In this document: one piece after another, positions 1 through 64,000 of the stretch
Position numbering within the stretch: the stretch's first letter is position 1
How the letters are laid out: every line of letters begins with the position of its first letter
Origin: Alkalibacillus aidingensis
Lineage (GTDB): Bacteria > Bacillota > Bacilli > Bacillales > Alkalibacillaceae
Assembly: GCF_014595945.1 (NCBI RefSeq)
Contig: NZ_JABXWU010000001.1
Location: 930,001-994,000, forward strand
Direction of reading: 5' to 3'
Length of the DNA stretch: 64,000 bases
Position numbers and translations under genes: made by a program
The notes under the pieces: model-generated
Told to the model about the DNA's origin: nothing
What the model saw: only the letters and a program-made list of their open reading frames with translations
Databases searched by the model: none

Positions 1-26
1 GAATGTCCGTGGTAGGATACTTTCAT
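1..26 (-). CDS. ytkL: UPF0173 metal-dependent hydrolase, N-terminal fragment (YtkL-like)
   Basis: Only the first nine codons lie in the window. Read on the minus strand they give MKVSYHGHS, which matches the start I remember for the YtkL/UPF0173 family of metallo-beta-lactamase-fold hydrolases. A TGGAGG ribosome binding site lies just upstream. Two ATG codons are adjacent (27-29 and 24-26); the second has the better spacing (7 nt from GGAGG). The rest of the gene is beyond the left edge. The divergent neighbour is an M24 peptidase. The identification rests on a short peptide plus gene order, so it is tentative. Confidence 0.6.
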
Positions 27-139
27 CATAAAACCTCCATTTTTAAAATTTTCTCAATTAATTACTTCTTCATCATTCATTTATTTCCCTTTTTCAGTTA
101 AGATAACACATAACAAATAAGAATTTTAGAGGTGATTTA

Positions 140-1234
140 ATGAATCATAGAATTGATCAACTAATTAATGAATTAAAACAAAGAAGTATCGACAGCATGT
201 TTATAACTTCAAAGGCAAACATTTTTTATTTTAGTCAGCTTTATGCAGAAGCACATGAACGCCTCATCGCCTTATACATAGACCAAAAAGGAAATCGTGT
301 GTTAGTTGTGCCTGCTCTTGAACTTGAAGACGTTAAAAATACGGGATGGAAAGAAGCGATCATCACCTATTATGACCATGAAGACCCATGGGAGAAATTC
401 AACGAATGGGTTAAGAAAACAGGGTTCACTCCTTCATCAATAGGGATTGAAGAAGAAAGCTTGAATGTTCAACGCTACAAACTCCTACAGAAGCATTTAC
501 CAACTAGTGAATTGGTCGATGGACAACTGTTACTTAACCAGATGAGAGTTATAAAGGATGAATCTGAGGCAAGTATACTACAAGAGGCGGCTAAGTTTGC
601 TGATTTTGGTGTTGAGACGGCTGTCAAGCATATTCAACCTGGCAAGACAGAATTAGAAATTATTGCTCAAGTTGAATACGCCTTAAAGAAAGAAGGCATA
701 CGTCATATGTCATTCTCAACATTAGTTCTTTCTGGAGACAAAACTGCTGCTCCTCATGGAAACCCTAGCACTAAAGTCATTGAATCTGGTGACTTTGTCT
801 TAATGGACCTAGGTGTTATTCATAATGGCTACTGTTCAGACATCACCCGAACCGTAGCAGTAGGGGATATCTCTGATGAACAAAAAGAAATTTACAATAC
901 TGTTCTTAATGCTGAATTAGCTGGATTAGACGCTTGCCAAATAGGGACGCCACTCGGGGAAATTGACCGTGCGGCACGTGATGTCATCGAAAAGGCTGGC
1001 TATGGAGAATATTTTACTCATCGAATTGGACATGGACTAGGTATTGATGTACATGAGTTCCCTTCCATGGCTTCAAACAACCAAGACCCACTGCAAGCTG
1101 GAATGAGCTTTACGATTGAGCCTGGAATCTACCTACCTGGTGCAGGTGGAGTTAGAATTGAAGATGATGTCCTAATGACAAAACAGGGAGCTAAAACGTT
1201 AACTAAATACCCGAAAGAGCTCATTATTTTATAA
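140..1234 (+). CDS. M24 family Xaa-Pro dipeptidase/aminopeptidase
   Basis: A 364-residue cytosolic proline peptidase that would release the N-terminal residue of Xaa-Pro peptides in peptide recycling. The N-terminal half (about 1-130) is the creatinase-like domain and the C-terminal half is the pita-bread metallopeptidase domain. The metal ligands are visible: Asp in LMDLG, Asp in CSDITRT, His in HRIGHGLG, Glu in FTIEPG and Glu in VRIEDD. The start is supported by GAGGTGATTTA just upstream. It is transcribed alone, divergently from the ytkL-like gene. The exact orthologue (YqhT, YkvY or another) cannot be told from sequence alone. Confidence 0.92.
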   Translation: MNHRIDQLINELKQRSIDSMFITSKANIFYFSQLYAEAHERLIALYIDQKGNRVLVVPALELEDVKNTGWKEAIITYYDHEDPWEKFNEWVKKTGFTPSSIGIEEESLNVQRYKLLQKHLPTSELVDGQLLLNQMRVIKDESEASILQEAAKFADFGVETAVKHIQPGKTELEIIAQVEYALKKEGIRHMSFSTLVLSGDKTAAPHGNPSTKVIESGDFVLMDLGVIHNGYCSDITRTVAVGDISDEQKEIYNTVLNAELAGLDACQIGTPLGEIDRAARDVIEKAGYGEYFTHRIGHGLGIDVHEFPSMASNNQDPLQAGMSFTIEPGIYLPGAGGVRIEDDVLMTKQGAKTLTKYPKELIIL

Positions 1235-1365
1235 TAACCTTATTTTGAATTGAGACATCGTCTCTCAAATAGAAATTAGATATGTCTACACCTGGTAACT
1301 CTTTTTTTAGGTTAAGAAGGAATTTAAATTAGTGTTATTACCCCAATAATTATTTTAGAACCATA

Positions 1366-1406
1366 AAATAACACCTCCAGCAGGGAAATTGCCAGAGGTG
1401 TTATTT
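1366..1406 (-). terminator. Rho-independent terminator of the yjiH-like gene
   Basis: A 12-bp perfect inverted repeat (AAATAACACCTC with GAGGTGTTATTT) starts right after the stop codon of the gene on the minus strand and is followed by a T-rich tract. Confidence 0.8.
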
Positions 1407-1407
1407 G

Positions 1408-2784
1408 CTAGTTAAAAACTATAAATTGTGCAATAAGGACAATGATTGGTAATGTAATGACTGTTCGCTGAACGAAAATAATAAATAACTCGTGTAATTT
1501 TAATGGAATATTTGACCTTAAAATAAGGACACCAATTTCAGACATATAGATTATTTGTGTAATTGACAAAGCACCGACCACAAAGCGAGTTAATTCACTT
1601 TCAATGCCACTTCCAATAACAGCAGGTAAAAACATATCCGCAAACCCCACAAGCATAGCAGGAGCAGCAATACTTGCCTCTGGAATATTCATTAACTCTA
1701 GCAGTGGGATTAATGGGTACGATAATACTTGGAAAATAGGTGTAAACTCAACAATAATTAAAGCAATTGCTCCTAGACTCATGACAAGTGGGATTAAACC
1801 TAACCAAATATCCATCACTGTTTTGATGCCATTTTTAAATTGATCACTAAGGCCTTTTGCATGACTAGCCTTGTTTAATGCCTGAATCCATCCCCATTTT
1901 ACGGGTGAGATCCCTCTTGGATTGGATTCATTAATCTGCTTTCCAACCTCTTCAAAATATGTCTCATCTTTACGGGATAGTGGTGGGATTCTAGGTATAA
2001 TGATCGCTGCAACTAAGCAAGCTACAACGACTGTTATATAGAATGGAATGAATAAATGCCCAACACCAATCATGTTAGCGATCACTAAACTAAAAGCAAT
2101 AGATGCAACGGAGAAAGTTGTTGCAATTACTGCAGACTCCCTTTTGTTATAGAAACCTTCATCATATTGCTTGGTAGTGACTAGTACACCAACTGTGCCA
2201 GCACCCATCCAAGAGGCCATACTATCTATTGAAGAACGGCCTGGCAAAGTGAATAACGGACGCATAATCTTTCTTAATAGAGCACCTATGAATTCCATTA
2301 AGCCATATTGCATTAATAACGGCAAGAATAACCCTGCAAATAAAAACCAAGTTAACAGGACTGGTGCCAAATCATATAACACAACTCCACCAGTATCCCT
2401 AGAGATAATCATTTCTGGCCCAAATTCAATCAATGTGAGAATCCCTACCAGAAAACCGAATCCCCGAATTATTAAACCAAACGGAGTAACCATAAATAAC
2501 TCATTAAGAAATTCATTTTTCTTAAACAGTTTTCCATTAGTCGTCTTGGCAACGACCGTTGTCAGGAAGGAAACACCTAATAATAATACGACAAAATGAG
2601 CAATCCATGATTCAAAGACATTAAGTAACCCTGTTGCTAAAATACCGATACCAATGGTAAATTCGCCATCAAACTTTACAGGTACTAAGAATAACAAGAC
2701 ACCAATCAATGCAGGTATTAGAAATCTCCACTTATCCTTTGAAGCTGCAATCCCTACATCTACTTTTTGTTCTAATTCCTCCAT
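1408..2784 (-). CDS. YjiH family membrane protein with nucleoside-recognition (Gate) domain
   Basis: A 458-residue polytopic membrane protein of the YjiH family, whose members carry the Gate domain shared with nucleoside transporters, spore maturation proteins and FeoB. The short N-terminal cytosolic segment (about 1-20) is followed by roughly ten hydrophobic helices. Motifs such as PLLMQYGLMEF and a glycine-rich MGAGTVGVLV segment fit the family. The substrate is unknown. The gene ends a two-gene unit: it starts 19 nt after the class III aminotransferase stop, so a role in moving the substrate or product of that aminotransferase is a reasonable guess, but nothing in the protein proves it. 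Confidence 0.82.
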   Translation of the reverse strand: MEELEQKVDVGIAASKDKWRFLIPALIGVLLFLVPVKFDGEFTIGIGILATGLLNVFESWIAHFVVLLLGVSFLTTVVAKTTNGKLFKKNEFLNELFMVTPFGLIIRGFGFLVGILTLIEFGPEMIISRDTGGVVLYDLAPVLLTWFLFAGLFLPLLMQYGLMEFIGALLRKIMRPLFTLPGRSSIDSMASWMGAGTVGVLVTTKQYDEGFYNKRESAVIATTFSVASIAFSLVIANMIGVGHLFIPFYITVVVACLVAAIIIPRIPPLSRKDETYFEEVGKQINESNPRGISPVKWGWIQALNKASHAKGLSDQFKNGIKTVMDIWLGLIPLVMSLGAIALIIVEFTPIFQVLSYPLIPLLELMNIPEASIAAPAMLVGFADMFLPAVIGSGIESELTRFVVGALSITQIIYMSEIGVLILRSNIPLKLHELFIIFVQRTVITLPIIVLIAQFIVFN

Positions 2785-2803
2785 ATTAAACTCCCCTATT
2801 CAG

Positions 2804-4105
2804 TTAAATATTTGACAATACTTCATCCAAAATAGATAGACCTTGTTCTATTTCTTGTTTAGACACAACTAATGGAGGGATCATTCGGATAACCTCTCCC
2901 TCGTTGCCACAAAGATAAAACAATACTCCTTTTTCTAGACAACTATTTAATACATCCATGACTAAGTCACCAACTGGCCGAACATCAATTTGTTTTAACT
3001 CAATTCCGAGCATTAAACCAATGCCTCGCACATCCTTAATAGCATCATGTTTATTGGATAATTCATTTAATAAACTGTAGGCAAACTGACCAACCTCTTT
3101 TGTGTGTTCAATTAGTTGCTCTTCTTTAATAACTTCTATAGAAGCAATTGAAGCTGAACAGGCAATTGGATTACCACCAAATGTAGTAGCATGTGATCCT
3201 AAAGGCCATTGCTCCATTAACTCCTTAGATGCAACTGTCGCACTTAGTGGCATACCTGCAGCGATCCCTTTTGCAATAGCCATAATATCTGGTGTCACAT
3301 CAAAAGTTTGTGCAGCGAACCATTCACCTGTCCTACCAAACCCTGTTTGTACTTCATCAAAAATTAATAGAATTCCGTGTCGGTCACAAATTTCCCTCAT
3401 TTTCTTTAACCAACCTTTTGGTGGAATTACGTATCCCCCTTCACCAAGAACTGGTTCTACAATCATACAAGCCACTTCATCCGGCTCTACCTGGTGTTTA
3501 AAAAGTGATTCAGTATCTTTCTCTAGCTTGTGTGCGAAATATTCATCGTAATTTAGTTCATCCGGACATTCAGCCGGGTTAGCATAAGGTAGCTGATAAG
3601 TTAACCAAGATGGCTGTAGATATTTACGATATTTACTCTTGGAGGTAGAAACACTTAAGGCACCAACAGACCTACCATGAAATGCTCCAGTAAATGAAAT
3701 CACATATGGTCGTTTAGTTACATGCTTAGCTAACTTGATTGCACCTTCAATAGCCTCTGTACCACTATTTCCAAAGAAAAAATTATCTAATGGATCTGGT
3801 AGAACCTTTTGCAACTCTTCAGCTAACTTCAAAATAGATTCATAAATAATAACTCCTGATGGCCCATGAACTAAATGGTCAGCAGCATTTTTAATAGCAG
3901 ATACTACTTTTGGATGTCTATGACCAACATTTTCAACTGCTATACCTGAGGTGAAATCTAAATATTTTTTGCCATCAACACCGTAGTAGTAACACCCCTC
4001 TGCCTTTTCGACTGGCAAATTTGGGTGGTCCTTAGCCATTCCCGGAGCTAAATAATCACCAATTCTTTCTGTCAATTTAATCCAATTCTGATTTTCTTGA
4101 TGCAT
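2804..4105 (-). CDS. Class III aminotransferase (PLP-dependent, GabT/acetylornithine-type)
   Basis: A 433-residue PLP enzyme of the omega-aminotransferase family (GABA, acetylornithine, diaminobutyrate and related transaminases). Visible hallmarks are the [16 protein letters not shown] segment near residue 115, [12 protein letters not shown] near 250 with the cofactor-binding Asp, the Schiff-base lysine in [11 protein letters not shown], and [11 protein letters not shown] near 310. The length is normal. The start is preceded by TTTGGAGGGATGAAAG. It is the first gene of a pair with the YjiH-like membrane protein and has its own SigA-type promoter. Substrate specificity cannot be assigned from sequence; GABA or another omega-amino acid is most likely. 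Confidence 0.85.
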
Positions 4106-4145
4106 CTTTCATCCCTCCAAATAACCGATCAATTTATGGTTTATA

Positions 4146-4174
4146 ATAATACATAATAATGCATAAAAATTCAA
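4146..4174 (-). promoter_or_regulatory. SigA-type promoter for the aminotransferase/yjiH-like pair
   Basis: On the minus strand TTGAAT (4169-4174) and TATTAT (4146-4151) are separated by exactly 17 nt, about 40 nt upstream of the aminotransferase start. Confidence 0.65.
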
Positions 4175-4192
4175 TAGAGGGTTTAAAAAACA

Positions 4193-4239
4193 TAAAAAAA
4201 ACTAAGGTCAATCCTATATCAAGGATTCCCTTAGTCTAA
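4193..4239 (-). terminator. Rho-independent terminator downstream of ald
   Basis: Interrupted inverted repeat with arms ACTAAGG/CCTTAGT and ATCCT/AGGAT. On the minus strand it is followed by eight T residues. It lies about 180 nt beyond the ald stop. The rest of the 4106-4417 gap holds only a weak hairpin (about 4357-4379) and no gene that I can support. Confidence 0.7.
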
Positions 4240-4417
4240 TTACAAGCATTAATGAAGATAAAAAAGAGGCTAAGCCAAAGTAATTTAGCTAAAGAATATT
4301 CTGTATAGCTGATTCAAATCCTTTAGAAATATACTTTGCTAGCCCAGTGTGTGGTTAACTTTAAGTGTACCTTCACTTAACTATATTCCAACCTTTTAAA
4401 ACCATCATTCCACTAAA

Positions 4418-5530
4418 TTAAAGTAAATTATTGACACCTTTATAGTCTAAATCGTGAGCCTCTGCGACTGCCTGATATGTTACATATCCGTCTAATGTAT
4501 TAATCCCCTTCAATAAGTGTGGGTTATCAGAAACGGCCTGTTTATAGCCTTTGTTAGCTAATTGCAATGCATAAGGAACGGTAACATTTGTCAATCCGAT
4601 AGTTGAAGTTCTTGGTACTGCTCCTGGCATATTAGCGACTGCATAGTGAACAACACCGTGTTTATCATAAGTCGGATCATCATGAGTGGTAATACGGTCT
4701 ACTGTTTCAACGATGCCCCCCTGGTCAATAGCTACATCAACAATAACAGATCCCGGCTTCATTTGTTCTACCATACGATCTGTTACTAACTTAGGCGCTT
4801 TTGCTCCAGGTATTAGTACAGCTCCAATTAATAAATCAGACTCCTTAACGGCTTCTTCAATATTTAATGGGTTAGACATGACAGTATTAATTTGGTTACC
4901 GAAGATATCATCTAACTCACGAAGGCGTGCAGGATTTAAATCTATAATCGTCACATCGGCTCCTAAACCAATCGCAATTTTAGCAGCGTTGGTTCCTACA
5001 ACACCACCACCAATAACTGTTACTTTACCACGTGAAACACCTGGAATACCACTTAGTAGTATACCTTTTCCACCTTTGGATTTTTCTAAAAATTGTGCTC
5101 CAATTTGTGAAGCCATACGGCCAGCCACTTCACTCATCGGTGTTAGTAATGGAAGTGAACCATTATCTAATTGAACAGTTTCATAAGCGATTCCCACAAC
5201 TTTGTTATCAATTAAGGCCTTAGTTAATTCAGGTTCAGCAGCTAAGTGTAAATAAGTGAAAAGAATTAAGCCTTCATAGAAATAATCATACTCTTCAGGT
5301 AAAGGCTCCTTAACTTTCATCACCATTTCTTGTTCCCACGCTTCTTTGGCAGTGGATACTATAACCGCACCGGCTTCCTGATATTGTTCATCAGTAAAAC
5401 CAGAACCTTCTCCGGCCGTTGTTTCAACAAATAATTCATGACCTGCATTCTTTAAAGCAACAATTCCTGCAGGCGTTAAAGCAACTCTGTTTTCATTGTT
5501 TTTAATTTCCTTAGGTATACCAATTCTCAT
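4418..5530 (-). CDS. ald: Alanine dehydrogenase
   Basis: A 370-residue NAD-dependent alanine dehydrogenase, which interconverts L-alanine and pyruvate plus ammonium; in Bacillus it supports alanine use and sporulation. The N-terminus [20 protein letters not shown] is typical, the FTYLHLA segment carries the family histidine near residue 95, and the Rossmann motif [13 protein letters not shown] lies near residue 174. The length is the family standard. A ribosome binding site (GGAGGTTAAATC) precedes the ATG. The gene is monocistronic with its own terminator, and a cre-like site sits about 40 nt upstream of the start, which suggests CcpA control. Confidence 0.97.
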
Positions 5531-5566
5531 GATTTAACCTCCAAATCCATTCATTATTAAAAATTA

Positions 5567-5580
5567 TGTAACCGCTTTTA
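5567..5580 (-). promoter_or_regulatory. cre-like CcpA operator upstream of ald
   Basis: The minus strand reads TAAAAGCGGTTACA, one mismatch from the catabolite responsive element consensus TGWAANCGNTWWCA. It lies directly downstream of a possible extended -10 (TGTTATAGT), a position expected for blocking transcription. ccpA itself is in this window at 38.7 kb. This is motif matching only. Confidence 0.5.
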
Positions 5581-5616
5581 CTATAACATGTGGGTAGATA
5601 GTTGTGGTATCATTTT

Positions 5617-6378
5617 CTACAAATGTTGGTGAATAACATCTAAGCCTCCGGTAATTTCAATAACAGACCCTGTAATCATATCTGAATTATCTTCACATAG
5701 ATAAGCTACTGTTCTAGCGATATCTTCACCAGAGCCTGGTCTACCAATTGGTGTTTCTGTTTGTTTGACCTTCCTACTACTTTCAATGCTACTTTCCTTC
5801 ATCTCACCGACAATTTTCCCAGGAGCGACCATATTGGCTGTGATCTGATGCTCAGCTTCTTCAAGTGCTACTGTCTTCATTAAAGATGCGAGTCCCACTT
5901 TTGCAGATGCAAAGGCAGACCGGTAAATCCACCCTGAACTATGATTAACACCTTGAAAACCTAAAAAGACGATTCGTCCAAATTGTTGCTGACGCATAAT
6001 AGGCAAACATTTTTTTAAAAGATAAAACGATGAATCTAGATTGCCTTTTACCATATGATTCCACTCGTCTTCAGTATAATCGATCAATTTCTTACGTTCA
6101 AATATATATGGACCCGCATTACTTACCAAACAGTCGATTCTTCCAAAGCGTTCAATCGTTTCATCTATGGCTTGGTTTATACTTTCTATATCTAGGGTAT
6201 CTAAATAAGTAATATGCAAGTGAGATTGATGCTCCTTGAATTCTTGTTTTAATGCTTCAGCTTTTTGACGGTCTGATCGAAAAGTAGCTGTAACAGAATA
6301 GCCATTGTCTAAGAAGTATTCAGTCATTTTACGACCTAATCCTTTAGTTCCAGCTGTAATAAAAACATGTCTCATCAA
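5617..6378 (-). CDS. ytkK: SDR-fold protein, YtkK-like, with altered catalytic residues
   Basis: A 253-residue short-chain dehydrogenase/reductase-fold protein resembling FabG. The nucleotide-binding motif near residue 8 is TAGTKGLG instead of the usual TGxxxGxG, and NAG is present at 87-89. Where the family has the catalytic YxxxK, this protein has F156-A-S-A-K160, and no serine is evident at the usual position 13 residues before it. As I recall, B. subtilis YtkK has a similar AKVGL context; with gene order next to ytkL and ald this supports orthology. With these changes normal dehydrogenase chemistry is doubtful. The start has an AAAGGACC-type upstream sequence, and a second ATG follows the first directly. 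Confidence 0.75.
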   Translation of the reverse strand: MMRHVFITAGTKGLGRKMTEYFLDNGYSVTATFRSDRQKAEALKQEFKEHQSHLHITYLDTLDIESINQAIDETIERFGRIDCLVSNAGPYIFERKKLIDYTEDEWNHMVKGNLDSSFYLLKKCLPIMRQQQFGRIVFLGFQGVNHSSGWIYRSAFASAKVGLASLMKTVALEEAEHQITANMVAPGKIVGEMKESSIESSRKVKQTETPIGRPGSGEDIARTVAYLCEDNSDMITGSVIEITGGLDVIHQHL

Positions 6379-6531
6379 AGGACCTCCATTTCCCTCTGAT
6401 TAACTAATCCCATTCTATCATGAATATTTTGGGAAATGAACGAAACAAGCTCAAAGTGTATATTCATATTATTGTAAATATTCAGAAATTATTGTTATAA
6501 TAAAGATTACATTGTTAAGGAGGTGTTCTGT

Positions 6532-6978
6532 TTGGCATTTGAATATCATGATATTGTTATAGCAGTTGACGGTTCAAAAGCTTCGGAATTTGCCTTTTAT
6601 AAGGCCATTGACATCGCTAAAAGAAATCATGCAAAATTAATTATTTCACATGTCGTTGACACTAGAGTGTATTCCACAATTGAAGCGTATGATCGCAGCG
6701 TTTCTGATCGTGTAGAAAACGATGCCCTTGAATTATTGCGTGCATACAAAACACGTGCAGAAGAAGCAGGTGTTGAAAATGTCATCACTGACCTCGAACA
6801 TGGATCACCTAAAGTGAAAATCGCAAAAGAAGTAGCACCAAGACATGGTGCAGACTTAATCATATGTGGTGCAACAGGTATGAATACTGTTGAACGCTTT
6901 TTTATCGGGAGTGTATCAGAACATATAACAAGATACTCTAAAGTTGATGTACTTGTTGTACGACCTGAGAATGAATAA
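6532..6978 (+). CDS. Universal stress protein (UspA family)
   Basis: A 148-residue UspA-fold protein, probably cytosolic and nucleotide-binding. The strand-1 motif IVIAVDGSKASEFA and the C-terminal ATP-binding signature GATGMN-x9-GSVSEHITRYSKVDVLVVRP are complete. The start chosen is TTG at 6532, because AAGGAGGTG (6517-6525) lies 6 nt before it. A GTG at 6523 is part of the ribosome binding site itself and cannot be the start. It is transcribed alone, between ytkK and the convergent EcsC gene. The specific role is unknown. Confidence 0.92.
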   Translation: MAFEYHDIVIAVDGSKASEFAFYKAIDIAKRNHAKLIISHVVDTRVYSTIEAYDRSVSDRVENDALELLRAYKTRAEEAGVENVITDLEHGSPKVKIAKEVAPRHGADLIICGATGMNTVERFFIGSVSEHITRYSKVDVLVVRPENE

Positions 6979-7004
6979 ATTGGGGGATTCCCCCAATTTA
7001 TTTA

Positions 7005-7832
7005 TTAAGAATCGCTACCCTTCTCTTTAATATATCGATACTGATAAAAACGAGTAGCAAAATCACAAATTTCTTTAGAAGTTTTATAATTTACGGATGC
7101 TCCAATACCAATACTAATAATCGGAATCCCCTGAAATAACTTTTTTCGAAACATCATAATGGCCAAAGTTTTAAAGATATTTTTGGCTGGTACTTCAATA
7201 AGTTCCTCGTCAATCAACTGTGACTGTTGATTCATAATGGAATTATAATCTTTTACTTGTGATTTCAAATCCTTCCATGCCTTATACTGTAATCTCCTTG
7301 GCAAAGCCCCAGCTTGGAGAACTTTCAAGGCTAATACCATCTCAATTGGATTATTCATATTATAGCCGAAACAGGTTCCGATGAGCTGTAATGTTCGTAA
7401 ATTAAGAGCGGTCAATAAAGGTAAATCAGCTCCAAGAAACAGCCAACCACCTGAACCTGTTATACCACCTTGGATAAAACTATAGACACGATTCTTTGCC
7501 ACCTGTTGATTGGCTAAGTACGTAAGCTTTTCGATTGATAATGTTTTTAAATCTTCAACCTTCTCAATTCTTTCGTCATATGTTCTTCCGAATTGTAGTA
7601 CACGATTATATTCCTCAGTTTGTGTGTTTGTTCCTTGAAGAAAGGTGTAGGTGTAAATAAACCAATCATCAATACTCTTAATAAGTTTTTTCCTTAAACT
7701 TGTAGGCAACTTACTAAACTGGTTTTCTATCCATAACTCGTAAAGCTGTTCAAAATCATTAGCAACATACGATGAAATCTCATTTTCCCACTTTTGTATC
7801 GCTTTTAAAACACGATCCTCTCCCATGAACAA
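7005..7832 (-). CDS. EcsC family protein
   Basis: A 275-residue member of the EcsC family. The central hydrophobic glycine-rich stretch (about 118-175), with segments such as GGITGSGGWLFLGADLPLL and ALKVLQAG, is characteristic; it may associate with membranes. No catalytic function is established for the family; B. subtilis EcsC is encoded with the EcsAB transporter, but here no ABC transporter is adjacent. The gene starts only 9 nt after the stop of the methyltransferase gene, so the two are almost surely co-transcribed, with this gene last. Confidence 0.82.
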   Translation of the reverse strand: MFMGEDRVLKAIQKWENEISSYVANDFEQLYELWIENQFSKLPTSLRKKLIKSIDDWFIYTYTFLQGTNTQTEEYNRVLQFGRTYDERIEKVEDLKTLSIEKLTYLANQQVAKNRVYSFIQGGITGSGGWLFLGADLPLLTALNLRTLQLIGTCFGYNMNNPIEMVLALKVLQAGALPRRLQYKAWKDLKSQVKDYNSIMNQQSQLIDEELIEVPAKNIFKTLAIMMFRKKLFQGIPIISIGIGASVNYKTSKEICDFATRFYQYRYIKEKGSDS

Positions 7833-7841
7833 CGACCCCTT

Positions 7842-8825
7842 TTAACGATCATTTTTAAACCATTGTTCTATTTGCTTAATGATGTTATTCATTGCATGAA
7901 CATCTTTAAAAGACGGGAGTTGAGCTAGCATCACATTTTTAGGGTCTTGAGTAGCTGCACCTTGCTTTTGAAGCACTAGAATACTCTTAGAGAACTTCTC
8001 ATTTTTAAACATTGATTTAGGTAACTCAAGAACTCCGACTATATGCGCATGTTGTTTTAAATAAGCTTGCAGCTGATCTTTTTGCTCACTTTCAAATAAA
8101 AAGCTTGGAACGACAAAAAATAAATAACCACCGTCTTTGGTATATTTGATGCTTTGTTCAATAAAAAGATGATGAGCAAATGAATGACCTTCCTCTGCTT
8201 TTAATTCATAAGAAGAAGCTGTTTCATCATCAGGATAAAAACCAACCGGTAAATCAGAAGCTATCACATCTACCGGTTCCAGTAAGATCGGTTTTAAGCT
8301 ATCCTGATGGAACAGCTCCACTTCTCTTTCTTGTAAATTAATATTATTAAAAGCTAAGCGTATTAATGTGGGGTCGACTTCACTTCCATAAGCCTCAATA
8401 TTAAAGTTCTTTTGATGATTAAGTAATGTTAACAGCAAATTACCAGAGCCAACTGCTGGATCAAATAATCGATATTGCTGGGTACCTTCCATAAACTTTT
8501 GAATTAAGTAACCCATGAACATTCCAATCGTATCAGGGGTTATATAATGGTGTTGTTGTGTTGCACCCTTCATTCCCTTTAATATAACTAGTTGCATAGC
8601 TTTACGACGAACTTCAGGGTCAAACTCTTCAAAAGTTATTTGATTGATTTGATTACGTAATTGTTGTTCATATTTCGGCTCTAAGTCCTCAGGTAAATCC
8701 TGGTCGAATAGTAGCTGACTTGAAGCAATAAGTGCTTCAATATATGGTGTTTCTTCTTTCTTTTCAATTAATTGTGTTGTTTCATCTAACCACTTAAATA
8801 ACTGATTAATTTGTTGCTCCATCAA
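7842..8825 (-). CDS. ytxK: Class I SAM-dependent methyltransferase, YtxK
   Basis: A 327-residue protein of the N6-adenine DNA methylase (type I HsdM-like) fold without a specificity subunit nearby. The SAM-binding motif FDPAVGSGNLL near residue 120 and the motif IV sequence SDLPVGFYPDD near 214 are visible; the latter replaces the usual NPPY/F of adenine methylases by a DLPVGF form, which is typical of YtxK proteins. The N-terminal 90 residues are helical. Its target is unknown. It heads a pair with the EcsC gene. A ribosome binding site (AGGGAC) precedes the start. Confidence 0.85.
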   Translation of the reverse strand: MMEQQINQLFKWLDETTQLIEKKEETPYIEALIASSQLLFDQDLPEDLEPKYEQQLRNQINQITFEEFDPEVRRKAMQLVILKGMKGATQQHHYITPDTIGMFMGYLIQKFMEGTQQYRLFDPAVGSGNLLLTLLNHQKNFNIEAYGSEVDPTLIRLAFNNINLQEREVELFHQDSLKPILLEPVDVIASDLPVGFYPDDETASSYELKAEEGHSFAHHLFIEQSIKYTKDGGYLFFVVPSFLFESEQKDQLQAYLKQHAHIVGVLELPKSMFKNEKFSKSILVLQKQGAATQDPKNVMLAQLPSFKDVHAMNNIIKQIEQWFKNDR

Positions 8826-8894
8826 AGTCCCTCCGTCTTCTAGGTTCCATGTTATATTTTAGCAAATTCAGGTGGACTTTGATAGAGATATGAG

Positions 8895-9368
8895 TTATTC
8901 AGGTGTATTTGGAGGTGTGGTTCCACCAGCAAAGTTTTGATTTTGAAACTGATTGTTTTGTTTTTGTTGATTTTGATTCTGTTGGATCATATTTTGCACC
9001 TTATCAACTGCTTGAGGTGCTAAATCAATTAATTTTTCCACAAGATGCGTTCCCTCATCTAAATGAATCATTTTAATATCATGAGGATAAACGACTAAAA
9101 AAGCGATTGGTGTAATTGATACACCACCACCTGTTCCTCCACCAAAAGGAAGATTAGAGGATTGGCTATCGGAGTCTTGACCTCCACTACCTTGATTGAA
9201 TTCACTTCCTCCAGCAGCAAAACCAAATCCAACTTTAGAAACAGTTAGAATGACAGCTGATTTGTCAGGAGTTTCAATTGGATCACCTACAATGGTATTG
9301 ACGTCAATCATGTCTTTTAAATTTTCCATTGCTGTGACCAACATATCTTGAATTGGATGTTCACTCAT
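8895..9368 (-). CDS. gerW: Spore protein GerW (YtfJ)
   Basis: A 157-residue GerW family sporulation protein, needed for normal spore germination in B. subtilis. The N-terminal core (SEHPIQDMLVTAMENL, then a VGDPIET segment) and the glycine-rich middle (VSKVGFGFAAGGSEF, then GGGTGGGVSITPIAFLV) are family hallmarks. The C-terminal 30 residues are Gln/Asn-rich and low in complexity. The start overlaps the 3' end of the ytfI-like gene by 8 nt, which indicates translational coupling and matches the ytfI-ytfJ order in Bacillus. Confidence 0.93.
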   Translation of the reverse strand: MSEHPIQDMLVTAMENLKDMIDVNTIVGDPIETPDKSAVILTVSKVGFGFAAGGSEFNQGSGGQDSDSQSSNLPFGGGTGGGVSITPIAFLVVYPHDIKMIHLDEGTHLVEKLIDLAPQAVDKVQNMIQQNQNQQKQNNQFQNQNFAGGTTPPNTPE

Positions 9369-10005
9369 TTAAGTTCCACCTCTTTATTTTTTTATATTGC
9401 CATGCTAAAACAAGGGCATTACGCATAATTTGACCGATTCTTACCGATAATATACATTCTAATTCAGACTGTAAAATGCTCTTATGATAGTTAGGAATAA
9501 CTTTTAATTCAGGGTTTAAATCACTTTTCATTAAACTCGTCATCCAGCGACAACCCAAGCTTTTAAGTGTGTAAAGAGTACCTACAATAATGGCTGTTTG
9601 ATTAGCCGCTTTAACACCTAATTCACTTATCCAATGAAAATGGTGTAATTGAAAGGATTGAATTAATCTTTTTAAATGAGGAATGACATCCTTAGTAATG
9701 TCAATAACTTGTTGAATAATTTTATACTGATCTTTTAAATCGTCGTAGCTATACTCTTTTTCTTTTTCAGGCATATGATGATTTAACATTTTATCTTCTT
9801 CAACAACATCTAAGTTAAAATCTTCATCCAAATTCATTACTGGAATGGTACGCTCGAAAATGTTAAATCTTAACCATGACACTGTAATGAAGAGATCCTT
9901 CTGTTTATTCGCATATGTAAGCATAAATTGAACAGTCACCTTAGTCGAAAGGATCAAAACAATTAGGACGATAATGAGTAAAAGGATACCTATTGCAATT
10001 GCCAA
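9361..10005 (-). CDS. ytfI: DUF2953 protein, YtfI-like
   Basis: A 214-residue protein with an N-terminal transmembrane helix (about 1-20, rich in Ile, Leu and Val) and a mostly beta domain of unknown function (DUF2953). It is the upstream partner of gerW with an 8-nt overlap. In Bacillus this pair is linked to sporulation, so a forespore or spore-envelope role is inferred. No catalytic motif is visible. Confidence 0.82.
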   Translation of the reverse strand: MAIAIGILLLIIVLIVLILSTKVTVQFMLTYANKQKDLFITVSWLRFNIFERTIPVMNLDEDFNLDVVEEDKMLNHHMPEKEKEYSYDDLKDQYKIIQQVIDITKDVIPHLKRLIQSFQLHHFHWISELGVKAANQTAIIVGTLYTLKSLGCRWMTSLMKSDLNPELKVIPNYHKSILQSELECILSVRIGQIMRNALVLAWQYKKIKRWNLNE

Positions 10006-10092
10006 GCATTTTCACCTGCCTTCTTAACTTATAGTTCAGCAATAATTGGAAATTTATACACTCACAGATGAAAATGTTGGTAGGATTAGCAA

Positions 10093-10163
10093 TAAAAAAG
10101 GAGTCGGGACAAAGTGTACTGCTTAAACAAGCACTATTTCACTTAATTAAGTCCCAACCTCCA
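10093..10163 (-). terminator. Terminator downstream of ytcJ
   Basis: On the minus strand GGAGGTTGGGAC pairs with GTCCCGACTCC (one bulge or wobble), enclosing a second hairpin (AAGTG/CACTT plus an inner TGCTT/AAGCA), and is followed by six T residues. The 176-nt gap 10006-10181 holds nothing else that I can support. Confidence 0.7.
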
Positions 10164-10181
10164 AGGCTCAACTCTGTATTT

Positions 10182-11759
10182 TTATTTGTTATAAACAGGG
10201 TGTCCTCCAACTACCGTTTGCTTCACTTCAACCCTTTCAAGGTCAGATGCGCTTATTTCAAATGGATCTTGATCTAATATAACAAAATCAGCAAAGAAAC
10301 CTGGTTTCAATTTACCTTGTCGGTCTTCTTTTCCAATGACCATTGCTGGTTTAGTTGTATATAAAGAAATTGCTTCAAAAACAGTTAAGCTTTCTTCAGG
10401 TAAATAAACGTTGCCATCAAAGGATGATTGTCGATTAACAGCTGCTGAGATACCTCGGATCGGAGCAACCTCCTCAATTGGAGCATCTGAGCCCCCAGCA
10501 CATAAAATCCCTTCACGGATAAAAGTTTTCCAAGGATATGAGGTTTCAATCAAATCCTGACCTACTCGGTCTATAGCCCATGGGAAGTCAGATGATACAA
10601 AAGTGGGCTGAATATCTAAGATTACAGGTAACTGTGTAAGACGTTTGATGATATCAGGCCTCATAATTTGCGCATGAATAATTCGATCGTACTTTCCTTC
10701 AGGAGCAGGGATCTCCTCAAGGATTTCCACTATTATTTCTACTGCGGCATCGCCAATTGCATGAACAGCAATGGCCATGTTATATGCTCTTGCTTTCTTA
10801 ATTAGGTCATATAGTTCTTCATCTGAATGAATCAATACTCCCTTAGTTGTTGGATCATCAGCATATGGTTGCGATAAATAGGCTGTGCGTCCACCCAATG
10901 CACCATCTGAGAAGATTTTCATAGCCCCAAATTCTAACCAGTCATCCCTTTGATCTGTGTTATAACCAGCTTGCTTAAAATCATCCACGACTTCATGGTG
11001 AACTAAAAGATGAGCTCTGAAATTGTTTATGGTTCCTACCGTGTTCTGATAAGCTTCATAAGTCTTTTGAAAACCACCGTAATAAGCTAAATCTTCTGTA
11101 TGACCACTTACAATCCCATGAGACAGTAAATCATTTACTGAGGTGTTGATCGTTTTTTCAAGGTAAGCCTGATCAGCTTCTGGCATATACTCTTTAATCA
11201 ATTCTTGAGCTTGATCTAAGAAATATCCAGTTAATCCACCATCTTCATCATATTCAATAACACCACCTTCTGGAGTGGTAGTTTGATTATGAATACCTGC
11301 TATTTCGATTGCCTTGCTATTGGCAACTAAAGCATGACGACAAACTCTTGTTAAGACAACTGGATGTTCAGGGCTAATTGCATCTAACTCATTACGGTGA
11401 ATAACTTTCGGGTTATCCCAATTATTTTCATTAAACCCTTCAGCAACTAACCATTCACCTGGTTCCAATTGTTTAACTTTGGTTTCAATTTGCTTAAGTA
11501 ATTCCTCTCTTGATTGTGAATAAGTTAAATCTAAGCGTAATAATCGTTCACCATGACCGATAATATGTAAATGACTATCGATAAAACCAGGTAGCATAAC
11601 ACCATCAAATTTAAATTCTTGTTCAATTGGATACTGTTCTCTTAATACATTTGGTTCTCCAACAGCCATAATCTTCCCATCATTTTCATAAATGGCATTG
11701 ACACGATGCCCTTCTTCTTCCATCGTATAAATTGTACCGCCATACCATAAATTCCCCAT
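10182..11759 (-). CDS. ytcJ: Amidohydrolase family protein, YtcJ/NfdA type
   Basis: A 525-residue metal-dependent hydrolase of the amidohydrolase superfamily (amidohydrolase 3). The metal-binding HxH is in DSHLHIIGHG near residue 62, the strand-end histidines are in LLVHHE, AVHAIGDAAVE and IIHAQIM, and the catalytic Asp is in CAGGSDAPIE near 430. The length is normal. The product in relatives is an N-substituted formamide deformylase or similar, but the substrate here is unknown. Upstream on the same strand lies a SASP gene with its own terminator, so this gene is probably transcribed separately. Confidence 0.88.
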   Translation of the reverse strand: MGNLWYGGTIYTMEEEGHRVNAIYENDGKIMAVGEPNVLREQYPIEQEFKFDGVMLPGFIDSHLHIIGHGERLLRLDLTYSQSREELLKQIETKVKQLEPGEWLVAEGFNENNWDNPKVIHRNELDAISPEHPVVLTRVCRHALVANSKAIEIAGIHNQTTTPEGGVIEYDEDGGLTGYFLDQAQELIKEYMPEADQAYLEKTINTSVNDLLSHGIVSGHTEDLAYYGGFQKTYEAYQNTVGTINNFRAHLLVHHEVVDDFKQAGYNTDQRDDWLEFGAMKIFSDGALGGRTAYLSQPYADDPTTKGVLIHSDEELYDLIKKARAYNMAIAVHAIGDAAVEIIVEILEEIPAPEGKYDRIIHAQIMRPDIIKRLTQLPVILDIQPTFVSSDFPWAIDRVGQDLIETSYPWKTFIREGILCAGGSDAPIEEVAPIRGISAAVNRQSSFDGNVYLPEESLTVFEAISLYTTKPAMVIGKEDRQGKLKPGFFADFVILDQDPFEISASDLERVEVKQTVVGGHPVYNK

Positions 11760-11789
11760 TAAGATTTCCCCCTTAAATATATTAAATAT

Positions 11790-11825
11790 GAAAAGGGACA
11801 GCTACTGCATTCACTGTCCCCTTCC
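11790..11825 (-). terminator. Terminator of the SASP gene
   Basis: On the minus strand AAGGGGACAG and CTGTCCCTTTT form a strong hairpin with a 12-nt loop followed by a short T-rich tail, about 110 nt beyond the SASP stop. Confidence 0.65.
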
Positions 11826-11830
11826 ACCAT

Positions 11831-11903
11831 TAGTCATCCACTGTAAAAACATACGCTTTTGATGATGCTTAACAAAACGTGTTCATCGTTTTTACAGACG
11901 ACT
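11831..11903. other. Long near-palindromic hairpin between sspA and ytcJ
   Basis: The outer arms AGTC(A)TC and GACGACT enclose a perfect 10-bp inverted repeat CTGTAAAAAC (11841-11850) and GTTTTTACAG (11888-11897), with a further inner GATGA/TCATC pairing. The whole could fold into one long hairpin. It does not look like a simple terminator. It could be part of the sspA 3' UTR, a small RNA, or a degenerate repeat. Confidence 0.4.
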
Positions 11904-11935
11904 AAATGTTAAGCTTCAACCACCATTTATTCAAT

Positions 11936-12136
11936 TTACTGTTGATTCATTTGTTGTTGTGCTTGTTGAACAAGACGTTTAGTGATTTCTCCACCTACAG
12001 AACCATTAGAACGAGATGTTGAATCTGGTCCTAACTGTACACCAAACTCTTGTGCAATCTCAGTTTTCATTTGGTCTAGCGCTGCTGCTACACCAGGTAC
12101 TACTAAGTTGTTAGAGTTATTGTTACGAGTAGCCAT
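11936..12136 (-). CDS. sspA: Alpha/beta-type small acid-soluble spore protein
   Basis: A 66-residue DNA-binding SASP, which coats and protects DNA in dormant spores. The GPR protease site region ([11 protein letters not shown]) and the second signature ([17 protein letters not shown]) are both present. The ATG at 12136 is preceded at good spacing by GAGGAGGTG; an in-frame GTG at 12145 lies inside that ribosome binding site and is rejected. Its position beside thiI is where B. subtilis has sspA. Expression in the forespore by SigG is expected, but I could not define the promoter. Confidence 0.93.
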
Positions 12137-12208
12137 TTCTTTCACCTCCTCGCTAACTATTGTGAGAAGGTGAGGTTAATATAATACAATGCAAATCATG
12201 GAAGTAAA

Positions 12209-13411
12209 TTAAAATAACTCATCATAGATATCTCCCTGATTTTGCTTAGATGATTTAAACGTGACGGTTTCCATATCATTAATGGCTTTTTCGATCTCGT
12301 CGGTGAAGTCAATGGGTGCTTCAAATTGATTGACTTTTTCTCTTCTTGGTCTTGTTTTAGGTGCCTTAGGGACAAAAATTGTACAACAATCCTCATACGG
12401 TCTAATGGATATATCATAGGTGTTGATTTGTTTTGAAATATTAATAATATCAACCTTATCCATCGCAACTAATGGTCTAATAATCGGGTAATTAGTGACT
12501 TCATTAATAGCATGCATACTCTCCATTGTTTGACTAGCGACTTGTCCAAGACTTTCACCAGTTGTTATCGAAAGAATTTCTCGTTGTCTAGCTACTTGCT
12601 CACTAATTCTCAACATAACTCGACGCATAATCGTCATCCCGTAGTTTTCGGGTGCATTCTGAAAGATCTTTTGTTGAATGTCCGTAAATGGGATTAAATG
12701 TAGTTTAATTTCTCCACCAAACTTAGTCAATGTTTGAGCTAAATCCTCCACCTTTTGTCTTGCTCGGTCAGATGTAAACGGTGGTGAGTGAAAATGAATG
12801 GCTTCTAGTTGAACGCCACGTTTCATCGTTAAGTACCCAGCAACTGGGCTGTCAATTCCTCCAGATAACAACAATAGTGACTTTCCTGTTGAACCTACAG
12901 GTAATCCACCTTTACCAGGAATTTTCTTAGATGTAATATAAGTAGCATCGTGTCTTATTTCAACGCGAATTTCAACATCAGGATTGTGAACATTAACCGT
13001 CCAGCCTTCTGTATTTCTTAAAATATGCCCACCTAACACTTGATTCATTTGTTGTGAAGGGATAGGAAAATTCTTGTTAGGTCTCTTAGCTGTGATTTTA
13101 AAAGTTTTACCTTCTTCTAAAAGTATCGCCTCTAATACAGCTTCTTTAATTTTCTCTTCATCATTTTCCACTTTTATTGCTAAACTAAATGATTGAATAC
13201 CAAAAATATCTTTACAACGTTCAATGATTTCTTCGTAATCTTGCCCATTTAACAAAATGTACATGTGGTCTCGTTTACCTTTTATGGATAGGTTAGGAAA
13301 ATCAGATAAAGCTTTTTGTACATTAGATCTTAACTTATTAATAAAGAATTTTTGGTTCTTTCCTTTTAACGCTAATTCACCATAACGTATTAAAACATGA
13401 TCATAAATCAT
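12209..13411 (-). CDS. thiI: tRNA uracil 4-sulfurtransferase ThiI
   Basis: A 400-residue enzyme that adenylates U8 of tRNA and transfers sulfur to make 4-thiouridine. It has an N-terminal ferredoxin-like plus THUMP region (about 1-165), the PP-loop motif SGGIDSPVAGYL near 185, and no C-terminal rhodanese domain, as in Bacillus. The partner cysteine desulfurase gene lies 4 nt upstream, matching the known ThiI-NifZ arrangement in which the desulfurase supplies sulfur directly. CTIFVPKAPKTRP near 343 closes the catalytic domain. Confidence 0.96.
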   Translation of the reverse strand: MIYDHVLIRYGELALKGKNQKFFINKLRSNVQKALSDFPNLSIKGKRDHMYILLNGQDYEEIIERCKDIFGIQSFSLAIKVENDEEKIKEAVLEAILLEEGKTFKITAKRPNKNFPIPSQQMNQVLGGHILRNTEGWTVNVHNPDVEIRVEIRHDATYITSKKIPGKGGLPVGSTGKSLLLLSGGIDSPVAGYLTMKRGVQLEAIHFHSPPFTSDRARQKVEDLAQTLTKFGGEIKLHLIPFTDIQQKIFQNAPENYGMTIMRRVMLRISEQVARQREILSITTGESLGQVASQTMESMHAINEVTNYPIIRPLVAMDKVDIINISKQINTYDISIRPYEDCCTIFVPKAPKTRPRREKVNQFEAPIDFTDEIEKAINDMETVTFKSSKQNQGDIYDELF

Positions 13412-13415
13412 AGCA

Positions 13416-14552
13416 TTACCCCATTACATTTTCATATTGTCGTATAATATTATTAAAAGTTTGTAAGAAAGATTCGATGTCTTCTGCTTTTTGGTCAAGA
13501 TTCATACTCACTCTTACTGCACTTGATGCATCACTCTGATCAATACCACATGCTAGAAGAACATGACTTGGTTCGTTCTGCTTGGATGAACAGGCTGATT
13601 TAGTTGAAACCACGATTCCCTCATCCATAAAGGCATGGATCAAGACCTCTGGTTTAAAACCTTTCACTGAAAAGTTTAGGATATGAGCTGCACCGTGTTT
13701 AGGGGAGTTGATCGTTACTTGATCGTACTGCTCTAATACCTCACGAAGATTGGCTTGATATCTGTACAATTGATCATAATTTGTTTGACTTTCTTTTGCC
13801 AGCCTAGCTGCTTTAGCTAAGGACACAGCACCAGCAACGTTTTCAGTTCCAGGTCGGTTCCCTTGTTCTTGTTGACCACCATGGAATAGTGGCGCTAATG
13901 ATACAGACTCCTTTTTGATCAGACATCCTGTACCTTTTAAACCATGTATTTTATGGCCAGAAATGGTTACTGAATCGATTCCTTTGTGGTCATATGGAAG
14001 TGGTAATTTACCAAAACCTTGAACATGATCAATATGAAAAAACGTTTTCGGATATTGAATTAACATATCAGCAATATCTGAAATAGGTTGAACCGTTCCA
14101 ATTTCATTATTGACATGCATAATCGTTACAAGAATCGTTTCGTTAGTTAGTGCCTTTTCTAAATCCTGAAGGGAGATCTCCCCATGCTCATTAACAGGTA
14201 AATAAGTTACTTTAAACCCATTCGCCTCTAAAAATTTACACACCTCTAAAACAGAAGGGTGTTCAATTTGAGTGGTAATTATATGTTTTCCTCGATTTTG
14301 ATAACGATAAGCAATTCCTTTTATAGCCAGATTGTTACTTTCTGTTCCTCCTGAAGTAAAAAAAACTTCACTGCTTTTAACCTTTAAAATTGATGCAACT
14401 TGCTCTTTTGCTTTATTAATTAGCTTCTCTACTTCCCCACCAAGACGATGGATTGAAGACGGATTAGCAAAGTATTCTGATGCTACTGTTTGGTACGTTT
14501 TAAGTACCTCTATATGTGGTTTGGTTGTTGCACTATTATCCAAATATATCAT
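13416..14552 (-). CDS. Cysteine desulfurase (NifZ/IscS-like), ThiI partner
   Basis: A 378-residue class V PLP enzyme that takes sulfur from L-cysteine as a persulfide. The N-terminus MIYLDNSATTKPH, the cofactor lysine in TISGHKIHGLKGTG near 205, and the catalytic Cys in the loop STKSACSSKQNEPS near 325 are all present. It is translationally linked to thiI (4-nt gap) and corresponds to the B. subtilis NifZ gene in this position, so it is probably dedicated to 4-thiouridine synthesis and not to iron-sulfur assembly. Confidence 0.94.
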   Translation of the reverse strand: MIYLDNSATTKPHIEVLKTYQTVASEYFANPSSIHRLGGEVEKLINKAKEQVASILKVKSSEVFFTSGGTESNNLAIKGIAYRYQNRGKHIITTQIEHPSVLEVCKFLEANGFKVTYLPVNEHGEISLQDLEKALTNETILVTIMHVNNEIGTVQPISDIADMLIQYPKTFFHIDHVQGFGKLPLPYDHKGIDSVTISGHKIHGLKGTGCLIKKESVSLAPLFHGGQQEQGNRPGTENVAGAVSLAKAARLAKESQTNYDQLYRYQANLREVLEQYDQVTINSPKHGAAHILNFSVKGFKPEVLIHAFMDEGIVVSTKSACSSKQNEPSHVLLACGIDQSDASSAVRVSMNLDQKAEDIESFLQTFNNIIRQYENVMG

Positions 14553-14647
14553 AAAATTAAGACCCCTTCTCTTAACTTCATTGCATCAAGTTATCTTACC
14601 ATGAAAAGCTAGCCTATTTCAATTAGGAAAAACGAATGTATAACATT

Positions 14648-14687
14648 AAAAGAAGCTACCTCACTAGGATCCAGAGATAGCTTCTTT
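14648..14687 (-). terminator. Terminator overlapping the end of the small membrane-protein gene
   Basis: On the minus strand AAAGAAGCTA pairs with TAGCTTCTTTT, followed by AATG. The stop codon of the upstream gene (14664-14666) lies in the hairpin loop, so the terminator begins inside the coding sequence. It would end the ezrA-distal transcript before the cysteine desulfurase. Confidence 0.7.
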
Positions 14688-15053
14688 ATCGATGATTTCA
14701 AATATTTCATATAATTCGTCAATGGATATTCCATCATTACCATCTTTAAAATAGTCACGCCATAGATCCAATGAACTGTCATCAATTTCGCGCATTTGAT
14801 TAATGGCTTGTGCAGAATGGACGCTTTCTGAGCTATAATCAGATTCATCCTCATTATCAGGGTGCTCATCAGCAGATTGGCTAACTAAACGATCAATGTT
14901 AAAGCTTTCTTTATTAAGTAACATTATTTCCTCGGAAATATAACTGGTCTTTGCAGTAAATGTAGGTTGATTCATATCAACATACAAAACAATCACTACA
15001 ATCCATGTAACAAGAAATAAGAAGGAACTAAGTCCTAGAATAAGTTTTTCCAA
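14664..15053 (-). CDS. Small single-pass membrane protein of unknown function
   Basis: A 129-residue protein that I do not recognise. Residues 1-25 form one hydrophobic helix (MEKLILGLSSFLFLVTWIVV), followed by an acidic, Ser/Asp/Glu-rich region (about 60-125) and no cysteines. It starts 12 nt downstream of the ezrA stop on the same strand, behind GGAGAGGTG, so it is probably co-transcribed with ezrA. The Asp-rich segment DGNDGISIDELYEIFEI resembles an EF-hand-like loop (D-x-N-D-G-x-S-x-x-E), which may be chance. An envelope role is only inferred from context. Confidence 0.7.
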   Translation of the reverse strand: MEKLILGLSSFLFLVTWIVVIVLYVDMNQPTFTAKTSYISEEIMLLNKESFNIDRLVSQSADEHPDNEDESDYSSESVHSAQAINQMREIDDSSLDLWRDYFKDGNDGISIDELYEIFEIIDKEAISGS

Positions 15054-15065
15054 CTCGCACCTCTC

Positions 15066-16766
15066 CTATCTATGTACAGCAAAGCTCTGTGTTTCTTCAA
15101 TTTTCTTCAACGCTCCAGACTCAATTTCCTCTAAAGCTTCACCAGCTTGTTCTAGAGCTACTTCATATTCAAAATTGAGAAATAATTGCTCAGACTCAGA
15201 AATCTTTGCTGCTAAAACAGGATATTGACTTCGATACCTGTTAGCATATTGGATCACACGTTCAGCTAATTGAGCTTGGTCTATAATTAAGTTAGTTTGT
15301 TCAATTGCATGATCCACACATTTTTCAGCTTTTTTTAAGGATCCCGACAAAACATCAATATCTAGAGGGTGAGCATTCAAGTGTGAATTCGCTTCTTCAA
15401 TCAATTCAAGAGCTTGTTCAACTAAATCCAGTAAATAATTTGGTATCCCTGGTAAATTACTTTTTTGAAGTTGCTGACGTACATGACTAATTCTTTGCTT
15501 CAGCTCATCAATATCATCACGTGCGCTAAGCTCATCCCTTCTTAAGTTATAGAGATAATCGTCAAATTCAGCACGTTGTTCATCCCATTCTGCAAATTCA
15601 TTCAACCACTCTTCTAGCTCTAAACGAATGGTTGAAAATGGCTGTTCTTCATCTGCTTCAATTAAGGTACTTATTCTAGCTGCCTTTTTTTCTAGCTGAT
15701 CGAGTGATTTTTCAAGATGATATTGTAAGTCATACTTTTCATCCTTTAGATGATAATTTTCTTTTACGGCCATCACATTTTCCTTAGTCTTGGTAAAATT
15801 CTTGTGGGCTTCATCTAGTTTTTCATCAATAGCTCCAGCCTTTTGAAGCACATAGTTTTTATCATACGCTTCCTTTTCTAGCTGATCGTAAATCTCAACC
15901 ATTCTTGATTTTATTTGCTGCAATTGTTCATTTACTGATTCATCATTTCCTTTATTTAACTGTTCCACTAAATCAAGCAGTGTTTCATGATGTACCTGAA
16001 TTTCTTTATCAGCTCCTAAATGCTGGATTCGATAGCCTTCTTCTCGCATTTCTCTCAACCCATTTTGTAACTGATCTAATTCATCTGGGATGGTGTGTTT
16101 GCATAAGCGATATAATTCCGGGAAATGATCAACTTTGCGATTCAACTCTTCTAAACGTGATTTGACATCATGGATCAACAAGTTTGCCTCTGTATAATTT
16201 CCCGAACTCGTAAGCTCTTCATATCTAGACATTTCCTGTTGAATCTCATCCAACTCCACTTCAAAGACAACTTCTGCTTTCCCAAGCTGATAGCCATTTT
16301 GTAAAACCTTTTTTCTCACTTCACTAATCTGAGGGGGGATTCTTTCAGCTTCTTCTCGACTATCCTGCTCAGAATGTAATAACCGATCAACCTCTTCAAA
16401 AATCTCCTCAATGGTCTGCTCGACTTTATTAAGACGTTGTTCTACATGATTTAAGACACGGGATGCCTTTCCAAACTTATATCGCTCTGCCAACTCCTCG
16501 GCATCAAGCAGATATTCTTCTAACAACGTGAACACTTCGTCATTAATTTCATCCCACTCGCTTCGCCAAGCCTCGAATAACTCCTCTGTTTCTCCAGTTA
16601 AATTTAGGTGTTTTACTTTCCCTAACTCCTCAGCTACTTGTCGCTCCATTAATTGGACTTTTCGCCACTCTAACCCGTCGACACGGTTGTATATTTTCTT
16701 TCGTGCAACCACTCCGACTAAAACAAAAATAACTATAATTATAAATAGACCTATTATGTATTCCAT
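15066..16766 (-). CDS. ezrA: Septation ring formation regulator EzrA
   Basis: A 566-residue membrane-anchored, spectrin-like coiled-coil protein that inhibits aberrant FtsZ rings and acts in division. The N-terminal helix MEYIIGLFIIIVIFVLVGVV anchors it, with the rest cytosolic and almost wholly helical and rich in Glu, Gln and Leu. The start chosen is the ATG at 16766, preceded by GAGGGGGC; an in-frame GTG five codons upstream has no ribosome binding site. The gene order ezrA-thiI region and refaZ matches Bacillus. Confidence 0.95.
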   Translation of the reverse strand: MEYIIGLFIIIVIFVLVGVVARKKIYNRVDGLEWRKVQLMERQVAEELGKVKHLNLTGETEELFEAWRSEWDEINDEVFTLLEEYLLDAEELAERYKFGKASRVLNHVEQRLNKVEQTIEEIFEEVDRLLHSEQDSREEAERIPPQISEVRKKVLQNGYQLGKAEVVFEVELDEIQQEMSRYEELTSSGNYTEANLLIHDVKSRLEELNRKVDHFPELYRLCKHTIPDELDQLQNGLREMREEGYRIQHLGADKEIQVHHETLLDLVEQLNKGNDESVNEQLQQIKSRMVEIYDQLEKEAYDKNYVLQKAGAIDEKLDEAHKNFTKTKENVMAVKENYHLKDEKYDLQYHLEKSLDQLEKKAARISTLIEADEEQPFSTIRLELEEWLNEFAEWDEQRAEFDDYLYNLRRDELSARDDIDELKQRISHVRQQLQKSNLPGIPNYLLDLVEQALELIEEANSHLNAHPLDIDVLSGSLKKAEKCVDHAIEQTNLIIDQAQLAERVIQYANRYRSQYPVLAAKISESEQLFLNFEYEVALEQAGEALEEIESGALKKIEETQSFAVHR

Positions 16767-16897
16767 CGAAAGCCCCCTCACCTAAACCATTCCGTTAATA
16801 TACTTAACCATATGATAGCATGTTTAAGTGAAATTTTGATAAATATTTTGCAATTTTATTGCTAAAAATGACTAAAATTTGTATATACACTCGAATC

Positions 16898-17491
16898 TTA
16901 TTCGATGAACCATAATTTTAGCACTTCAATATAAGATTTCACAAATAATTCTTGACTATCATCCCACTGATACTCCTTCTTCCAATCGTTGGCATATGTA
17001 AAAGGAGCATTAATCAAACTTTTTAATTGAATATAAAAAGCTTCTTTCTGGACACGATTTAACTTGTACTTTTCTGTTACCTGATCAGCTAAAGAGTTTA
17101 GTAAGAAGGTCTCCTTAGCTACATATGTCGAAAATAGTTCGCGAATAAAAATATTATCTAAAGACAATTCGCGTTGAATAAAACAAGTGAATTGAAAATG
17201 ACGTTTCTTATAATGTATAATTTCTTCAATTACTTGAAAAAAGTGATCGGGTGAACCTTTAGATGGATGGCCCTCCATTAAACTTTCTAAAAGAGCTATA
17301 TAACCTTCAAAGTAGTCAACAGTCATATGCTCTAACAAACCCTGTTTATTTTTAAAGTAATAACTAATAAGTGATACATTGACATCTGCTTTGTCGGTAA
17401 TAGCTCGGATTGACGTACCCTTAAATCCATTATAGTAAAACAATTCGCCAGCAGCCTGCATAATTTTTTCTTTTGTCGTTTGATCCGTCAT
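16898..17491 (-). CDS. refaZ: TetR-family regulator RefaZ (YttP-like)
   Basis: A 197-residue TetR-family protein. The N-terminal helix-turn-helix spans about 7-55 (KEKIMQAAGELFYYNGFKGTS, then VNVSLISYYFKNKQGLLEHM). In B. subtilis the syntenic gene between ezrA and ytsP encodes RefaZ, which binds DNA motifs near the origin and influences FtsZ and chromosome capture at the start of sporulation. Assignment rests on family plus position; I did not find a RefaZ motif in the window. AAGGGGTGATAGG precedes the start. Confidence 0.8.
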   Translation of the reverse strand: MTDQTTKEKIMQAAGELFYYNGFKGTSIRAITDKADVNVSLISYYFKNKQGLLEHMTVDYFEGYIALLESLMEGHPSKGSPDHFFQVIEEIIHYKKRHFQFTCFIQRELSLDNIFIRELFSTYVAKETFLLNSLADQVTEKYKLNRVQKEAFYIQLKSLINAPFTYANDWKKEYQWDDSQELFVKSYIEVLKLWFIE

Positions 17492-17578
17492 CCTATCACC
17501 CCTTAAAGGATATTATTCGATAATTTTAGCAAAAAACCTTTTTAAAATTAAGGTCTAATTTAAAGGAGCGTATAATTA

Positions 17579-18064
17579 ATGTTTGAAACACAAAGTTACC
17601 ACGGAACTAAAGAAGAAAACTATGAACAAGTAATTAAGCAACTTGATAGCCTCTTAGAAGGAGAAAATGATGTAACAGCTCATCTTGCTAATGCCAGTTC
17701 CTTACTAAATCAGTTTTTAGATCAGGTCAATTGGGTTGGCTTCTACCTCATGAAAGAGGGAGAGTTAGTATTAGGTCCATTTCAAGGATTACCTGCTTGT
17801 GTGAGGATTCCAAACGGAAAAGGAGTTTGTGGAACAGCTACAGCTGAACAAACAACACAACTTGTCCCTGATGTTCACGAATTTCCAGGGCATATTGCTT
17901 GTGATGCACAAAGTCAATCTGAGATCGTCGTTCCAATCATCATTGACGACAAGATCTTTGGCGTTTTAGATATTGATGCCCCTGTAAAAAATCGTTTTGA
18001 TGAGATAGACAAAACTTATTTAGAAAGATTCGTAGACACTTTAATCAAACACATTAAAGAATAA
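17579..18064 (+). CDS. msrC: Free methionine-(R)-sulfoxide reductase, GAF type
   Basis: A 161-residue GAF-domain protein of the fRMsr (YtsP/MsrC) family, which reduces free methionine-R-sulfoxide using thioredoxin. The three family cysteines are present at C74 (LPACVRIP), C84 (GKGVCGTA) and C108 (HIACDAQS). AAAGGAGCG precedes the ATG. It lies between refaZ (divergent) and rpsD, as ytsP does in Bacillus; the B. subtilis gene ytrP, which I recall in this interval, is absent. Confidence 0.93.
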   Translation: MFETQSYHGTKEENYEQVIKQLDSLLEGENDVTAHLANASSLLNQFLDQVNWVGFYLMKEGELVLGPFQGLPACVRIPNGKGVCGTATAEQTTQLVPDVHEFPGHIACDAQSQSEIVVPIIIDDKIFGVLDIDAPVKNRFDEIDKTYLERFVDTLIKHIKE

Positions 18065-18068
18065 ATCC

Positions 18069-18097
18069 TTGACGTATGAGTCTATTCATTCTATAAT
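18069..18097 (+). promoter_or_regulatory. SigA promoter of rpsD
   Basis: TTGACG (18069-18074) and TATAAT (18092-18097) are separated by exactly 17 nt. The promoter begins right after the msrC stop, leaving an untranslated leader of about 180 nt before rpsD. Confidence 0.85.
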
Positions 18098-18104
18098 ATC
18101 CTTT

Positions 18105-18275
18105 GTGTAAAATAAATGGCAGCCTAGGTGAACCTACTATGTTTGCATTTTGTACCTCTATTAAGAGGTGTATCGCGTAACTCTCTGCTGCTGGAGCGAT
18201 GGTACATGAAAGCAAAATGTGCATAGCCATGGAACACACTGTTTTTATTTTATGCAAAATAAAATAAAAGGAGGA
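18105..18275 (+). promoter_or_regulatory. Structured leader of rpsD, probable S4 autoregulatory element
   Basis: The long 5' UTR can fold extensively: TTTGCATTTTG (18142-18152) pairs with CAAAATGTGCA (18213-18223), inside which GTAC (18152-18155) can pair with GGTAC (18201-18205), and CCTCTATTAAGAGG forms a local hairpin. In B. subtilis rpsD is known to be repressed by its own product S4 through such a leader. The boundaries here are estimated; no pseudoknot was modelled. Confidence 0.65.
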
Positions 18276-18283
18276 GATGCTCA

Positions 18284-18886
18284 GTGGCACGTTTCACAGG
18301 CTCTCTTTGGAAAAAATCACGTCGTTACGGGATTTCTCTAAGTGGTACAGGTAAAGAATTAGAGAAGCGCCCTTACGCACCAGGACAACATGGTCCAACT
18401 CAACGTAAAAAGTTAACTGAATATGGTCTTCAGTTACAAGAAAAACAAAAACTTCGTTACATGTTCGGTTTAACAGAACGTCAATTCCGTCGTATCTTTG
18501 ATGACGCAGCAAAAATGAAAGGTGTTCATGGTGAAAACTTCATGACAATACTAGAATCACGTCTTGATAACCTTGTATACCGTTCAGGTCTTGCACGTAC
18601 TCGTCGTCAAGCACGCCAATTAGTAACTCATGGTCATATCACTGTTGATGGTGGTCGCGTCGACATCCCATCTTACCGTGTGCAGCCAGGTCAAACAATT
18701 GGTGTTCGTGAAAAATCTCAAAACCTAGATATCATTAACGAAGCAATCGAAGTTAACAACTTTGTACCTGAGTATATTACGTTTGATGCGGACAAGAAAG
18801 AAGCGACTTATAACCGCTTCCCAGAGCGCTCAGAGCTATCATCTGAGATTAATGAAGCGTTAATCGTTGAGTGGTACTCAAGATAA
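18284..18886 (+). CDS. rpsD: 30S ribosomal protein S4
   Basis: A 200-residue primary 16S rRNA-binding protein of the small subunit. The N-terminal S4 domain ([16 protein letters not shown], then [13 protein letters not shown]) is followed by the S4 RNA-binding fold from about 92 ([23 protein letters not shown], continuing [15 protein letters not shown]). It lacks the zinc-binding cysteines found in some S4 proteins, the C-minus form. The ATG-equivalent start is GTG with AAAGGAGGAG upstream. It is monocistronic, with its own promoter, leader and terminator. Confidence 0.98.
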
Positions 18887-18911
18887 GCAGTATTTCATTC
18901 ATAGATCTCAT

Positions 18912-18945
18912 AAAACACCCTCATTTTTTGAGGGTGTTTTTTTTT
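18912..18945 (+). terminator. Terminator of rpsD
   Basis: AAACACCCTCA and TGAGGGTGTTT form a strong hairpin followed by a run of nine or more T residues. Confidence 0.9.
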
Positions 18946-19047
18946 GGTAAATTTTTCGGTTCCCTGTTGTTCCGTATGATTTTTCCATATTGGATAAAGT
19001 TAATTTTATATAACCTATTTATAACTCAGGTTGTAGAAAGGGGATTT

Positions 19048-20580
19048 ATGGTGAAAGAGAAAAACAACGGGTTTTTTCAACGCTTCCTAAACGTCATTGA
19101 ACGTACAGGTAATAAACTTCCCCATCCCGTTACGTTATTTGCAATACTCGCTGTATTAGCCGTTATAGCTTCTGCTGTTTTTTCAAGTATAGGGATCCGT
19201 GTTGAACACCCAGGTGAAGAAGGAGAAATCGTAGAAGTTACCAATTTATTAAGTACTGATGGAATAAGGTATTTATTCGAAAATATGGTTGAGAATTTTA
19301 TCGGATTTGCTCCTTTAGGTGTCGTCTTGGCAACTATGTTCGGGATTGGAATCGCTGAAAGATCCGGATTAATTAGTGCCTGTTTACGCGGGTTTGTCAT
19401 GTCTGTTCCAAAACGATTAATTACAGCAGGCCTTGTATTTGCTGCGATTATGTCTAGTGTAGCTTCTGATGCAGGTTATGTTGTTTTACCACCACTAGGA
19501 GCAGCGATCTTTGCAGCTATAGGTCGTCACCCACTTGCTGGACTAGCTGCGGCCTTTGCTGGTGTTTCTGCAGGATTTAGTGCCAACTTACTACTATCTG
19601 CAACTGATCCAATGCTTGCAGAAATCACTATTTCCGCAACCACGATCATCGATGGGGAATATGCAGAAACCATGAACGTCGCGATGAACTGGTACTTTAT
19701 CATCGTTTCGGTATTCTTACTAACCTTTATTGGTTCCTGGGTAACCGAAAAGATTGTTGAACCTCGCCTTGGCGAATATAAAGGTGAATACCGTGAATCA
19801 ATGAGTGGTTTAGATACTATAGAGAAAAAGGGATTAAAATGGGCCGGAGTATCTTTACTGATCACAGTAGTAGCGATTACCTTACTAGTTGCTCCACCAA
19901 ACGCACCTTTAAGGGCAGATGATGGTGGAATTATTCAATCACCGTTTATGTCATCGTTAGTTCCGATTATTTTAATCTTCTTTTTCGTCCCTGGACTATT
20001 TTATGGGATTGCAACCAAGGCAATTAAAAATGACAAAGATGTAGCAGACCAGCTATCAGATACGATGGCAGCGATGGGGATGTTTATCGTTCTAGCCTTT
20101 ACTGCTGGTCAATTTGTTGCCTATTTTGGAGAATCTAACATGGGAATGGTTTTAGGTGTCTATGGTGCCGAATTTTTAGAAGCTGCAAATTTAAAAGGGG
20201 TACCGTTAATTATCGCTTTTATATTAGTTGCTGGTTTTATCAACTTATTTATAGGGAGTGCCTCTGCAAAATGGGCCATGATTGCACCAGTTTTCGTGCC
20301 AATCATGATGCAATTAGGCTATTCCCCTGAACTTACACAAATGGCTTATCGTATCGCCGATTCTGCCACTAACATTATTACACCATTAATGACTTACTTT
20401 GCTATGATTATTGCATTTGCACAAAAATATGATAAAAAAACAGAAATCGGAACACTTATTGCGGTTATGTTTCCGTATTCAATTGCCTTTTTAATATCTT
20501 GGACGCTGATGTTAATCGTATGGATGTTATTTGGAATCGACTTAGGTCCAGGTTCACCAATTTTGTATGACCCTAACTAA
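19048..20580 (+). CDS. AbgT family transporter
   Basis: A 510-residue polytopic membrane protein of the AbgT family (p-aminobenzoyl-glutamate uptake or sulfonamide/antifolate efflux in studied members). About 11-13 hydrophobic helices are visible, plus family segments LPHPVTLFAILA near residue 20, SVASDAGYVVLPPLGA near 140, and SATDPMLAEI near 195. The start is ATG at 19048 after GAAAGGGGA; the next codon, GTG at 19051, has better spacing and could be the real start. An in-frame extension to 18871 would run through the rpsD stop and terminator and is rejected. It stands alone; the substrate is unknown. Confidence 0.88.
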   Translation: MVKEKNNGFFQRFLNVIERTGNKLPHPVTLFAILAVLAVIASAVFSSIGIRVEHPGEEGEIVEVTNLLSTDGIRYLFENMVENFIGFAPLGVVLATMFGIGIAERSGLISACLRGFVMSVPKRLITAGLVFAAIMSSVASDAGYVVLPPLGAAIFAAIGRHPLAGLAAAFAGVSAGFSANLLLSATDPMLAEITISATTIIDGEYAETMNVAMNWYFIIVSVFLLTFIGSWVTEKIVEPRLGEYKGEYRESMSGLDTIEKKGLKWAGVSLLITVVAITLLVAPPNAPLRADDGGIIQSPFMSSLVPIILIFFFVPGLFYGIATKAIKNDKDVADQLSDTMAAMGMFIVLAFTAGQFVAYFGESNMGMVLGVYGAEFLEAANLKGVPLIIAFILVAGFINLFIGSASAKWAMIAPVFVPIMMQLGYSPELTQMAYRIADSATNIITPLMTYFAMIIAFAQKYDKKTEIGTLIAVMFPYSIAFLISWTLMLIVWMLFGIDLGPGSPILYDPN

Positions 20581-20616
20581 TCAAGCAAAGCTAGACCCAT
20601 TTAGCATAGTAAATAT

Positions 20617-20670
20617 AAAAACGCTCCTGTGGGAAAACGAAGCCACTTAGACCCCACAGAGAGCGTTTTT
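20617..20670. terminator. Bidirectional terminator between the abgT-like gene and the murE paralogue
   Basis: AAAAACGCTC pairs with GAGCGTTTTT, with inner CTGTGGG/CCCCACAG arms. A and T tracts flank both sides, so it can serve both convergent genes. Confidence 0.85.
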
Positions 20671-20701
20671 ATGAATGAATAAGCTAGATACAAGTCCTGT
20701 T

Positions 20702-22147
20702 CTAAATATTTTCTGGCATGATTGTTTCTCGATCAGACATTGTTCCTAATTCATAAGCCTGTTGATAAGCTTCATGCCCTCTTCCAGTGATGATGACCCA
20801 ATCACCTGGCCGGCACATGTCAATTGCTTTTTGTATCGCCAAAGTACGGTCGGGCACAACTTCACCTTTCCCTCGCCCATGACTTAGGTTAAGTTCACTT
20901 AACTCCTTTAACATCTCTTCAAATGAAACGGAATTAAGATCATCCATCGTTAATATATAAAAATCACTAATTTGGCTTGATAAATTAATCATATCTCGCC
21001 TTTTTGAGCGATCACGGTTTCCTCGAAAACCAAAGACATGAATTAACCTATTCTTAGCTGCGTCTTTAGCAGTTTGTAACGAATGATAGATCGCATCTGG
21101 TGTATGCGCATAATCCAACACAACTTTTACTCCTGATGGGTGTTGTAATATTTCAAACCTACCTGGGACTCCTTTAATCGTTTTAATGGTATTAATAATT
21201 TGCTTTCGTTCACCAAGTATATTCTTAGCAACAGCATAGGCTAGTGTTGCATTATATAGGTTATGAAGACCTGGCAATGGTACTTCAATATCGATTTCCT
21301 CACCTTGTTCAGATAACGTGACTACAGGTTGATTAACCGTTTGTGTAGCTGAGATTGATATGTCTGCTAAATCCTTCCTTCCAACTGTACAGACTTTTTT
21401 ATGCTGTTTATTTAAGTCGTGATACAGATTAACTCCCCACTCATCATCTACATTGACAACAGCTAACCCATCTTTTTTCATTTGATCAAATAACTTTTTT
21501 TTAGCATTAAAATAGTCATGCATATTGTCATGATAATCAAGGTGTTCATGTGTCAAGTTTGTAAAGACACACACGTCGAATTCAACACCTTCTAAACGGT
21601 GCTGAGTTAATCCATGTGATGACACTTCCATCACAATAATTTCGTCCTGACAATCTTTAAGAATTTCATATAACCTTAAAGCGCTTGGTGTGGTATTCTG
21701 ACTTGGAAGACTTTCACCATTAACGGAATAGCCATTTGTTCCAATTAAAGAACAAACTTTCCCATTCTCTTCAAAAATATGTTTTAGTAATGATGTGGTC
21801 GTCGTCTTCCCATTTGTTCCTGTTACACCAATTACCTTTTTACCTTTTAAAGGGTTGCCATAAAACCTTTTAGCCAATTGACCTACTGCTTTCCTGCTAT
21901 TAGGGACTTTGATATATGGCACAGGTAAATCTTCAAACTCCTGCTCACCTATAATCACAACTGCCCCTTTATCAATGGCCTGATGAATATACATATGTCC
22001 ATCAACATCATACCCATTAATTGCAAAAAACAACGAACCTGCACGAGCTGTTCTTGAATCATCTGTTAGGTTATAAATGACGGTATCCTGGATGTCGCCT
22101 TGAATAGAATGATAAGGTATATCTTCAATTAAATCGATTAAATTCAT
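20702..22147 (-). CDS. MurE-like Mur ligase (UDP-MurNAc-tripeptide synthetase paralogue)
   Basis: A 481-residue ATP-dependent Mur ligase of the MurE branch. The N-terminal domain binds UDP-MurNAc peptide (DSRTARAGSLFFAINGYDVDG), the P-loop is GVTGTNGKTTTTSLL near 108, the NTTP substrate loop is near 150, and the carbamylated lysine context NAKKKLFDQM is near 218. In the C-terminal domain the usual DNPR motif that selects meso-diaminopimelate is replaced by DDLN (about 403-406), and GKGHE is GRGHE. It is outside a division/cell-wall cluster and transcribed alone. So the enzyme is intact, but the amino acid it adds is uncertain; the main murE is expected elsewhere. Confidence 0.85.
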   Translation of the reverse strand: MNLIDLIEDIPYHSIQGDIQDTVIYNLTDDSRTARAGSLFFAINGYDVDGHMYIHQAIDKGAVVIIGEQEFEDLPVPYIKVPNSRKAVGQLAKRFYGNPLKGKKVIGVTGTNGKTTTTSLLKHIFEENGKVCSLIGTNGYSVNGESLPSQNTTPSALRLYEILKDCQDEIIVMEVSSHGLTQHRLEGVEFDVCVFTNLTHEHLDYHDNMHDYFNAKKKLFDQMKKDGLAVVNVDDEWGVNLYHDLNKQHKKVCTVGRKDLADISISATQTVNQPVVTLSEQGEEIDIEVPLPGLHNLYNATLAYAVAKNILGERKQIINTIKTIKGVPGRFEILQHPSGVKVVLDYAHTPDAIYHSLQTAKDAAKNRLIHVFGFRGNRDRSKRRDMINLSSQISDFYILTMDDLNSVSFEEMLKELSELNLSHGRGKGEVVPDRTLAIQKAIDMCRPGDWVIITGRGHEAYQQAYELGTMSDRETIMPENI

Positions 22148-22384
22148 GATGATTCATTCTCCTTATAAGTAAACCACGTATATATCCGTATTATATATCT
22201 CCCAAATGATTTTAAGCAATAAAATTAAGATTAATTCACACACATTTAGAGCTTTATAACCATTTTTGCCTTAATGGTTAGTGCACCCAACAACTAAAAA
22301 GCTAAATCCTTATCTAAAATAAAAATATTTCAAAAGTTTCGTCCATTATGATAGAATATTGCATATAATTAAATCATATTAAAC

Positions 22385-22399
22385 TTATAGGAATTATAA
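22385..22399 (+). promoter_or_regulatory. PerR-box-like operator upstream of the peroxiredoxin gene
   Basis: TTATAGGAATTATAA matches the PerR/Fur-type 7-1-7 palindrome TTATAATNATTATAA at 13 of 15 positions and lies 17 nt before the peroxiredoxin start. A possible promoter (TTTCAA, 18 nt, TAGAAT) lies upstream. No other feature was seen in the 22148-22416 gap. Confidence 0.5.
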
Positions 22400-22416
22400 G
22401 TTAAGGAGGTAATTGT

Positions 22417-23073
22417 ATGACAGAACAGAATAATCAACCACTTAGTTTACCAAGAATCGGTGATCCTGCACCTGATTTCGAGGTGAGCACGACACACGGA
22501 CCAAAGAAGTTATCTGACTATAAAGGGAAATGGCTAGTTTTATTTTCACACCCAGCTGATTTCACTCCAGTTTGTACAACTGAGTTCGTTGCGTTCCAGG
22601 AAATATATCCAAACCTACGCCAATTAAATACTGAGCTTCTAGGACTTAGTATTGACAGTAACCAATCACACATCGCCTGGGTAAGAAACATTGAAGAAAA
22701 CTTTGGTGTAAAGATTGAATTTCCGGTTATTGCAGACCTTAATAAAGAAGTTGCTTCAAAGTATGGAATGATCCATCCAAATGAAAGTACGACTGAGGCG
22801 AATCGTGCTGTTTTTGTTATTGATGATAAGCAAGTTATTAAATCCATCATTTATTACCCATTAACAACTGGTCGGAATATGGATGAAATTGTTCGCTTAG
22901 TAGAAGCTCTACAAACGACAGCTAACCATCAAGTATCTACACCAGCTAACTGGCGCAAAGGTGATAAGGTAATTGTTCCACCACCTGCAACACAAGAAGA
23001 AGCTGATAAAAGAGCACAAGATAATCAGTATGAAGTGGTCGATTGGTACTTAACTAAAAAATCATTAGATTAA
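22417..23073 (+). CDS. 1-Cys peroxiredoxin (Prx6 family)
   Basis: A 218-residue thiol peroxidase. The peroxidatic cysteine C53 sits in the family motif PADFTPVCTTEF, and it is the only cysteine, so resolution must use an external thiol such as bacillithiol. The extended C-terminal domain (about 160-218, ending in DWYLTKK) and the length are typical for Prx6. TTAAGGAGG precedes the ATG at ideal spacing. The gene is monocistronic with its own terminator; a PerR-like box suggests peroxide induction. Confidence 0.93.
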   Translation: MTEQNNQPLSLPRIGDPAPDFEVSTTHGPKKLSDYKGKWLVLFSHPADFTPVCTTEFVAFQEIYPNLRQLNTELLGLSIDSNQSHIAWVRNIEENFGVKIEFPVIADLNKEVASKYGMIHPNESTTEANRAVFVIDDKQVIKSIIYYPLTTGRNMDEIVRLVEALQTTANHQVSTPANWRKGDKVIVPPPATQEEADKRAQDNQYEVVDWYLTKKSLD

Positions 23074-23126
23074 TCTGTTAAAAAAATCAGGTGTGCAAAA
23101 AGTCAAAATAGTGAATGATAGTATAT

Positions 23127-23169
23127 TCCCTATGAAGGATTTGATATAATCTTTCATAGGGATTTTTTC
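23127..23169 (+). terminator. Terminator of the peroxiredoxin gene
   Basis: TCCCTATGAA and TTCATAGGGA form a hairpin with a loop of about 16 nt followed by six T residues. Confidence 0.8.
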
Positions 23170-23206
23170 TCGAGTGCTTAATGTTTCTAACAAAAAGGGG
23201 GATTAT

Positions 23207-26005
23207 ATGGGGAACGAAGACGAGTTTTATGAAAAACTAAATAAAAAACAAAAACAAAACCTTCGTCGCTTTCTAAAACCGTTGAAATGGATAGGTATGA
23301 TCCTTATTCCATTAGTCATTATCGGTTTATTAAGCCTCAATTGGATTACCGAATATATTTGGATGGAATCTGTAGGCTTTGAAAATGTGTTTACGACGAT
23401 ATTATTCAGCAGAATTACACTAGGGGTAATAGGCTTTGTTCTTTATTTCCTAGTTACTTTTACCACGTTATTTTGGATCCATCGTGCTTACATTCACTTT
23501 TTAGATCACGCGATGATTCCAAGGATCATTCTTAATAAGAAATCTGCACACACACTTATATTTTTAATCGCACTACTATTTGGAGTTATCGGAACATCTA
23601 TGGTTCAAGGAATTGGTTGGGAACCTGCTCTTAAAGTTTTAAACTTCGAATCTTTTGGACAAACTGATCCTCACTTTAATCTTGATATTTCTTTCTATAT
23701 TTATGTTTTACCTTTCTTAGAGTTTGTTATTAATCTACTTTTAGGTTTAACGGTTTTCATGACGATCATCGTTGGATTAGCTTACTCTGTATTTAATATG
23801 TATAGAGAAAGTCGTTTAGCACAACTTCATTTAGGAATTAGTATTGCATTAATTGGCCTATTCCTGGCAGCCAACCATTTATTAGAGCCATACGGCACAC
23901 TATTAACTGACCAAGTAAATGTCTTTCAACGGAGCGTCGTTCATGGATTAAGTTATACTGATGCAGTCATAAATATTCCAAAAGCCTATGTCCTAGCAGG
24001 TATAGCCGTTATCGGGATTATTATGATTATTACAGCACTACTGCGTGGTAATTTAATTTGGATGGCTATTCCAGTAGCTCTTTATATCACGATTGCATTG
24101 GCTGGGCAATTGGTTTCTGTTGTTGTTCAGAACTATGTCGTGTCACCTAATGAATTTCAACGTGAAGCGCCCTATTTAGAACATAATTTAAACTACACGT
24201 TAGAAGCGTACGCTCTAGATAACATTACAGAACGGGAACACCCTGGCTCACAAACACTTGATGAAGATATGATTGAACGCAATCAGTTAACAATTGATAA
24301 TGTTAGAATTAATGATTCACGACCTATTTTAGATGTGTATAATCAGTTACAAACAATTAGAACTTACTACCAATTCAATGATGTCGATATTGACCGTTAT
24401 CATATAGACGGCGAATACCAACAAGTATTTGTTGGAACACGGGAGTTAAATACATCTGACCTACCACCCCAATCACGAACTTGGGTTAATGAAAAATTAC
24501 GGTATACACACGGGTATGGTATTGCGATGAGCCATGTTAATGAAATCACTGAACAAGGACAACCAGAGTTCATTTTACAGGACCTACCTCCTCGTGGAGA
24601 CATGGATATATCAAGGCCACAAATCTACTTTGGTGAAGAATCTTCCCAGAATGTAATTGTCAATACAGAAGTAGATGAATTTGATTATCCTACTGGTGAC
24701 GAAAACATGACAACAAGGTTTGAAGAAGATACTGGAATCTCTCTAAGTGGTATAAATCGATTACTATTTGCCATCGATGAAAGATCACTCAGAATGTTAT
24801 TTTCTGATCAACTTAATGACGAAAGCCAGTTACTAGCAACACGTAATATTATGGATCGTGTTAATCGTATTGCACCTTTCTTTGATTACGATCAAGATCC
24901 GTATGTCTTCGTAAGAGAAGATGGCTCTCTCGCATGGATGATTGATGCTTACTTAACAGCAAGTAACTATCCTTACTCTGAGCCCCATCAGGAAGACGAG
25001 AATTATATACGTAATTCTGTTAAAGTAGTGGTTGATGCTTATAGTGGAGAAGTTGACTTTTATGTAGTCGAGGAAGACGATCCTTTATTACAAACATATA
25101 TAAATATTTTCCCTGAATTATTTAATACAGAAATTCCAGAGGATGTTCGAGCACATTTCAGATATCCTGTTGATTTGTTTACGATTCAGTCTAACATGTA
25201 TGGAACTTATCACATGTCGAACTTAGAAGTGTTCTATAACCGTGAGGATCGCTGGGAATTTGCGACTGAACGATACTTTGATAACGACATAACGATGGAT
25301 CCGTATTACATTACCATGCAACTACCTGATGAGGATTATGAAGAGTTTGTGTTAATGTCTCCATATACACCAAGAAATAGACAAAACATGATTGCATGGA
25401 TGGGAGCACGAAACGATGGAGATAATTATGGCGAATTAGTTGTTTACCGCTTCCCAAAACAAGAGAATATATACGGACCACAACAAATCGAAAACAGAAT
25501 TAATCAAGACAGTCGAATATCTCAAGAGTTAAACCTATGGTCACAAGGTGGATCACAAGTGATTCGGGGTAACCTATTAACCATCCCAATAGAGGATACG
25601 GTTATGTATGTTGAACCGATTTATATCGAGTCTTCAAATGCTACTTCACTTCCAGAAGTCAAACAGGTTGTTGTGGCATATGGTGATTATATCGTGATGG
25701 AGGCAACGTTCGAAGAGTCACTTGAACAAATCTTAGCCTTAATCGAAGCTGGAGTACCTGGAAATATGCCAGATATTGATGATGAGGAGTTAGGTGATGA
25801 AATCGGTGATATTGGGGATAATCTTGAACCAGATGATGACTCAGACACTGAACAGCCTGACTTACCTATTCTAAACGCTGAAGAAACCTTACAAGAAGTA
25901 TCTGACTTGTTTAATGAATACCAACAAGCTCTTTCAAGTGGCGACTGGGAACGTGCCGGTCAAATCATGAATGAAATTGAACAACAGTTAAGTAATATAG
26001 AATAA
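23207..26005 (+). CDS. UPF0182 family membrane protein
   Basis: A 932-residue protein of the UPF0182 family, of unknown function. About seven transmembrane helices occupy the first third (residues about 20-310), followed by a very large, probably extracytoplasmic, domain (about 310-840) with segments such as LTASNYPYSEPH and PYTPRNRQNMIAWM. An acidic linker (DDEELGDEIGDIGDN...) and a short helical tail end it. ATG at 23207 follows AAAAGGGGGAT; an in-frame ATG 11 codons upstream lies in the preceding terminator and has no ribosome binding site. The strong acidity suits a halophile's surface. Confidence 0.9.
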   Translation: MGNEDEFYEKLNKKQKQNLRRFLKPLKWIGMILIPLVIIGLLSLNWITEYIWMESVGFENVFTTILFSRITLGVIGFVLYFLVTFTTLFWIHRAYIHFLDHAMIPRIILNKKSAHTLIFLIALLFGVIGTSMVQGIGWEPALKVLNFESFGQTDPHFNLDISFYIYVLPFLEFVINLLLGLTVFMTIIVGLAYSVFNMYRESRLAQLHLGISIALIGLFLAANHLLEPYGTLLTDQVNVFQRSVVHGLSYTDAVINIPKAYVLAGIAVIGIIMIITALLRGNLIWMAIPVALYITIALAGQLVSVVVQNYVVSPNEFQREAPYLEHNLNYTLEAYALDNITEREHPGSQTLDEDMIERNQLTIDNVRINDSRPILDVYNQLQTIRTYYQFNDVDIDRYHIDGEYQQVFVGTRELNTSDLPPQSRTWVNEKLRYTHGYGIAMSHVNEITEQGQPEFILQDLPPRGDMDISRPQIYFGEESSQNVIVNTEVDEFDYPTGDENMTTRFEEDTGISLSGINRLLFAIDERSLRMLFSDQLNDESQLLATRNIMDRVNRIAPFFDYDQDPYVFVREDGSLAWMIDAYLTASNYPYSEPHQEDENYIRNSVKVVVDAYSGEVDFYVVEEDDPLLQTYINIFPELFNTEIPEDVRAHFRYPVDLFTIQSNMYGTYHMSNLEVFYNREDRWEFATERYFDNDITMDPYYITMQLPDEDYEEFVLMSPYTPRNRQNMIAWMGARNDGDNYGELVVYRFPKQENIYGPQQIENRINQDSRISQELNLWSQGGSQVIRGNLLTIPIEDTVMYVEPIYIESSNATSLPEVKQVVVAYGDYIVMEATFEESLEQILALIEAGVPGNMPDIDDEELGDEIGDIGDNLEPDDDSDTEQPDLPILNAEETLQEVSDLFNEYQQALSSGDWERAGQIMNEIEQQLSNIE

Positions 26006-26020
26006 TATCTCAAAAATATA

Positions 26021-26065
26021 GCTGCCCCAAAAAGTCAGAACAATGACTTTTTGAGGCAGCTTTTT
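26021..26065. terminator. Bidirectional terminator between UPF0182 and the peptide-binding lipoprotein gene
   Basis: GCTGCCcCAAAAAGTCA pairs with TGACTTTTTGAGGCAGC around a 6-nt loop, flanked by T and A tracts; it serves both convergent genes. Confidence 0.85.
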
Positions 26066-26070
26066 ATATC

Positions 26071-27621
26071 TTACTCTTTAAAATCTATATCTCTTAAAAA
26101 TGGAAAACTACTTGGGTATTGGTAAAAACCTTCAAGTTGTTCACTTAAACCAGCTAGTAAAACCGAATGGTAAAGTGGTACAATCGGAGCTTCATCAATA
26201 ATTAATTGTTGAGCTTCATGATATAGTTGTAGTCTTTCCTCGTCATCAGTTGATTGACGTGCGTCTTCTAATAATTGATCAACTTCATCATTTTTGAAGA
26301 ATGAGCGATTTCCTGGGGCGCCTACATTTTCTGAATGGAACATAGGATATAAGCCATAGTCAGCATCTAACGTAACTGTTCCCCAGCTTCCTACTAGCAT
26401 ATCATGTTCGCCTTGACCAGTTAATTCCAGGTAAGCACCTTGTTCCACTTGCTCAATTTCAACATCTATACCAATCTCTGCAAGCTCTGATTGGATGTAG
26501 ACACCTGTATCAGCTGTTGTTCGATCGTAGACATAGATATCGGCTGAGAATCCATCTTCATATCCTGCTTCCTGAAGCAATTGTTTTGCCTCTTCTTTAT
26601 TATGTTCGATAGGGTCAACTTCCCCACTATAACCGAATACAGTCGGTGCTAATGGTCCAATTGCTGGTAATGGAATTCCTTCAAGTAAACCATCAATTAA
26701 CCCTTCTTTATCTATCGCCATACTTATAGCTCTTCTAACGCGATCATCGTCAAAAGGTTCACGCTCTACATTAAACCCAAGATATGACATACTTGCACTT
26801 TCTGATTGCTTTACGTAAATATCTTCTTGTTCATCAATCATATCTACATCGCTAGCATTTACTGGATAGATTAAATCGGCTTCACCTGTTTGTAACTCTG
26901 CAATTCTTGTACTATCCTCTGGAACTTCTTTAAACACAATAGAGTCTACCTTCGCCTCTTCTCCCCAATAATCTTCATTCTTGACGAGTTCAATATAGTC
27001 ACCAGACTCGCGCTCTTCAAACTTAAAATATCCAGTTCCTACAGGATTTTGATTGACTTCTGTTAACGGTTCATTTCCTTCTTCCATCGCCTGGTAATCC
27101 GCTTCAATGGACTCTGGGCTGATGATATGACCACCTGGATGCGCTAGGTGTGCAGGAAGGGCAGAGAAAGGATAATCAGTATGAATATGTACAGTATATT
27201 CATCTACTACTTCTACGTCACTAATCATATCGAATAGAAAAGCTAGTGGTGATCCTACCTCCGGATCCAGAACTCGGTCTAAGTTAGCTTTAACTACTTC
27301 AGCATTAAGCTCATTTCCATCGTGGAAAGTTACACCTTCTCTAATCTTTGCTTCCCAAACTGTATCCTCAATCGGTTCTAAGCTTTCTGCTAGTCCTGGT
27401 TCAATTTCTAGATCCGTATTCATTTGAACTAACGTATCATAAATATTAGTCATAACATAAAGTGAGTTTCCATCATTAGCTGCATGAGGATCTAAAGAAG
27501 TCGGTAATGAACCAAGGTCAACATCCAGCTCCTTTGAATCGTCAACTTCTTCACTGTCGGCACAAGCAGTTAATAAAATAGAAAGAGTGACGACTAATAA
27601 CCCTAACATGATTTTTTTCAT
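26071..27621 (-). CDS. Solute-binding lipoprotein, peptide/glutathione type (SBP family 5)
   Basis: A 516-residue extracytoplasmic binding protein of the OppA/DppA/GsiB family. The signal peptide ends in the lipobox LLTAC (about residues 16-20), so it is membrane-anchored by lipid. The family signature region is seen as AKIREGVTFHDGNELNAEVV near 95. The protein is acidic. ATG at 27621 follows AAGAGGTG; an in-frame GTG three codons upstream overlaps that site and is rejected. No permease or ATPase gene is adjacent, so it must borrow a transporter encoded elsewhere. A promoter and a structured 5' leader lie upstream. Confidence 0.88.
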   Translation of the reverse strand: MKKIMLGLLVVTLSILLTACADSEEVDDSKELDVDLGSLPTSLDPHAANDGNSLYVMTNIYDTLVQMNTDLEIEPGLAESLEPIEDTVWEAKIREGVTFHDGNELNAEVVKANLDRVLDPEVGSPLAFLFDMISDVEVVDEYTVHIHTDYPFSALPAHLAHPGGHIISPESIEADYQAMEEGNEPLTEVNQNPVGTGYFKFEERESGDYIELVKNEDYWGEEAKVDSIVFKEVPEDSTRIAELQTGEADLIYPVNASDVDMIDEQEDIYVKQSESASMSYLGFNVEREPFDDDRVRRAISMAIDKEGLIDGLLEGIPLPAIGPLAPTVFGYSGEVDPIEHNKEEAKQLLQEAGYEDGFSADIYVYDRTTADTGVYIQSELAEIGIDVEIEQVEQGAYLELTGQGEHDMLVGSWGTVTLDADYGLYPMFHSENVGAPGNRSFFKNDEVDQLLEDARQSTDDEERLQLYHEAQQLIIDEAPIVPLYHSVLLAGLSEQLEGFYQYPSSFPFLRDIDFKE

Positions 27622-27645
27622 AATTTTCACCTCTTAGATGTTTTT

Positions 27646-27760
27646 AAGAAGGCTAAGATGTAAAAGTGTCTTATCGATAAAGACGAACATTAGGCAGGTG
27701 GTATTTGAACCAGTCCGTTCGGAATTCCTTTAGCAAAAACACCTATGTATCAGCCTTCTT
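27646..27760 (-). promoter_or_regulatory. Candidate structured leader RNA of the lone peptide-binding lipoprotein
   Basis: On the minus strand AAGAAGGCTGA (27750-27760) pairs with TTAGCCTTCTT (27646-27656) as a closing helix of about 10 bp. Inside lie AGGTGTTTTTG paired with CAAATACCACCT, and a near-perfect hairpin GTCTTTATCGATAAGAC (27668-27684). This suggests a three-way junction 12 nt above the ribosome binding site. A promoter TTGACT, 18 nt, TATGAT (about 27776-27805) would start transcription just before it. No terminator T-run follows, so translational control would be expected. I could not match it to a riboswitch class. Confidence 0.45.
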
Positions 27761-27845
27761 TAGTTTAGTAACCTATCAAATCATAATATAAAAGTCATTA
27801 TTAAGTCAATAAATCCGATGAGTTTTATAAGGTATAAGTGTTTTG

Positions 27846-27894
27846 AAAAAGGGATGCTCTAATAGTCAGCATAATTGACTATTAGAGCATCCCC
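27846..27894 (-). terminator. Terminator of tyrS
   Basis: An 18-bp perfect inverted repeat (GGGATGCTCTAATAGTCA with TGACTATTAGAGCATCCC) around a 7-nt loop, followed on the minus strand by five T residues. Confidence 0.88.
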
Positions 27895-27910
27895 TACTTA
27901 GATTTAAATT

Positions 27911-29191
<1,281 letters not shown>

Positions 29192-29221
29192 CTATAGGTT
29201 GTTATTGATGTTTTAATACAT

Positions 29222-29455
29222 ATAAAAAAGCCCCTCATCCACATAGGGACGAGGGACTCGCGTTACCACCCTAGTTGTAGCTCATTTCTTGCTACCACTT
29301 CATTACGTTAACGATTTTTCAACCGTTCTCTATTTATTACAGCAGAGAATGCTCCAAGCCGTAATTCGTCCTATGTCTTGCACTGATTCGCACCAACCAC
29401 CAGCTCTCTTTAGCATTGAGACATATTCCTACTTCAACTCTTCCAAGCATCTAAA
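29222..29455 (-). promoter_or_regulatory. T-box leader of tyrS (tyrosine specifier)
   Basis: The T-box core AGGGTGGTAACGCG is at 29259-29272 (minus strand). It is followed by the terminator hairpin CCCTCGTCCC.../GGATGAGGGGC and six T residues (ending near 29222). The stem I region contains GGTGGTTGGTGCGAATC, and a TAC tyrosine codon (29361-29363) lies in the expected GAATTACGG specifier loop context. A promoter with TTGCAT (29500-29505) and an A/T-rich -10 at 17 nt lies upstream. Uncharged tRNA-Tyr would stabilise the antiterminator. Confidence 0.92.
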
Positions 29456-29550
29456 TATTTAATTGGATATGATCTATTTTTAGCATGATTCCAGAAAAAA
29501 TGCAACTATTTAATGACTTATAAAAGATATGACTATGACTTAGATTATGC

Positions 29551-29556
29551 TATAAT
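29551..29556 (+). promoter_or_regulatory. Extended -10 promoter for the class A PBP gene
   Basis: TGCTATAAT fits an extended -10 (TGnTATAAT); the TATAAT hexamer is 27 nt before the PBP start codon. The -35 is weak (TATGAC-like). Confidence 0.5.
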
Positions 29557-29582
29557 ATATTCGACATTTAGGAGGTTCGGAA

Positions 29583-32500
29583 ATGAGTGAAAATGGTTCA
29601 AATAAAAATAAATTTCTAGCATTTTTTCAAAGGGGGAAGTTCCCAAAGTATACTAGAATTTCATTAGATGTAACTTGGAACATTACTCTATTCTTTCTTG
29701 TGCTTGGCCTTGTTACTGTCTTTTTTATGGGTGGTGTAGGGGCAGGATACTTTGCTTCACTTGTACAAGGGGTCACAATCGATGATAAAGATGAAATGGA
29801 GCAGCTTATTTATAATTATGAAGAGACTTCCGAAGTTTATTTTGCTGACAACGTTCGCTTGGGTGAACTTCGAAGTGACATTCATCGCGAAGAGGTAGCA
29901 TTAGAAGACGTCTCTGATGTTTTAATTGATGCGATTATTGCTACAGAAGATGAGTACTTTGATGAACACCCAGGGATCGTACCAAAAGCAGTTATGCGTG
30001 CATTGTTTCAAGAGTTTGCCGGTTCTTCTAGTCAAACTGGGGGCAGTACGTTAACTCAACAGTTAGTAAAAAACCAAATCTTAACGAGCGAGGTTTCCTT
30101 CGAACGTAAGGCTGAAGAAATTATGATCGCCTTACGATTAGAGAACTTCTTTGAAAAAGATGAAATTCTATCAGCTTATTTAAATGTTATTCCATTTGGC
30201 AGAGATTCCTCGGGACGTAATATTGCTGGAATTCAAGCCGCAGCGGAAGGTTTATTCGATGTAGACGCAAGTGAATTAAACTTGCCCCAAGCTGCCTATA
30301 TCGCAGGCCTCCCACAAAGCCCATATGCTTACACCCCTTTTGAATCAGGAGGGAATTTACGTTCTGAAGAAGCAATTGAACGTGGTATTTATCGAATGCA
30401 AGTTGTACTAAATAGAATGCTTTCTGCAGATAAAATCACGGAAGAGGAATATGAAGAAGCTATCAATTATGACGTCGTTGCCAATCTAACTGATAAAAAA
30501 GAATCGATTAGATCAGAGTATCCTTACTTAAATGATGAAGTGGAACGTCGGGCCAGAGACATACTAGCCAAACAATTAGCAGAAGATGAAGGCGAATTAG
30601 AGGAGTACGAGAACAACTCCGATACCGAGAGTTATTATAAAGAGTTAGCTGAGCGAGAATTAAGATATAGTGGTTTAGAGATTCATACCACTATCGATAA
30701 AGAAATATACGACCGTTTCCAAGAAGTCACTTCCGAGTACCAATATTTTGAGCCCACTCGGTACGTCACGGTAACAGATTCTGAAACTGGTGAGTCTAGA
30801 AATGTCGAAGTACCTGTTGAAACTGGTGCGATGCTTATGGAAAATCAAACAGGTAGGATCATTGCATTTGTAGGTGGTCGTGATTTTGAACGAAATGAAA
30901 TTAATTATGCAACTTGGAACTATACATCAAATGGTAGTGCGATGAAACCTTTACTTGGTTACGCCCCAGCTATTGAATTGGGCTTGATTCAACCAGGTTC
31001 ACCTATACCAGACGTCATTGTTTCTTATCCTAATGACGGTGAGGAAGACGGGTACACACCGACGAACTACAACCCACTTCAAGAAAAAGGAATTATTAGT
31101 GCTAGAGAAGCACTATATGATTCAGATAACGTACCAGCTATTAGATTAATGGGCGATGTCTTAGATCAAGGAGAAAATCCAAAAAGTTATTTAAGAGAAA
31201 TGGGCTTTGACCATTTAAGTAACGAAAATACGTATCGTCCAGATATCCTTGGTACAGAAGATTCAACTGTTGAAGAAAATACAAATGCCTATGCGACATT
31301 TGCAAATGGTGGAGAATTTGTAGAAGGTTATATGATTGAACGTATATTAGATCGTGATGGAAATGTTATCTATCAGCATGAACCTGAAATAGTCGAAGTG
31401 TTCTCTGCACAAACGGCCTATCTCACTATTGACATCCTTCGTGACACGGTTGAATCAGGTACAGCAACAAGTCTGAACTATAATCTAGATCAACCTAACG
31501 TTGATTGGGCAGGAAAAACAGGTACTTCACAAGAGTGGAGAGATGCATGGTTCATTGGCTCCAATCCAAATGTCACTTTAGGTTCCTGGATTGGATATAG
31601 AAGTTTGGAGTATACTCAAGGCGACCTAACATTAAACTGTTCAAACTGTACGCATAACCATAGTAACCGAAACTTAACATTCTGGGCTCAACTGGCAAAC
31701 GTCGCAACTGAGATTAACCCAGAGCTGATGGCCCCTGAAGGATTTCATGAAAGTCCAGGTGGCCTTGTTACCCGGAGTTATTGCGAGGTATCAGGCGACT
31801 TACCAAGTGATGCATGTAATGAACTAGGGCTTGTTTCAACTGATTTATTCAATATTGATGATGTTCCGACCGATGAAGATGAAAGTGTTGTCTCAGGTCA
31901 ATATGTTGAAATAGAGGATGAAGTCTATGAAGCCGTTGAAGGGACACCAGAGGAATTTACACAAGAAGGATACTTTATTAGACATGAATTCATTGAAGAC
32001 AAAGGTTGGGACAATATAGAGGATTTAAGTAAATTAATTCCAGATAATGATTCATGGTCGAATTTATTTGTCATTGAAAACGAGGAACCCGAAGATGAAG
32101 GTCAACCTGAAACACCACAAAATGTCACCATTAGCAGTGGTACATTAAGCTGGAGTGAAGTTAGTGGTCAGGTAATTGGCTATAGAATTTATGCTGCTGA
32201 TTCTGAGGAAGATGAATATGAGTTGGTTGATCATACCACTGAAACATCTTTCGACTTACCAACCGAAAATCGACTTTACGCCGTACAAGCAGTTAGTCTA
32301 TTCGGACATGAATCCGACTTATCTGACCCTGCTACCTATGGAACCATTGAAGTTCCAGATGAGGAAGATGATGAAGAAGACTCTGATGAGCGTGATGATA
32401 ATCGTGGTGAAGATGAGGATGAATCTGACCCAAATGATGATAGAAACAACTCTGACGAAGAAGATGAAAATGAAGATGAAGATGTTGTTGATGATGAAGA

Positions 32501-32597
32501 AGAAAATGAAGACGAAGATGAACATGAAGCAGATGACGAAAACGATGAAACTGATGACGAAGATGATGATGAACAAGACATCCCATTTCTTGACTAG
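29583..32597 (+). CDS. Class A penicillin-binding protein with FN3 domain and acidic tail (PBP1A-like)
   Basis: A 1004-residue bifunctional peptidoglycan synthase. After a cytosolic segment and one membrane helix (about 37-62) come the glycosyltransferase domain (catalytic Glu in ATEDEYF near 121; GGSTLTQQLVKN near 157), then the transpeptidase domain with SAMK (Ser near 452), SDN near 513 and KTGTS near 644. A fibronectin type III domain (about 843-922) follows, and the last 80 residues are almost all Asp, Glu and Asn. The first domains and FN3 resemble PonA of Bacillus; the polyacidic tail is extreme and may reflect a salty habitat. GGAGG precedes the ATG. Confidence 0.94.
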   Translation: MSENGSNKNKFLAFFQRGKFPKYTRISLDVTWNITLFFLVLGLVTVFFMGGVGAGYFASLVQGVTIDDKDEMEQLIYNYEETSEVYFADNVRLGELRSDIHREEVALEDVSDVLIDAIIATEDEYFDEHPGIVPKAVMRALFQEFAGSSSQTGGSTLTQQLVKNQILTSEVSFERKAEEIMIALRLENFFEKDEILSAYLNVIPFGRDSSGRNIAGIQAAAEGLFDVDASELNLPQAAYIAGLPQSPYAYTPFESGGNLRSEEAIERGIYRMQVVLNRMLSADKITEEEYEEAINYDVVANLTDKKESIRSEYPYLNDEVERRARDILAKQLAEDEGELEEYENNSDTESYYKELAERELRYSGLEIHTTIDKEIYDRFQEVTSEYQYFEPTRYVTVTDSETGESRNVEVPVETGAMLMENQTGRIIAFVGGRDFERNEINYATWNYTSNGSAMKPLLGYAPAIELGLIQPGSPIPDVIVSYPNDGEEDGYTPTNYNPLQEKGIISAREALYDSDNVPAIRLMGDVLDQGENPKSYLREMGFDHLSNENTYRPDILGTEDSTVEENTNAYATFANGGEFVEGYMIERILDRDGNVIYQHEPEIVEVFSAQTAYLTIDILRDTVESGTATSLNYNLDQPNVDWAGKTGTSQEWRDAWFIGSNPNVTLGSWIGYRSLEYTQGDLTLNCSNCTHNHSNRNLTFWAQLANVATEINPELMAPEGFHESPGGLVTRSYCEVSGDLPSDACNELGLVSTDLFNIDDVPTDEDESVVSGQYVEIEDEVYEAVEGTPEEFTQEGYFIRHEFIEDKGWDNIEDLSKLIPDNDSWSNLFVIENEEPEDEGQPETPQNVTISSGTLSWSEVSGQVIGYRIYAADSEEDEYELVDHTTETSFDLPTENRLYAVQAVSLFGHESDLSDPATYGTIEVPDEEDDEEDSDERDDNRGEDEDESDPNDDRNNSDEEDENEDEDVVDDEEENEDEDEHEADDENDETDDEDDDEQDIPFLD

Positions 32598-32606
32598 TTT
32601 ATTAAA

Positions 32607-32641
32607 AGCTACTGATTTATTCAAAATCAGTGGCTTTTTTG
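32607..32641 (+). terminator. Weak terminator after the PBP gene
   Basis: AAGCTACTGATTT and AAATCAGTGGCTTTTTT form an imperfect hairpin followed by a T run, 10 nt after the PBP stop. Confidence 0.7.
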
Positions 32642-32666
32642 TATATAAGTCCTACAATTACCATGT

Positions 32667-32672
32667 TATAAT
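32667..32672 (+). promoter_or_regulatory. Extended -10 promoter for acuABC
   Basis: TGTTATAAT fits an extended -10 and lies 35 nt before acuA. No good -35 and no cre site were seen nearby. Confidence 0.45.
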
Positions 32673-32707
32673 TTAACTATATATGATGGATTTTAGGTGG
32701 TGTCGGA

Positions 32708-33346
32708 TTGAAACATCCAAAAACATATCATCAAAAGGAATTAAATAAGCATGGAAAGAGTGTTATTGTAGAAGGGCCTATATCGTCTGAAGAATTAGAA
32801 AGCTATTACTTTGATCAACATTTAACAGCATTTCGCCCTCCACAAAAACAATTTGAAGCTGTCAAGTCTATTGCAGACTTTGAAGAAGGCCGAATTATCA
32901 TCGCCCGTGATCAAGATAAAATCGTTGGCTATGCAACTTATTTACACCCTGACCCATTAGAAAGATGGTCTCATATCAAGATGGATGATTTAATTGAATT
33001 AGGTGCCATCGAAGTCTCAAATGATTACCGTGGCATGAAAGTTGGCTCAACCATCCTAGAAGTATCCATGATGGATAAACAAATGGAGAATTATATCATT
33101 ATAACCACTGAGTATTACTGGCATTGGGATATGAAATCAACTGGACTAAACGTTTGGGAGTATCGAAAAATAATGGAGAAAATGATGGGAAAAGGTGGAT
33201 TAAAACCTATGTCCACAGATGATCCCGAAATCGTGTCACACCCCGCTAATTGTTTATTAGTTAGGATTGGGGATCACGTACCCAAGTCTTCAATTGAGAA
33301 GTTTGATTCAATGCGTTTTATGGGAAGAAAAGATCTTTGGATTTAA
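32708..33346 (+). CDS. acuA: Acetoin utilization acetyltransferase AcuA
   Basis: A 212-residue GNAT-fold acetyltransferase. In B. subtilis AcuA acetylates and inactivates acetyl-CoA synthetase AcsA. The acetyl-CoA-binding segment is seen as IEVSNDYRGMKVGSTILE near 100. The TTG start at 32708 follows TTTTAGGTGG; no ATG lies in a better place. It heads acuABC, with acuB 7 nt downstream in the longest reading frame. In B. subtilis acsA is divergently adjacent; here a PBP gene takes that place, so its target must be encoded elsewhere. Confidence 0.92.
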   Translation: MKHPKTYHQKELNKHGKSVIVEGPISSEELESYYFDQHLTAFRPPQKQFEAVKSIADFEEGRIIIARDQDKIVGYATYLHPDPLERWSHIKMDDLIELGAIEVSNDYRGMKVGSTILEVSMMDKQMENYIIITTEYYWHWDMKSTGLNVWEYRKIMEKMMGKGGLKPMSTDDPEIVSHPANCLLVRIGDHVPKSSIEKFDSMRFMGRKDLWI

Positions 33347-33362
33347 TTGAGAGGTGAAAGAC

Positions 33363-34010
33363 ATGTTAGTCGAAGAAATTATGACCTCAGAAGTAATAAC
33401 TCTAAATGCTACTCATAAAATTGAGGAAGCAGTTGAGCTGCTAAATAAACACCGAATTCGTCACATCCCAGTCGTCAATGATGACTCCCATGTGATAGGA
33501 ATTTTATCAGACCGTGATGTTCGGGATGCAGCTCCTTCAATTTTAGAAGAAGAACAAAATCTCGATATCCTTCAAAATGATGTATCTACCATCATGACAA
33601 CACCTGTAATTACCGTACATCCACTAGATTTCATCGAAGATATTGCCTCTATTTTTTATGAACACGAAATTGCCTGTGTACCTGTAACCCAAAACAATGA
33701 ATTAATTGGAATTGTTACTGAAAAAGATTTACTATACCGACTCATCCAACTAACAGGTATACACGAACAAAGCTCACAAATTGAAATTAAGGTTCAACAT
33801 AAAGTAGGCGTTTTACCTGATGTGACTAGGATTATTAGTGAGCGAAATACGAATATTTCATCTGTATTTATTTACCCCTATCAAGATAGTTTTAAAGAGA
33901 AAATTATAGTCCTACGTGTTCAAACGATGAATCCAATGCCTCTGATCGATGAATTGAAACAACATGGTTATGAAGTGATATGGCCAAATATACCGGGGTT
34001 ATCAAAATGA
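33363..34010 (+). CDS. acuB: AcuB, CBS- and ACT-domain protein
   Basis: A 215-residue protein with two CBS motifs (about 1-60 and 75-135; RHIPVVNDDSHVIGILSDRDV and a second copy ending IVTEKDLLYR) and a C-terminal ACT-like domain (about 140-215). It is thought to sense an adenine nucleotide, but its exact role in acetoin/acetate control is not settled. ATG at 33363 follows GAGAGGTGAAAG; the in-frame GTG at 33354 is part of that site. The stop overlaps the acuC start in ATGA. Confidence 0.93.
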   Translation: MLVEEIMTSEVITLNATHKIEEAVELLNKHRIRHIPVVNDDSHVIGILSDRDVRDAAPSILEEEQNLDILQNDVSTIMTTPVITVHPLDFIEDIASIFYEHEIACVPVTQNNELIGIVTEKDLLYRLIQLTGIHEQSSQIEIKVQHKVGVLPDVTRIISERNTNISSVFIYPYQDSFKEKIIVLRVQTMNPMPLIDELKQHGYEVIWPNIPGLSK

Positions 34011-35173
34011 TGAGTAGAGCTGCCTTCGTCTATTCCGATAATTTTAAGAACTATAAATTTCGTGATGATCATCCATTTAACCAAAAGCGTGTTGAATTAA
34101 CTTATGATCTACTAATGAAAAGTGATGCTTTAAATAATAAACAAGTACTCTCACCACGGATCGCTTCTGAGGATGAAATTGGACTTGTTCATGATCGTAA
34201 ATATATCGAGGCAGTCCAATTAGCAAGTCGAGACCAATTGAAAGAAGAAGAAGGGTTAGAGTTTGGTATAGGAACAGAGGATACACCGATGTTTTCACAA
34301 ATGCATGAAGCTGCAGCTCAGCTCGTCGGTGGGACATTGACAGCAGTTGATGCCGTTTTAAGTGGCGATTACATACATGCTGTTAATTTTGGTGGTGGTC
34401 TGCACCACGGCTTTAAAAGAAAAGCCTCAGGGTTTTGCATTTATAATGATGCAGCCATAGCCATACAATATATTCGGAGTAAATATGATTATCGCGTTCT
34501 ATACGTCGATACAGATGCTCACCATGGTGACGGGGTACAGTGGATTTTTTATGATGACCCAAATGTCTGTACACTATCAATTCACGAAACAGGAAGATAT
34601 TTGTTTCCGGGTACCGGAAATGTCAATGAGCGAGGACAAAATGAAGGTTACGGAACCTCTTTTAACGTTCCTATCGATGCTTTTACCGAAGACGAATCCT
34701 TTCTTGAAGTTTATAGAACATCTCTACGAGCAATTGCAAACCATTTTAAACCTGATATTATTGTTACGCAAAACGGGGCAGATGCCCATGCGTTTGATCC
34801 ACTAACCCACTTATGTTGCACGATGAAAGTGTATGAGGAAATTCCTAAATTAGCCCATGAAATTGCTCACGAATTTTGTGATGGAAAATGGGTTGCCTTA
34901 GGTGGTGGTGGTTATGATATCTGGAGAGTCGTTCCCCGTGCATGGGCACAAGTTTGGGAAGTAGCCAATAATGGTAACATCCTTACCGGTAACCTTTCAA
35001 AGGATTGGTTAAACACGTGGCAACAAGAAAGCCCAGTTAACTTACCGTCTACATGGCAAGACCCTGATAACCTATATAAGCCAATTCCACGGAAGGAAGA
35101 AATCACCGAAAAAAACCGGTTATTACTTCATAAGCTATTAACACCCATAATTAACGAGCAAAAATATTCATAA
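34007..35173 (+). CDS. acuC: Acetoin utilization deacetylase AcuC (class I HDAC-like)
   Basis: A 388-residue zinc-dependent protein deacetylase that reactivates acetylated AcsA in Bacillus. Visible zinc/catalytic elements are GGGLHHG near 137, DTDAHHGDGVQW near 172 and QNGADAHAFDPL near 257. ATG at 34007 overlaps the acuB stop (ATGA), showing translational coupling, and starts MMSRAAFVYSDNF as expected for the family; an in-frame ATG at 33980 lies within acuB and has no ribosome binding site. The operon ends at a terminator near 35184-35222. Confidence 0.95.
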   Translation: MMSRAAFVYSDNFKNYKFRDDHPFNQKRVELTYDLLMKSDALNNKQVLSPRIASEDEIGLVHDRKYIEAVQLASRDQLKEEEGLEFGIGTEDTPMFSQMHEAAAQLVGGTLTAVDAVLSGDYIHAVNFGGGLHHGFKRKASGFCIYNDAAIAIQYIRSKYDYRVLYVDTDAHHGDGVQWIFYDDPNVCTLSIHETGRYLFPGTGNVNERGQNEGYGTSFNVPIDAFTEDESFLEVYRTSLRAIANHFKPDIIVTQNGADAHAFDPLTHLCCTMKVYEEIPKLAHEIAHEFCDGKWVALGGGGYDIWRVVPRAWAQVWEVANNGNILTGNLSKDWLNTWQQESPVNLPSTWQDPDNLYKPIPRKEEITEKNRLLLHKLLTPIINEQKYS

Positions 35174-35183
35174 TTTATTATTG

Positions 35184-35222
35184 AGTCTGGGCTATTCTCG
35201 TTTGGTACCAGACTCTTTTTTA
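35184..35222 (+). terminator. Terminator of acuABC
   Basis: GAGTCTGG and CCAGACTC form a hairpin with a loop of about 15 nt followed by six T residues. Confidence 0.85.
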
Positions 35223-35313
35223 TACATCAAGGTTCATATTTCATTATAAGTCTCATAATTTTTAAAGCGAGTTAAAATTTTCTACAAAACCTGTTTAGGA
35301 GAGGTGAATTGAG

Positions 35314-36753
35314 TTGGGCGTGATAACAGGGGCAGATTATATTCGGCGAATTGATCAATTAAATCCTGACGTCTGGGTTGATGGTCATCAAATAGATGGA
35401 AAAATATCAGAGCACCCTGCATTTAAAGGCGTTATGAATAGTCAGGCTAAACTCTATGACATACAACATCAAGAAGCAATCAAAGATACCATGACCTACA
35501 TATCACCTGAAACTAATGACCGAGTAGGTATTTCCTTTTTAATCCCCAAAACAAAAGAAGATCTTATCCTAAGACGTTCAATGACCCAAGAATGGGCTAA
35601 AACCAGCGCTGGCATGATGGGACGTAGCCCTGATTATATGAATACGATCCTCACATCCTTTGCGGCATCTAAACATCTTCTTGAAGGGCAAAAAAATTGC
35701 TTTCCTAACAATTTGTATTCCTTTTACAAAAAGGCAAGAGAGGAAGACTTGACTTTTACCCATACTTTTATAAATCCTCAAGTTAATCGAAGTCGTTTCA
35801 AAATAATAGAGAATACTGATGACATTATTGCCGCTAAGATTGTGGATAGAAATCAAGAAGGGATTGTCGTTAAAGGAGCTAAACTTCTTGCTACACAAGG
35901 AGGAATGACGGATGAAATTTTAATCTATTCAACTCCTGGTGTCATCGATTCCTCTTATTCATACTCATTTTCAATTCCGAGTAATACAAAAGGGTTAAAA
36001 TTCATATGCCGTGAGCCTTTTTGTCATAAAGACTCTACCTTTGATTTTCCGTTAAGTTCTCAATTTGAAGAACCAGACAGTATTGTAGTACTTGATGAAG
36101 TACTAGTACCATGGGAACGAGTTTTTTACTATGATAATGTTGAAATCGCTGACCAATTTAAAAGGAAAGGTGCATATACTCAGTTAACCTTACACCAAGT
36201 TGTTTCTCGACAGGTCGTGAAAATGGAGTTTGTTCTAGGTGTCGCCCAATTAATTGTAGATACGATTAATACGAGTGATTATGAGCATGTTCCGTGTAAA
36301 ATTTCAGAAATTATTGTTGCGTTAGAAACGATGAAGGCTTTTTTGATTTCATCTGAAGAGAAAGCGACTAAAGATGAGCATGGCGTTATGCTACCTAGTA
36401 TTAACCCTTTATTTGCAGCTATTAATACATTTTCCAAAGTTTATCCTAGAATGACAGAAATATTAGAGCTATTGGGGGCAAGTGGAATGGTATTAATTCC
36501 AACAGAAAACGATTTCAAATCCGATATAAGAGATGACTTGGACCAGTACTTACAAGCGAACTATAGAGATGCGATTAGTAGAGTAAAACTCTTTAGGCTC
36601 GCTCGGGATATATGTATGAGTGCATTCGGTACAAGGCAAACTCTCTATGAACGCTTTTTCTTTGGCGACCCTATGAGATTGTCAAATCAATTATATACAG
36701 ATTACGATCGTGAACACTTAAAGCAACGTGTAGAAGAATTATTTTTGAAATAG
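35314..36753 (+). CDS. 4-hydroxyphenylacetate 3-monooxygenase large-subunit-like protein (HpaB/YoaI family)
   Basis: A 479-residue acyl-CoA dehydrogenase-fold flavin monooxygenase of the HpaB family. MTGRSP-like segment SAGMMGRSPDYMN near 94, HTFINPQVNRS near 150 and VPWERVFYYDN near 265 are family hallmarks. In relatives FADH2 from a separate reductase (HpaC) drives ortho-hydroxylation of a phenol; no reductase gene is nearby. The TTG start at 35314 follows AGGAGAGGTG. It stands alone between acuC and the motS terminator. Confidence 0.88.
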   Translation: MGVITGADYIRRIDQLNPDVWVDGHQIDGKISEHPAFKGVMNSQAKLYDIQHQEAIKDTMTYISPETNDRVGISFLIPKTKEDLILRRSMTQEWAKTSAGMMGRSPDYMNTILTSFAASKHLLEGQKNCFPNNLYSFYKKAREEDLTFTHTFINPQVNRSRFKIIENTDDIIAAKIVDRNQEGIVVKGAKLLATQGGMTDEILIYSTPGVIDSSYSYSFSIPSNTKGLKFICREPFCHKDSTFDFPLSSQFEEPDSIVVLDEVLVPWERVFYYDNVEIADQFKRKGAYTQLTLHQVVSRQVVKMEFVLGVAQLIVDTINTSDYEHVPCKISEIIVALETMKAFLISSEEKATKDEHGVMLPSINPLFAAINTFSKVYPRMTEILELLGASGMVLIPTENDFKSDIRDDLDQYLQANYRDAISRVKLFRLARDICMSAFGTRQTLYERFFFGDPMRLSNQLYTDYDREHLKQRVEELFLK

Positions 36754-36802
36754 TTTAACATGTATAAAGAAGAATGATGAATGAATAGAGCTTTTTAAAA
36801 AA

Positions 36803-37011
36803 AGGCTCTGTTAAAGTCCGTTGTTGTTATGGTGATTCGCATCCGGTGGACGCTTTCCGTGGGCACGGCTTCAGCTAACTTGGGAAGAAAAGCGTTTCCC
36901 AAGTGGATCTTCAGCTCGTGCTGTTCCCACAGGAGTCGCCACCTTCGCTCCCACCATACAACAACTAAGCGAAAATCTTCTTATTATCAACACTAAACTT
37001 TAACAGAGCCT
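36803..37011. repeat. 209-bp fold-back repeat with 15-bp terminal inverted repeats
   Basis: The ends AGGCTCTGTTAAAGT (36803-36817) and ACTTTAACAGAGCCT (36997-37011) are perfect inverted repeats. Nested pairs follow inside: a TTGTT-ATGGTG arm with CACCATACAACAA, GGTGG/CCACC, CCGTGGG/CCCACAGG and TTGGGA/TCCCAA. The whole could form one long hairpin. Poly-A tracts flank both sides, which could be target-site duplication. It has no coding capacity. I recall similar sequences dispersed in Bacillaceae genomes, so a MITE-like or interspersed repeat is likely. It lies in the 36754-37097 gap. Confidence 0.75.
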
Positions 37012-37037
37012 AAAAAAAAGAGAGAAATAATCTACTA

Positions 37038-37086
37038 AAATAAACCCAGCAGCGTATTCATAAGTAATTCGCTAACTGGGTTTATT
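37038..37086 (-). terminator. Terminator of ccpA-motPS region (after motS)
   Basis: AATAAACCCAG pairs with CTGGGTTTATT, with an inner GCG/CGC pair; on the minus strand it is followed by a T-rich stretch (TTTTAG). Confidence 0.75.
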
Positions 37087-37097
37087 TGTGATCAATT

Positions 37098-37874
37098 TTA
37101 TCGACGTTCATAATTCAACTCAAGAATTATAATTTCGACTCTTCTATTCTTTTGTCGGTTTTCTGCCGAATCATTTTCAGCAACAGGACGATATTCTCCA
37201 TAACCTGTCGCCTTAAAACGTGTCGGATCTAAACCTTGCTCCTCCACAAAGTAACGGAGAACGCTACTAGCTCGAGCAGTCGATAATTCCCAGTTTGATG
37301 GGTATCGGTAACTATTCATCGGGACATCATCGGTATGCCCCTCAACGTTGATGTCATTTGGAATATTATCCAGCAAAACAGCTACTTTATCTAGAAACGG
37401 CAAGAAGTCATCTATTAAACTAGCTCGGCCTGATTCAAATAGTACCCGCTCCTCTAAAACGAGGACAATCCCACGCTCTGTTCTGGTTGCAGAAACAACA
37501 TCATTTAGTTCGTGTTCATCCAAGTAATCTTGTATTTCATCATGTAACTCTTCTAAGTTCTCCTGGTCTTCAGCAATTTCCTCTGCTAATTCCTCGTCAC
37601 TTAAATCTGCATAATCCTCTTCATCAAGTAATCCCCCGTTATCCTCTTGATCTTCATGATCAGTAGGGTTCTCCAACGGTACTGCTGATGGAAGAAAGTC
37701 AAAAATCACATTATCACGATAAGACTCTGCAACGGCATTGAATTTAACCGCATCAATTTGTGACATGGAAAAGAGTAAAATAAAAAATACTAAAATCAAG
37801 GTAACCATATCCGAGTAAGTAACCATCCATACGGGAGCTGATCGTTTAGGTTGTGTTCTCTTTTTACGCTTCAT
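37098..37874 (-). CDS. motS: MotS, MotB-type stator subunit
   Basis: A 258-residue flagellar stator protein. One membrane helix (about 15-38) contains the ion-binding Asp22 in TYSDMVTL, then an acidic linker (about 70-120, rich in Glu and Asp) and a C-terminal OmpA-like peptidoglycan-binding domain (NVEGHTDDVPM near 190, then NRRVEIIIL). In Bacillus MotPS uses sodium or potassium ions instead of protons, which suits a saline or alkaline habitat. The start overlaps the end of motP by 11 nt, so they are translationally coupled. Confidence 0.93.
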   Translation of the reverse strand: MKRKKRTQPKRSAPVWMVTYSDMVTLILVFFILLFSMSQIDAVKFNAVAESYRDNVIFDFLPSAVPLENPTDHEDQEDNGGLLDEEDYADLSDEELAEEIAEDQENLEELHDEIQDYLDEHELNDVVSATRTERGIVLVLEERVLFESGRASLIDDFLPFLDKVAVLLDNIPNDINVEGHTDDVPMNSYRYPSNWELSTARASSVLRYFVEEQGLDPTRFKATGYGEYRPVAENDSAENRQKNRRVEIIILELNYERR

Positions 37875-38679
37875 TTTGCGTCTCCCCTACTAGCTCCTCT
37901 TGTTGTTTTTCTTTTAAGTCTTCATTTGATAGAAAAGCACTGAGTTTTTCTTCAAGGATTTTAGGGTTTTGTCCAGACTGAACACCGATGACCCCTTCAA
38001 CAATCACCTGCTTCATAAACACTTCTTCTTCAGTTCTGATGACTAGTTTTCCTGCAATAGGTAAGAAAACTAAATTAGCTAAAACCATCCCATAAAATGT
38101 CGTTAATAAAGCAACAGCCATACTTGGTCCAATCGTTTCGGGATTATCTAAGTAATTTAACATGAGGATTAAACCAATTAACGTACCAATCATCCCCCAG
38201 GCAGGTGCATACTCACCAGCCTTTTCAACAATCGCTCGACCTCGTTGATGACGTTCTTCCATTGCGGCAATTTCAGCATTCATGATATCGTTAATCACTT
38301 CCGGCTCAATCCCGTCAATAGCCAAATATATACCCTTCTTTATAAAGTTATCTTCCATTTCTTCAACTTCATTCTCCAAGGATAACAATCCCTCACGGCG
38401 TGCCTTTTCTGATAAAGATATAAATAATTGAATAAGTTCCCTTAGGTTATGATGATCTTTCTTAAAAGCTTCACGAAAAACTTTAAAACACAATTTCATT
38501 TCATTAGAATTAAAGTTCACTAATAAGGCTCCAGTTAGTCCTCCAAGTACAACAACGATTGAACTAACTTGAACAAACGAACTTACTCCTGATAAACCAT
38601 CATTAAAAAATATACCAAATAAAATCATGGTGGAACCTAGTGCGATTCCAATCGGTGTTAACAAATCTCTCTTTTTCAT
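37864..38679 (-). CDS. motP: MotP, MotA-type stator subunit
   Basis: A 271-residue protein with four membrane helices (about 7-30, 34-55, 150-170 and 180-205) and a cytosolic loop carrying the charged motor-contact region. EKAGEYAPAWGMIGTLIGLIL near 151 holds the conserved Pro of the MotA/TolQ/ExbB family. It forms the ion channel with MotS. It lies downstream of ccpA on the same strand, as ccpA-motP-motS does in B. subtilis. AGAAGGA precedes the ATG. Confidence 0.93.
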   Translation of the reverse strand: MKKRDLLTPIGIALGSTMILFGIFFNDGLSGVSSFVQVSSIVVVLGGLTGALLVNFNSNEMKLCFKVFREAFKKDHHNLRELIQLFISLSEKARREGLLSLENEVEEMEDNFIKKGIYLAIDGIEPEVINDIMNAEIAAMEERHQRGRAIVEKAGEYAPAWGMIGTLIGLILMLNYLDNPETIGPSMAVALLTTFYGMVLANLVFLPIAGKLVIRTEEEVFMKQVIVEGVIGVQSGQNPKILEEKLSAFLSNEDLKEKQQEELVGETQNEA

Positions 38680-38726
38680 TCCTTCTCACCCTATTTCTAT
38701 AAACCTGTCTAATCTATATATCGACA

Positions 38727-39728
38727 TTATTTTTCTTTTGTTGAGTTCCGATTTATAATTCGGTGAGGTAAGGTTACCTGTTCTTGTTCGATCGACTCGC
38801 CTCTTAGTAACTTAGTTAACAAACGCATTGAAACAGCACCAATGTCATACATAGGTTGGACAACTGTTGTTAAAGTAGGGCGAACCATAGTCGCCAATCT
38901 CGTATTATCAAAACCGATAACTGAAAGATCTTCTGGTATTCGAATCCCCTGGTCTTGCGCACCATGAATGACCCCTAATGCCATTTCATCTGATGAAGCG
39001 ATAATAGCTTTTGGGGGTTCTACTAAGTTAAGAAAATGTTTAACTGCATCCATTCCAGACTGATAACTTTCATCACCTGCATAGATCATTGTCTCATCAA
39101 GTTCGAGGTTATGTTCCTTTAATCCTTCTAAATATCCTTGCTTTTTCATCTCGTTAATTTGAGCGTTCAATGGTGCCGTTACAAAGCCGATTGATTCGAT
39201 TTCTTGATTAACCAATTCGGCAACCGCATCTTGCATGGCTTGCTGATAATTAATATTGACAGATGGTAGGACATTAGATTGATCAACCGTAGCTGCTAAA
39301 ATAACGGGTACACTCGCCCGTTCAAATGCCTCGATATGTTCATCAGTAACTGAGGACCCCATAAATATAACGCCATCAACTTGTTTTTCAAGCATATTGT
39401 CTAATAAATCGAGTTCCTTCGTTTGCTGTTGGTCTGAACTGCTTAAAATAATGTGGTACTTATACATGGTGGCAATGTCTTCTATACCTCTAGCTAACTC
39501 AGCAAAGAACAAGTTAGAAATATCAGGGATAATTACTCCTACAGAAGTTGTCTTTCGACTCGCTAATCCTCGTGCAACTGCATTCGGCCTAAAACCTAAT
39601 TCATTAATGGCATCTAATACTTTTTGACGGGTTGTTGGTTTAACATTTGTATTCCCATTTATGACTCGTGAAACGGTTGCCATAGATACATTTGCTTTTC
39701 TAGCAACATCATATATTGTTACTCCCAT
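38727..39728 (-). CDS. ccpA: Catabolite control protein A
   Basis: A 333-residue LacI/GalR-family regulator that binds cre sites with HPr-Ser46-P as corepressor. The helix-turn-helix ([21 protein letters not shown]) is at the N-terminus and the hinge helix [10 protein letters not shown] follows at 48-57. The length and gene neighbourhood (aroA upstream, motP downstream) are those of CcpA. A ribosome binding site (AAGGAG) precedes the ATG. A candidate target in the window is the cre-like site before ald. Confidence 0.96.
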
Positions 39729-39866
39729 ATTCTCGACTCCTTATTTTAAGTTGGTTATTGTTTGATCATATTGTAAGCATATGCCAATATTCTATGTGCT
39801 GCAATAGTCTTGGGCTCCACATTAGCTTAAATTCACCACAAACAGTAATCTATTTAATGATTAATA

Positions 39867-40925
39867 TTAAAGATTCAAAGCTTCCATAAATTGTTCAAAG
39901 GTGGGTATGTCCATTTGTTGCTGTGAATCAGATAAAGCGACTGCAGGGTCAGGATGGACTTCAGCCATAATCCCATCTGCTCCAATAGCTAGAGCTGCTT
40001 TGGCAGCTGGTAATAACAAATCTCTTCTTCCCGTTGAATGAGTAACATCGACCATCACAGGCAAGTGTGTTTCTTGTTTTAATACAGGAACAGCTGTTAT
40101 ATCTAGCGTATTACGAGTTGCTGTTTCATACGTTCTAATACCACGTTCACATAAGATGATATCTCCATTCCCCTGCGAAATGATATACTCAGCTGCATTC
40201 ATAAACTCGTTAATGGTAGCGGCTAGACCTCTTTTTAATAAGATCGGCTTTTCAGATCGACCTGCTTCTTTTAACAACTCAAAGTTTTGCATATTACGGG
40301 CACCGATTTGAATAACGTCCAGATATTGATGAGCCACTTCGATATCTTTCGGGTTCACGATCTCGCTAACTACTTTTAAATCATGTTGGTCCCCCACCTG
40401 ACGAAGAATCTTCAAACCCTCTACACCTAACCCTTGAAAGTCGTAAGGCGACGTTCTAGGTTTAAAAGCTCCACCACGTAAAAGATTAATTCCCTGTTTC
40501 TTTACAGCTTGAGCAACTTCATCAACTTGTTGATACGACTCAATTGAACATGGGCCTACAACCAATTGTTGATGGCCGTTACCCACATCAACATTGTCAA
40601 TAGAAACAACCGTATCAGTCGGCTTCTTCTTGCGTGAAACTAACAATGTTTTACGATAATCATCCTCTTGTAATTCCTTGGCTGCTTTAAAAATCTCTTT
40701 AAATAAATGCTCAATCGTTGAATATTCAAAGGGACCTTGATGTTTTTCAATAATGTGATCCAACATCTCTCTTTCCCTAACTGGGTCATATGCTTTCATC
40801 CCTTGTGATTTTTTAATATCACCTATTTGTTTTACTAATTTTCCTCTTTCATTGATTAATTCTAATATTTTTATATTCACATTATCTAACTCATCTCTTA
40901 ATTGATCCAAATCATAACTACTCAT
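39867..40925 (-). CDS. aroA: Bifunctional chorismate mutase/3-deoxy-7-phosphoheptulonate synthase
   Basis: A 352-residue fusion. An AroQ-type chorismate mutase (about 1-85; [19 protein letters not shown] and VREREMLD) is followed by a type I-beta DAHP synthase (about 95-352; [39 protein letters not shown]). It starts the shikimate pathway, and the mutase domain gives feedback control by chorismate or prephenate, as in Bacillus AroA(G). AGGAGGCG precedes the ATG. It lies upstream of ccpA on the same strand with a gap of 138 nt. Confidence 0.97.
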
Positions 40926-41010
40926 CTTATACGCCTCCTAGTTTATATGAAACTATATTTATGGTACATTATCTTTAATGAAGACTGTTTCCACATAGTT
41001 ATTGTCGCCA

Positions 41011-41046
41011 CCCTGGAAAACTGAACACACTTCACTTTTTCAGGGG
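41011..41046. other. Hairpin in the aroA / ftsA-like intergenic gap
   Basis: CCCTGgAAAA and TTTTtCAGGG arms enclose a GAAcacacTTC hairpin. It has no T run on either strand, so it is not an obvious terminator. The rest of the gap between the divergent genes (40926-41206) holds nothing else recognisable. A decayed insertion-sequence end is possible but unproved. Confidence 0.3.
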
Positions 41047-41206
41047 GGATTTAGTATATCAATCACATTTACATAGTTTAGTCCTTTAATGCAATCATCT
41101 ACCTTAACCTATAATTATAACGAACGATTAGGAAATTGTCATTAAGTCTATGTAAGAACCACCATATCTCTTATTGAGAACCACAAAATGTCGAGGTGAA
41201 AGGAAC

Positions 41207-43351
41207 ATGACTGATCAATTATTCGCACTGGATATAGGAACAAGAAGCATTGTCGGGATTATTTTACGAAAAGCTGATGATCATTACCAAGTTATTGATA
41301 TGGTGGCCAAAGAGCACCGTGAGCGTTCCATGTTAGATGGTCAAATTCATAATGTGTTAGCTGTTTCTAAATTGATTCAAGAGGTAAAAGAAGAGCTCGA
41401 ATGCAAACACGGTTCCCTAACCCATGTATGTGTAGCTGCTGCCGGTCGCGCACTTAAAACTAAAACTTCCACAGTTGAGGTTGATATTGCCACTCAGCCC
41501 CTTATGAATGAGGATGACATCTTTCACTTAGAGTTAGCTGCAGTACAAGAAGCTCAGTATCAATTAGCCGAAGAAGAACAAGGGGACTCAAGTACCCAGT
41601 ATTATTGTGTTGGGTATTCTGTTTTACATTATTATTTAGATGACCAAAAAATTGGCTCTTTAATCGACCAACAAGGGGAAACAGCTAAAGTTGATATTAT
41701 TGCCACATTTCTACCTAAAGTGGTGGTTGAATCTTTACTTTCGGCATTACAACGAGCTGACTTAGAGATGGAAGCTTTAACACTTGAGCCAATTGCGGCC
41801 ATTCAAGTATTGATTCCTCCTTCTATGCGCCGATTAAATGTCGCGTTAGTCGATATTGGTGCCGGCACAAGTGACATCGCGATTACCAATAAGGGAACAG
41901 TTACAGCTTATGGAATGGTGCCTAAAGCTGGAGATGAGATCACTGAAGCCATTAGCGAACAGTATCTACTAGATTTTCACCAAGCTGAAGAAGCTAAAAA
42001 ACAACTGGTCAGGGATTATTCAATGGAAATAGAGGACATTTTAGGTTTCAAATCTGAAGTTACTATTGAACAAGTCACAGAAGACATCCGTGATTCTATT
42101 GACCAACTGGCAGAAGCAATATGTAAAAAGATACTCCACCTCAATAACCAATCACCAAAAGCTGTTATGTTAGTAGGGGGTGGTAGCTTAACTCCTAATC
42201 TAACATCAAGTATTGCAACCAAATTACAGCTACCTGATCAACGCGTCGCTGTTAGGGGGATTGATGCGATTCAAGGGTTAAAAGGGCATGACCAACTTCC
42301 GATGAGCCCTGAGTTCGTAACTCCAATTGGGATCGCCATCGCAGCTAAGAAGAGCCCCGTCCACTATATAAGCGTGGAGGTTAATGACCGGATGGTTAGA
42401 TTATTTGATGTCAAACAATTAACGATTGGGGACTGCTTATTAGCTGCAGGTTTGGAACTCAAAAAATTATATGGTAAACCAGGAATGGCCATGATGGTTT
42501 ATTTTAATAGTAGAAAAATCACTCTTCCTGGCACATACGGAAAAGCACCAACCATTAAAGTGAATGGTAAGGCTGCCTCCATCCAAGACCCAATCAAACA
42601 CGGAGATAAAATAGAAGTGATCCCAGGAATTGATGGTGAAACACCAAGCTATACAGTTAAAGATGTAGTTGGGGAACAACAAGGTAAAACGATTTGGGTA
42701 ATCGATCAAAAAGTACAAGCTGATTCATTAATTAAAGTTAATGATCAACCAACCCATCTAGACCATCAGCTATTAGATGGAGATCACATTTCCTGGTCAA
42801 ATGTAGTTACTGTTAGAAGCTTTCTAGAAAATAACGGATTTCAGCATGTGATCGAGCAAATGAAGCCTTTTGAAATAACATATAATAATCAGCCACTAAC
42901 CATCTTCCAACAACAAGTTGATTTAACACTTAATGATCAGAAAACAACGTTAGATCAAACATTAGAAGATGGAGATCAATTATCATATCAACTTTTCCGT
43001 TATATTACACTAGATCAACTAGCTGAACGCTTAGACCTTGTTCTTTATACAAACCTAACAATATTTTTCAATAACCAACCTGTTGACATAACGAAGTGGT
43101 CTTATGATATTAAGCGAAACGGACAATCTCTTAATCCTGATGACATCATCTATCCAAATGATGATATTAAAATCAAGCCAAAAGACAGCGAACCATTTAT
43201 CTTTCAGGATATCTTTAGGTTTGTCGAGTTTGATTTAGATGAGGTTAAGGGGAAACGATTTAAACTTTATCGCAATGACGAAGAGGTTGGTTTCTCGGCC
43301 CCCATTCAAGAGGGAGATCAACTAAAAATTGCTTGGATCAGTCATGTTTAG
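41207..43351 (+). CDS. FtsA/PilM-like actin-fold ATPase with repetitive C-terminal half
   Basis: A 714-residue protein. Residues 1-370 have the FtsA/PilM fold: phosphate-1 loop ALDIGTRSIVG at the N-terminus, SHS2-like insert, phosphate-2 loop VDIGAGTSDIAI near 219, and adenosine loop MLVGGGSLTPNL near 330. Residues 370-714 are not found in classical FtsA. They contain about five copies of a loose motif like x-hydrophobic-x-V/L-N-x5-8-L-x2-L/I-x2-G-D-x-I (near 447, 515, 571, 627 and 690), which suggests small beta-grasp-like units. There is no C-terminal amphipathic membrane anchor. ATG at 41207 follows GAGGTGAAAGGAA. It is monocistronic. Function is unknown; a role in envelope organisation is inferred from the ATPase half. 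Confidence 0.85.
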   Translation: MTDQLFALDIGTRSIVGIILRKADDHYQVIDMVAKEHRERSMLDGQIHNVLAVSKLIQEVKEELECKHGSLTHVCVAAAGRALKTKTSTVEVDIATQPLMNEDDIFHLELAAVQEAQYQLAEEEQGDSSTQYYCVGYSVLHYYLDDQKIGSLIDQQGETAKVDIIATFLPKVVVESLLSALQRADLEMEALTLEPIAAIQVLIPPSMRRLNVALVDIGAGTSDIAITNKGTVTAYGMVPKAGDEITEAISEQYLLDFHQAEEAKKQLVRDYSMEIEDILGFKSEVTIEQVTEDIRDSIDQLAEAICKKILHLNNQSPKAVMLVGGGSLTPNLTSSIATKLQLPDQRVAVRGIDAIQGLKGHDQLPMSPEFVTPIGIAIAAKKSPVHYISVEVNDRMVRLFDVKQLTIGDCLLAAGLELKKLYGKPGMAMMVYFNSRKITLPGTYGKAPTIKVNGKAASIQDPIKHGDKIEVIPGIDGETPSYTVKDVVGEQQGKTIWVIDQKVQADSLIKVNDQPTHLDHQLLDGDHISWSNVVTVRSFLENNGFQHVIEQMKPFEITYNNQPLTIFQQQVDLTLNDQKTTLDQTLEDGDQLSYQLFRYITLDQLAERLDLVLYTNLTIFFNNQPVDITKWSYDIKRNGQSLNPDDIIYPNDDIKIKPKDSEPFIFQDIFRFVEFDLDEVKGKRFKLYRNDEEVGFSAPIQEGDQLKIAWISHV

Positions 43352-43431
43352 TAAATGTTAACCAATGATTAATCTTATGTAAGTGATTTTCCGACGAACG
43401 TCAGATGAATTTGGCATTCGTCGGAACCCAC

Positions 43432-44310
43432 TTATGTGACATGTATCTTCCCTCGATGTGAGCGTTGATACATTTTTTTGATTATTAATTGTAAGATAAA
43501 CACAATCGCGAAAATTAAACCAAGTGCTACTGACATAGCACCAGCAATAGATACATCAAACCAATAGGCGATTGCATAACCAACTACTGACCCTAAAATT
43601 CCTACCATCGCACTGACAGCAATCATAGTACTAAGTCGTTTAGTCATTAAATAGGCTGTCGCACCAGGTACGATCAACATGGTTACAACTAAAATCGAGC
43701 CAACACTTTCGAATGACGCCACAATTGACAAGGAGACCATCCCCATTAATAAATAGTGGATGAACACAACATTAATTCCTAATGCCGTTGCCAAAACTGG
43801 GTCAAATGAACTGATTTTAATTGGTTCGTAAAAGATAATCAATATGACCGTATTAATCACTAATACTGTTCCTAACATCCATACTGCTTGTGGTCCAAGA
43901 TCCACACCAAATAATGTGAGTCGATTCCAAGGAACAAAGGTAATCTCTCCCATAAGCACATGATCAATATCTAAATGGACTTGGCGAGCGTAAATGGAAA
44001 CTAAGAACACTCCTAAGGCAAATAAGCTAGTAAAAACAATTCCTATCGAGGCGTCAGTATGAATCCCTCGATTGTATAAAAACTGTACTAAAAACGCCGT
44101 TAACATACCAATTATTAGCGCACCGATTAACATATAAATTGATGATAAGCTTTGACTGATTAAATATGCTAAAACTATTCCTAGTAACACAGTATGACTA
44201 ATTCCATCTGATAACATGGCCATCTTTCGGATGATTAATAGACAACCAATCGTCCCACAAGTCACCCCTACTAAGGAACCAGTTAATATAATCCACATTT
44301 CATAACTCAT
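43432..44310 (-). CDS. mntD: Manganese ABC transporter permease MntD
   Basis: A 292-residue membrane protein of the ABC-3 family with about eight helices. The motif for ATPase contact, seen as SFDPVLATALGIN near 168, and GSILVVTMLIVPGATAYL near 205 are typical. It is the last gene of mntABCD, starting 1 nt after the mntC stop, and pairs with MntC to form the channel. A hairpin without a T run (about 43391-43426) lies beyond its end. Confidence 0.92.
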   Translation of the reverse strand: MSYEMWIILTGSLVGVTCGTIGCLLIIRKMAMLSDGISHTVLLGIVLAYLISQSLSSIYMLIGALIIGMLTAFLVQFLYNRGIHTDASIGIVFTSLFALGVFLVSIYARQVHLDIDHVLMGEITFVPWNRLTLFGVDLGPQAVWMLGTVLVINTVILIIFYEPIKISSFDPVLATALGINVVFIHYLLMGMVSLSIVASFESVGSILVVTMLIVPGATAYLMTKRLSTMIAVSAMVGILGSVVGYAIAYWFDVSIAGAMSVALGLIFAIVFILQLIIKKMYQRSHRGKIHVT

Positions 44311-45228
44311 CTAGATCACCTTATGCTTTCTTGTGGTTTGTTGGTTCTTATGTGAGCGTCTCAATTTTCTAAATACCCAATTCTTATAAACAATACCTCT
44401 TTTAGGGGCAAATAATAATGATAGGAAGAAAATCGCTGCTTCACATAAGACAATAACAGGTCCAGTCGCCACTCTTAAAGCCAATGTGCTAAAATACGTC
44501 CCCAATAAGCTGGCTATACCACCAAACGTTCCAGCTAATAAAAGCATCACAGATAATTTTTCCGTCCATAATCTTGCTGCAGCTGGTGGAATGATGATCA
44601 TAGCTGTCATAAGTACTACCCCAACTGTTTGGATCCCTATAACAATAGCACCGACTATTAGCAACATTAGTAGATTGTTAATCTTATTATAAGAGAGCCC
44701 CAAGGCTTTTGCGAAGTTGGGATCAAATGTGATCAACTTAAACTCTTTATAAAACAAAACTAAAACAGTGACTAATACTAGAGAAACGATGGAAATAATC
44801 TGTACATCCTGACTTGATAACGATGCAGCTTGCCCGAAAACAAACTCATCTAAGCCACTTTGATTTCCTGCTAAGTTATTGGATATATATGTTAATAATA
44901 CAACCCCAAACCCAAAAAAAACGGATAAAACAACCCCGATTGAAGTATCCTCTTTGAGTTTAGAGTGTTGAACGATATACTGGATACAGTATGTGGCTAT
45001 ATATCCAGCAATTACAGCGCCAATTAATAAATAAATAAGTTCTTTATCTCGAACAACGATAAAGGCAAGACAAACCCCTGGTAATGCTGCATGGGCAACA
45101 GCATCACTGATCAGACTTTGTCTTTTTAACACCGCAAAACAACCAATCATTCCACTTGTAATTCCTAAAATAGTGGTCCCTAAGAGTACCCATTGTAAAT
45201 TTGGATCTTGTAGCCATTCAAACATCAA
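44311..45228 (-). CDS. mntC: Manganese ABC transporter permease MntC
   Basis: A 305-residue ABC-3 family permease with about eight helices. The contact motif TFDPNFAKALGLS near 177 and GVVLMTAMIIIPPAAARLW near 212 are visible, and the tail is basic. It begins 7 nt after the ATPase gene stop and is directly followed by mntD. Confidence 0.92.
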   Translation of the reverse strand: MMFEWLQDPNLQWVLLGTTILGITSGMIGCFAVLKRQSLISDAVAHAALPGVCLAFIVVRDKELIYLLIGAVIAGYIATYCIQYIVQHSKLKEDTSIGVVLSVFFGFGVVLLTYISNNLAGNQSGLDEFVFGQAASLSSQDVQIISIVSLVLVTVLVLFYKEFKLITFDPNFAKALGLSYNKINNLLMLLIVGAIVIGIQTVGVVLMTAMIIIPPAAARLWTEKLSVMLLLAGTFGGIASLLGTYFSTLALRVATGPVIVLCEAAIFFLSLLFAPKRGIVYKNWVFRKLRRSHKNQQTTRKHKVI

Positions 45229-45235
45229 ATCATCC

Positions 45236-45991
45236 TCACGAATGTAATACAGATGGATTGGACTGATTTGTATTTAAAACCTGTAAACTTCCACCGTAAG
45301 TTTGCTGGATATTCTCTAAGGTAAATACTTTCTCAGTTGGACCAGCATGTAAGACCTTTTGATTGAGCAAAATTAACCAATCAAAGTATTCACTAACTGT
45401 TTGCAAGTCATGATGGACCACAATGACTGTTTTACCTTGCTTTTTCATCTCCTCTAGAAGTTTAACGATGGCCTTTTCAGTTGCGGCATCAACACCTGTA
45501 AAAGGTTCATCCATTAAATATATTGGAGAATCTTGTGCTAAAGCTCGCGCTAAAAAGACTCTTTGTTGTTGACCTCCAGAAAGCTCATTAATCTGTCTTT
45601 TCTCATATCCATCCATGCCCACTTTTTTTAAACAACTTTTCGCTGTATCAATATCATCTTTACTATTGCGATGCCATCTTTTTTGCTTTCTATACATACC
45701 CATAAGCACCACATCTAGAACATTTGTTGGGAAATCCCAATCAACTTCTTCTTTCTGTGGCACATACCCGACTTTTTGTCGCTGTTTACGGTAAGAGTCA
45801 CCTAGTATTTTTACATCTCCTGAGACTCTAGGTACGATGTCTAAGATCGATTTAATAAATGTGGACTTACCAGCACCATTTGGGCCGACTACTCCAACAA
45901 GTTTCCCAGTAGGAATGTTGACATTAATATCCCGGAGTACGAGTTGTTTTTGATAAGCTACTGAGACATCCTGCAATTCAATAGCATTCAT
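45236..45991 (-). CDS. mntB: Manganese ABC transporter ATP-binding protein MntB
   Basis: A 251-residue ABC ATPase. Walker A is GPNGAGKST near 37, the signature is LSGGQQQRVFLARAL near 137, Walker B is IYLMDEPFTGVD near 160, and the switch histidine is in VVHHDL near 197. It powers the importer with MntCD. It lies 21 nt after the binding-protein gene. Confidence 0.95.
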   Translation of the reverse strand: MNAIELQDVSVAYQKQLVLRDINVNIPTGKLVGVVGPNGAGKSTFIKSILDIVPRVSGDVKILGDSYRKQRQKVGYVPQKEEVDWDFPTNVLDVVLMGMYRKQKRWHRNSKDDIDTAKSCLKKVGMDGYEKRQINELSGGQQQRVFLARALAQDSPIYLMDEPFTGVDAATEKAIVKLLEEMKKQGKTVIVVHHDLQTVSEYFDWLILLNQKVLHAGPTEKVFTLENIQQTYGGSLQVLNTNQSNPSVLHS

Positions 45992-46012
45992 AAGATCCCT
46001 TCTTTTTTCAGA

Positions 46013-46942
46013 TTATTTTAATGATGAAACAATGACATCAATATTATGTTTAAACATGCCAATATAGGTACCTTGCTCTGTACCTTCTTCACCCATAGCA
46101 TCAGAGAATAACTCCCCACCAATAGTCACTTCTTGGCCTCTTCTTTCTGCTCCTTCAATGACTGATTCCATAGCACGCTCTGACACACTACTTTCAGTAA
46201 AGACAGCCTTGACTTCGTGATCAACTAATACAGAAACAATGTCCTGAATATCAGCCACGCCATAATCAGAATCTGTACTTAACCCTTGTATTCCAATGAC
46301 TTCAAAGTCAAATGCAGTTGCAAAATACCCAAAAGCATCGTGAGCTGTAACTAGTATACGACTTTCATCAGGAATTGTTGCAAGTTCATCTTCAGCATAC
46401 GTTTTTAATTCTTCTAACTCTTCTTGATAATTTTCCGCATTTTCCCTAAAGATTTCCTCATTCTCTGGTGAAAATTCACTCAATTCATCAGCAATGTAGT
46501 TAACAACAAGAGCCCATAAATCTAAATCAAACCAAATATGGGGATCTACCTCATTTGGATTTTCCATATCCTGCTGCAGTTGGTCGTCTGGAAGACCATT
46601 AGCTACAGCTTTTGTTGGTTTTTCACTATCTATTTGTTCTAGTATATCACCCATATTGCCTTCTAAATGCAACCCATTATAAAAAATCATATCCGCATTT
46701 CCGAGTTTACGAATATCACTTTGAGTTGCCTGATATAAGTGTGGGTCAACTCCAGGCCCCATTAGTGCCTCCACTTCTACTAAGTCCCCACCAACATTCG
46801 TCACTGCATCTGCAATTTGGCCCGTTGTTGTTGTAATAACAATTTCACCATTTTGTCCTTTTCCATTATTCTCACCACTACCACAAGCAGCCAAGAACAG
46901 GATCATCACAATGGCAAACATCATCATAAACTTTTTCACCAA
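46013..46942 (-). CDS. mntA: Manganese-binding lipoprotein MntA
   Basis: A 309-residue cluster A-I metal-binding protein. The signal peptide ends in the lipobox LAAC (near residue 20). Metal-ligand histidines are in GVDPHLYQ near 74, VDPHIWFD near 124 and TAHDAFGYF near 190, plus an acidic ligand near the C-terminus. The start is TTG at 46942 or GTG at 46939, after AAAGGAAAG; the two cannot be separated by spacing. It heads mntABCD. Family members carry Mn or Zn; the adjacent MntR and MntR-like boxes favour manganese. Confidence 0.92.
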   Translation of the reverse strand: MVKKFMMMFAIVMILFLAACGSGENNGKGQNGEIVITTTTGQIADAVTNVGGDLVEVEALMGPGVDPHLYQATQSDIRKLGNADMIFYNGLHLEGNMGDILEQIDSEKPTKAVANGLPDDQLQQDMENPNEVDPHIWFDLDLWALVVNYIADELSEFSPENEEIFRENAENYQEELEELKTYAEDELATIPDESRILVTAHDAFGYFATAFDFEVIGIQGLSTDSDYGVADIQDIVSVLVDHEVKAVFTESSVSERAMESVIEGAERRGQEVTIGGELFSDAMGEEGTEQGTYIGMFKHNIDVIVSSLK

Positions 46943-46970
46943 TCATCTTTCCTTTCTGTCATCTCAAAAG

Positions 46971-46985
46971 TTGACCTAAGGCAAA
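46971..46985 (-). promoter_or_regulatory. MntR-box-like site proximal to mntA
   Basis: TTGACCTAAGGCAAA is a near palindrome resembling the MntR operator TTTGCCTTAAGGAAA. It lies about 30 nt upstream of mntA. Confidence 0.6.
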
Positions 46986-47041
46986 TTCTTAATTAAAAAA
47001 ATCTATCTTATGTTTATGTCACTCATTTTTAATGGTTACAC

Positions 47042-47060
47042 TTTTTGCCCTCAGGCAAAT
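47042..47060. promoter_or_regulatory. MntR-box-like palindrome between mntA and mntR
   Basis: TTTTTGCCCTCAGGCAAAT contains the perfect arms TTTGCC and GGCAAA with a 4-nt centre, close to the MntR operator. It lies about 100 nt upstream of mntA and 130 nt upstream of mntR. Confidence 0.7.
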
Positions 47061-47191
47061 TTATTTGCATAAGTAAAATTTAATACAAATGATGTGAATT
47101 GTCAATATCTTTAAATCTGTCCTATTAATTCTTTTTCAATCAGTCATAATTTGATAAAATAAGGTGTAATCAACTTTTTCGGAGGTAAGAC

Positions 47192-47617
47192 ATGCCAACT
47201 CCAAGTATGGAAGATTATATTGAACAAATTTATATCTTAATTGATCAAAAAGGCTACGCGCGTGCCTCAGATATAGCTGAAAGGTTATCAGTTCACCCTT
47301 CATCCGTTACAAAGATGGTAAAAAAACTTGATCAAATGGACTACCTTCATTACGAAAAGTATCGTGGGTTAGTCCTGACTGATAAAGGAAAGAAGATTGG
47401 CAAAAGGCTTGTATATCGTCATGAGCTTCTTGAACAGTTTTTGGCCATTATCGGTACCGAAGAGCATAGTATCTATGAGGAAGTTGAGGGGATTGAACAT
47501 CATTTAAGCTGGGATAGTATATTCAGAATTGGTGATCTGGTCGAATACTTCCAAGAGGATCCAGAGCGTCTAAAAGCCTTAGAAAAGGTCCAAAAACGAA
47601 ACAGTAATCAAGATTAA
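47192..47617 (+). CDS. mntR: Manganese-responsive regulator MntR
   Basis: A 141-residue DtxR-family repressor of Mn uptake. The winged helix spans about 1-70. All metal ligands known for B. subtilis MntR are at the same positions here: Asp8, Glu11, His77, Glu99, Glu102 and His103. The length matches (142 in B. subtilis). It is divergent from mntABCD, with two MntR-like boxes between. GGAGGTAAG precedes the ATG. Confidence 0.97.
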
Positions 47618-47665
47618 ATATCCCCTTAAGAGATTAATGTCCATCTCTTAAGGGGATATTTTTAT
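47618..47665. terminator. Bidirectional terminator between mntR and ytxJ
   Basis: TATCCCCTTAAGAGAT and ATCTCTTAAGGGGATA form a 16-bp hairpin with a loop of about 10 nt, followed by ATTTTTATT on the plus strand. It serves the convergent mntR and ytxJ genes. Confidence 0.85.
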
Positions 47666-47982
47666 TGTGTAACTTCAGTTAATTTTTTGGCCGTTACATC
47701 CCAATGAGAAGCGTGAAATTCAACTTGTCCATTCTTAAAGTAAAAAACTTGTGGAGACTCATGCTTAATATCAAATTGCTCAGCAATTAAATTGGATAAT
47801 TCACGATTTTCTTGAATGTGAATAATATAAGCTGGTATATCCGATTCCTCTGTAAATTTTTCAAACTGTTTCTTAGCTTCATCGCTAATTGGACAGGTAA
47901 GACTATGTTTTAGAAGTAAAGCTTCATCTTGACCGACCATTGTTTGCAATTCATCTTCTACAGTAAGTTGTTTAACTGTCAT
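47662..47982 (-). CDS. ytxJ: Bacilliredoxin-like monothiol protein YtxJ (BrxC)
   Basis: A 106-residue thioredoxin-fold protein with a single active-site cysteine C30 in SLTCPIS (TCPxS). In B. subtilis YtxJ/BrxC acts as a monothiol bacilliredoxin that removes bacillithiol from proteins. It is the last gene of ytxGHJ, under a SigB-type promoter, which fits a role in general and disulfide stress. GGAGGTTTTAGAATC precedes the ATG. Confidence 0.93.
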   Translation of the reverse strand: MTVKQLTVEDELQTMVGQDEALLLKHSLTCPISDEAKKQFEKFTEESDIPAYIIHIQENRELSNLIAEQFDIKHESPQVFYFKNGQVEFHASHWDVTAKKLTEVTQ

Positions 47983-48049
47983 GATTCTAAAACCTCCTCA
48001 TCAAATAAAAAGTTGCTGGTTAGAGTCAACCAACAACTTATAGTTTATT

Positions 48050-48442
48050 TTATGTGTTTTGTTGAGAACGTTCAAATAATTGATTTGCCTCTTGACGTTC
48101 TAATTCTTCTGTTACTTCCTCAATCGCATCAGCTACATCTTGAGCAACGCCTTGTCCTTCTCGCTGTTCCTTAAATTCATTTACTTTTTCCTGGAGTTGA
48201 TCTTTTGTTTCTTTAAACTGATGAGAAAGCTCCGTTCCCTTTTCATATGCAACATCTTTCCACTCATCAGCACGTTCTCTTACATGTTGAGCACCTGTGT
48301 TGATATCGTGGCGTAATTCTTTACCAGACTTTGGAGCAAATAACAAGGCTACTGATGCACCAACAATCCCACCGATTAATGATCCAATCATAAAATCTTT
48401 GCTGTTAATGTTACCCTCTTGTGTTTGGTTTTCTTTACTCAT
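48050..48442 (-). CDS. ytxH: General stress protein YtxH
   Basis: A 130-residue membrane protein. A glycine/alanine-rich helix (about 16-40; [20 protein letters not shown]) ending in the family motif [10 protein letters not shown] is followed by a charged coiled-coil helical domain (about 45-125). The function is unknown; it is part of the ytxGHJ stress operon and may act as a membrane-tethered spacer. GGAGGAG precedes the ATG. Confidence 0.9.
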
Positions 48443-48466
48443 TCCAACTCCTCCTTATAATCCCTA

Positions 48467-48904
48467 TTATTTTTCCTTATATCTTTTCCACAAATGAATT
48501 GCCGCTTCCCCCCATTTAATGGTTTGTGAAGTCTGAGCAGCATGTTCATTAGCTTGGTCCTGAATTTCCTCAGATAGTTTTTGTAACGATTCGTTAAATT
48601 GGTTCACAGTATATCCTATTCCTTTAATACCATCAAATAAAACATCCATTTTTTCGGTTTTTTCAGTTATATCTTCTGCTAAACGGTTTGTTTTATTAAG
48701 TAGGCGTTCTGTTTCTTTAGAAACACCTTCCATTTGCTCCTCAAATCCCTTGACCGTACTTGCCACATTATCTAATGTTTTGGTGACAGATTTCAAGGTT
48801 CTCGAGATATAAATAACAAGAACAATAAATCCTATAGCAAAAGCGATAGCAGCAATTAGTGCAGCGATATGTAATAAATTCAAAACTAGATCACTTCCTT
48901 CCAA
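48467..48904 (-). CDS. ytxG: General stress protein YtxG (DUF948)
   Basis: A 145-residue protein with one N-terminal membrane helix (about 10-33) and a long coiled-coil tail, the DUF948 family. The function is unknown. It is the first gene of ytxG-ytxH-ytxJ, and a well-formed SigB promoter lies 20 nt upstream of it. GGAAGGAAGTG precedes the start. Confidence 0.9.
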   Translation of the reverse strand: MEGSDLVLNLLHIAALIAAIAFAIGFIVLVIYISRTLKSVTKTLDNVASTVKGFEEQMEGVSKETERLLNKTNRLAEDITEKTEKMDVLFDGIKGIGYTVNQFNESLQKLSEEIQDQANEHAAQTSQTIKWGEAAIHLWKRYKEK

Positions 48905-48923
48905 CTCTTGTTATATTTAATCT

Positions 48924-48949
48924 ATACCCGGACGACAATCTTGTCAAAC
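48924..48949 (-). promoter_or_regulatory. SigB promoter of ytxGHJ
   Basis: On the minus strand GTTTGA (48944-48949) and GGGTAT (48924-48929) are separated by 14 nt, an almost perfect match to the SigB consensus GTTTAA-N12-14-GGGTAT. B. subtilis ytxGHJ is also under SigB (and SigH). Confidence 0.85.
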
Positions 48950-49024
48950 TTATTAGTGAATTTACGCCATAATTTCAGTATAATGGTTTCATAAGTTGTT
49001 ATACATTTCAAAGGAGGCAAAAAA

Positions 49025-50137
49025 ATGCGTGATCCTAGAATCAATAAACTAGCCGATCTACTAGTCAATTATTCAGTCAAACTGCAAAAAGATGAAAAGT
49101 TATTAATTGAAAACACTGGCATGCAACGTGAATTAGTTTCTGCCATTATTGAAAAAGCATACGAAGCAGGTGGCCATCCATTCGTTGAATTAAAGGATCC
49201 AAAAATTATGCGTAGTCTTTTAAAAGGTGCCAATGAAACACAGTTAAAAGCTTGGGAGAAATATGAGTCCACTGTTATGGAAGACATGGATGCGTACATA
49301 GCGATCCGTTCCGGTGACAACATCAATGAATTATCAGATGTTCCGGGTGAGAAAAATAAACTGTTTGGTCAAACTGTGATGAATGTACACCGTAACATTC
49401 GCGTTCCTAAAACTAAGTGGTGTGTCTTACGTTACCCTAACGAATCAATGGCCCAGTTAGCAGAAATGAGCACTGAAGCTTTTGAAGATTTCTATTTTGA
49501 TGTTTGTACGTTAGACTATGCCAAAATGAGCAAAGCTATGGATGCATTAGTAGAAAAAATGGAAAACACTGATGAAGTGAAAATCCAGGGACCTGGTACT
49601 GACCTGACCTTCTCGATTAAGGATATTCCTGTGATCAAGTGTGCTGGTGAAATGAATATTCCTGATGGTGAAGTTTATACAGCGCCTGTAAAAGATTCCG
49701 TTAATGGAACACTTACTTATAATACTCCATCTCCGTACCAAGGGTTTACTTATGAAAATGTTAAACTTACATTTGAAAACGGTAAAATAGTTGATGCACA
49801 AGCTAATGATACAGAACGTATTCAAGAAGTGTTTAATACAGATGAAGGTGCTCGCTATATTGGCGAATTCGCTATAGGAATCAATCCATATATTCAACAT
49901 CCAATGAAGGATATTCTATTCGATGAAAAGATTGATGGAAGTTTCCATTTCACACCTGGACAAGCTTATGATAATGCCTACAATGGTAATGACTCATCCA
50001 TTCACTGGGATATGGTAAATATTCAAAGAGCGGATTATGGTGGTGGAGAGATGTATTTTGACGGCGAGCTAATCCGTAAAGACGGAAAGTTTGTCATTCC
50101 TGAATTGGAAGCGTTAAATGCAGACCAACTTAAATAA
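49025..50137 (+). CDS. ampS: M29 family aminopeptidase AmpS
   Basis: A 370-residue metal-dependent thermophilic-type aminopeptidase that trims peptides in the cytosol. The N-terminus DPRINKLADLLVNYSV and the C-terminal metal-site segments GEFAIGINP near 279 and NGNDSSIHWDMV near 319 are characteristic of the family. AAAGGAGGC precedes the ATG and a TATAAT lies at about 48980. It is monocistronic. Confidence 0.94.
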   Translation: MRDPRINKLADLLVNYSVKLQKDEKLLIENTGMQRELVSAIIEKAYEAGGHPFVELKDPKIMRSLLKGANETQLKAWEKYESTVMEDMDAYIAIRSGDNINELSDVPGEKNKLFGQTVMNVHRNIRVPKTKWCVLRYPNESMAQLAEMSTEAFEDFYFDVCTLDYAKMSKAMDALVEKMENTDEVKIQGPGTDLTFSIKDIPVIKCAGEMNIPDGEVYTAPVKDSVNGTLTYNTPSPYQGFTYENVKLTFENGKIVDAQANDTERIQEVFNTDEGARYIGEFAIGINPYIQHPMKDILFDEKIDGSFHFTPGQAYDNAYNGNDSSIHWDMVNIQRADYGGGEMYFDGELIRKDGKFVIPELEALNADQLK

Positions 50138-50170
50138 TATAGGTGGTATTGTGGGCTTCCGTAAGGGGGT

Positions 50171-50500
50171 GGAACGTTAATTAGACTGCTTCTAATTGAC
50201 GGTAATTGCTTCACAAAGTGGTGGAACGTTAATTAGACTGCTTCTAATTGACGGTAATTGCTTCACAAAGTGGTGGGACGTTAATTAGACTGCTTCTAAT
50301 TGACGGTAATTGCTTCACAAAGTGGTGTAGCGTTAATTAGACTGCTTCTAATTGACGGTAATTGCTTCACAAAGTGGTGGAACGTTAATTAGACTGCTTC
50401 TAATTGACGGTAATTGCTTCACAAAGTGGTGTAGCGTTAATTAGACTGCTTCTAATTGACGGTAATTGCTTCACAAAGTGGTGTAGCGTTAATTAGACTG
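50171..50500. repeat. Tandem array of a 52-bp repeat, about 6.4 units
   Basis: The unit begins GGAACGTTAATTAGACTG and recurs at exact 52-nt steps (50171, 50223, 50275, 50327, 50379, 50431, 50483), with only 1-3 variable positions such as GGAACG/GGGACG/GTAGCG. Each unit contains a hairpin CGTTAATTAG-ACTGCTT-CTAATTGACG. After the last partial unit (to about 50505) the sequence changes to a CATTTTGCGC...GGCAAAACGG form that resembles the second array at 55.1 kb. The gap 50138-50684 has no credible gene. Confidence 0.92.
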
Positions 50501-50648
50501 CTTTTCTCGGGCATTTTGCGCTTTATACGGGGCAAAACGGTCTTGAGAACACTTCTCTCAGACTCTTTAACACACCATATTGCTCATAACTTCATTAAAC
50601 CCGACACACAGCGTAGTTAATGAACATCATACATCTGATGAATTTATA

Positions 50649-50679
50649 AAAGCCGATCCAACATAATTGGATCGGCTTC
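50649..50679 (-). terminator. Terminator of murC
   Basis: AAGCCGATCCAA and TTGGATCGGCTT form a 12-bp hairpin with a 5-nt loop, then a T-rich tail on the minus strand, right after the murC stop. Confidence 0.85.
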
Positions 50680-50684
50680 ATTCA

Positions 50685-51983
50685 TTAAGCCAAGGCTTTA
50701 AAAGCTTCTTGATATTTTTGAATATCTCCTGCTCCCATAAACAAGATCACACTATGATCATGAGTTTTTAATAATTCGGTATCACCTTCTGGCAACAATT
50801 TAGATCCTTTGATTTTTTCCTGCAGATCTGAGATAGATAAGTTCCCATCTTTTTCCCTTGCAGAGCCGAAAATATCACACAAATAAACATAATCTGCTTT
50901 TGATAAGCTCTCGGCAAATTCATTTAAAAACTTTCGTGTACGTGTATAAGTATGAGGTTGAAAAACAGCTACAACCTCTTTATCCGGATATTTTCTTCTC
51001 GCCGAATCAATGGTGGCTTCAATTTCCCTTGGGTGATGTGCATAATCATCAATAATAATTTGGCCATTTTTCCACTCGGTTTCAGTAAATCGCCTCTTAA
51101 CACCTTCAAATGTGTAAATTTTCTTGATTTGCTCTGCAGTAAATTCTTCATAATCACATAAAGCTATGACGCTTAAAGCATTCAAGACACTGTGCTCACC
51201 ATACGTTGGAATTTGGAAAGTGTCAAAGTAAGTCCCCCTTACAAACACTTCAAATTCTGTTCCCTCAGGTGATTCTTGAACATTCTTAGCATAAAAATCA
51301 TTCTCTTCAGAAAAGCCGTAATACACAACTGGAACTTTCGCATGAATTTCTTGCAGTTTTTGATCATCTCCGCAAGCAATAATGCCACGCTTCACTTTAA
51401 GTGCCATCGACTGAAAAGCGTCAAAGACATCTTCAATGTTTTCAAAGTAATCAGGATGATCAAAATCGATATTAGTCATAATCGCATAATCCGGTTCATA
51501 TGCCAGGAAATGCCTTCTGTATTCACAAGCTTCAAAAGCAAAATACTCACTATCCGATCGCCCACAACCAGTTCCATCACCTATTAAATAGGATGTTGGG
51601 ACATTTTCACTTAATGTATGAGCCAAAAGACCAGTTGTCGAGGTTTTCCCATGTGCTCCAGTTACAGCAATACTTGTATAATTGTGAATGTATTCGCCTA
51701 AAAACTCATGGTAACGATAAAATGGGACACCCAATTCCTTTGCTCTAACAATCTCTTCATGTTGGTCATTAAATGCATTACCTGCAATGACAATTTGATC
51801 CTCTTGGATATTTTCTTGTTGAAATGGCAAAATAGGAATATGTTTCTCACGTAATGCTTCTTCAGTAAAAAATGTCTTTTCTATATCTGAACCTTGAACT
51901 ACCTCACCTGAATCGTGCAAGATTTGAGCTAACGCGCTCATTCCTGTTCCTTTTATGCCAATAAAGTGGTAAGTCGACATCAA
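50685..51983 (-). CDS. murC: UDP-N-acetylmuramate--L-alanine ligase
   Basis: A 432-residue Mur ligase that adds L-Ala to UDP-MurNAc in peptidoglycan synthesis. The start region [17 protein letters not shown] is the family dinucleotide-like fold, the P-loop is [14 protein letters not shown] near 108, [11 protein letters not shown] is near 150 and the [13 protein letters not shown] motif near 303. The length is standard. It is monocistronic with a terminator directly behind. Bacillus likewise carries murC in this block, away from the main cell-wall cluster. Confidence 0.97.
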
Positions 51984-52125
51984 TCGAACCCCCGTTTTTT
52001 ATCATTCTATAATTAATATATGTTTCAATTTATATTTTGCTTTTTTTATTATAGCAGAATTCTTAGTATTATCCAGTATGTACAGAAATCAATCTTATTA
52101 CAACCAGATTAATATACGTCACAAA

Positions 52126-52161
52126 AATAAAAAGATTGATTGCGTTGGCAATCAATCTTTT
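52126..52161 (-). terminator. Terminator of the nicotinate phosphoribosyltransferase gene
   Basis: AAAGATTGATTGC and GCAATCAATCTTT form a 13-bp hairpin with a 4-nt loop followed by a T-rich tail on the minus strand. Confidence 0.85.
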
Positions 52162-52165
52162 CTTC

Positions 52166-53275
52166 TTAATCACCTGCATATTCCACTTTTTCCAACCGTG
52201 GATTTGGGTTAAAATTCCGTCCTTGCTTTGCTTCTTTTTCACCGTTAAGTAAGACATTGTCGCCTGTAAAACCGATCTTAATTTTTAACAGACTACTACC
52301 AACACCATACATATCAACTGGTACTTGCAAAGATTCAAAGCGACGAATTTTCTCCTCTGTGAAGCCTCCACTTGCCACGATTTTCACATGATGAAAACCT
52401 TCGTCATCTAATGCTTTACGTAAAGCAAAAATAAGTTGTGGGTTAACTCCTCTTGGGTCAAATGAACCCATAAGATGTTGATTACGTAAGAAATACTTAT
52501 CAACCATGTTTTTAGATGTATCCAAACGTACACCCTTCAGTTCTTCTCCAAATGCACGAGCAACTTTTAATGAATCTGTAATCACATCATTGTTATAATC
52601 AACCAAAGTAACTAATTCATCATTAGGGAATGTTTTTTGATAAGCCTCAGTAGCTTTAACTAAATCACCTTTGAACATTTGAATAAGCGCATGTGGCATC
52701 GTTCCCATACCATGCTTACCCCACCATTCATTCATCGCATGTGTCGCCTGAGCTGTGGAGCCACCAATATACGCAGCATAACCATCACCGGATTGCTGTG
52801 TATAGTGATCATCACGATCCCCCATAAAAATAACTGGCTTTTGCTCTCCTGAGGTACGTGCAGCTTTAACGACATTATAAACATTCGTTGCTACTGAAGT
52901 TCTTCGTCCCAAAATGCCATCAATAATTCCCTCAAGGTAACCAAAATCTTGATAACGTCCTGTAACTGTCAAAACTGACTCATAAGGACTAATTTTGTCA
53001 CCGTCTTGTAAAGAATAAATCTCTAAATCCTCTGGGTTATCAGCAAAGGTGTGCAGTAAAGCAATTGCTTCATCAGTGCCACATAATACTGCGTCACTTT
53101 TTTGAAAAAACTGCATGGTTACCTCATTGTCTGATAAATGTTGATCAACAATCTCTTTAGTTTTCAGGAAATAAACAGCAGAAAACCAACCTTCTTTAAT
53201 TCGTTCATCAAATTTAAATGTTTGATTGGTTAGGCGTTTAATCATCCCTTTTTGTTTCATTTCAAATTCTTTCAT
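52166..53275 (-). CDS. Nicotinate phosphoribosyltransferase
   Basis: A 369-residue enzyme of the NAD salvage pathway, converting nicotinate and PRPP to nicotinate mononucleotide. IDGILGRRTSVATNVY near 117, GGSTAQATHAMNEWWGKHG near 165 and VKIVASGGFTEEKIR near 289 are family segments. The compact length is that of the shorter class found in some Firmicutes. ATG at 53275 follows GAGGGGTC; an in-frame ATG 12 codons upstream lacks a ribosome binding site. It follows ytpR after 67 nt and may be co-transcribed with it. Confidence 0.9.
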   Translation of the reverse strand: MKEFEMKQKGMIKRLTNQTFKFDERIKEGWFSAVYFLKTKEIVDQHLSDNEVTMQFFQKSDAVLCGTDEAIALLHTFADNPEDLEIYSLQDGDKISPYESVLTVTGRYQDFGYLEGIIDGILGRRTSVATNVYNVVKAARTSGEQKPVIFMGDRDDHYTQQSGDGYAAYIGGSTAQATHAMNEWWGKHGMGTMPHALIQMFKGDLVKATEAYQKTFPNDELVTLVDYNNDVITDSLKVARAFGEELKGVRLDTSKNMVDKYFLRNQHLMGSFDPRGVNPQLIFALRKALDDEGFHHVKIVASGGFTEEKIRRFESLQVPVDMYGVGSSLLKIKIGFTGDNVLLNGEKEAKQGRNFNPNPRLEKVEYAGD

Positions 53276-53342
53276 CGTAGACCCCTCATCGACTATTGTA
53301 ATTGGGTTCATCCTAACATTTCTGTTAGTCTTTTTGAACCAT

Positions 53343-53945
53343 TTATAGCTTAAACGGACTTCCTACCTCAAATTGATCATCTAGTACTAAAATCCCCTTT
53401 TCCTTCGGTGCATCTGGAATATTTAGTTCCTTAGCAGAACAAATCATCCCCGTTGATTGTACTCCTCGTAATGTTGAATCTTTAATCTCAAGACCACTTG
53501 GCATAATTGCACCAACCTTAGCGACGACCACTTTTTGTCCTGCATCTACATTGGGAGCTCCACAGACAATTTGTAACTCTTCATCACCAACATCAACTTG
53601 ACAAACACTCAATTTATTAGAGTCTTCGTGTTCTTGCTTATCTTTAACATAACCTACAACAAACTTAGGTGACAAATCTAGGTCTAATTTATCTTCTAGT
53701 CCATTTTCATTAAAAATCGTTTCAATTTTGTCTATGAACTCTTGGCTAACATTCAACAAGTCATAATCAGCAACATTCATCTTCTTAGAGATGTTAAAGA
53801 TATTATAACCGACCGGTTCATTAGAATCAGATATAGAAATCTTGGTTACGTCTTTAGAAGTTCTAGTTGTAATGTTTTGGTCGGTTTGTTTTAAGGTTAG
53901 TATTAATACATCTCCAATACCTTGTGGATTATAGACTACTTGCAT
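53343..53945 (-). CDS. ytpR: YtpR family tRNA-binding-domain protein
   Basis: A 200-residue stand-alone protein. The C-terminal half (about 95-200) is an OB-fold tRNA-binding domain like that of PheT ([22 protein letters not shown]). The N-terminal half is specific to YtpR. The RNA ligand and role are unknown. It begins 6 nt after the ytpQ stop and is thus in an operon with it, as in Bacillus. Confidence 0.9.
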
Positions 53946-53951
53946 AACTCT

Positions 53952-54764
53952 CTACTCCTTATCATTTTCAGGTTTTTTCTGCGCTAGAATAAAAATTGGC
54001 TCTAAATTTCGTTCCTCATACAAAAATGGTAGTGAAGTAATCGGAATCCGTCCTTCAGCAAAGAACTGCATCATCATTTGAGCTAATATATCATATCCCA
54101 TTTTATTACGAATGTCTGCAAAAATACAGACATCTTGGTGTGGAACACCGATCGCTAGCTCTCCTTGACTTTTTGCCTTCATTTCTTCTAATAGTGCTTC
54201 ATTTAGAATTCGACTAGCGTCATAGCCGTCGTTAGTAGATAGAAAATAAAACGTATTACCTGCTACCTCATCTACTTTCATATCAGTAGTCAGACGCCTA
54301 ACATTAAACATGGCTACTTCTTTGATTCTTTCCCTTTCCCAACTTTCCTTGTTAAGCATATCCTCATCAATTAATCGGTAAGACTTACCTAAATCAATAG
54401 CGTAGTATATACGGGTTTCAGCAGTATGTTCTGTAAATATCAAAGGAACACCTTCGTTGGATTCCTCTGGAAATGATCCTGAGCGTATAACAGGGTAAAT
54501 TTGGGATTCTTTACCTTCTAAAGTTTGCTCCTCATTCATTATAGTTAACGCTTCTTTTATGTGCGATTCTAACTCATCTAAAGCAGCATCTTGTCTATTT
54601 TCCCATTTAGCAATTACACCCGGTAGAGAAATAGTAACACCTTGTTGGGTGCTTTTCCATTCTACTCGAAATGTATCTTGATCCCGATCAAAATGGGTAT
54701 TCCATTCTTCATTTTGAAAGCGTTCTTCTAACATCTTTTTCATTTTGACACTTGTCATTTTCAT
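53952..54764 (-). CDS. ytpQ: DUF1444 family protein YtpQ
   Basis: A 270-residue cytosolic protein of the DUF1444/YtpQ family, function unknown. It is mixed alpha/beta with no membrane segment. ATG at 54764 ([10 protein letters not shown]) lies 9 nt after AAAAGGGGG; a further in-frame codon at 54791 precedes that site and is rejected, while the ATG at 54758 is possible. It heads a unit with ytpR, the order found in Bacillus. Confidence 0.87.
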
Positions 54765-54879
54765 CAGTAATTGCCCCCTTTTCCGAAGCACTAGCCATTA
54801 TTTTATCATGTATTGACTAGAGTGGAAAGTTAGGCACATATTGTCATATAAGATGGTAATATTCGGAAGGAAATTGAAA

Positions 54880-55040
54880 CAGCTGAAACATCTTCGACCT
54901 TACCAAAATGTTCAGTCTGTGGGTTCATCAGGCTCGTGTTGTTTCCACGATGCATAGGACGTGCTAGTGTTGATGCCACAGGACATGGCGTTTTCACCGA
55001 ACAGGAGTCTACGTATTATGCCTACGTTAGTGGTGGCTTT
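54880..55040. repeat. Dispersed-repeat-like intergenic sequence
   Basis: About 160 bp of relatively GC-rich sequence with short palindromic blocks (GATGCATAGGACGTGC..., GATGCCACAGGACATGGCG, TACGTATTATGCCTACGT). The style resembles interspersed elements seen in Bacillaceae and shares GGCTCGTG and CACAGGA words with the 36.8-kb element, but not its ends. No coding sequence. It lies between ytpQ and the second tandem array. Confidence 0.4.
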
Positions 55041-55075
55041 TCTATTTAATATAGAGAATGTTTATTACCTTTTGA

Positions 55076-55430
55076 TTGACGTTTTGCGCTTCACAAGATG
55101 GTAAAACGTCACTGAGACTGCTTCTCGATGACATTTTGCGCTTCACAAGATGGTAAAACGTCACTGAGACTGCTTCTCGATGACATTTTGCGCTTCACAA
55201 AAGACCAAAACGTCATTGAGACTGCTTCTCGATGACATTTTGCGCTTCACAAAAGACCAAAACGTCATTGAGACTGCTCTTCGATGACATTTTGCGCTTC
55301 ACAAGAGACCAAAACGTCATTGAGACTGCTCTTCGATGACATTTTGCGCTTCACACGAGACCAAAACGTCATTGAGACTGCTCTTCGATGACGTTTTGCG
55401 CTTCACACGAGACCAAAACGTCATTGAGAG
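55076..55430. repeat. Second tandem array of a 52-bp repeat, about seven units
   Basis: TTTTGCGCTTCACA recurs at exact 52-nt steps (55082, 55134, 55186, 55238, 55290, 55342, 55394). Each unit holds a hairpin CGTCATTGAG-ACTGCTT-CTCGATGACA (or a shifted variant with CTCTT) and the arms GACATTTT/AAAACGTC. Unit length, the central ACTGCTTCT and the GCTTCACAA block are the same as in the 50.2-kb array, while most stem positions differ. The gap 54765-55470 has no credible gene. Confidence 0.92.
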
Positions 55431-55470
55431 CCCAAGAACATCAAAGTTAATGAACACCAACCACTCACAC

Positions 55471-56493
55471 TTATTTTGTATCTAGTTTCATATCTCCAAA
55501 TTTTATATAACCTAATTTACGAAGCCACTCTGACACGATTAAACTAATAATCATGGGGCCAACTACAAATAAAAGAATGTCGATCCACAGCAGTTCTACT
55601 GAAAAACCCATTGTTTCAAAAGTCATAATAGGTCCTACTAAACCACTTGTTCCCATTCCGGCACCGATTGCATTATTTTCTAATTGCAACCAAACAGTAG
55701 CCACAGGCGCTAAAACGATTCCAGCTATTGTTGGTGGTAATAGAATAATAGGCTTTCTAACCACATTAGCTATCTGTAGCATTGACGTGCCAATTCCTTG
55801 GGAAACTAAACCACTAATACCATTTTCCCGATAACTACTAACAGCAAATCCAACCATTTGTGCCGCACATCCGACCGTCGCTGCACCTGCAGCTAACCCT
55901 TCCAATTCAAGCATAACCGCGATCGCTACACTCGAAATCGGTGCAGTTAAAGCAAGTCCCATTAAAGCAGCTACTATCATTCCCATTAGAAAAGGTCTTA
56001 AATCTGTTGACCAATTAATAATAGCTCCAAAGCCTTCTAATAAAGCCGAAATAGTCGGGCCAATAAATGAAGCGACGATGAAACCAACCACAATGGTGAC
56101 AAATGGCGTGACAACAATATCAACCTTTGTTTCACCACTCACTAATTTACCAATTTCGATTGCGATTAAGGCAGCCACAAACGCTCCTGCTGGCCCACCT
56201 AAGTATGCTCCATAGCTTCCGGCAAACAAGGCACTATATAATACTAACGAAGGTGCTCTTAGACCATGTGCAATGGCAACACCAATCGCTCCTCCGTATA
56301 TGATGTCTTGCGTAATGAAGTTACCAATCTCTACAAAAGCGTTAGGCATAAACGGGACTTGTTCACCCAACGTCTGGATGATCACCCCAATAATTAAAGA
56401 AGCAAATAACCCTAATGCCATATAACTTAACGACGTAATGACATAATTTTGAAATGACGGTTCGATTCCTTTACGTTTAAGAAATGCTTTCAC
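55471..56493 (-). CDS. PTS EIIC type 2 family membrane protein (PTS_EIIC_2)
   Basis: A 340-residue membrane protein with about nine to ten helices, resembling the PTS_EIIC_2 family (YitG-neighbour type IIC-like proteins without their own IIA and IIB). GGAIGVAIAHGLRAPSLVLYS near 75 and AIGAGMGTSGLVGPIMT near 273 are family-like. No phosphorylated His or Cys domain is attached or encoded nearby, so PTS-driven transport is doubtful; an ion- or sugar-related role is unproved. It lies 19 nt after the lipoprotein gene. Confidence 0.75.
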   Translation of the reverse strand: MKAFLKRKGIEPSFQNYVITSLSYMALGLFASLIIGVIIQTLGEQVPFMPNAFVEIGNFITQDIIYGGAIGVAIAHGLRAPSLVLYSALFAGSYGAYLGGPAGAFVAALIAIEIGKLVSGETKVDIVVTPFVTIVVGFIVASFIGPTISALLEGFGAIINWSTDLRPFLMGMIVAALMGLALTAPISSVAIAVMLELEGLAAGAATVGCAAQMVGFAVSSYRENGISGLVSQGIGTSMLQIANVVRKPIILLPPTIAGIVLAPVATVWLQLENNAIGAGMGTSGLVGPIMTFETMGFSVELLWIDILLFVVGPMIISLIVSEWLRKLGYIKFGDMKLDTK

Positions 56494-56512
56494 AAATGAA
56501 ACCCCCGGTTAA

Positions 56513-57022
56513 TTAATTTTCTTCTACAGACTTGATCATTTGAATCATCATCTCTACATCTTCACTCATTTGTCTTACCTCAGTTATAGTGGACATCTTA
56601 ACTCCACCAATTCCTACATGTATTTCATAGCCTTCATTTTCATCTTCACGTTCAACCGCATGAAGATATGCAAAGGCATCATCACTTTCATAAGTTCTTA
56701 AGTGTAGGGAATCCTCCTCAGAAATTTGATTATAAAACCATTTACTATTAGGAGATTCAAATTCGTTAATCAATAAGACAAACGGTTGGTTTCCATTTGA
56801 AAAAATAATGTTATGGTCACTTGTTTCAACAACCTCTAATTCATCAGGTTTATAGATATCAAATTGTTTAAATGAATAATTAGTATCAATTTGTTCATTT
56901 GAAAGAAAAACATCCTTCAAATGTTTGTCTGCTTCATTTAATACATCCTCTGTTGATTGAGTACAAGCTGTTAAAACAAATAATGACAACCATGCGACAA
57001 TAATTATTTTCATTCTACTCAT
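56513..57022 (-). CDS. Small lipoprotein of unknown function
   Basis: A 169-residue protein with an N-terminal signal peptide ending in the lipobox VLTAC (about residues 16-20). The mature part is acidic and has no motif that I recognise. GGAGGTG precedes the ATG at 57022. It lies upstream of the PTS EIIC-like membrane gene with a 19-nt gap, so they are probably co-transcribed. Confidence 0.75.
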   Translation of the reverse strand: MSRMKIIIVAWLSLFVLTACTQSTEDVLNEADKHLKDVFLSNEQIDTNYSFKQFDIYKPDELEVVETSDHNIIFSNGNQPFVLLINEFESPNSKWFYNQISEEDSLHLRTYESDDAFAYLHAVEREDENEGYEIHVGIGGVKMSTITEVRQMSEDVEMMIQMIKSVEEN

Positions 57023-57163
57023 ATCTACACCTCCATAATCCTACTTATCTATAAAACAATTATAATCAAAAATAAATGTGATTGGTTTGACAAAATCTAG
57101 TTACCTGTTCATTATTTAAAATATAAGTATTATGTCATCTTATATTTTATAGGAGGTTAACTT

Positions 57164-57607
57164 ATGAGCTATTCTATTTATCTAGCAGGTCAAATTCACG
57201 ATAACTGGCGTGAACAACTTAAACAAAAAGCTGCGGAGAAAAATCTCGACATTACTTTTTACGGACCACAAGAAGATCACGGATTATCAGATGATATTGG
57301 TGAAAACATTCTGGGTGAGCAATCTAATAACTTATATCGTGATGATGCAGCATCCAGCATTAACAACTTCCGTACTGAAATGATGATGAATCAGGCGGAT
57401 GCGGTTATTGCTTTATTCGGCGAATCCTATAAGCAGTGGAACACCGCCATGGATGCAGGTATTGCAATTGGGTTAAATAAACCTCTAATCTTAATTCGAC
57501 CTGAATCACTCATTCACCCTTTAAAAGAATTATCAAACCGAGCAAATGTGACTGTTGAAACGATTGATCAAGCTATTGAAGTATTAGTTTATACACTTAA
57601 ATCATAA
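57164..57607 (+). CDS. ytoQ: YtoQ family protein
   Basis: A 147-residue protein related to nucleoside 2-deoxyribosyltransferase-like folds (YtoQ family). The N-terminal VYLAGQIHDNWR-type segment, seen as SIYLAGQIHDNWREQL, and the middle MMMNQADAVIALFGESYKQWNTAMDAGIA fit that fold, where the acidic residue is catalytic in relatives. The function is unknown. AGGAGGTTAAC precedes the ATG. It is monocistronic with its own terminator. Confidence 0.88.
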   Translation: MSYSIYLAGQIHDNWREQLKQKAAEKNLDITFYGPQEDHGLSDDIGENILGEQSNNLYRDDAASSINNFRTEMMMNQADAVIALFGESYKQWNTAMDAGIAIGLNKPLILIRPESLIHPLKELSNRANVTVETIDQAIEVLVYTLKS

Positions 57608-57612
57608 CACAC

Positions 57613-57662
57613 TAAAGAGAGATGATCGGAGGACCAAGTGTCCAATTCATCTCTCTTTTTTA
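57613..57662 (+). terminator. Terminator of ytoQ
   Basis: AAAGAGAGATGA and TCATCTCTCTTTTTT form a hairpin with an internal loop, followed by a T run. Confidence 0.85.
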
Positions 57663-57718
57663 TGAGACTGGGACCATACTAAGTGAAGTGATGCCACTTT
57701 TATCCAAGCCTCTTTTAT

Positions 57719-58786
57719 TTAACTATTCTGTCTAATGGTATCTACCGTTGATTGGTCAACTGATTTAACTAATTTTACTAGTAACTCTTTTGCTGCAGCA
57801 TAATCATCAACATGAATGATAGATGAGCTAGTATGGATATAACGTGAACAAATGCCAACAACCGCAGATGGTACTCCTTCATTGGAGATATGTACACGTC
57901 CAGCGTCTGTACCACCTTGTGAGATGAAATATTGATAAGGAATATCATTAGACTCAGCGGTATCCAAGATATAATCTCGCATACCTCGATGTGTAACCAT
58001 TGTACGGTCAAAAATTCTTAATAATGCACCCTTACCTAATTGGCCAAATTCTTTATCGTCACCTTCCATATCATTAGCTGGTGATGCATCTAGTGCAAAG
58101 AATATATCAGGGTCAATCATGTTAGCCGCTACTTGTGCACCACGTAACCCGATTTCCTCTTGAACAGTTGCACCAGAATAAAGTGTATTCGATAGCTTTT
58201 CACCTTGTAATTCTTTTAATAATTCAATCGATAAGCCACATCCGTAGCGATTGTCCCATGCTTTGGCCATAATCTTCTTCTCATTAGCCATTTCTGTAAA
58301 AGGACATACAGGAACAATCGGTTGTCCTGGCTTAACACCAATGCGCTTAACATCATCTTCATCATCAGCACCGATATCAATTAACATATTCTTGACTTCC
58401 ATTGGTTTTTTTCGCTGCTCTGGCGTTAAATTATGTGGTGGGATTGAGCCAATAACACCATCTACTGGTCCATTCTCAGTAATCACTTGGACACGCTGTG
58501 CAAGCATCACTTGATTCCACCAGCCTCCTAATGTTTGAAAACGAAGCATCCCATTTTTCGTGACCTGCTTAACCATAAAGCCCACTTCATCCATGTGGCC
58601 AGCCACCATTACCTTAGGACCTTCACCTTGGCGTACACCAAATACTCCACCTAGACGATCTTGTATAACCTCATCAGAATACTTTTGAAGTTCTTCTTTC
58701 ATAAACTTTCTAACCAAATGTTCATTACCTGGCGCACCTGGTAATTCAGTTAACGTTTTGAACATATTCTTCGTTTCCTGATTCAT
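57719..58786 (-). CDS. ytoP: M42 family metallopeptidase YtoP
   Basis: A 355-residue cocatalytic-zinc aminopeptidase/glutamyl aminopeptidase-like enzyme. Zinc-site segments are seen as [13 protein letters not shown] near 62, [12 protein letters not shown] near 175, [14 protein letters not shown] near 208, [11 protein letters not shown] near 230 and the C-terminal [12 protein letters not shown]. The length is normal. Ribosome binding site TGGAGTG precedes the ATG. It lies between ytoQ (convergent) and the PepSY gene (divergent), as in Bacillus. Confidence 0.93.
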
Positions 58787-58941
58787 TATGTATCACTCCA
58801 AATTTTATTTTGTCCACTTTTATTTTAACAGAAAATTAACATTAATCCATCATTGTTTACCACCAATTTTAGTTTAAGTTACCCATAATTAAGACTATAA
58901 TAAGAATATAGAATCGTCAGAGAAACTGGAGTGAATTAAAT

Positions 58942-59250
58942 ATGAAATGGTATAAGCTAATCGTCCCTGCTGCAATTGGATTATTAGTTGGAGCGATCGT
59001 CGCCAGAAAGGTTAAACATCAACTACTCCCTGAAATAGCTTTAAAGCGAGTTAAAGAACATTTTGCTAAGGAAGGTCCCATTAGTGGTTCGTGGATTATG
59101 ATGGAGCAAGAAGAATATGAAAGAGATGGGCAAATCTTTCATGTTTATAAAGGGGGAATCACCAGAACAATTGATGGAGAAAAAAAACAATATACTTTTT
59201 ACGTCAACGCTTCTGATGGACATATCTTGGAGATCACTAACTTAAATTAA
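58942..59250 (+). CDS. PepSY-domain membrane protein (YtzB-like)
   Basis: A 102-residue protein with an N-terminal membrane helix (about 5-22; IVPAAIGLLVGAIVA) and a PepSY-like domain (about 28-100; KEHFAKEGPISGSW...YTFYVNASDGHILEI). PepSY proteins may inhibit peptidases or bind cofactors; the role here is unknown. In Bacillus ytzB sits in the same place between ytoP and ytnP. CTGGAGTG precedes the ATG. Confidence 0.82.
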   Translation: MKWYKLIVPAAIGLLVGAIVARKVKHQLLPEIALKRVKEHFAKEGPISGSWIMMEQEEYERDGQIFHVYKGGITRTIDGEKKQYTFYVNASDGHILEITNLN

Positions 59251-59306
59251 CTAGCTAATGGATTAAGTTTCGTAGAGTTAAAATGGATCACAAGTTTAAT
59301 AAATGA

Positions 59307-59381
59307 AGGCTAAGACATGATTAAGTTTTCACATCGAGTTCAGACACTCACGTTTGTAAAAATATACTTCAGTCTTAGCCT
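59307..59381. terminator. Convergent inverted repeat between the PepSY gene and ytnP
   Basis: AGGCTAAGAC (59307-59316) and GTCTTAGCCT (59372-59381) are a perfect 10-bp inverted repeat at the ends of a 75-nt span. The T run after the right arm is short, so a bidirectional terminator is likely but not certain. Confidence 0.5.
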
Positions 59382-59427
59382 CTTTGTTTAATTGGCTATA
59401 TTTCTCTTTAGATTATGTGAGACAACC

Positions 59428-60282
59428 TTATTGATATTCATATCGCTTACGATCTACTTGATCGATAACATGTTTATTTTGATCAAATTTTAACGCACGA
59501 TAGAACGCATCATGATAGAAAATAAACCAACTATTTTTTTGGTAAGCTTGATCTTGCAAGGCTTTTTTCTCATGAACACTTGTTACCGGATAATCATCAT
59601 ATGCTAATACCCATAGTGGATTTTGGTGGCCATGTGTCGGCATTAAGTCTGCCATGTGAATAAAGCTCTCATCCCCATCATCAAAGGTAATAACACTATG
59701 ACCATTACTATGCCCACTCGTATGAATCATTTTCAGATCAGGAAGTACTTCAATTACTTTCGAAAAAGTCTTCACTTGCTGTTGAATAGGTTTCCAATTT
59801 TCCTCCCAATAAGTATTTTTAGAACGCATATTGGGGTTTCTCATCTCTTCCCACTCAACATCTGAAGTATAAATTACAGCTTGGGGAAATGTAGAAATTA
59901 ATTCACCTTCTGAATATTTAGTTAAACCACTAGCATGATCAAAGTGCAGGTGGGTCATTAAAACGATGTCAATATCACTTCGAGTTAGACCTAACTCTTT
60001 TAATGAACTTATGACACTGGATTCTTCTAAAACGCCAAAGTTTCGTTTCTGCTTGTCATTCATTTTACCTAAGCCAATACCAGAGTCGATTAAAACATTC
60101 TTCCCGTCTACCTGTAAAAGGATTGGGTCACACCTCAGCTCAATTTGGTTGAGGTCATTGTGAGGGTATTTTTTACTCCACAAAGGCTTAGGGACAACAC
60201 CAAACATGGCCCCACCATCCATGTGGGTGACACCACCATTAAGCCAGGTTAATTTAGCTCGACCTACAGTTAATACTTCCAT
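59428..60282 (-). CDS. ytnP: MBL-fold lactonase-like hydrolase YtnP
   Basis: A 284-residue metallo-beta-lactamase-fold protein. The metal motif HxHxDH is in [11 protein letters not shown] near 118, further histidines are in [12 protein letters not shown] near 207 and the Asp in HMADLMPTH near 227. B. subtilis YtnP has been reported as a quorum-quenching lactonase against Streptomyces signals. ATG at 60282 follows AGGGAGAG; an in-frame ATG at 60366 would overlap trmB and lacks a ribosome binding site. It follows trmB closely (22 nt). Confidence 0.9.
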
Positions 60283-60304
60283 ACGTTTATCTCTCCCTTT
60301 GAAA

Positions 60305-60943
60305 TTATTCAAATGTCGCGATACAACGATAAATAGGTTGTCCTTTGTTTGAGAACTTTTCTTCATATTCTGTCATCACATTTGATTCATCTTCTAATTC
60401 ATGAAGGTCAAGTGTTACATCTTCTAATTTCATGCCAAATTGTGAAAAACTAACCAATGTATATTCAAAAAATCCACGATTATCGGTTTTTAAAATGATT
60501 TTCCCTTGATCTTTTAATACATTTTGATATTGTTCTAAAAAAGTTTTATAGGTTAAACGTCGTTTTTCATGGCGTGTTTTCGGCCAAGGATCAGAAAAAT
60601 TCAAATAGATAGTATCAATTTCATCTCTTGCGAACATATCCCTTAGGTCCCTAGCATTTTCATACACAAGCCTTGCATTAGAAAGTTCACTTTCCTTAAT
60701 TTTATCAATAGCACTGACTAAGACATTCTTATCACGTTCAATGCCAATAAAATTAGTTTCAGGATTTTTCTTAGCCATTCCTTCAATAAATTGACCCTTT
60801 CCAGTTCCAATTTCTAATGCTAACTTTTGTTTTTCAGTAAACAATTGATTCCAATTACCCTTTTCCTCATAAGGATTCAACACGGCTATTGAGTCATTCT
60901 TCTTAATATAATCTTCAGCCCACGGCTTGTTTCTAATTCTCAT
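60305..60943 (-). CDS. trmB: tRNA (guanine-N7)-methyltransferase
   Basis: A 212-residue SAM-dependent enzyme that makes m7G46 in tRNA. The SAM motif [14 protein letters not shown] near 41 and the catalytic region [20 protein letters not shown] near 113 are the family signatures. The length is typical. It lies between ytmP and ytnP, as in Bacillus. AAGGGTGTC precedes the ATG. Confidence 0.97.
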
Positions 60944-61001
60944 AAAGACACCCTTTTCAATGATCTTATATAGTTATTTTACTGTCATTTCTATTATACA
61001 A

Positions 61002-61045
61002 GAAAAAAATCTATATCCAAGGTATGTCCTCCTTAGATATAGATT
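61002..61045 (-). terminator. Terminator of ytmP
   Basis: AATCTATATC and GATATAGATT form a 10-bp hairpin with a loop of about 17 nt followed on the minus strand by seven T residues. Confidence 0.8.
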
Positions 61046-61050
61046 GATGA

Positions 61051-61854
61051 TTAAATATTTATAAATGATTGCTGATTACTTTTTAATTGTTTTTCCCACT
61101 TTAGTACCTCATTAACCTCATTACGCTCTAGATGCCAGAGATAATATGATAACGATTGGGCAACTTTATACCATTGAAAACGAACCAGTAAATTGTTAGT
61201 TAATTCAATTCCATACTGGTTCAGCCATGATTCCCAGTCTTCACGTGGAATATATTGATATAGTAACATGCTTAAGTCCATAGCTGGATCTGCAATGACA
61301 GCATTATCCCAATCTATCAAATAAAGATGGTGATCCTCACCTAGCATCCAGTTTTCGTGATTTAAATCGGCATGACAAACCACTTTTTTCTGATTCTCTA
61401 CATATCCAATTGAATTGGATAAGAACTCGACAGTTTTCGTGATATCGTCTTTTTCAATCACATCTAGTTTACGACATTTTTCTATCAAGTTCACTAGAAG
61501 GTGCCAAGGTTCTAACGGTTTTTTACCCATTCGCATAAACAAGTGAAGGATTTCCGATGAATGGTGGATCTTACTGATCAATTGAACGACATCGTCTTGT
61601 TTCATCTCTTCTTTTGTTAATACTCGACCTTCCAGCCATTTTTGTGCTGTAATAACATCACCATTAGCAAGCCTCTTTGTCCAAACGAGCTTCGGAACAA
61701 TGCCCTCTGCTGACAAGATTGCTAGAAATGGGGATGAGTTTCTCTTTAAAAATAGTTTTTGTTGATGACTTTCAGCCAAATAAGCCTCTCCAGAACTTCC
61801 ACCAGCCGGAGAAATTAGCCAATCGGAACCCAGTATTTGTTCCATTTCATTCAC
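61051..61854 (-). CDS. ytmP: Aminoglycoside/choline kinase-like phosphotransferase YtmP
   Basis: A 267-residue protein kinase-like small-molecule phosphotransferase (APH family). The catalytic loop VVCHADLNHENWML near 158 (Asp as base, Asn for Mg) and the DWDNAVIADPAMDL Mg motif near 180 are intact. The glycine loop is SPAGGSSGEAYLA near 16. The substrate is unknown, perhaps a choline- or thiamine-like alcohol. It follows in the ytlR-trmB block as in Bacillus and has its own terminator. Confidence 0.9.
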   Translation of the reverse strand: MNEMEQILGSDWLISPAGGSSGEAYLAESHQQKLFLKRNSSPFLAILSAEGIVPKLVWTKRLANGDVITAQKWLEGRVLTKEEMKQDDVVQLISKIHHSSEILHLFMRMGKKPLEPWHLLVNLIEKCRKLDVIEKDDITKTVEFLSNSIGYVENQKKVVCHADLNHENWMLGEDHHLYLIDWDNAVIADPAMDLSMLLYQYIPREDWESWLNQYGIELTNNLLVRFQWYKVAQSLSYYLWHLERNEVNEVLKWEKQLKSNQQSFINI

Positions 61855-61953
61855 CTACACTTTAACGAGTCGTTCGACAAAAATTTATAAAGTCAGACTA
61901 GATTAGAATAACCTATCTTCCCGTCATTAATCAAGGGGGATCTGAAATAAAAT

Positions 61954-62883
61954 TTAATTTCTTAAGATCAAGCGTTTTACGGAATCCTTCTTAACCCTAC
62001 AATAATCGGTATCTTGAGTGTATCCATCCGCTTGATAACTGATGCTTTTTTCTGATAATAGTTCAATTTCTCTTGCTTGAAACGTGTCGATTTCTTTAAG
62101 AGAAGTGTGTCTTCCGACAAATACAGATAAAAATACAAACAACAATTTCCACCTAGATATTTGATTAACAACCGTAATGGTAAAATGATGAGGGTTGATC
62201 GTTGCTTCTGGAGCAATTTTCATCCCTCCACCAAAGTAAGGATGATTACTAATGGTTAACATCCATATATTATTCTTTTGGATTGGCTTTCCATCAACAT
62301 ATAATGTGACATTCTTAGGTTGATAGATAAATAGTTTGACAACTAACCCGTAGACATAAACCAGTGGAGTTAGCCGTAAACGATTCAACCATTTTTTCAT
62401 TCGAGATTGATTAACAAATTTAGCCACTTCAGCATCGAAGCCGAATCCCATGCTTGTAGCAAAATAATTCTCTTTATTTTCTCTGTCCTGATCTAATTCA
62501 TATAAACCAAACCAATAAGGTGAATAATTTGCCTTAGTAAAGATTCTTTCAAACTGATTATACGGGTTAAGACCTAGGTCACATCCACGGGCTAAATCAT
62601 TTCCTGAGCCTGTAGGGATAAAGGATAGCTTTATGTTAGAGTTTCCTTTTAGCCCATTAATGACTTCAAAAAACGTTCCGTCTCCACCGATAACAGCAAT
62701 TAGTTCTAATTCGTCTCCATATATTGAAATAACTTCTTCAGTGAGCTTTGTAGCATGTCCTTCATACTCTGTTAAGTACACATTGATCGATTCTTCATCT
62801 AATTTATAATGCTTCAATAAAGAATGATAAACTTTTTTCCCACGTCCGTTTCCAGCAACAGGGTTAACCACGAACACATACAT
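61954..62883 (-). CDS. ytlR: Diacylglycerol-kinase-family lipid kinase YtlR
   Basis: A 309-residue DAGK catalytic-domain lipid kinase. The nucleotide motif VIGGDGTFFEVINGL near 83 and IPTGSGNDLARG near 110 are intact. Substrates in the family are diacylglycerol or sphingoid-like lipids; this member is unassigned. It lies 26 nt downstream of the ytlQ-like gene, so is probably co-transcribed with it. AAGGAGCTAAAAG precedes the ATG. Confidence 0.92.
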   Translation of the reverse strand: MYVFVVNPVAGNGRGKKVYHSLLKHYKLDEESINVYLTEYEGHATKLTEEVISIYGDELELIAVIGGDGTFFEVINGLKGNSNIKLSFIPTGSGNDLARGCDLGLNPYNQFERIFTKANYSPYWFGLYELDQDRENKENYFATSMGFGFDAEVAKFVNQSRMKKWLNRLRLTPLVYVYGLVVKLFIYQPKNVTLYVDGKPIQKNNIWMLTISNHPYFGGGMKIAPEATINPHHFTITVVNQISRWKLLFVFLSVFVGRHTSLKEIDTFQAREIELLSEKSISYQADGYTQDTDYCRVKKDSVKRLILRN

Positions 62884-62909
62884 CTTTTAGCTCCTTTATC
62901 GAATTTTAA

Positions 62910-63848
62910 TCACTGATTATCTTCAAATGTTTGAGATTGAAAGACACTTTGATCATCTTCATCATCTTCCCATTCAGGTCGTTTTATAGATGTTATTTGG
63001 GTATGCTTTAATAACGTCTCAGCTACTTTAAGTTGTTGAAATTTCAAAGGAAAACTCATTTGTCTATGTTGGTTAACCCAATCTTCAAAGTTGTTCGCAT
63101 CAATATACTCAGTTTTATACGGTGAATGATGATCAGTTATGAGATGTTGATTAGTTAAAACCATTTTCTTAATAGGGAAAGACAACTCGTCATGCCTCAG
63201 AATACTATTAATAGCCCCTTCCATTCTTTTTAAACTAATATTTGGATTAACTGTGGTTTCTTTACGTGACTTCGTTTTTTTGAGCCAAGTGCGTTGATCT
63301 AATGGAATATAAGATATCTGTTCATTGCCTCTGTCCTCTAACCAGGTTATACATAGGATCTCTATGGGTGTAATGATAATGATCTCTGCTTCTAACAGGG
63401 CATTTTTCAATTTAAAAATCGGTTCAAAAAGAACTAAATATGTATCTGGCAGTCTTTTTAAAAGCTCTTGTAGTTTGTCATTATATTGATAGCTACGATC
63501 TAAAAATGACACTTCTTGGAGTGTGCTAGATGCCCATTTTAATTGAAATTGGAAAATTTTATCTAAAAATACTTGTTTTAACTCAACTTCTGATTGTGGG
63601 AGACTTTGCTCACGGTTGGATTCAAATTCTTTATCTACTTCTTTGGTTCGCTTAAACAATTTTGAAAACAGTGAATCTCTTGGCCTTTCTTCCTCCTGAT
63701 CAGCAATTTGCTGTTCATTCTGTTGCATCCATTGTTCTAGGATCCCATGATAGTTTTCCTTTTTAAGCCGGATAAATTGTCCTGGATAACGAAAGACATC
63801 AATTTGATACCGTGAAATATAATCTTGCAACTTGATTAGCTGTGCCAT
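62910..63848 (-). CDS. ytlQ: YtlQ-like protein with acidic tail, function unknown
   Basis: A 312-residue soluble protein that I recognise mainly by position: between a ytlP/LigT-type gene and ytlR, where Bacillus has ytlQ. No catalytic motif is evident. The middle (about 125-170) contains hydrophobic beta strands (LLEAEIIIITPIEILCITWL), and the C-terminal 25 residues are acidic (EWEDDEDDQSV). Three consecutive ATG codons occur at 63852-63854, 63849-63851 and 63846-63848; the third is best spaced from AAGGTGG. The gene starts 12 nt after the upstream stop, so both are in one operon. Confidence 0.72.
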   Translation of the reverse strand: MAQLIKLQDYISRYQIDVFRYPGQFIRLKKENYHGILEQWMQQNEQQIADQEEERPRDSLFSKLFKRTKEVDKEFESNREQSLPQSEVELKQVFLDKIFQFQLKWASSTLQEVSFLDRSYQYNDKLQELLKRLPDTYLVLFEPIFKLKNALLEAEIIIITPIEILCITWLEDRGNEQISYIPLDQRTWLKKTKSRKETTVNPNISLKRMEGAINSILRHDELSFPIKKMVLTNQHLITDHHSPYKTEYIDANNFEDWVNQHRQMSFPLKFQQLKVAETLLKHTQITSIKRPEWEDDEDDQSVFQSQTFEDNQ

Positions 63849-63860
63849 CATCATGCCACC

Positions 63861-64000
63861 TTAAGTTTTTAATTGAAAAGACTGGATTACCTGATACTTA
63901 GGTTTTTGATTAAGATTTATTTGGTAAATATTAAAATGATCAACCGAAAAACGATAAACAGAACCCCTACTTATAAGCTCCGAGGATAAAGGATTAGTTA
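63861..64000 (-). CDS. ytlP: LigT/ThpR-like RNA 2',3'-cyclic phosphodiesterase, C-terminal fragment (YtlP-like)
   Basis: The right edge cuts a minus-strand gene. The last 46 codons read in one open frame: TNPLSSELISRGSVYRFSVD, continuing with HFNIYQINLNQKPKYQ and ending VIQSFQLKT. A final F-x-L-type strand and this gene position (upstream of ytlQ) match the LigT-like family member YtlP in Bacillus. The catalytic HxT motifs are outside the window, so the call rests on synteny and the C-terminal pattern. Confidence 0.55.
   Translation of the reverse strand, partial: TNPLSSELISRGSVYRFSVDHFNIYQINLNQKPKYQVIQSFQLKT

Follow-up and report, generated by a model that had tools for sequence, protein, structure and literature searches.

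FtsA is among the best-studied bacterial actins. In the 64,000-nucleotide stretch of Alkalibacillus aidingensis DNA analyzed here (the window), one gene encodes a protein composed of an FtsA-type actin head (residues 1-384) followed by a 330-aa tail, which raises the questions of whether it is a second FtsA and what its tail consists of. The open reading frame is intact on the + strand, from an ATG at 41207 to a stop codon at 43351 (714 aa). The motif AGGTG was found 11 bases 5' of this ATG, and an alternative start in the same frame (TTG at 41174) would yield a protein of 725 aa. Pfam matches in the 714-aa protein were to PilM_2 (residues 8-344), FtsA (213-372), MreB_Mbl and, within the tail, ThiS (450-475).

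An FtsA-type actin head

The gene and the elements of its head are located as follows.

41207 to 43351, + strand: whole gene, 714 aa plus stop (ORF, translation, family membership)
41207 to 42358, + strand: actin head of FtsA type (residues 1-384), bearing a subdomain insertion in its 1C region (VIA-align, Pfam PilM_2 and FtsA)
41231 to 41242, + strand: phosphate-1 loop DIGT, residues 9-12 (invariant in 79 of 79 homologues)
41852 to 41875, + strand: phosphate-2 loop DIGAGTSD, residues 216-223 (invariant in the 79 homologues except I217, at least 90%)
42095 to 42097, + strand: residue 297 (Ser), in the column of canonical FtsA's invariant Arg (head alignment)
42176 to 42187, + strand: adenosine loop GGGS, residues 324-327 (in the 79 homologues, G324-G326 are invariant and S327 is at least 90%)

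An earlier reading of the sequence alone (hereafter, the sequence-only reading) had assigned all three FtsA/PilM nucleotide loops to this protein. This holds for DIGT, DIGAGTSD, and GGGS alike, since each of their residues is invariant or at least 90% conserved in the alignment of 79 homologues (A2), from which we left out L116 (the motif used was in none of its frames) and L128 (a broken frame of 608 aa).

Comparison of the head with known structures by VIA-align revealed that FtsA is the best fold match, with Z scores of 31.4-34.8, 346-364 residues aligned, and TM-scores on the target of 0.75-0.83. The protein thus shares with FtsA the actin fold with its inserted 1C subdomain as well as the nucleotide loops, and PilM structures match nearly as well (Z 25.9-31.0). 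Lower scores were obtained for EutJ (25.4) and MreB (~23). MreB has the actin fold in common with the head, and PF06723 lies just above its gathering threshold (30.4 versus 27 bits), but the long protein belongs to a separate clade, and the NCBIfam mreB models give it only 20-26 bits against cut-offs of 293-515. Among 27 phylum-wide sequences, the majority residue averages 67% in the head, with 80 invariant positions, versus 45% in the tail, with 9, the best-kept tail parts being its first domain and its last helix-strand unit. Judged from this conservation, the head may act as the engine and the variable tail as the docking part.

A phylum-wide family apart from FtsA and PilM

Rather than a local oddity, this is a common, old family: full-length relatives occur in 65 of 100 related genomes, and 215 of the 398 genomes sampled across the phylum carry the long protein. 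Scanning genome contigs with the single protein found no relative; the profile scan found matches in at least 574 of 597 stretches, and the best 80 loci were kept. Among open-licence papers in PMC, no description of the family was found. An FtsA relative carried by roughly one in two genomes of this sample seems to be without a described role. The long protein may often carry a plain FtsA annotation, which would confuse surveys of division genes, chiefly where it is the sole FtsA-like protein.

In a tree of heads, from which L197 was omitted (wrong frame), all 22 long rows cluster together with support 96/95, a grouping recovered in 95% of 200 bootstrap trees. The separate clade predicted by the sequence-only reading was thereby recovered, and it stands apart from FtsA, PilM, and MreB, with bootstrap values that are not fully settled. 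On these sequence grounds, the long protein is a member of a distinct, phylum-wide actin-like family within the FtsA/PilM superfamily. Two rows fell outside their own groups, L184 among the FtsA rows and L194 among those of PilM. L184 (G275:C1:2062014-2062844) is a third FtsA-like gene, with a frame of 423 aa and 114 bits to TIGR01174, that lies outside FtsA, PilM, and the long family.

The genome of A. aidingensis also encodes a canonical FtsA (TIGR01174, 401.2 bits; PF02491 SHS2_FTSA, 101.1 bits), whose gene lies between a DivIB-like frame and ftsZ. The latter adjoins it at C1:216079, and the window that holds the long gene starts at C1:930001. The long protein is thus not the only FtsA of this cell, and together with the breadth of the family, this canonical FtsA also rejects a spurious fusion. 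Unlike FtsA, the long protein is encoded outside the dcw cluster, carries the 330-aa tail, and reaches only 88.5 bits to TIGR01174, for which the NCBIfam cut-off is 175.85. PF02491 has no match in it (E 1) and does not appear in the family listing of 27 members (E 0.01). In addition, it has no C-terminal amphipathic membrane helix. The sequence-only reading had noted the missing helix, and both structural models indeed finish in a beta strand followed by a few residues.

A further difference concerns subdomain 2B. The 2B-domain Arg of FtsA contacts the FtsZ tail, and its column, which we take to be R300 in E. coli and R301 in T. maritima, holds Ser297 in the long protein. Arg occupies this column in 20 of 21 canonical FtsA rows (the other row is a gap, hence 20 of 20 alignable) versus none of the 22 long rows, in a comparison that includes rows L181-L184. 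It is likewise absent from the family alignments A1 (0 of 27) and A2 (0 of 79). PMC4281207 describes strands S12-S13 in subdomain 2B as required for FtsZ. PMC5832921 describes ATP-dependent polymerization of FtsA and its membrane attachment through the C-terminal helix. Given that the amphipathic anchor, the SHS2_FTSA signature, and the 2B Arg are all missing, the long protein is probably not a membrane tether for FtsZ.

The sequence-only reading went on to propose a second, FtsA-derived scaffold in the cell envelope. The word "second" is right for the source genome and does not always hold across the family, because the long protein occurs with no FtsA above the cut-off in 27 of 149 genomes; the scaffold itself is a guess. 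Scoring 149 genomes against the TIGR01174 cut-off, we found both proteins in 60, canonical FtsA alone in 31, the long protein alone in 27, and neither in 31, where genomes lacking a long-family match were scored for FtsA on few candidates. Neither an FtsA stand-in nor a strict FtsA partner fits this split.

These counts bear on the idea that the long protein is a second true FtsA that binds FtsZ, acts at the division site in place of FtsA or alongside it, and uses its tail as a new divisome anchor. We consider this unlikely, even though its head is best matched by FtsA structures, it could be a stand-in in the 27 genomes, and the wall gene murC belongs to its Bacillales neighborhood. The TIGR01174 score falls far short of the cut-off, the Arg kept in every alignable FtsA is lost in 22 of 22 long rows, and the anchor helix is absent. 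Moreover, the absence of FtsA needs no replacement, as judged from the 31 genomes with neither protein, and among the TIGR01174 matches listed, at least 3 of the 27 long-only genomes (G161, G234, and G263) carry a frame of FtsA size that falls slightly short of the cut-off. In the 31 genomes with neither protein (e.g., G100, G105, and G107), FtsZ would have to be tethered otherwise.

The protein could instead be a PilM-like trans-envelope adaptor, the head holding the cytoplasmic peptide of a membrane protein and the tail binding a motor or substrate. Of the Pfam families matched by the query, PilM_2 ranks first (PF11104, 50.7 bits versus a gathering threshold of 27); it matches 27 of 27 members, and the head fold is similar. 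However, TIGR01175 gives 73.2 bits against an NCBIfam cut-off of 133, the clade is separate from 18 of 19 PilM rows, and PilM has no such tail. No pilM-family match at 1e-25 was found in the genome itself and no pilus operon or pilus gene beside the gene in the window, all of which makes this explanation quite improbable. A cytosolic ATP-driven enzyme helper of Hsp70 or reactivase type, with a nucleotide head and a substrate-holding, beta-rich tail, would match the layout and length of Hsp70 and the weak similarity that Pfam reports between 22 of 27 members and diol dehydratase reactivase, but Hsp70 folds align over only ~265-280 residues versus 346-364 for FtsA, and the tail is beta-grasp rather than the Hsp70 substrate fold, so that we regard it as very unlikely.

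Sporulation does not provide a rule for the family either. Within the set of 149 genomes, SpoVAD occurs in 82 of the 87 with the long protein (it is missing from G128, G175, G180, G240, and G272) and in 48 of the 62 without it, a weak association that is not corrected for descent. Separately, loci of the GTDB family labeled f79 (L145, L040, L044, L047, L050, L052, and L060) have a putative long open-frame extension before the head. In L145, this extension is rich in Lys, Ala, and Thr and resembles histone-H1-type tails.

Beta-grasp units of the tail

About five repeats had been proposed for the tail, and they are real. It holds five copies of a unit with the pattern N-G...G-D-x-I (in full, N-G...I-x-x-G-D-x-I), in segments that begin near residues 446, 505, 568, 631, and 682. 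The unit Asn residues are at 453, 512, 576, 638, and 690, so that the positions first given (447, 515, 571, 627, and 690) were accurate to within ~11 residues. When unit profiles, each built from 79 homologues, were compared by HHalign, all 10 pairs matched, with probabilities of 97.3-98.4, and mean cross-scores are 5.0 to 24.5 bits for the real segments versus -1.6 to -0.4 for shuffled ones. Unit number varies among 161 distinct sequences: 126 have five, 18 four, 13 three, 3 six, and 1 two, with median spacings of 60, 63, 63, and then 51 in the five-unit sequences. A single non-repetitive domain spanning residues 370-714 is therefore rejected by the HHalign pairs and the unit scan of the family, as well as by both structural models. 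The tail is also found together with the head. In 61 genomes, the tail profile matched exactly the 36 with a head match, each listed match sits in an open frame of at least 576 aa, and no free-standing tail protein was detected; nor was one found in the genome of A. aidingensis, where the only further match had an E value of 0.26.

AlphaFold models were obtained for the full-length protein (pLDDT 85.9, pTM 0.60) and for the tail alone (pLDDT 91.2, pTM 0.60), and with a pTM of just 0.60 in both, the spatial order of the domains is unsure. The elements that they contain are given below with the evidence for each.

42362 to 42409, + strand: hairpin 0 (residues 386-401) of D1 (models; D1 spanned)
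42425 to 42469, + strand: helices (407-421) of D1 (models, structural match)
42491 to 42526, + strand: hairpin 1 (429-440), given to D2 though within the D1 sequence (models; coupling 431-528)
42551 to 42622, + strand: strands b3-b5 (449-472) of D1, repeat unit 1 (models, HHalign, Pfam ThiS 450-475)
42656 to 42670, + strand: helix (484-488) of D2 (models)
42686 to 42721, + strand: hairpin 2 (494-505), given to D3 (models; assignment by analogy)
42728 to 42799, + strand: strands b3-b5 (508-531) of D2, repeat unit 2 (models, HHalign)
42812 to 42859, + strand: helices (536-551) of D3 (models)
42869 to 42904, + strand: hairpin 3 (555-566) of D4 (models; D4 spanned, model 174..283)
42917 to 42994, + strand: strands b3-b5 (571-596) of D3, repeat unit 3 (models, HHalign)
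43010 to 43030, + strand: helix (602-608) of D4 (models, structural match)
43046 to 43099, + strand: hairpin 4 (614-631) of D5 (models; D5 spanned)
43103 to 43180, + strand: strands b3-b5 (633-658) of D4, repeat unit 4 (models, HHalign, structural match)
43202 to 43246, + strand: helices (666-680) of D5, with PFIFQDIFR just before and inside (models, conservation)
43253 to 43342, + strand: strands b3-b5 (683-712) of D5, repeat unit 5, hairpin-free (models, HHalign, structural match)

The small beta-grasp or ThiS-like units suggested by the sequence-only reading are borne out by fold matches. Foldseek returned 4 matches to the tail at E 0.001 or better, all of them linear ubiquitin or bacterial multi-ubiquitin, with poor global TM-scores (0.15-0.24). 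In VIA-align, single domains of ThiS, TtuB, Mth1743, and SAMP1 gave Z scores of 8.0-9.0 (best match: Z 9.0, rmsd 2.0, 66 aligned), and just 11 of 998 aligned chains reached Z 8 against the tail; two displayed rows at Z 7-9, haptocorrin and transcobalamin, are functionally unrelated. For these modeled units, such scores are modest, as may be expected of domains of 60-90 residues. Searched by sequence against the PDB, the tail had no significant match (best E 0.028), and among 27 members, Pfam recognized ThiS in 17 and DUF348 in 1. The units thus share their fold with the ThiS, TGS, Ub-Mut7C, and DUF348 families and with bacterial multi-ubiquitin (Bub) proteins but differ from ThiS- and ubiquitin-type proteins in that they appear interlocked and are fused to an actin-like head. 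The C-terminal Gly-Gly of the ThiS sulfur carrier is absent; the protein ends in WISHV, with no GG after any unit.

A complete beta-grasp domain consists of a hairpin, a helix, and strands b3-b5, in that order. The modeled tail opens with a hairpin and a helix, continues with hairpin, b3-b5, and helix in turn, and closes with b3-b5 directly after the final helix, for a tally of five hairpins, five helical segments, and five b3-b5 pairs, with zero left over. For five whole domains to form without leftover, hairpin n+1 must sit between the helix and b3-b5 of domain n. We therefore consider it likely from the models that the tail comprises five apparently interlocked beta-grasp domains, the hairpin of each unit lying within the sequence of the preceding one. 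The sequence-only reading was thus right about the repetition and the fold and less so about the arrangement, given that the units do not appear to be strung one after another.

Structural matches span D1, D4, and D5. At D4, ThiS-type domains of 64-71 residues extend over 105-113 model residues (model 171..283), of which 57-66 are aligned, and at D1, domains of 71-89 residues span 85-93 model residues with 60-66 aligned (model 7..96). Skipping of foreign segments would be expected to give such wide spans with few aligned residues. A span was likewise obtained for D5 (model 232..334), into which no hairpin is inserted, and the shorter last spacing of 51 is expected where the final unit lacks an insert. 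D2 and D3 were not spanned by VIA-align matches, and both are assigned by analogy. Coupling analysis of the tail, which is noisy with 143 sequences, gave a mixed result for interlocking. The top coupling, 431-528, links hairpin 1 to b5 of unit 2 and favors it, and hairpins 0 and 2 couple preferentially to their interlocked partners (3.1 and 4.2). Against it, the coupling of hairpin 3 to b5 of unit 3, as in a local arrangement (z 4.9), exceeds that to unit 4 (3.1), whereas hairpin 4 has no preference (2.7 and 2.7) and peaks on unit 3 (4.5). If true, an interlocked tail would be an unusual way to make a rigid rod from ubiquitin-like folds.

The aromatic segment PFIFQDIFR (43199-43228), before and in the last helix, is kept in Bacillales rows and diverged in clostridial ones, and it could be a binding patch.

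Proposed role and genomic setting

Among the bacterial actins of the FtsA/PilM branch, the long protein is a new variant whose tail is unusual. The role that we favor, and to which we give an even chance, is that of an ATP-switched, actin-like adaptor of FtsA type with an interlocked beta-grasp rod that docks partners, and probably not that of an FtsZ-membrane tether. The head, with its three conserved nucleotide loops, would bind ATP and may assemble into actin-like protofilaments. PMC7613929 describes antiparallel double filaments of FtsA formed via IC, binding of an FtsN cytoplasmic peptide in the IA-IC cleft of FtsA, and binding of PilN in a cleft of PilM near that FtsN-type site. By analogy with FtsA-FtsN or PilM-PilN, the head may take the short peptide of a partner in a cleft near subdomain 1C. 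The woven domains, with hairpin n+1 between the helix and last strands of domain n, are predicted to make the rod stiff and jointless. In place of the FtsA membrane helix, this rod would reach out and dock or space one or more partners, and ATP state together with assembly may switch the docking by the tail. As a whole, we infer a mechanism that is evenly balanced at best. A bolder version, which is doubtful, would make the protein a new class of actin-like cytoskeletal adaptor, old and present across much of the phylum, independent of FtsZ and of a membrane helix, in which continuous rods of interlocked beta-grasp domains, an architecture without earlier description, form a comb of docking arms along a head filament.

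The sequence-only reading had seen no operon partner for the gene. Indeed, both flanking genes are on the opposite strand, as are the conserved neighbors in related Bacillales loci. One of these is aroA.

39867 to 40925, - strand: aroA (DAHP synthase/chorismate mutase), divergent conserved neighbor (NF009239 above cut-off; 78 of 80 related loci)

Among the best 80 loci of the at least 574 stretches matched, aroA lies on the opposite strand in 78 of the 78 that have it, and ccpA, always on the opposite strand, was seen in 79. Other neighbors in these 80 loci are a ytxJ-like gene (43), the 48050-like frame (49), the 48467-like frame (69), and murC (68); we take the 48050 frame of the window to be ytxH, by its position, and the 48467 frame to be ytxG. 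NCBIfam confirmed AroA, CcpA, MotP, YtxJ, MntR, and MurC among the genes of the window itself.

In clostridial genomes, no conserved operon was found, the commonest neighbor cluster occurring in 8 of 20 loci (L162 is without an intact frame). From its sequence, this cluster reads as a CheR-type methyltransferase, and at L149-L155, the gene follows a cluster that reads as heme biosynthesis plus a CheR-like methyltransferase. Since Bacillales and clostridial loci have no gene neighbor in common, nothing outside the protein indicates the process that it serves.

Of 35 related genomes lacking the long gene, 20 from Bacillales were examined, and aroA was found in all 20. In 18 of these, a ytxJ- or ytxH-like gene lies near aroA with no trace of the long gene, which fits loss at a fixed site; the other two (L242 and L244) have no known neighbor beside aroA. 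Because the neighbor block persists, lineages that kept the gene are directly comparable with those that lost it.

In the window, a Mn/Zn-type metal ABC transporter operon (members below NCBIfam cut-offs) and MntR (above cut-off) occupy 43432-47617, between the long gene and the ytxJ block. No mntC, mntB, or substrate-binding match was seen beside the gene in the best 80 related loci. Two gene-less genomes of the same family (L225 and L226) carry an MntR homologue at the same place.
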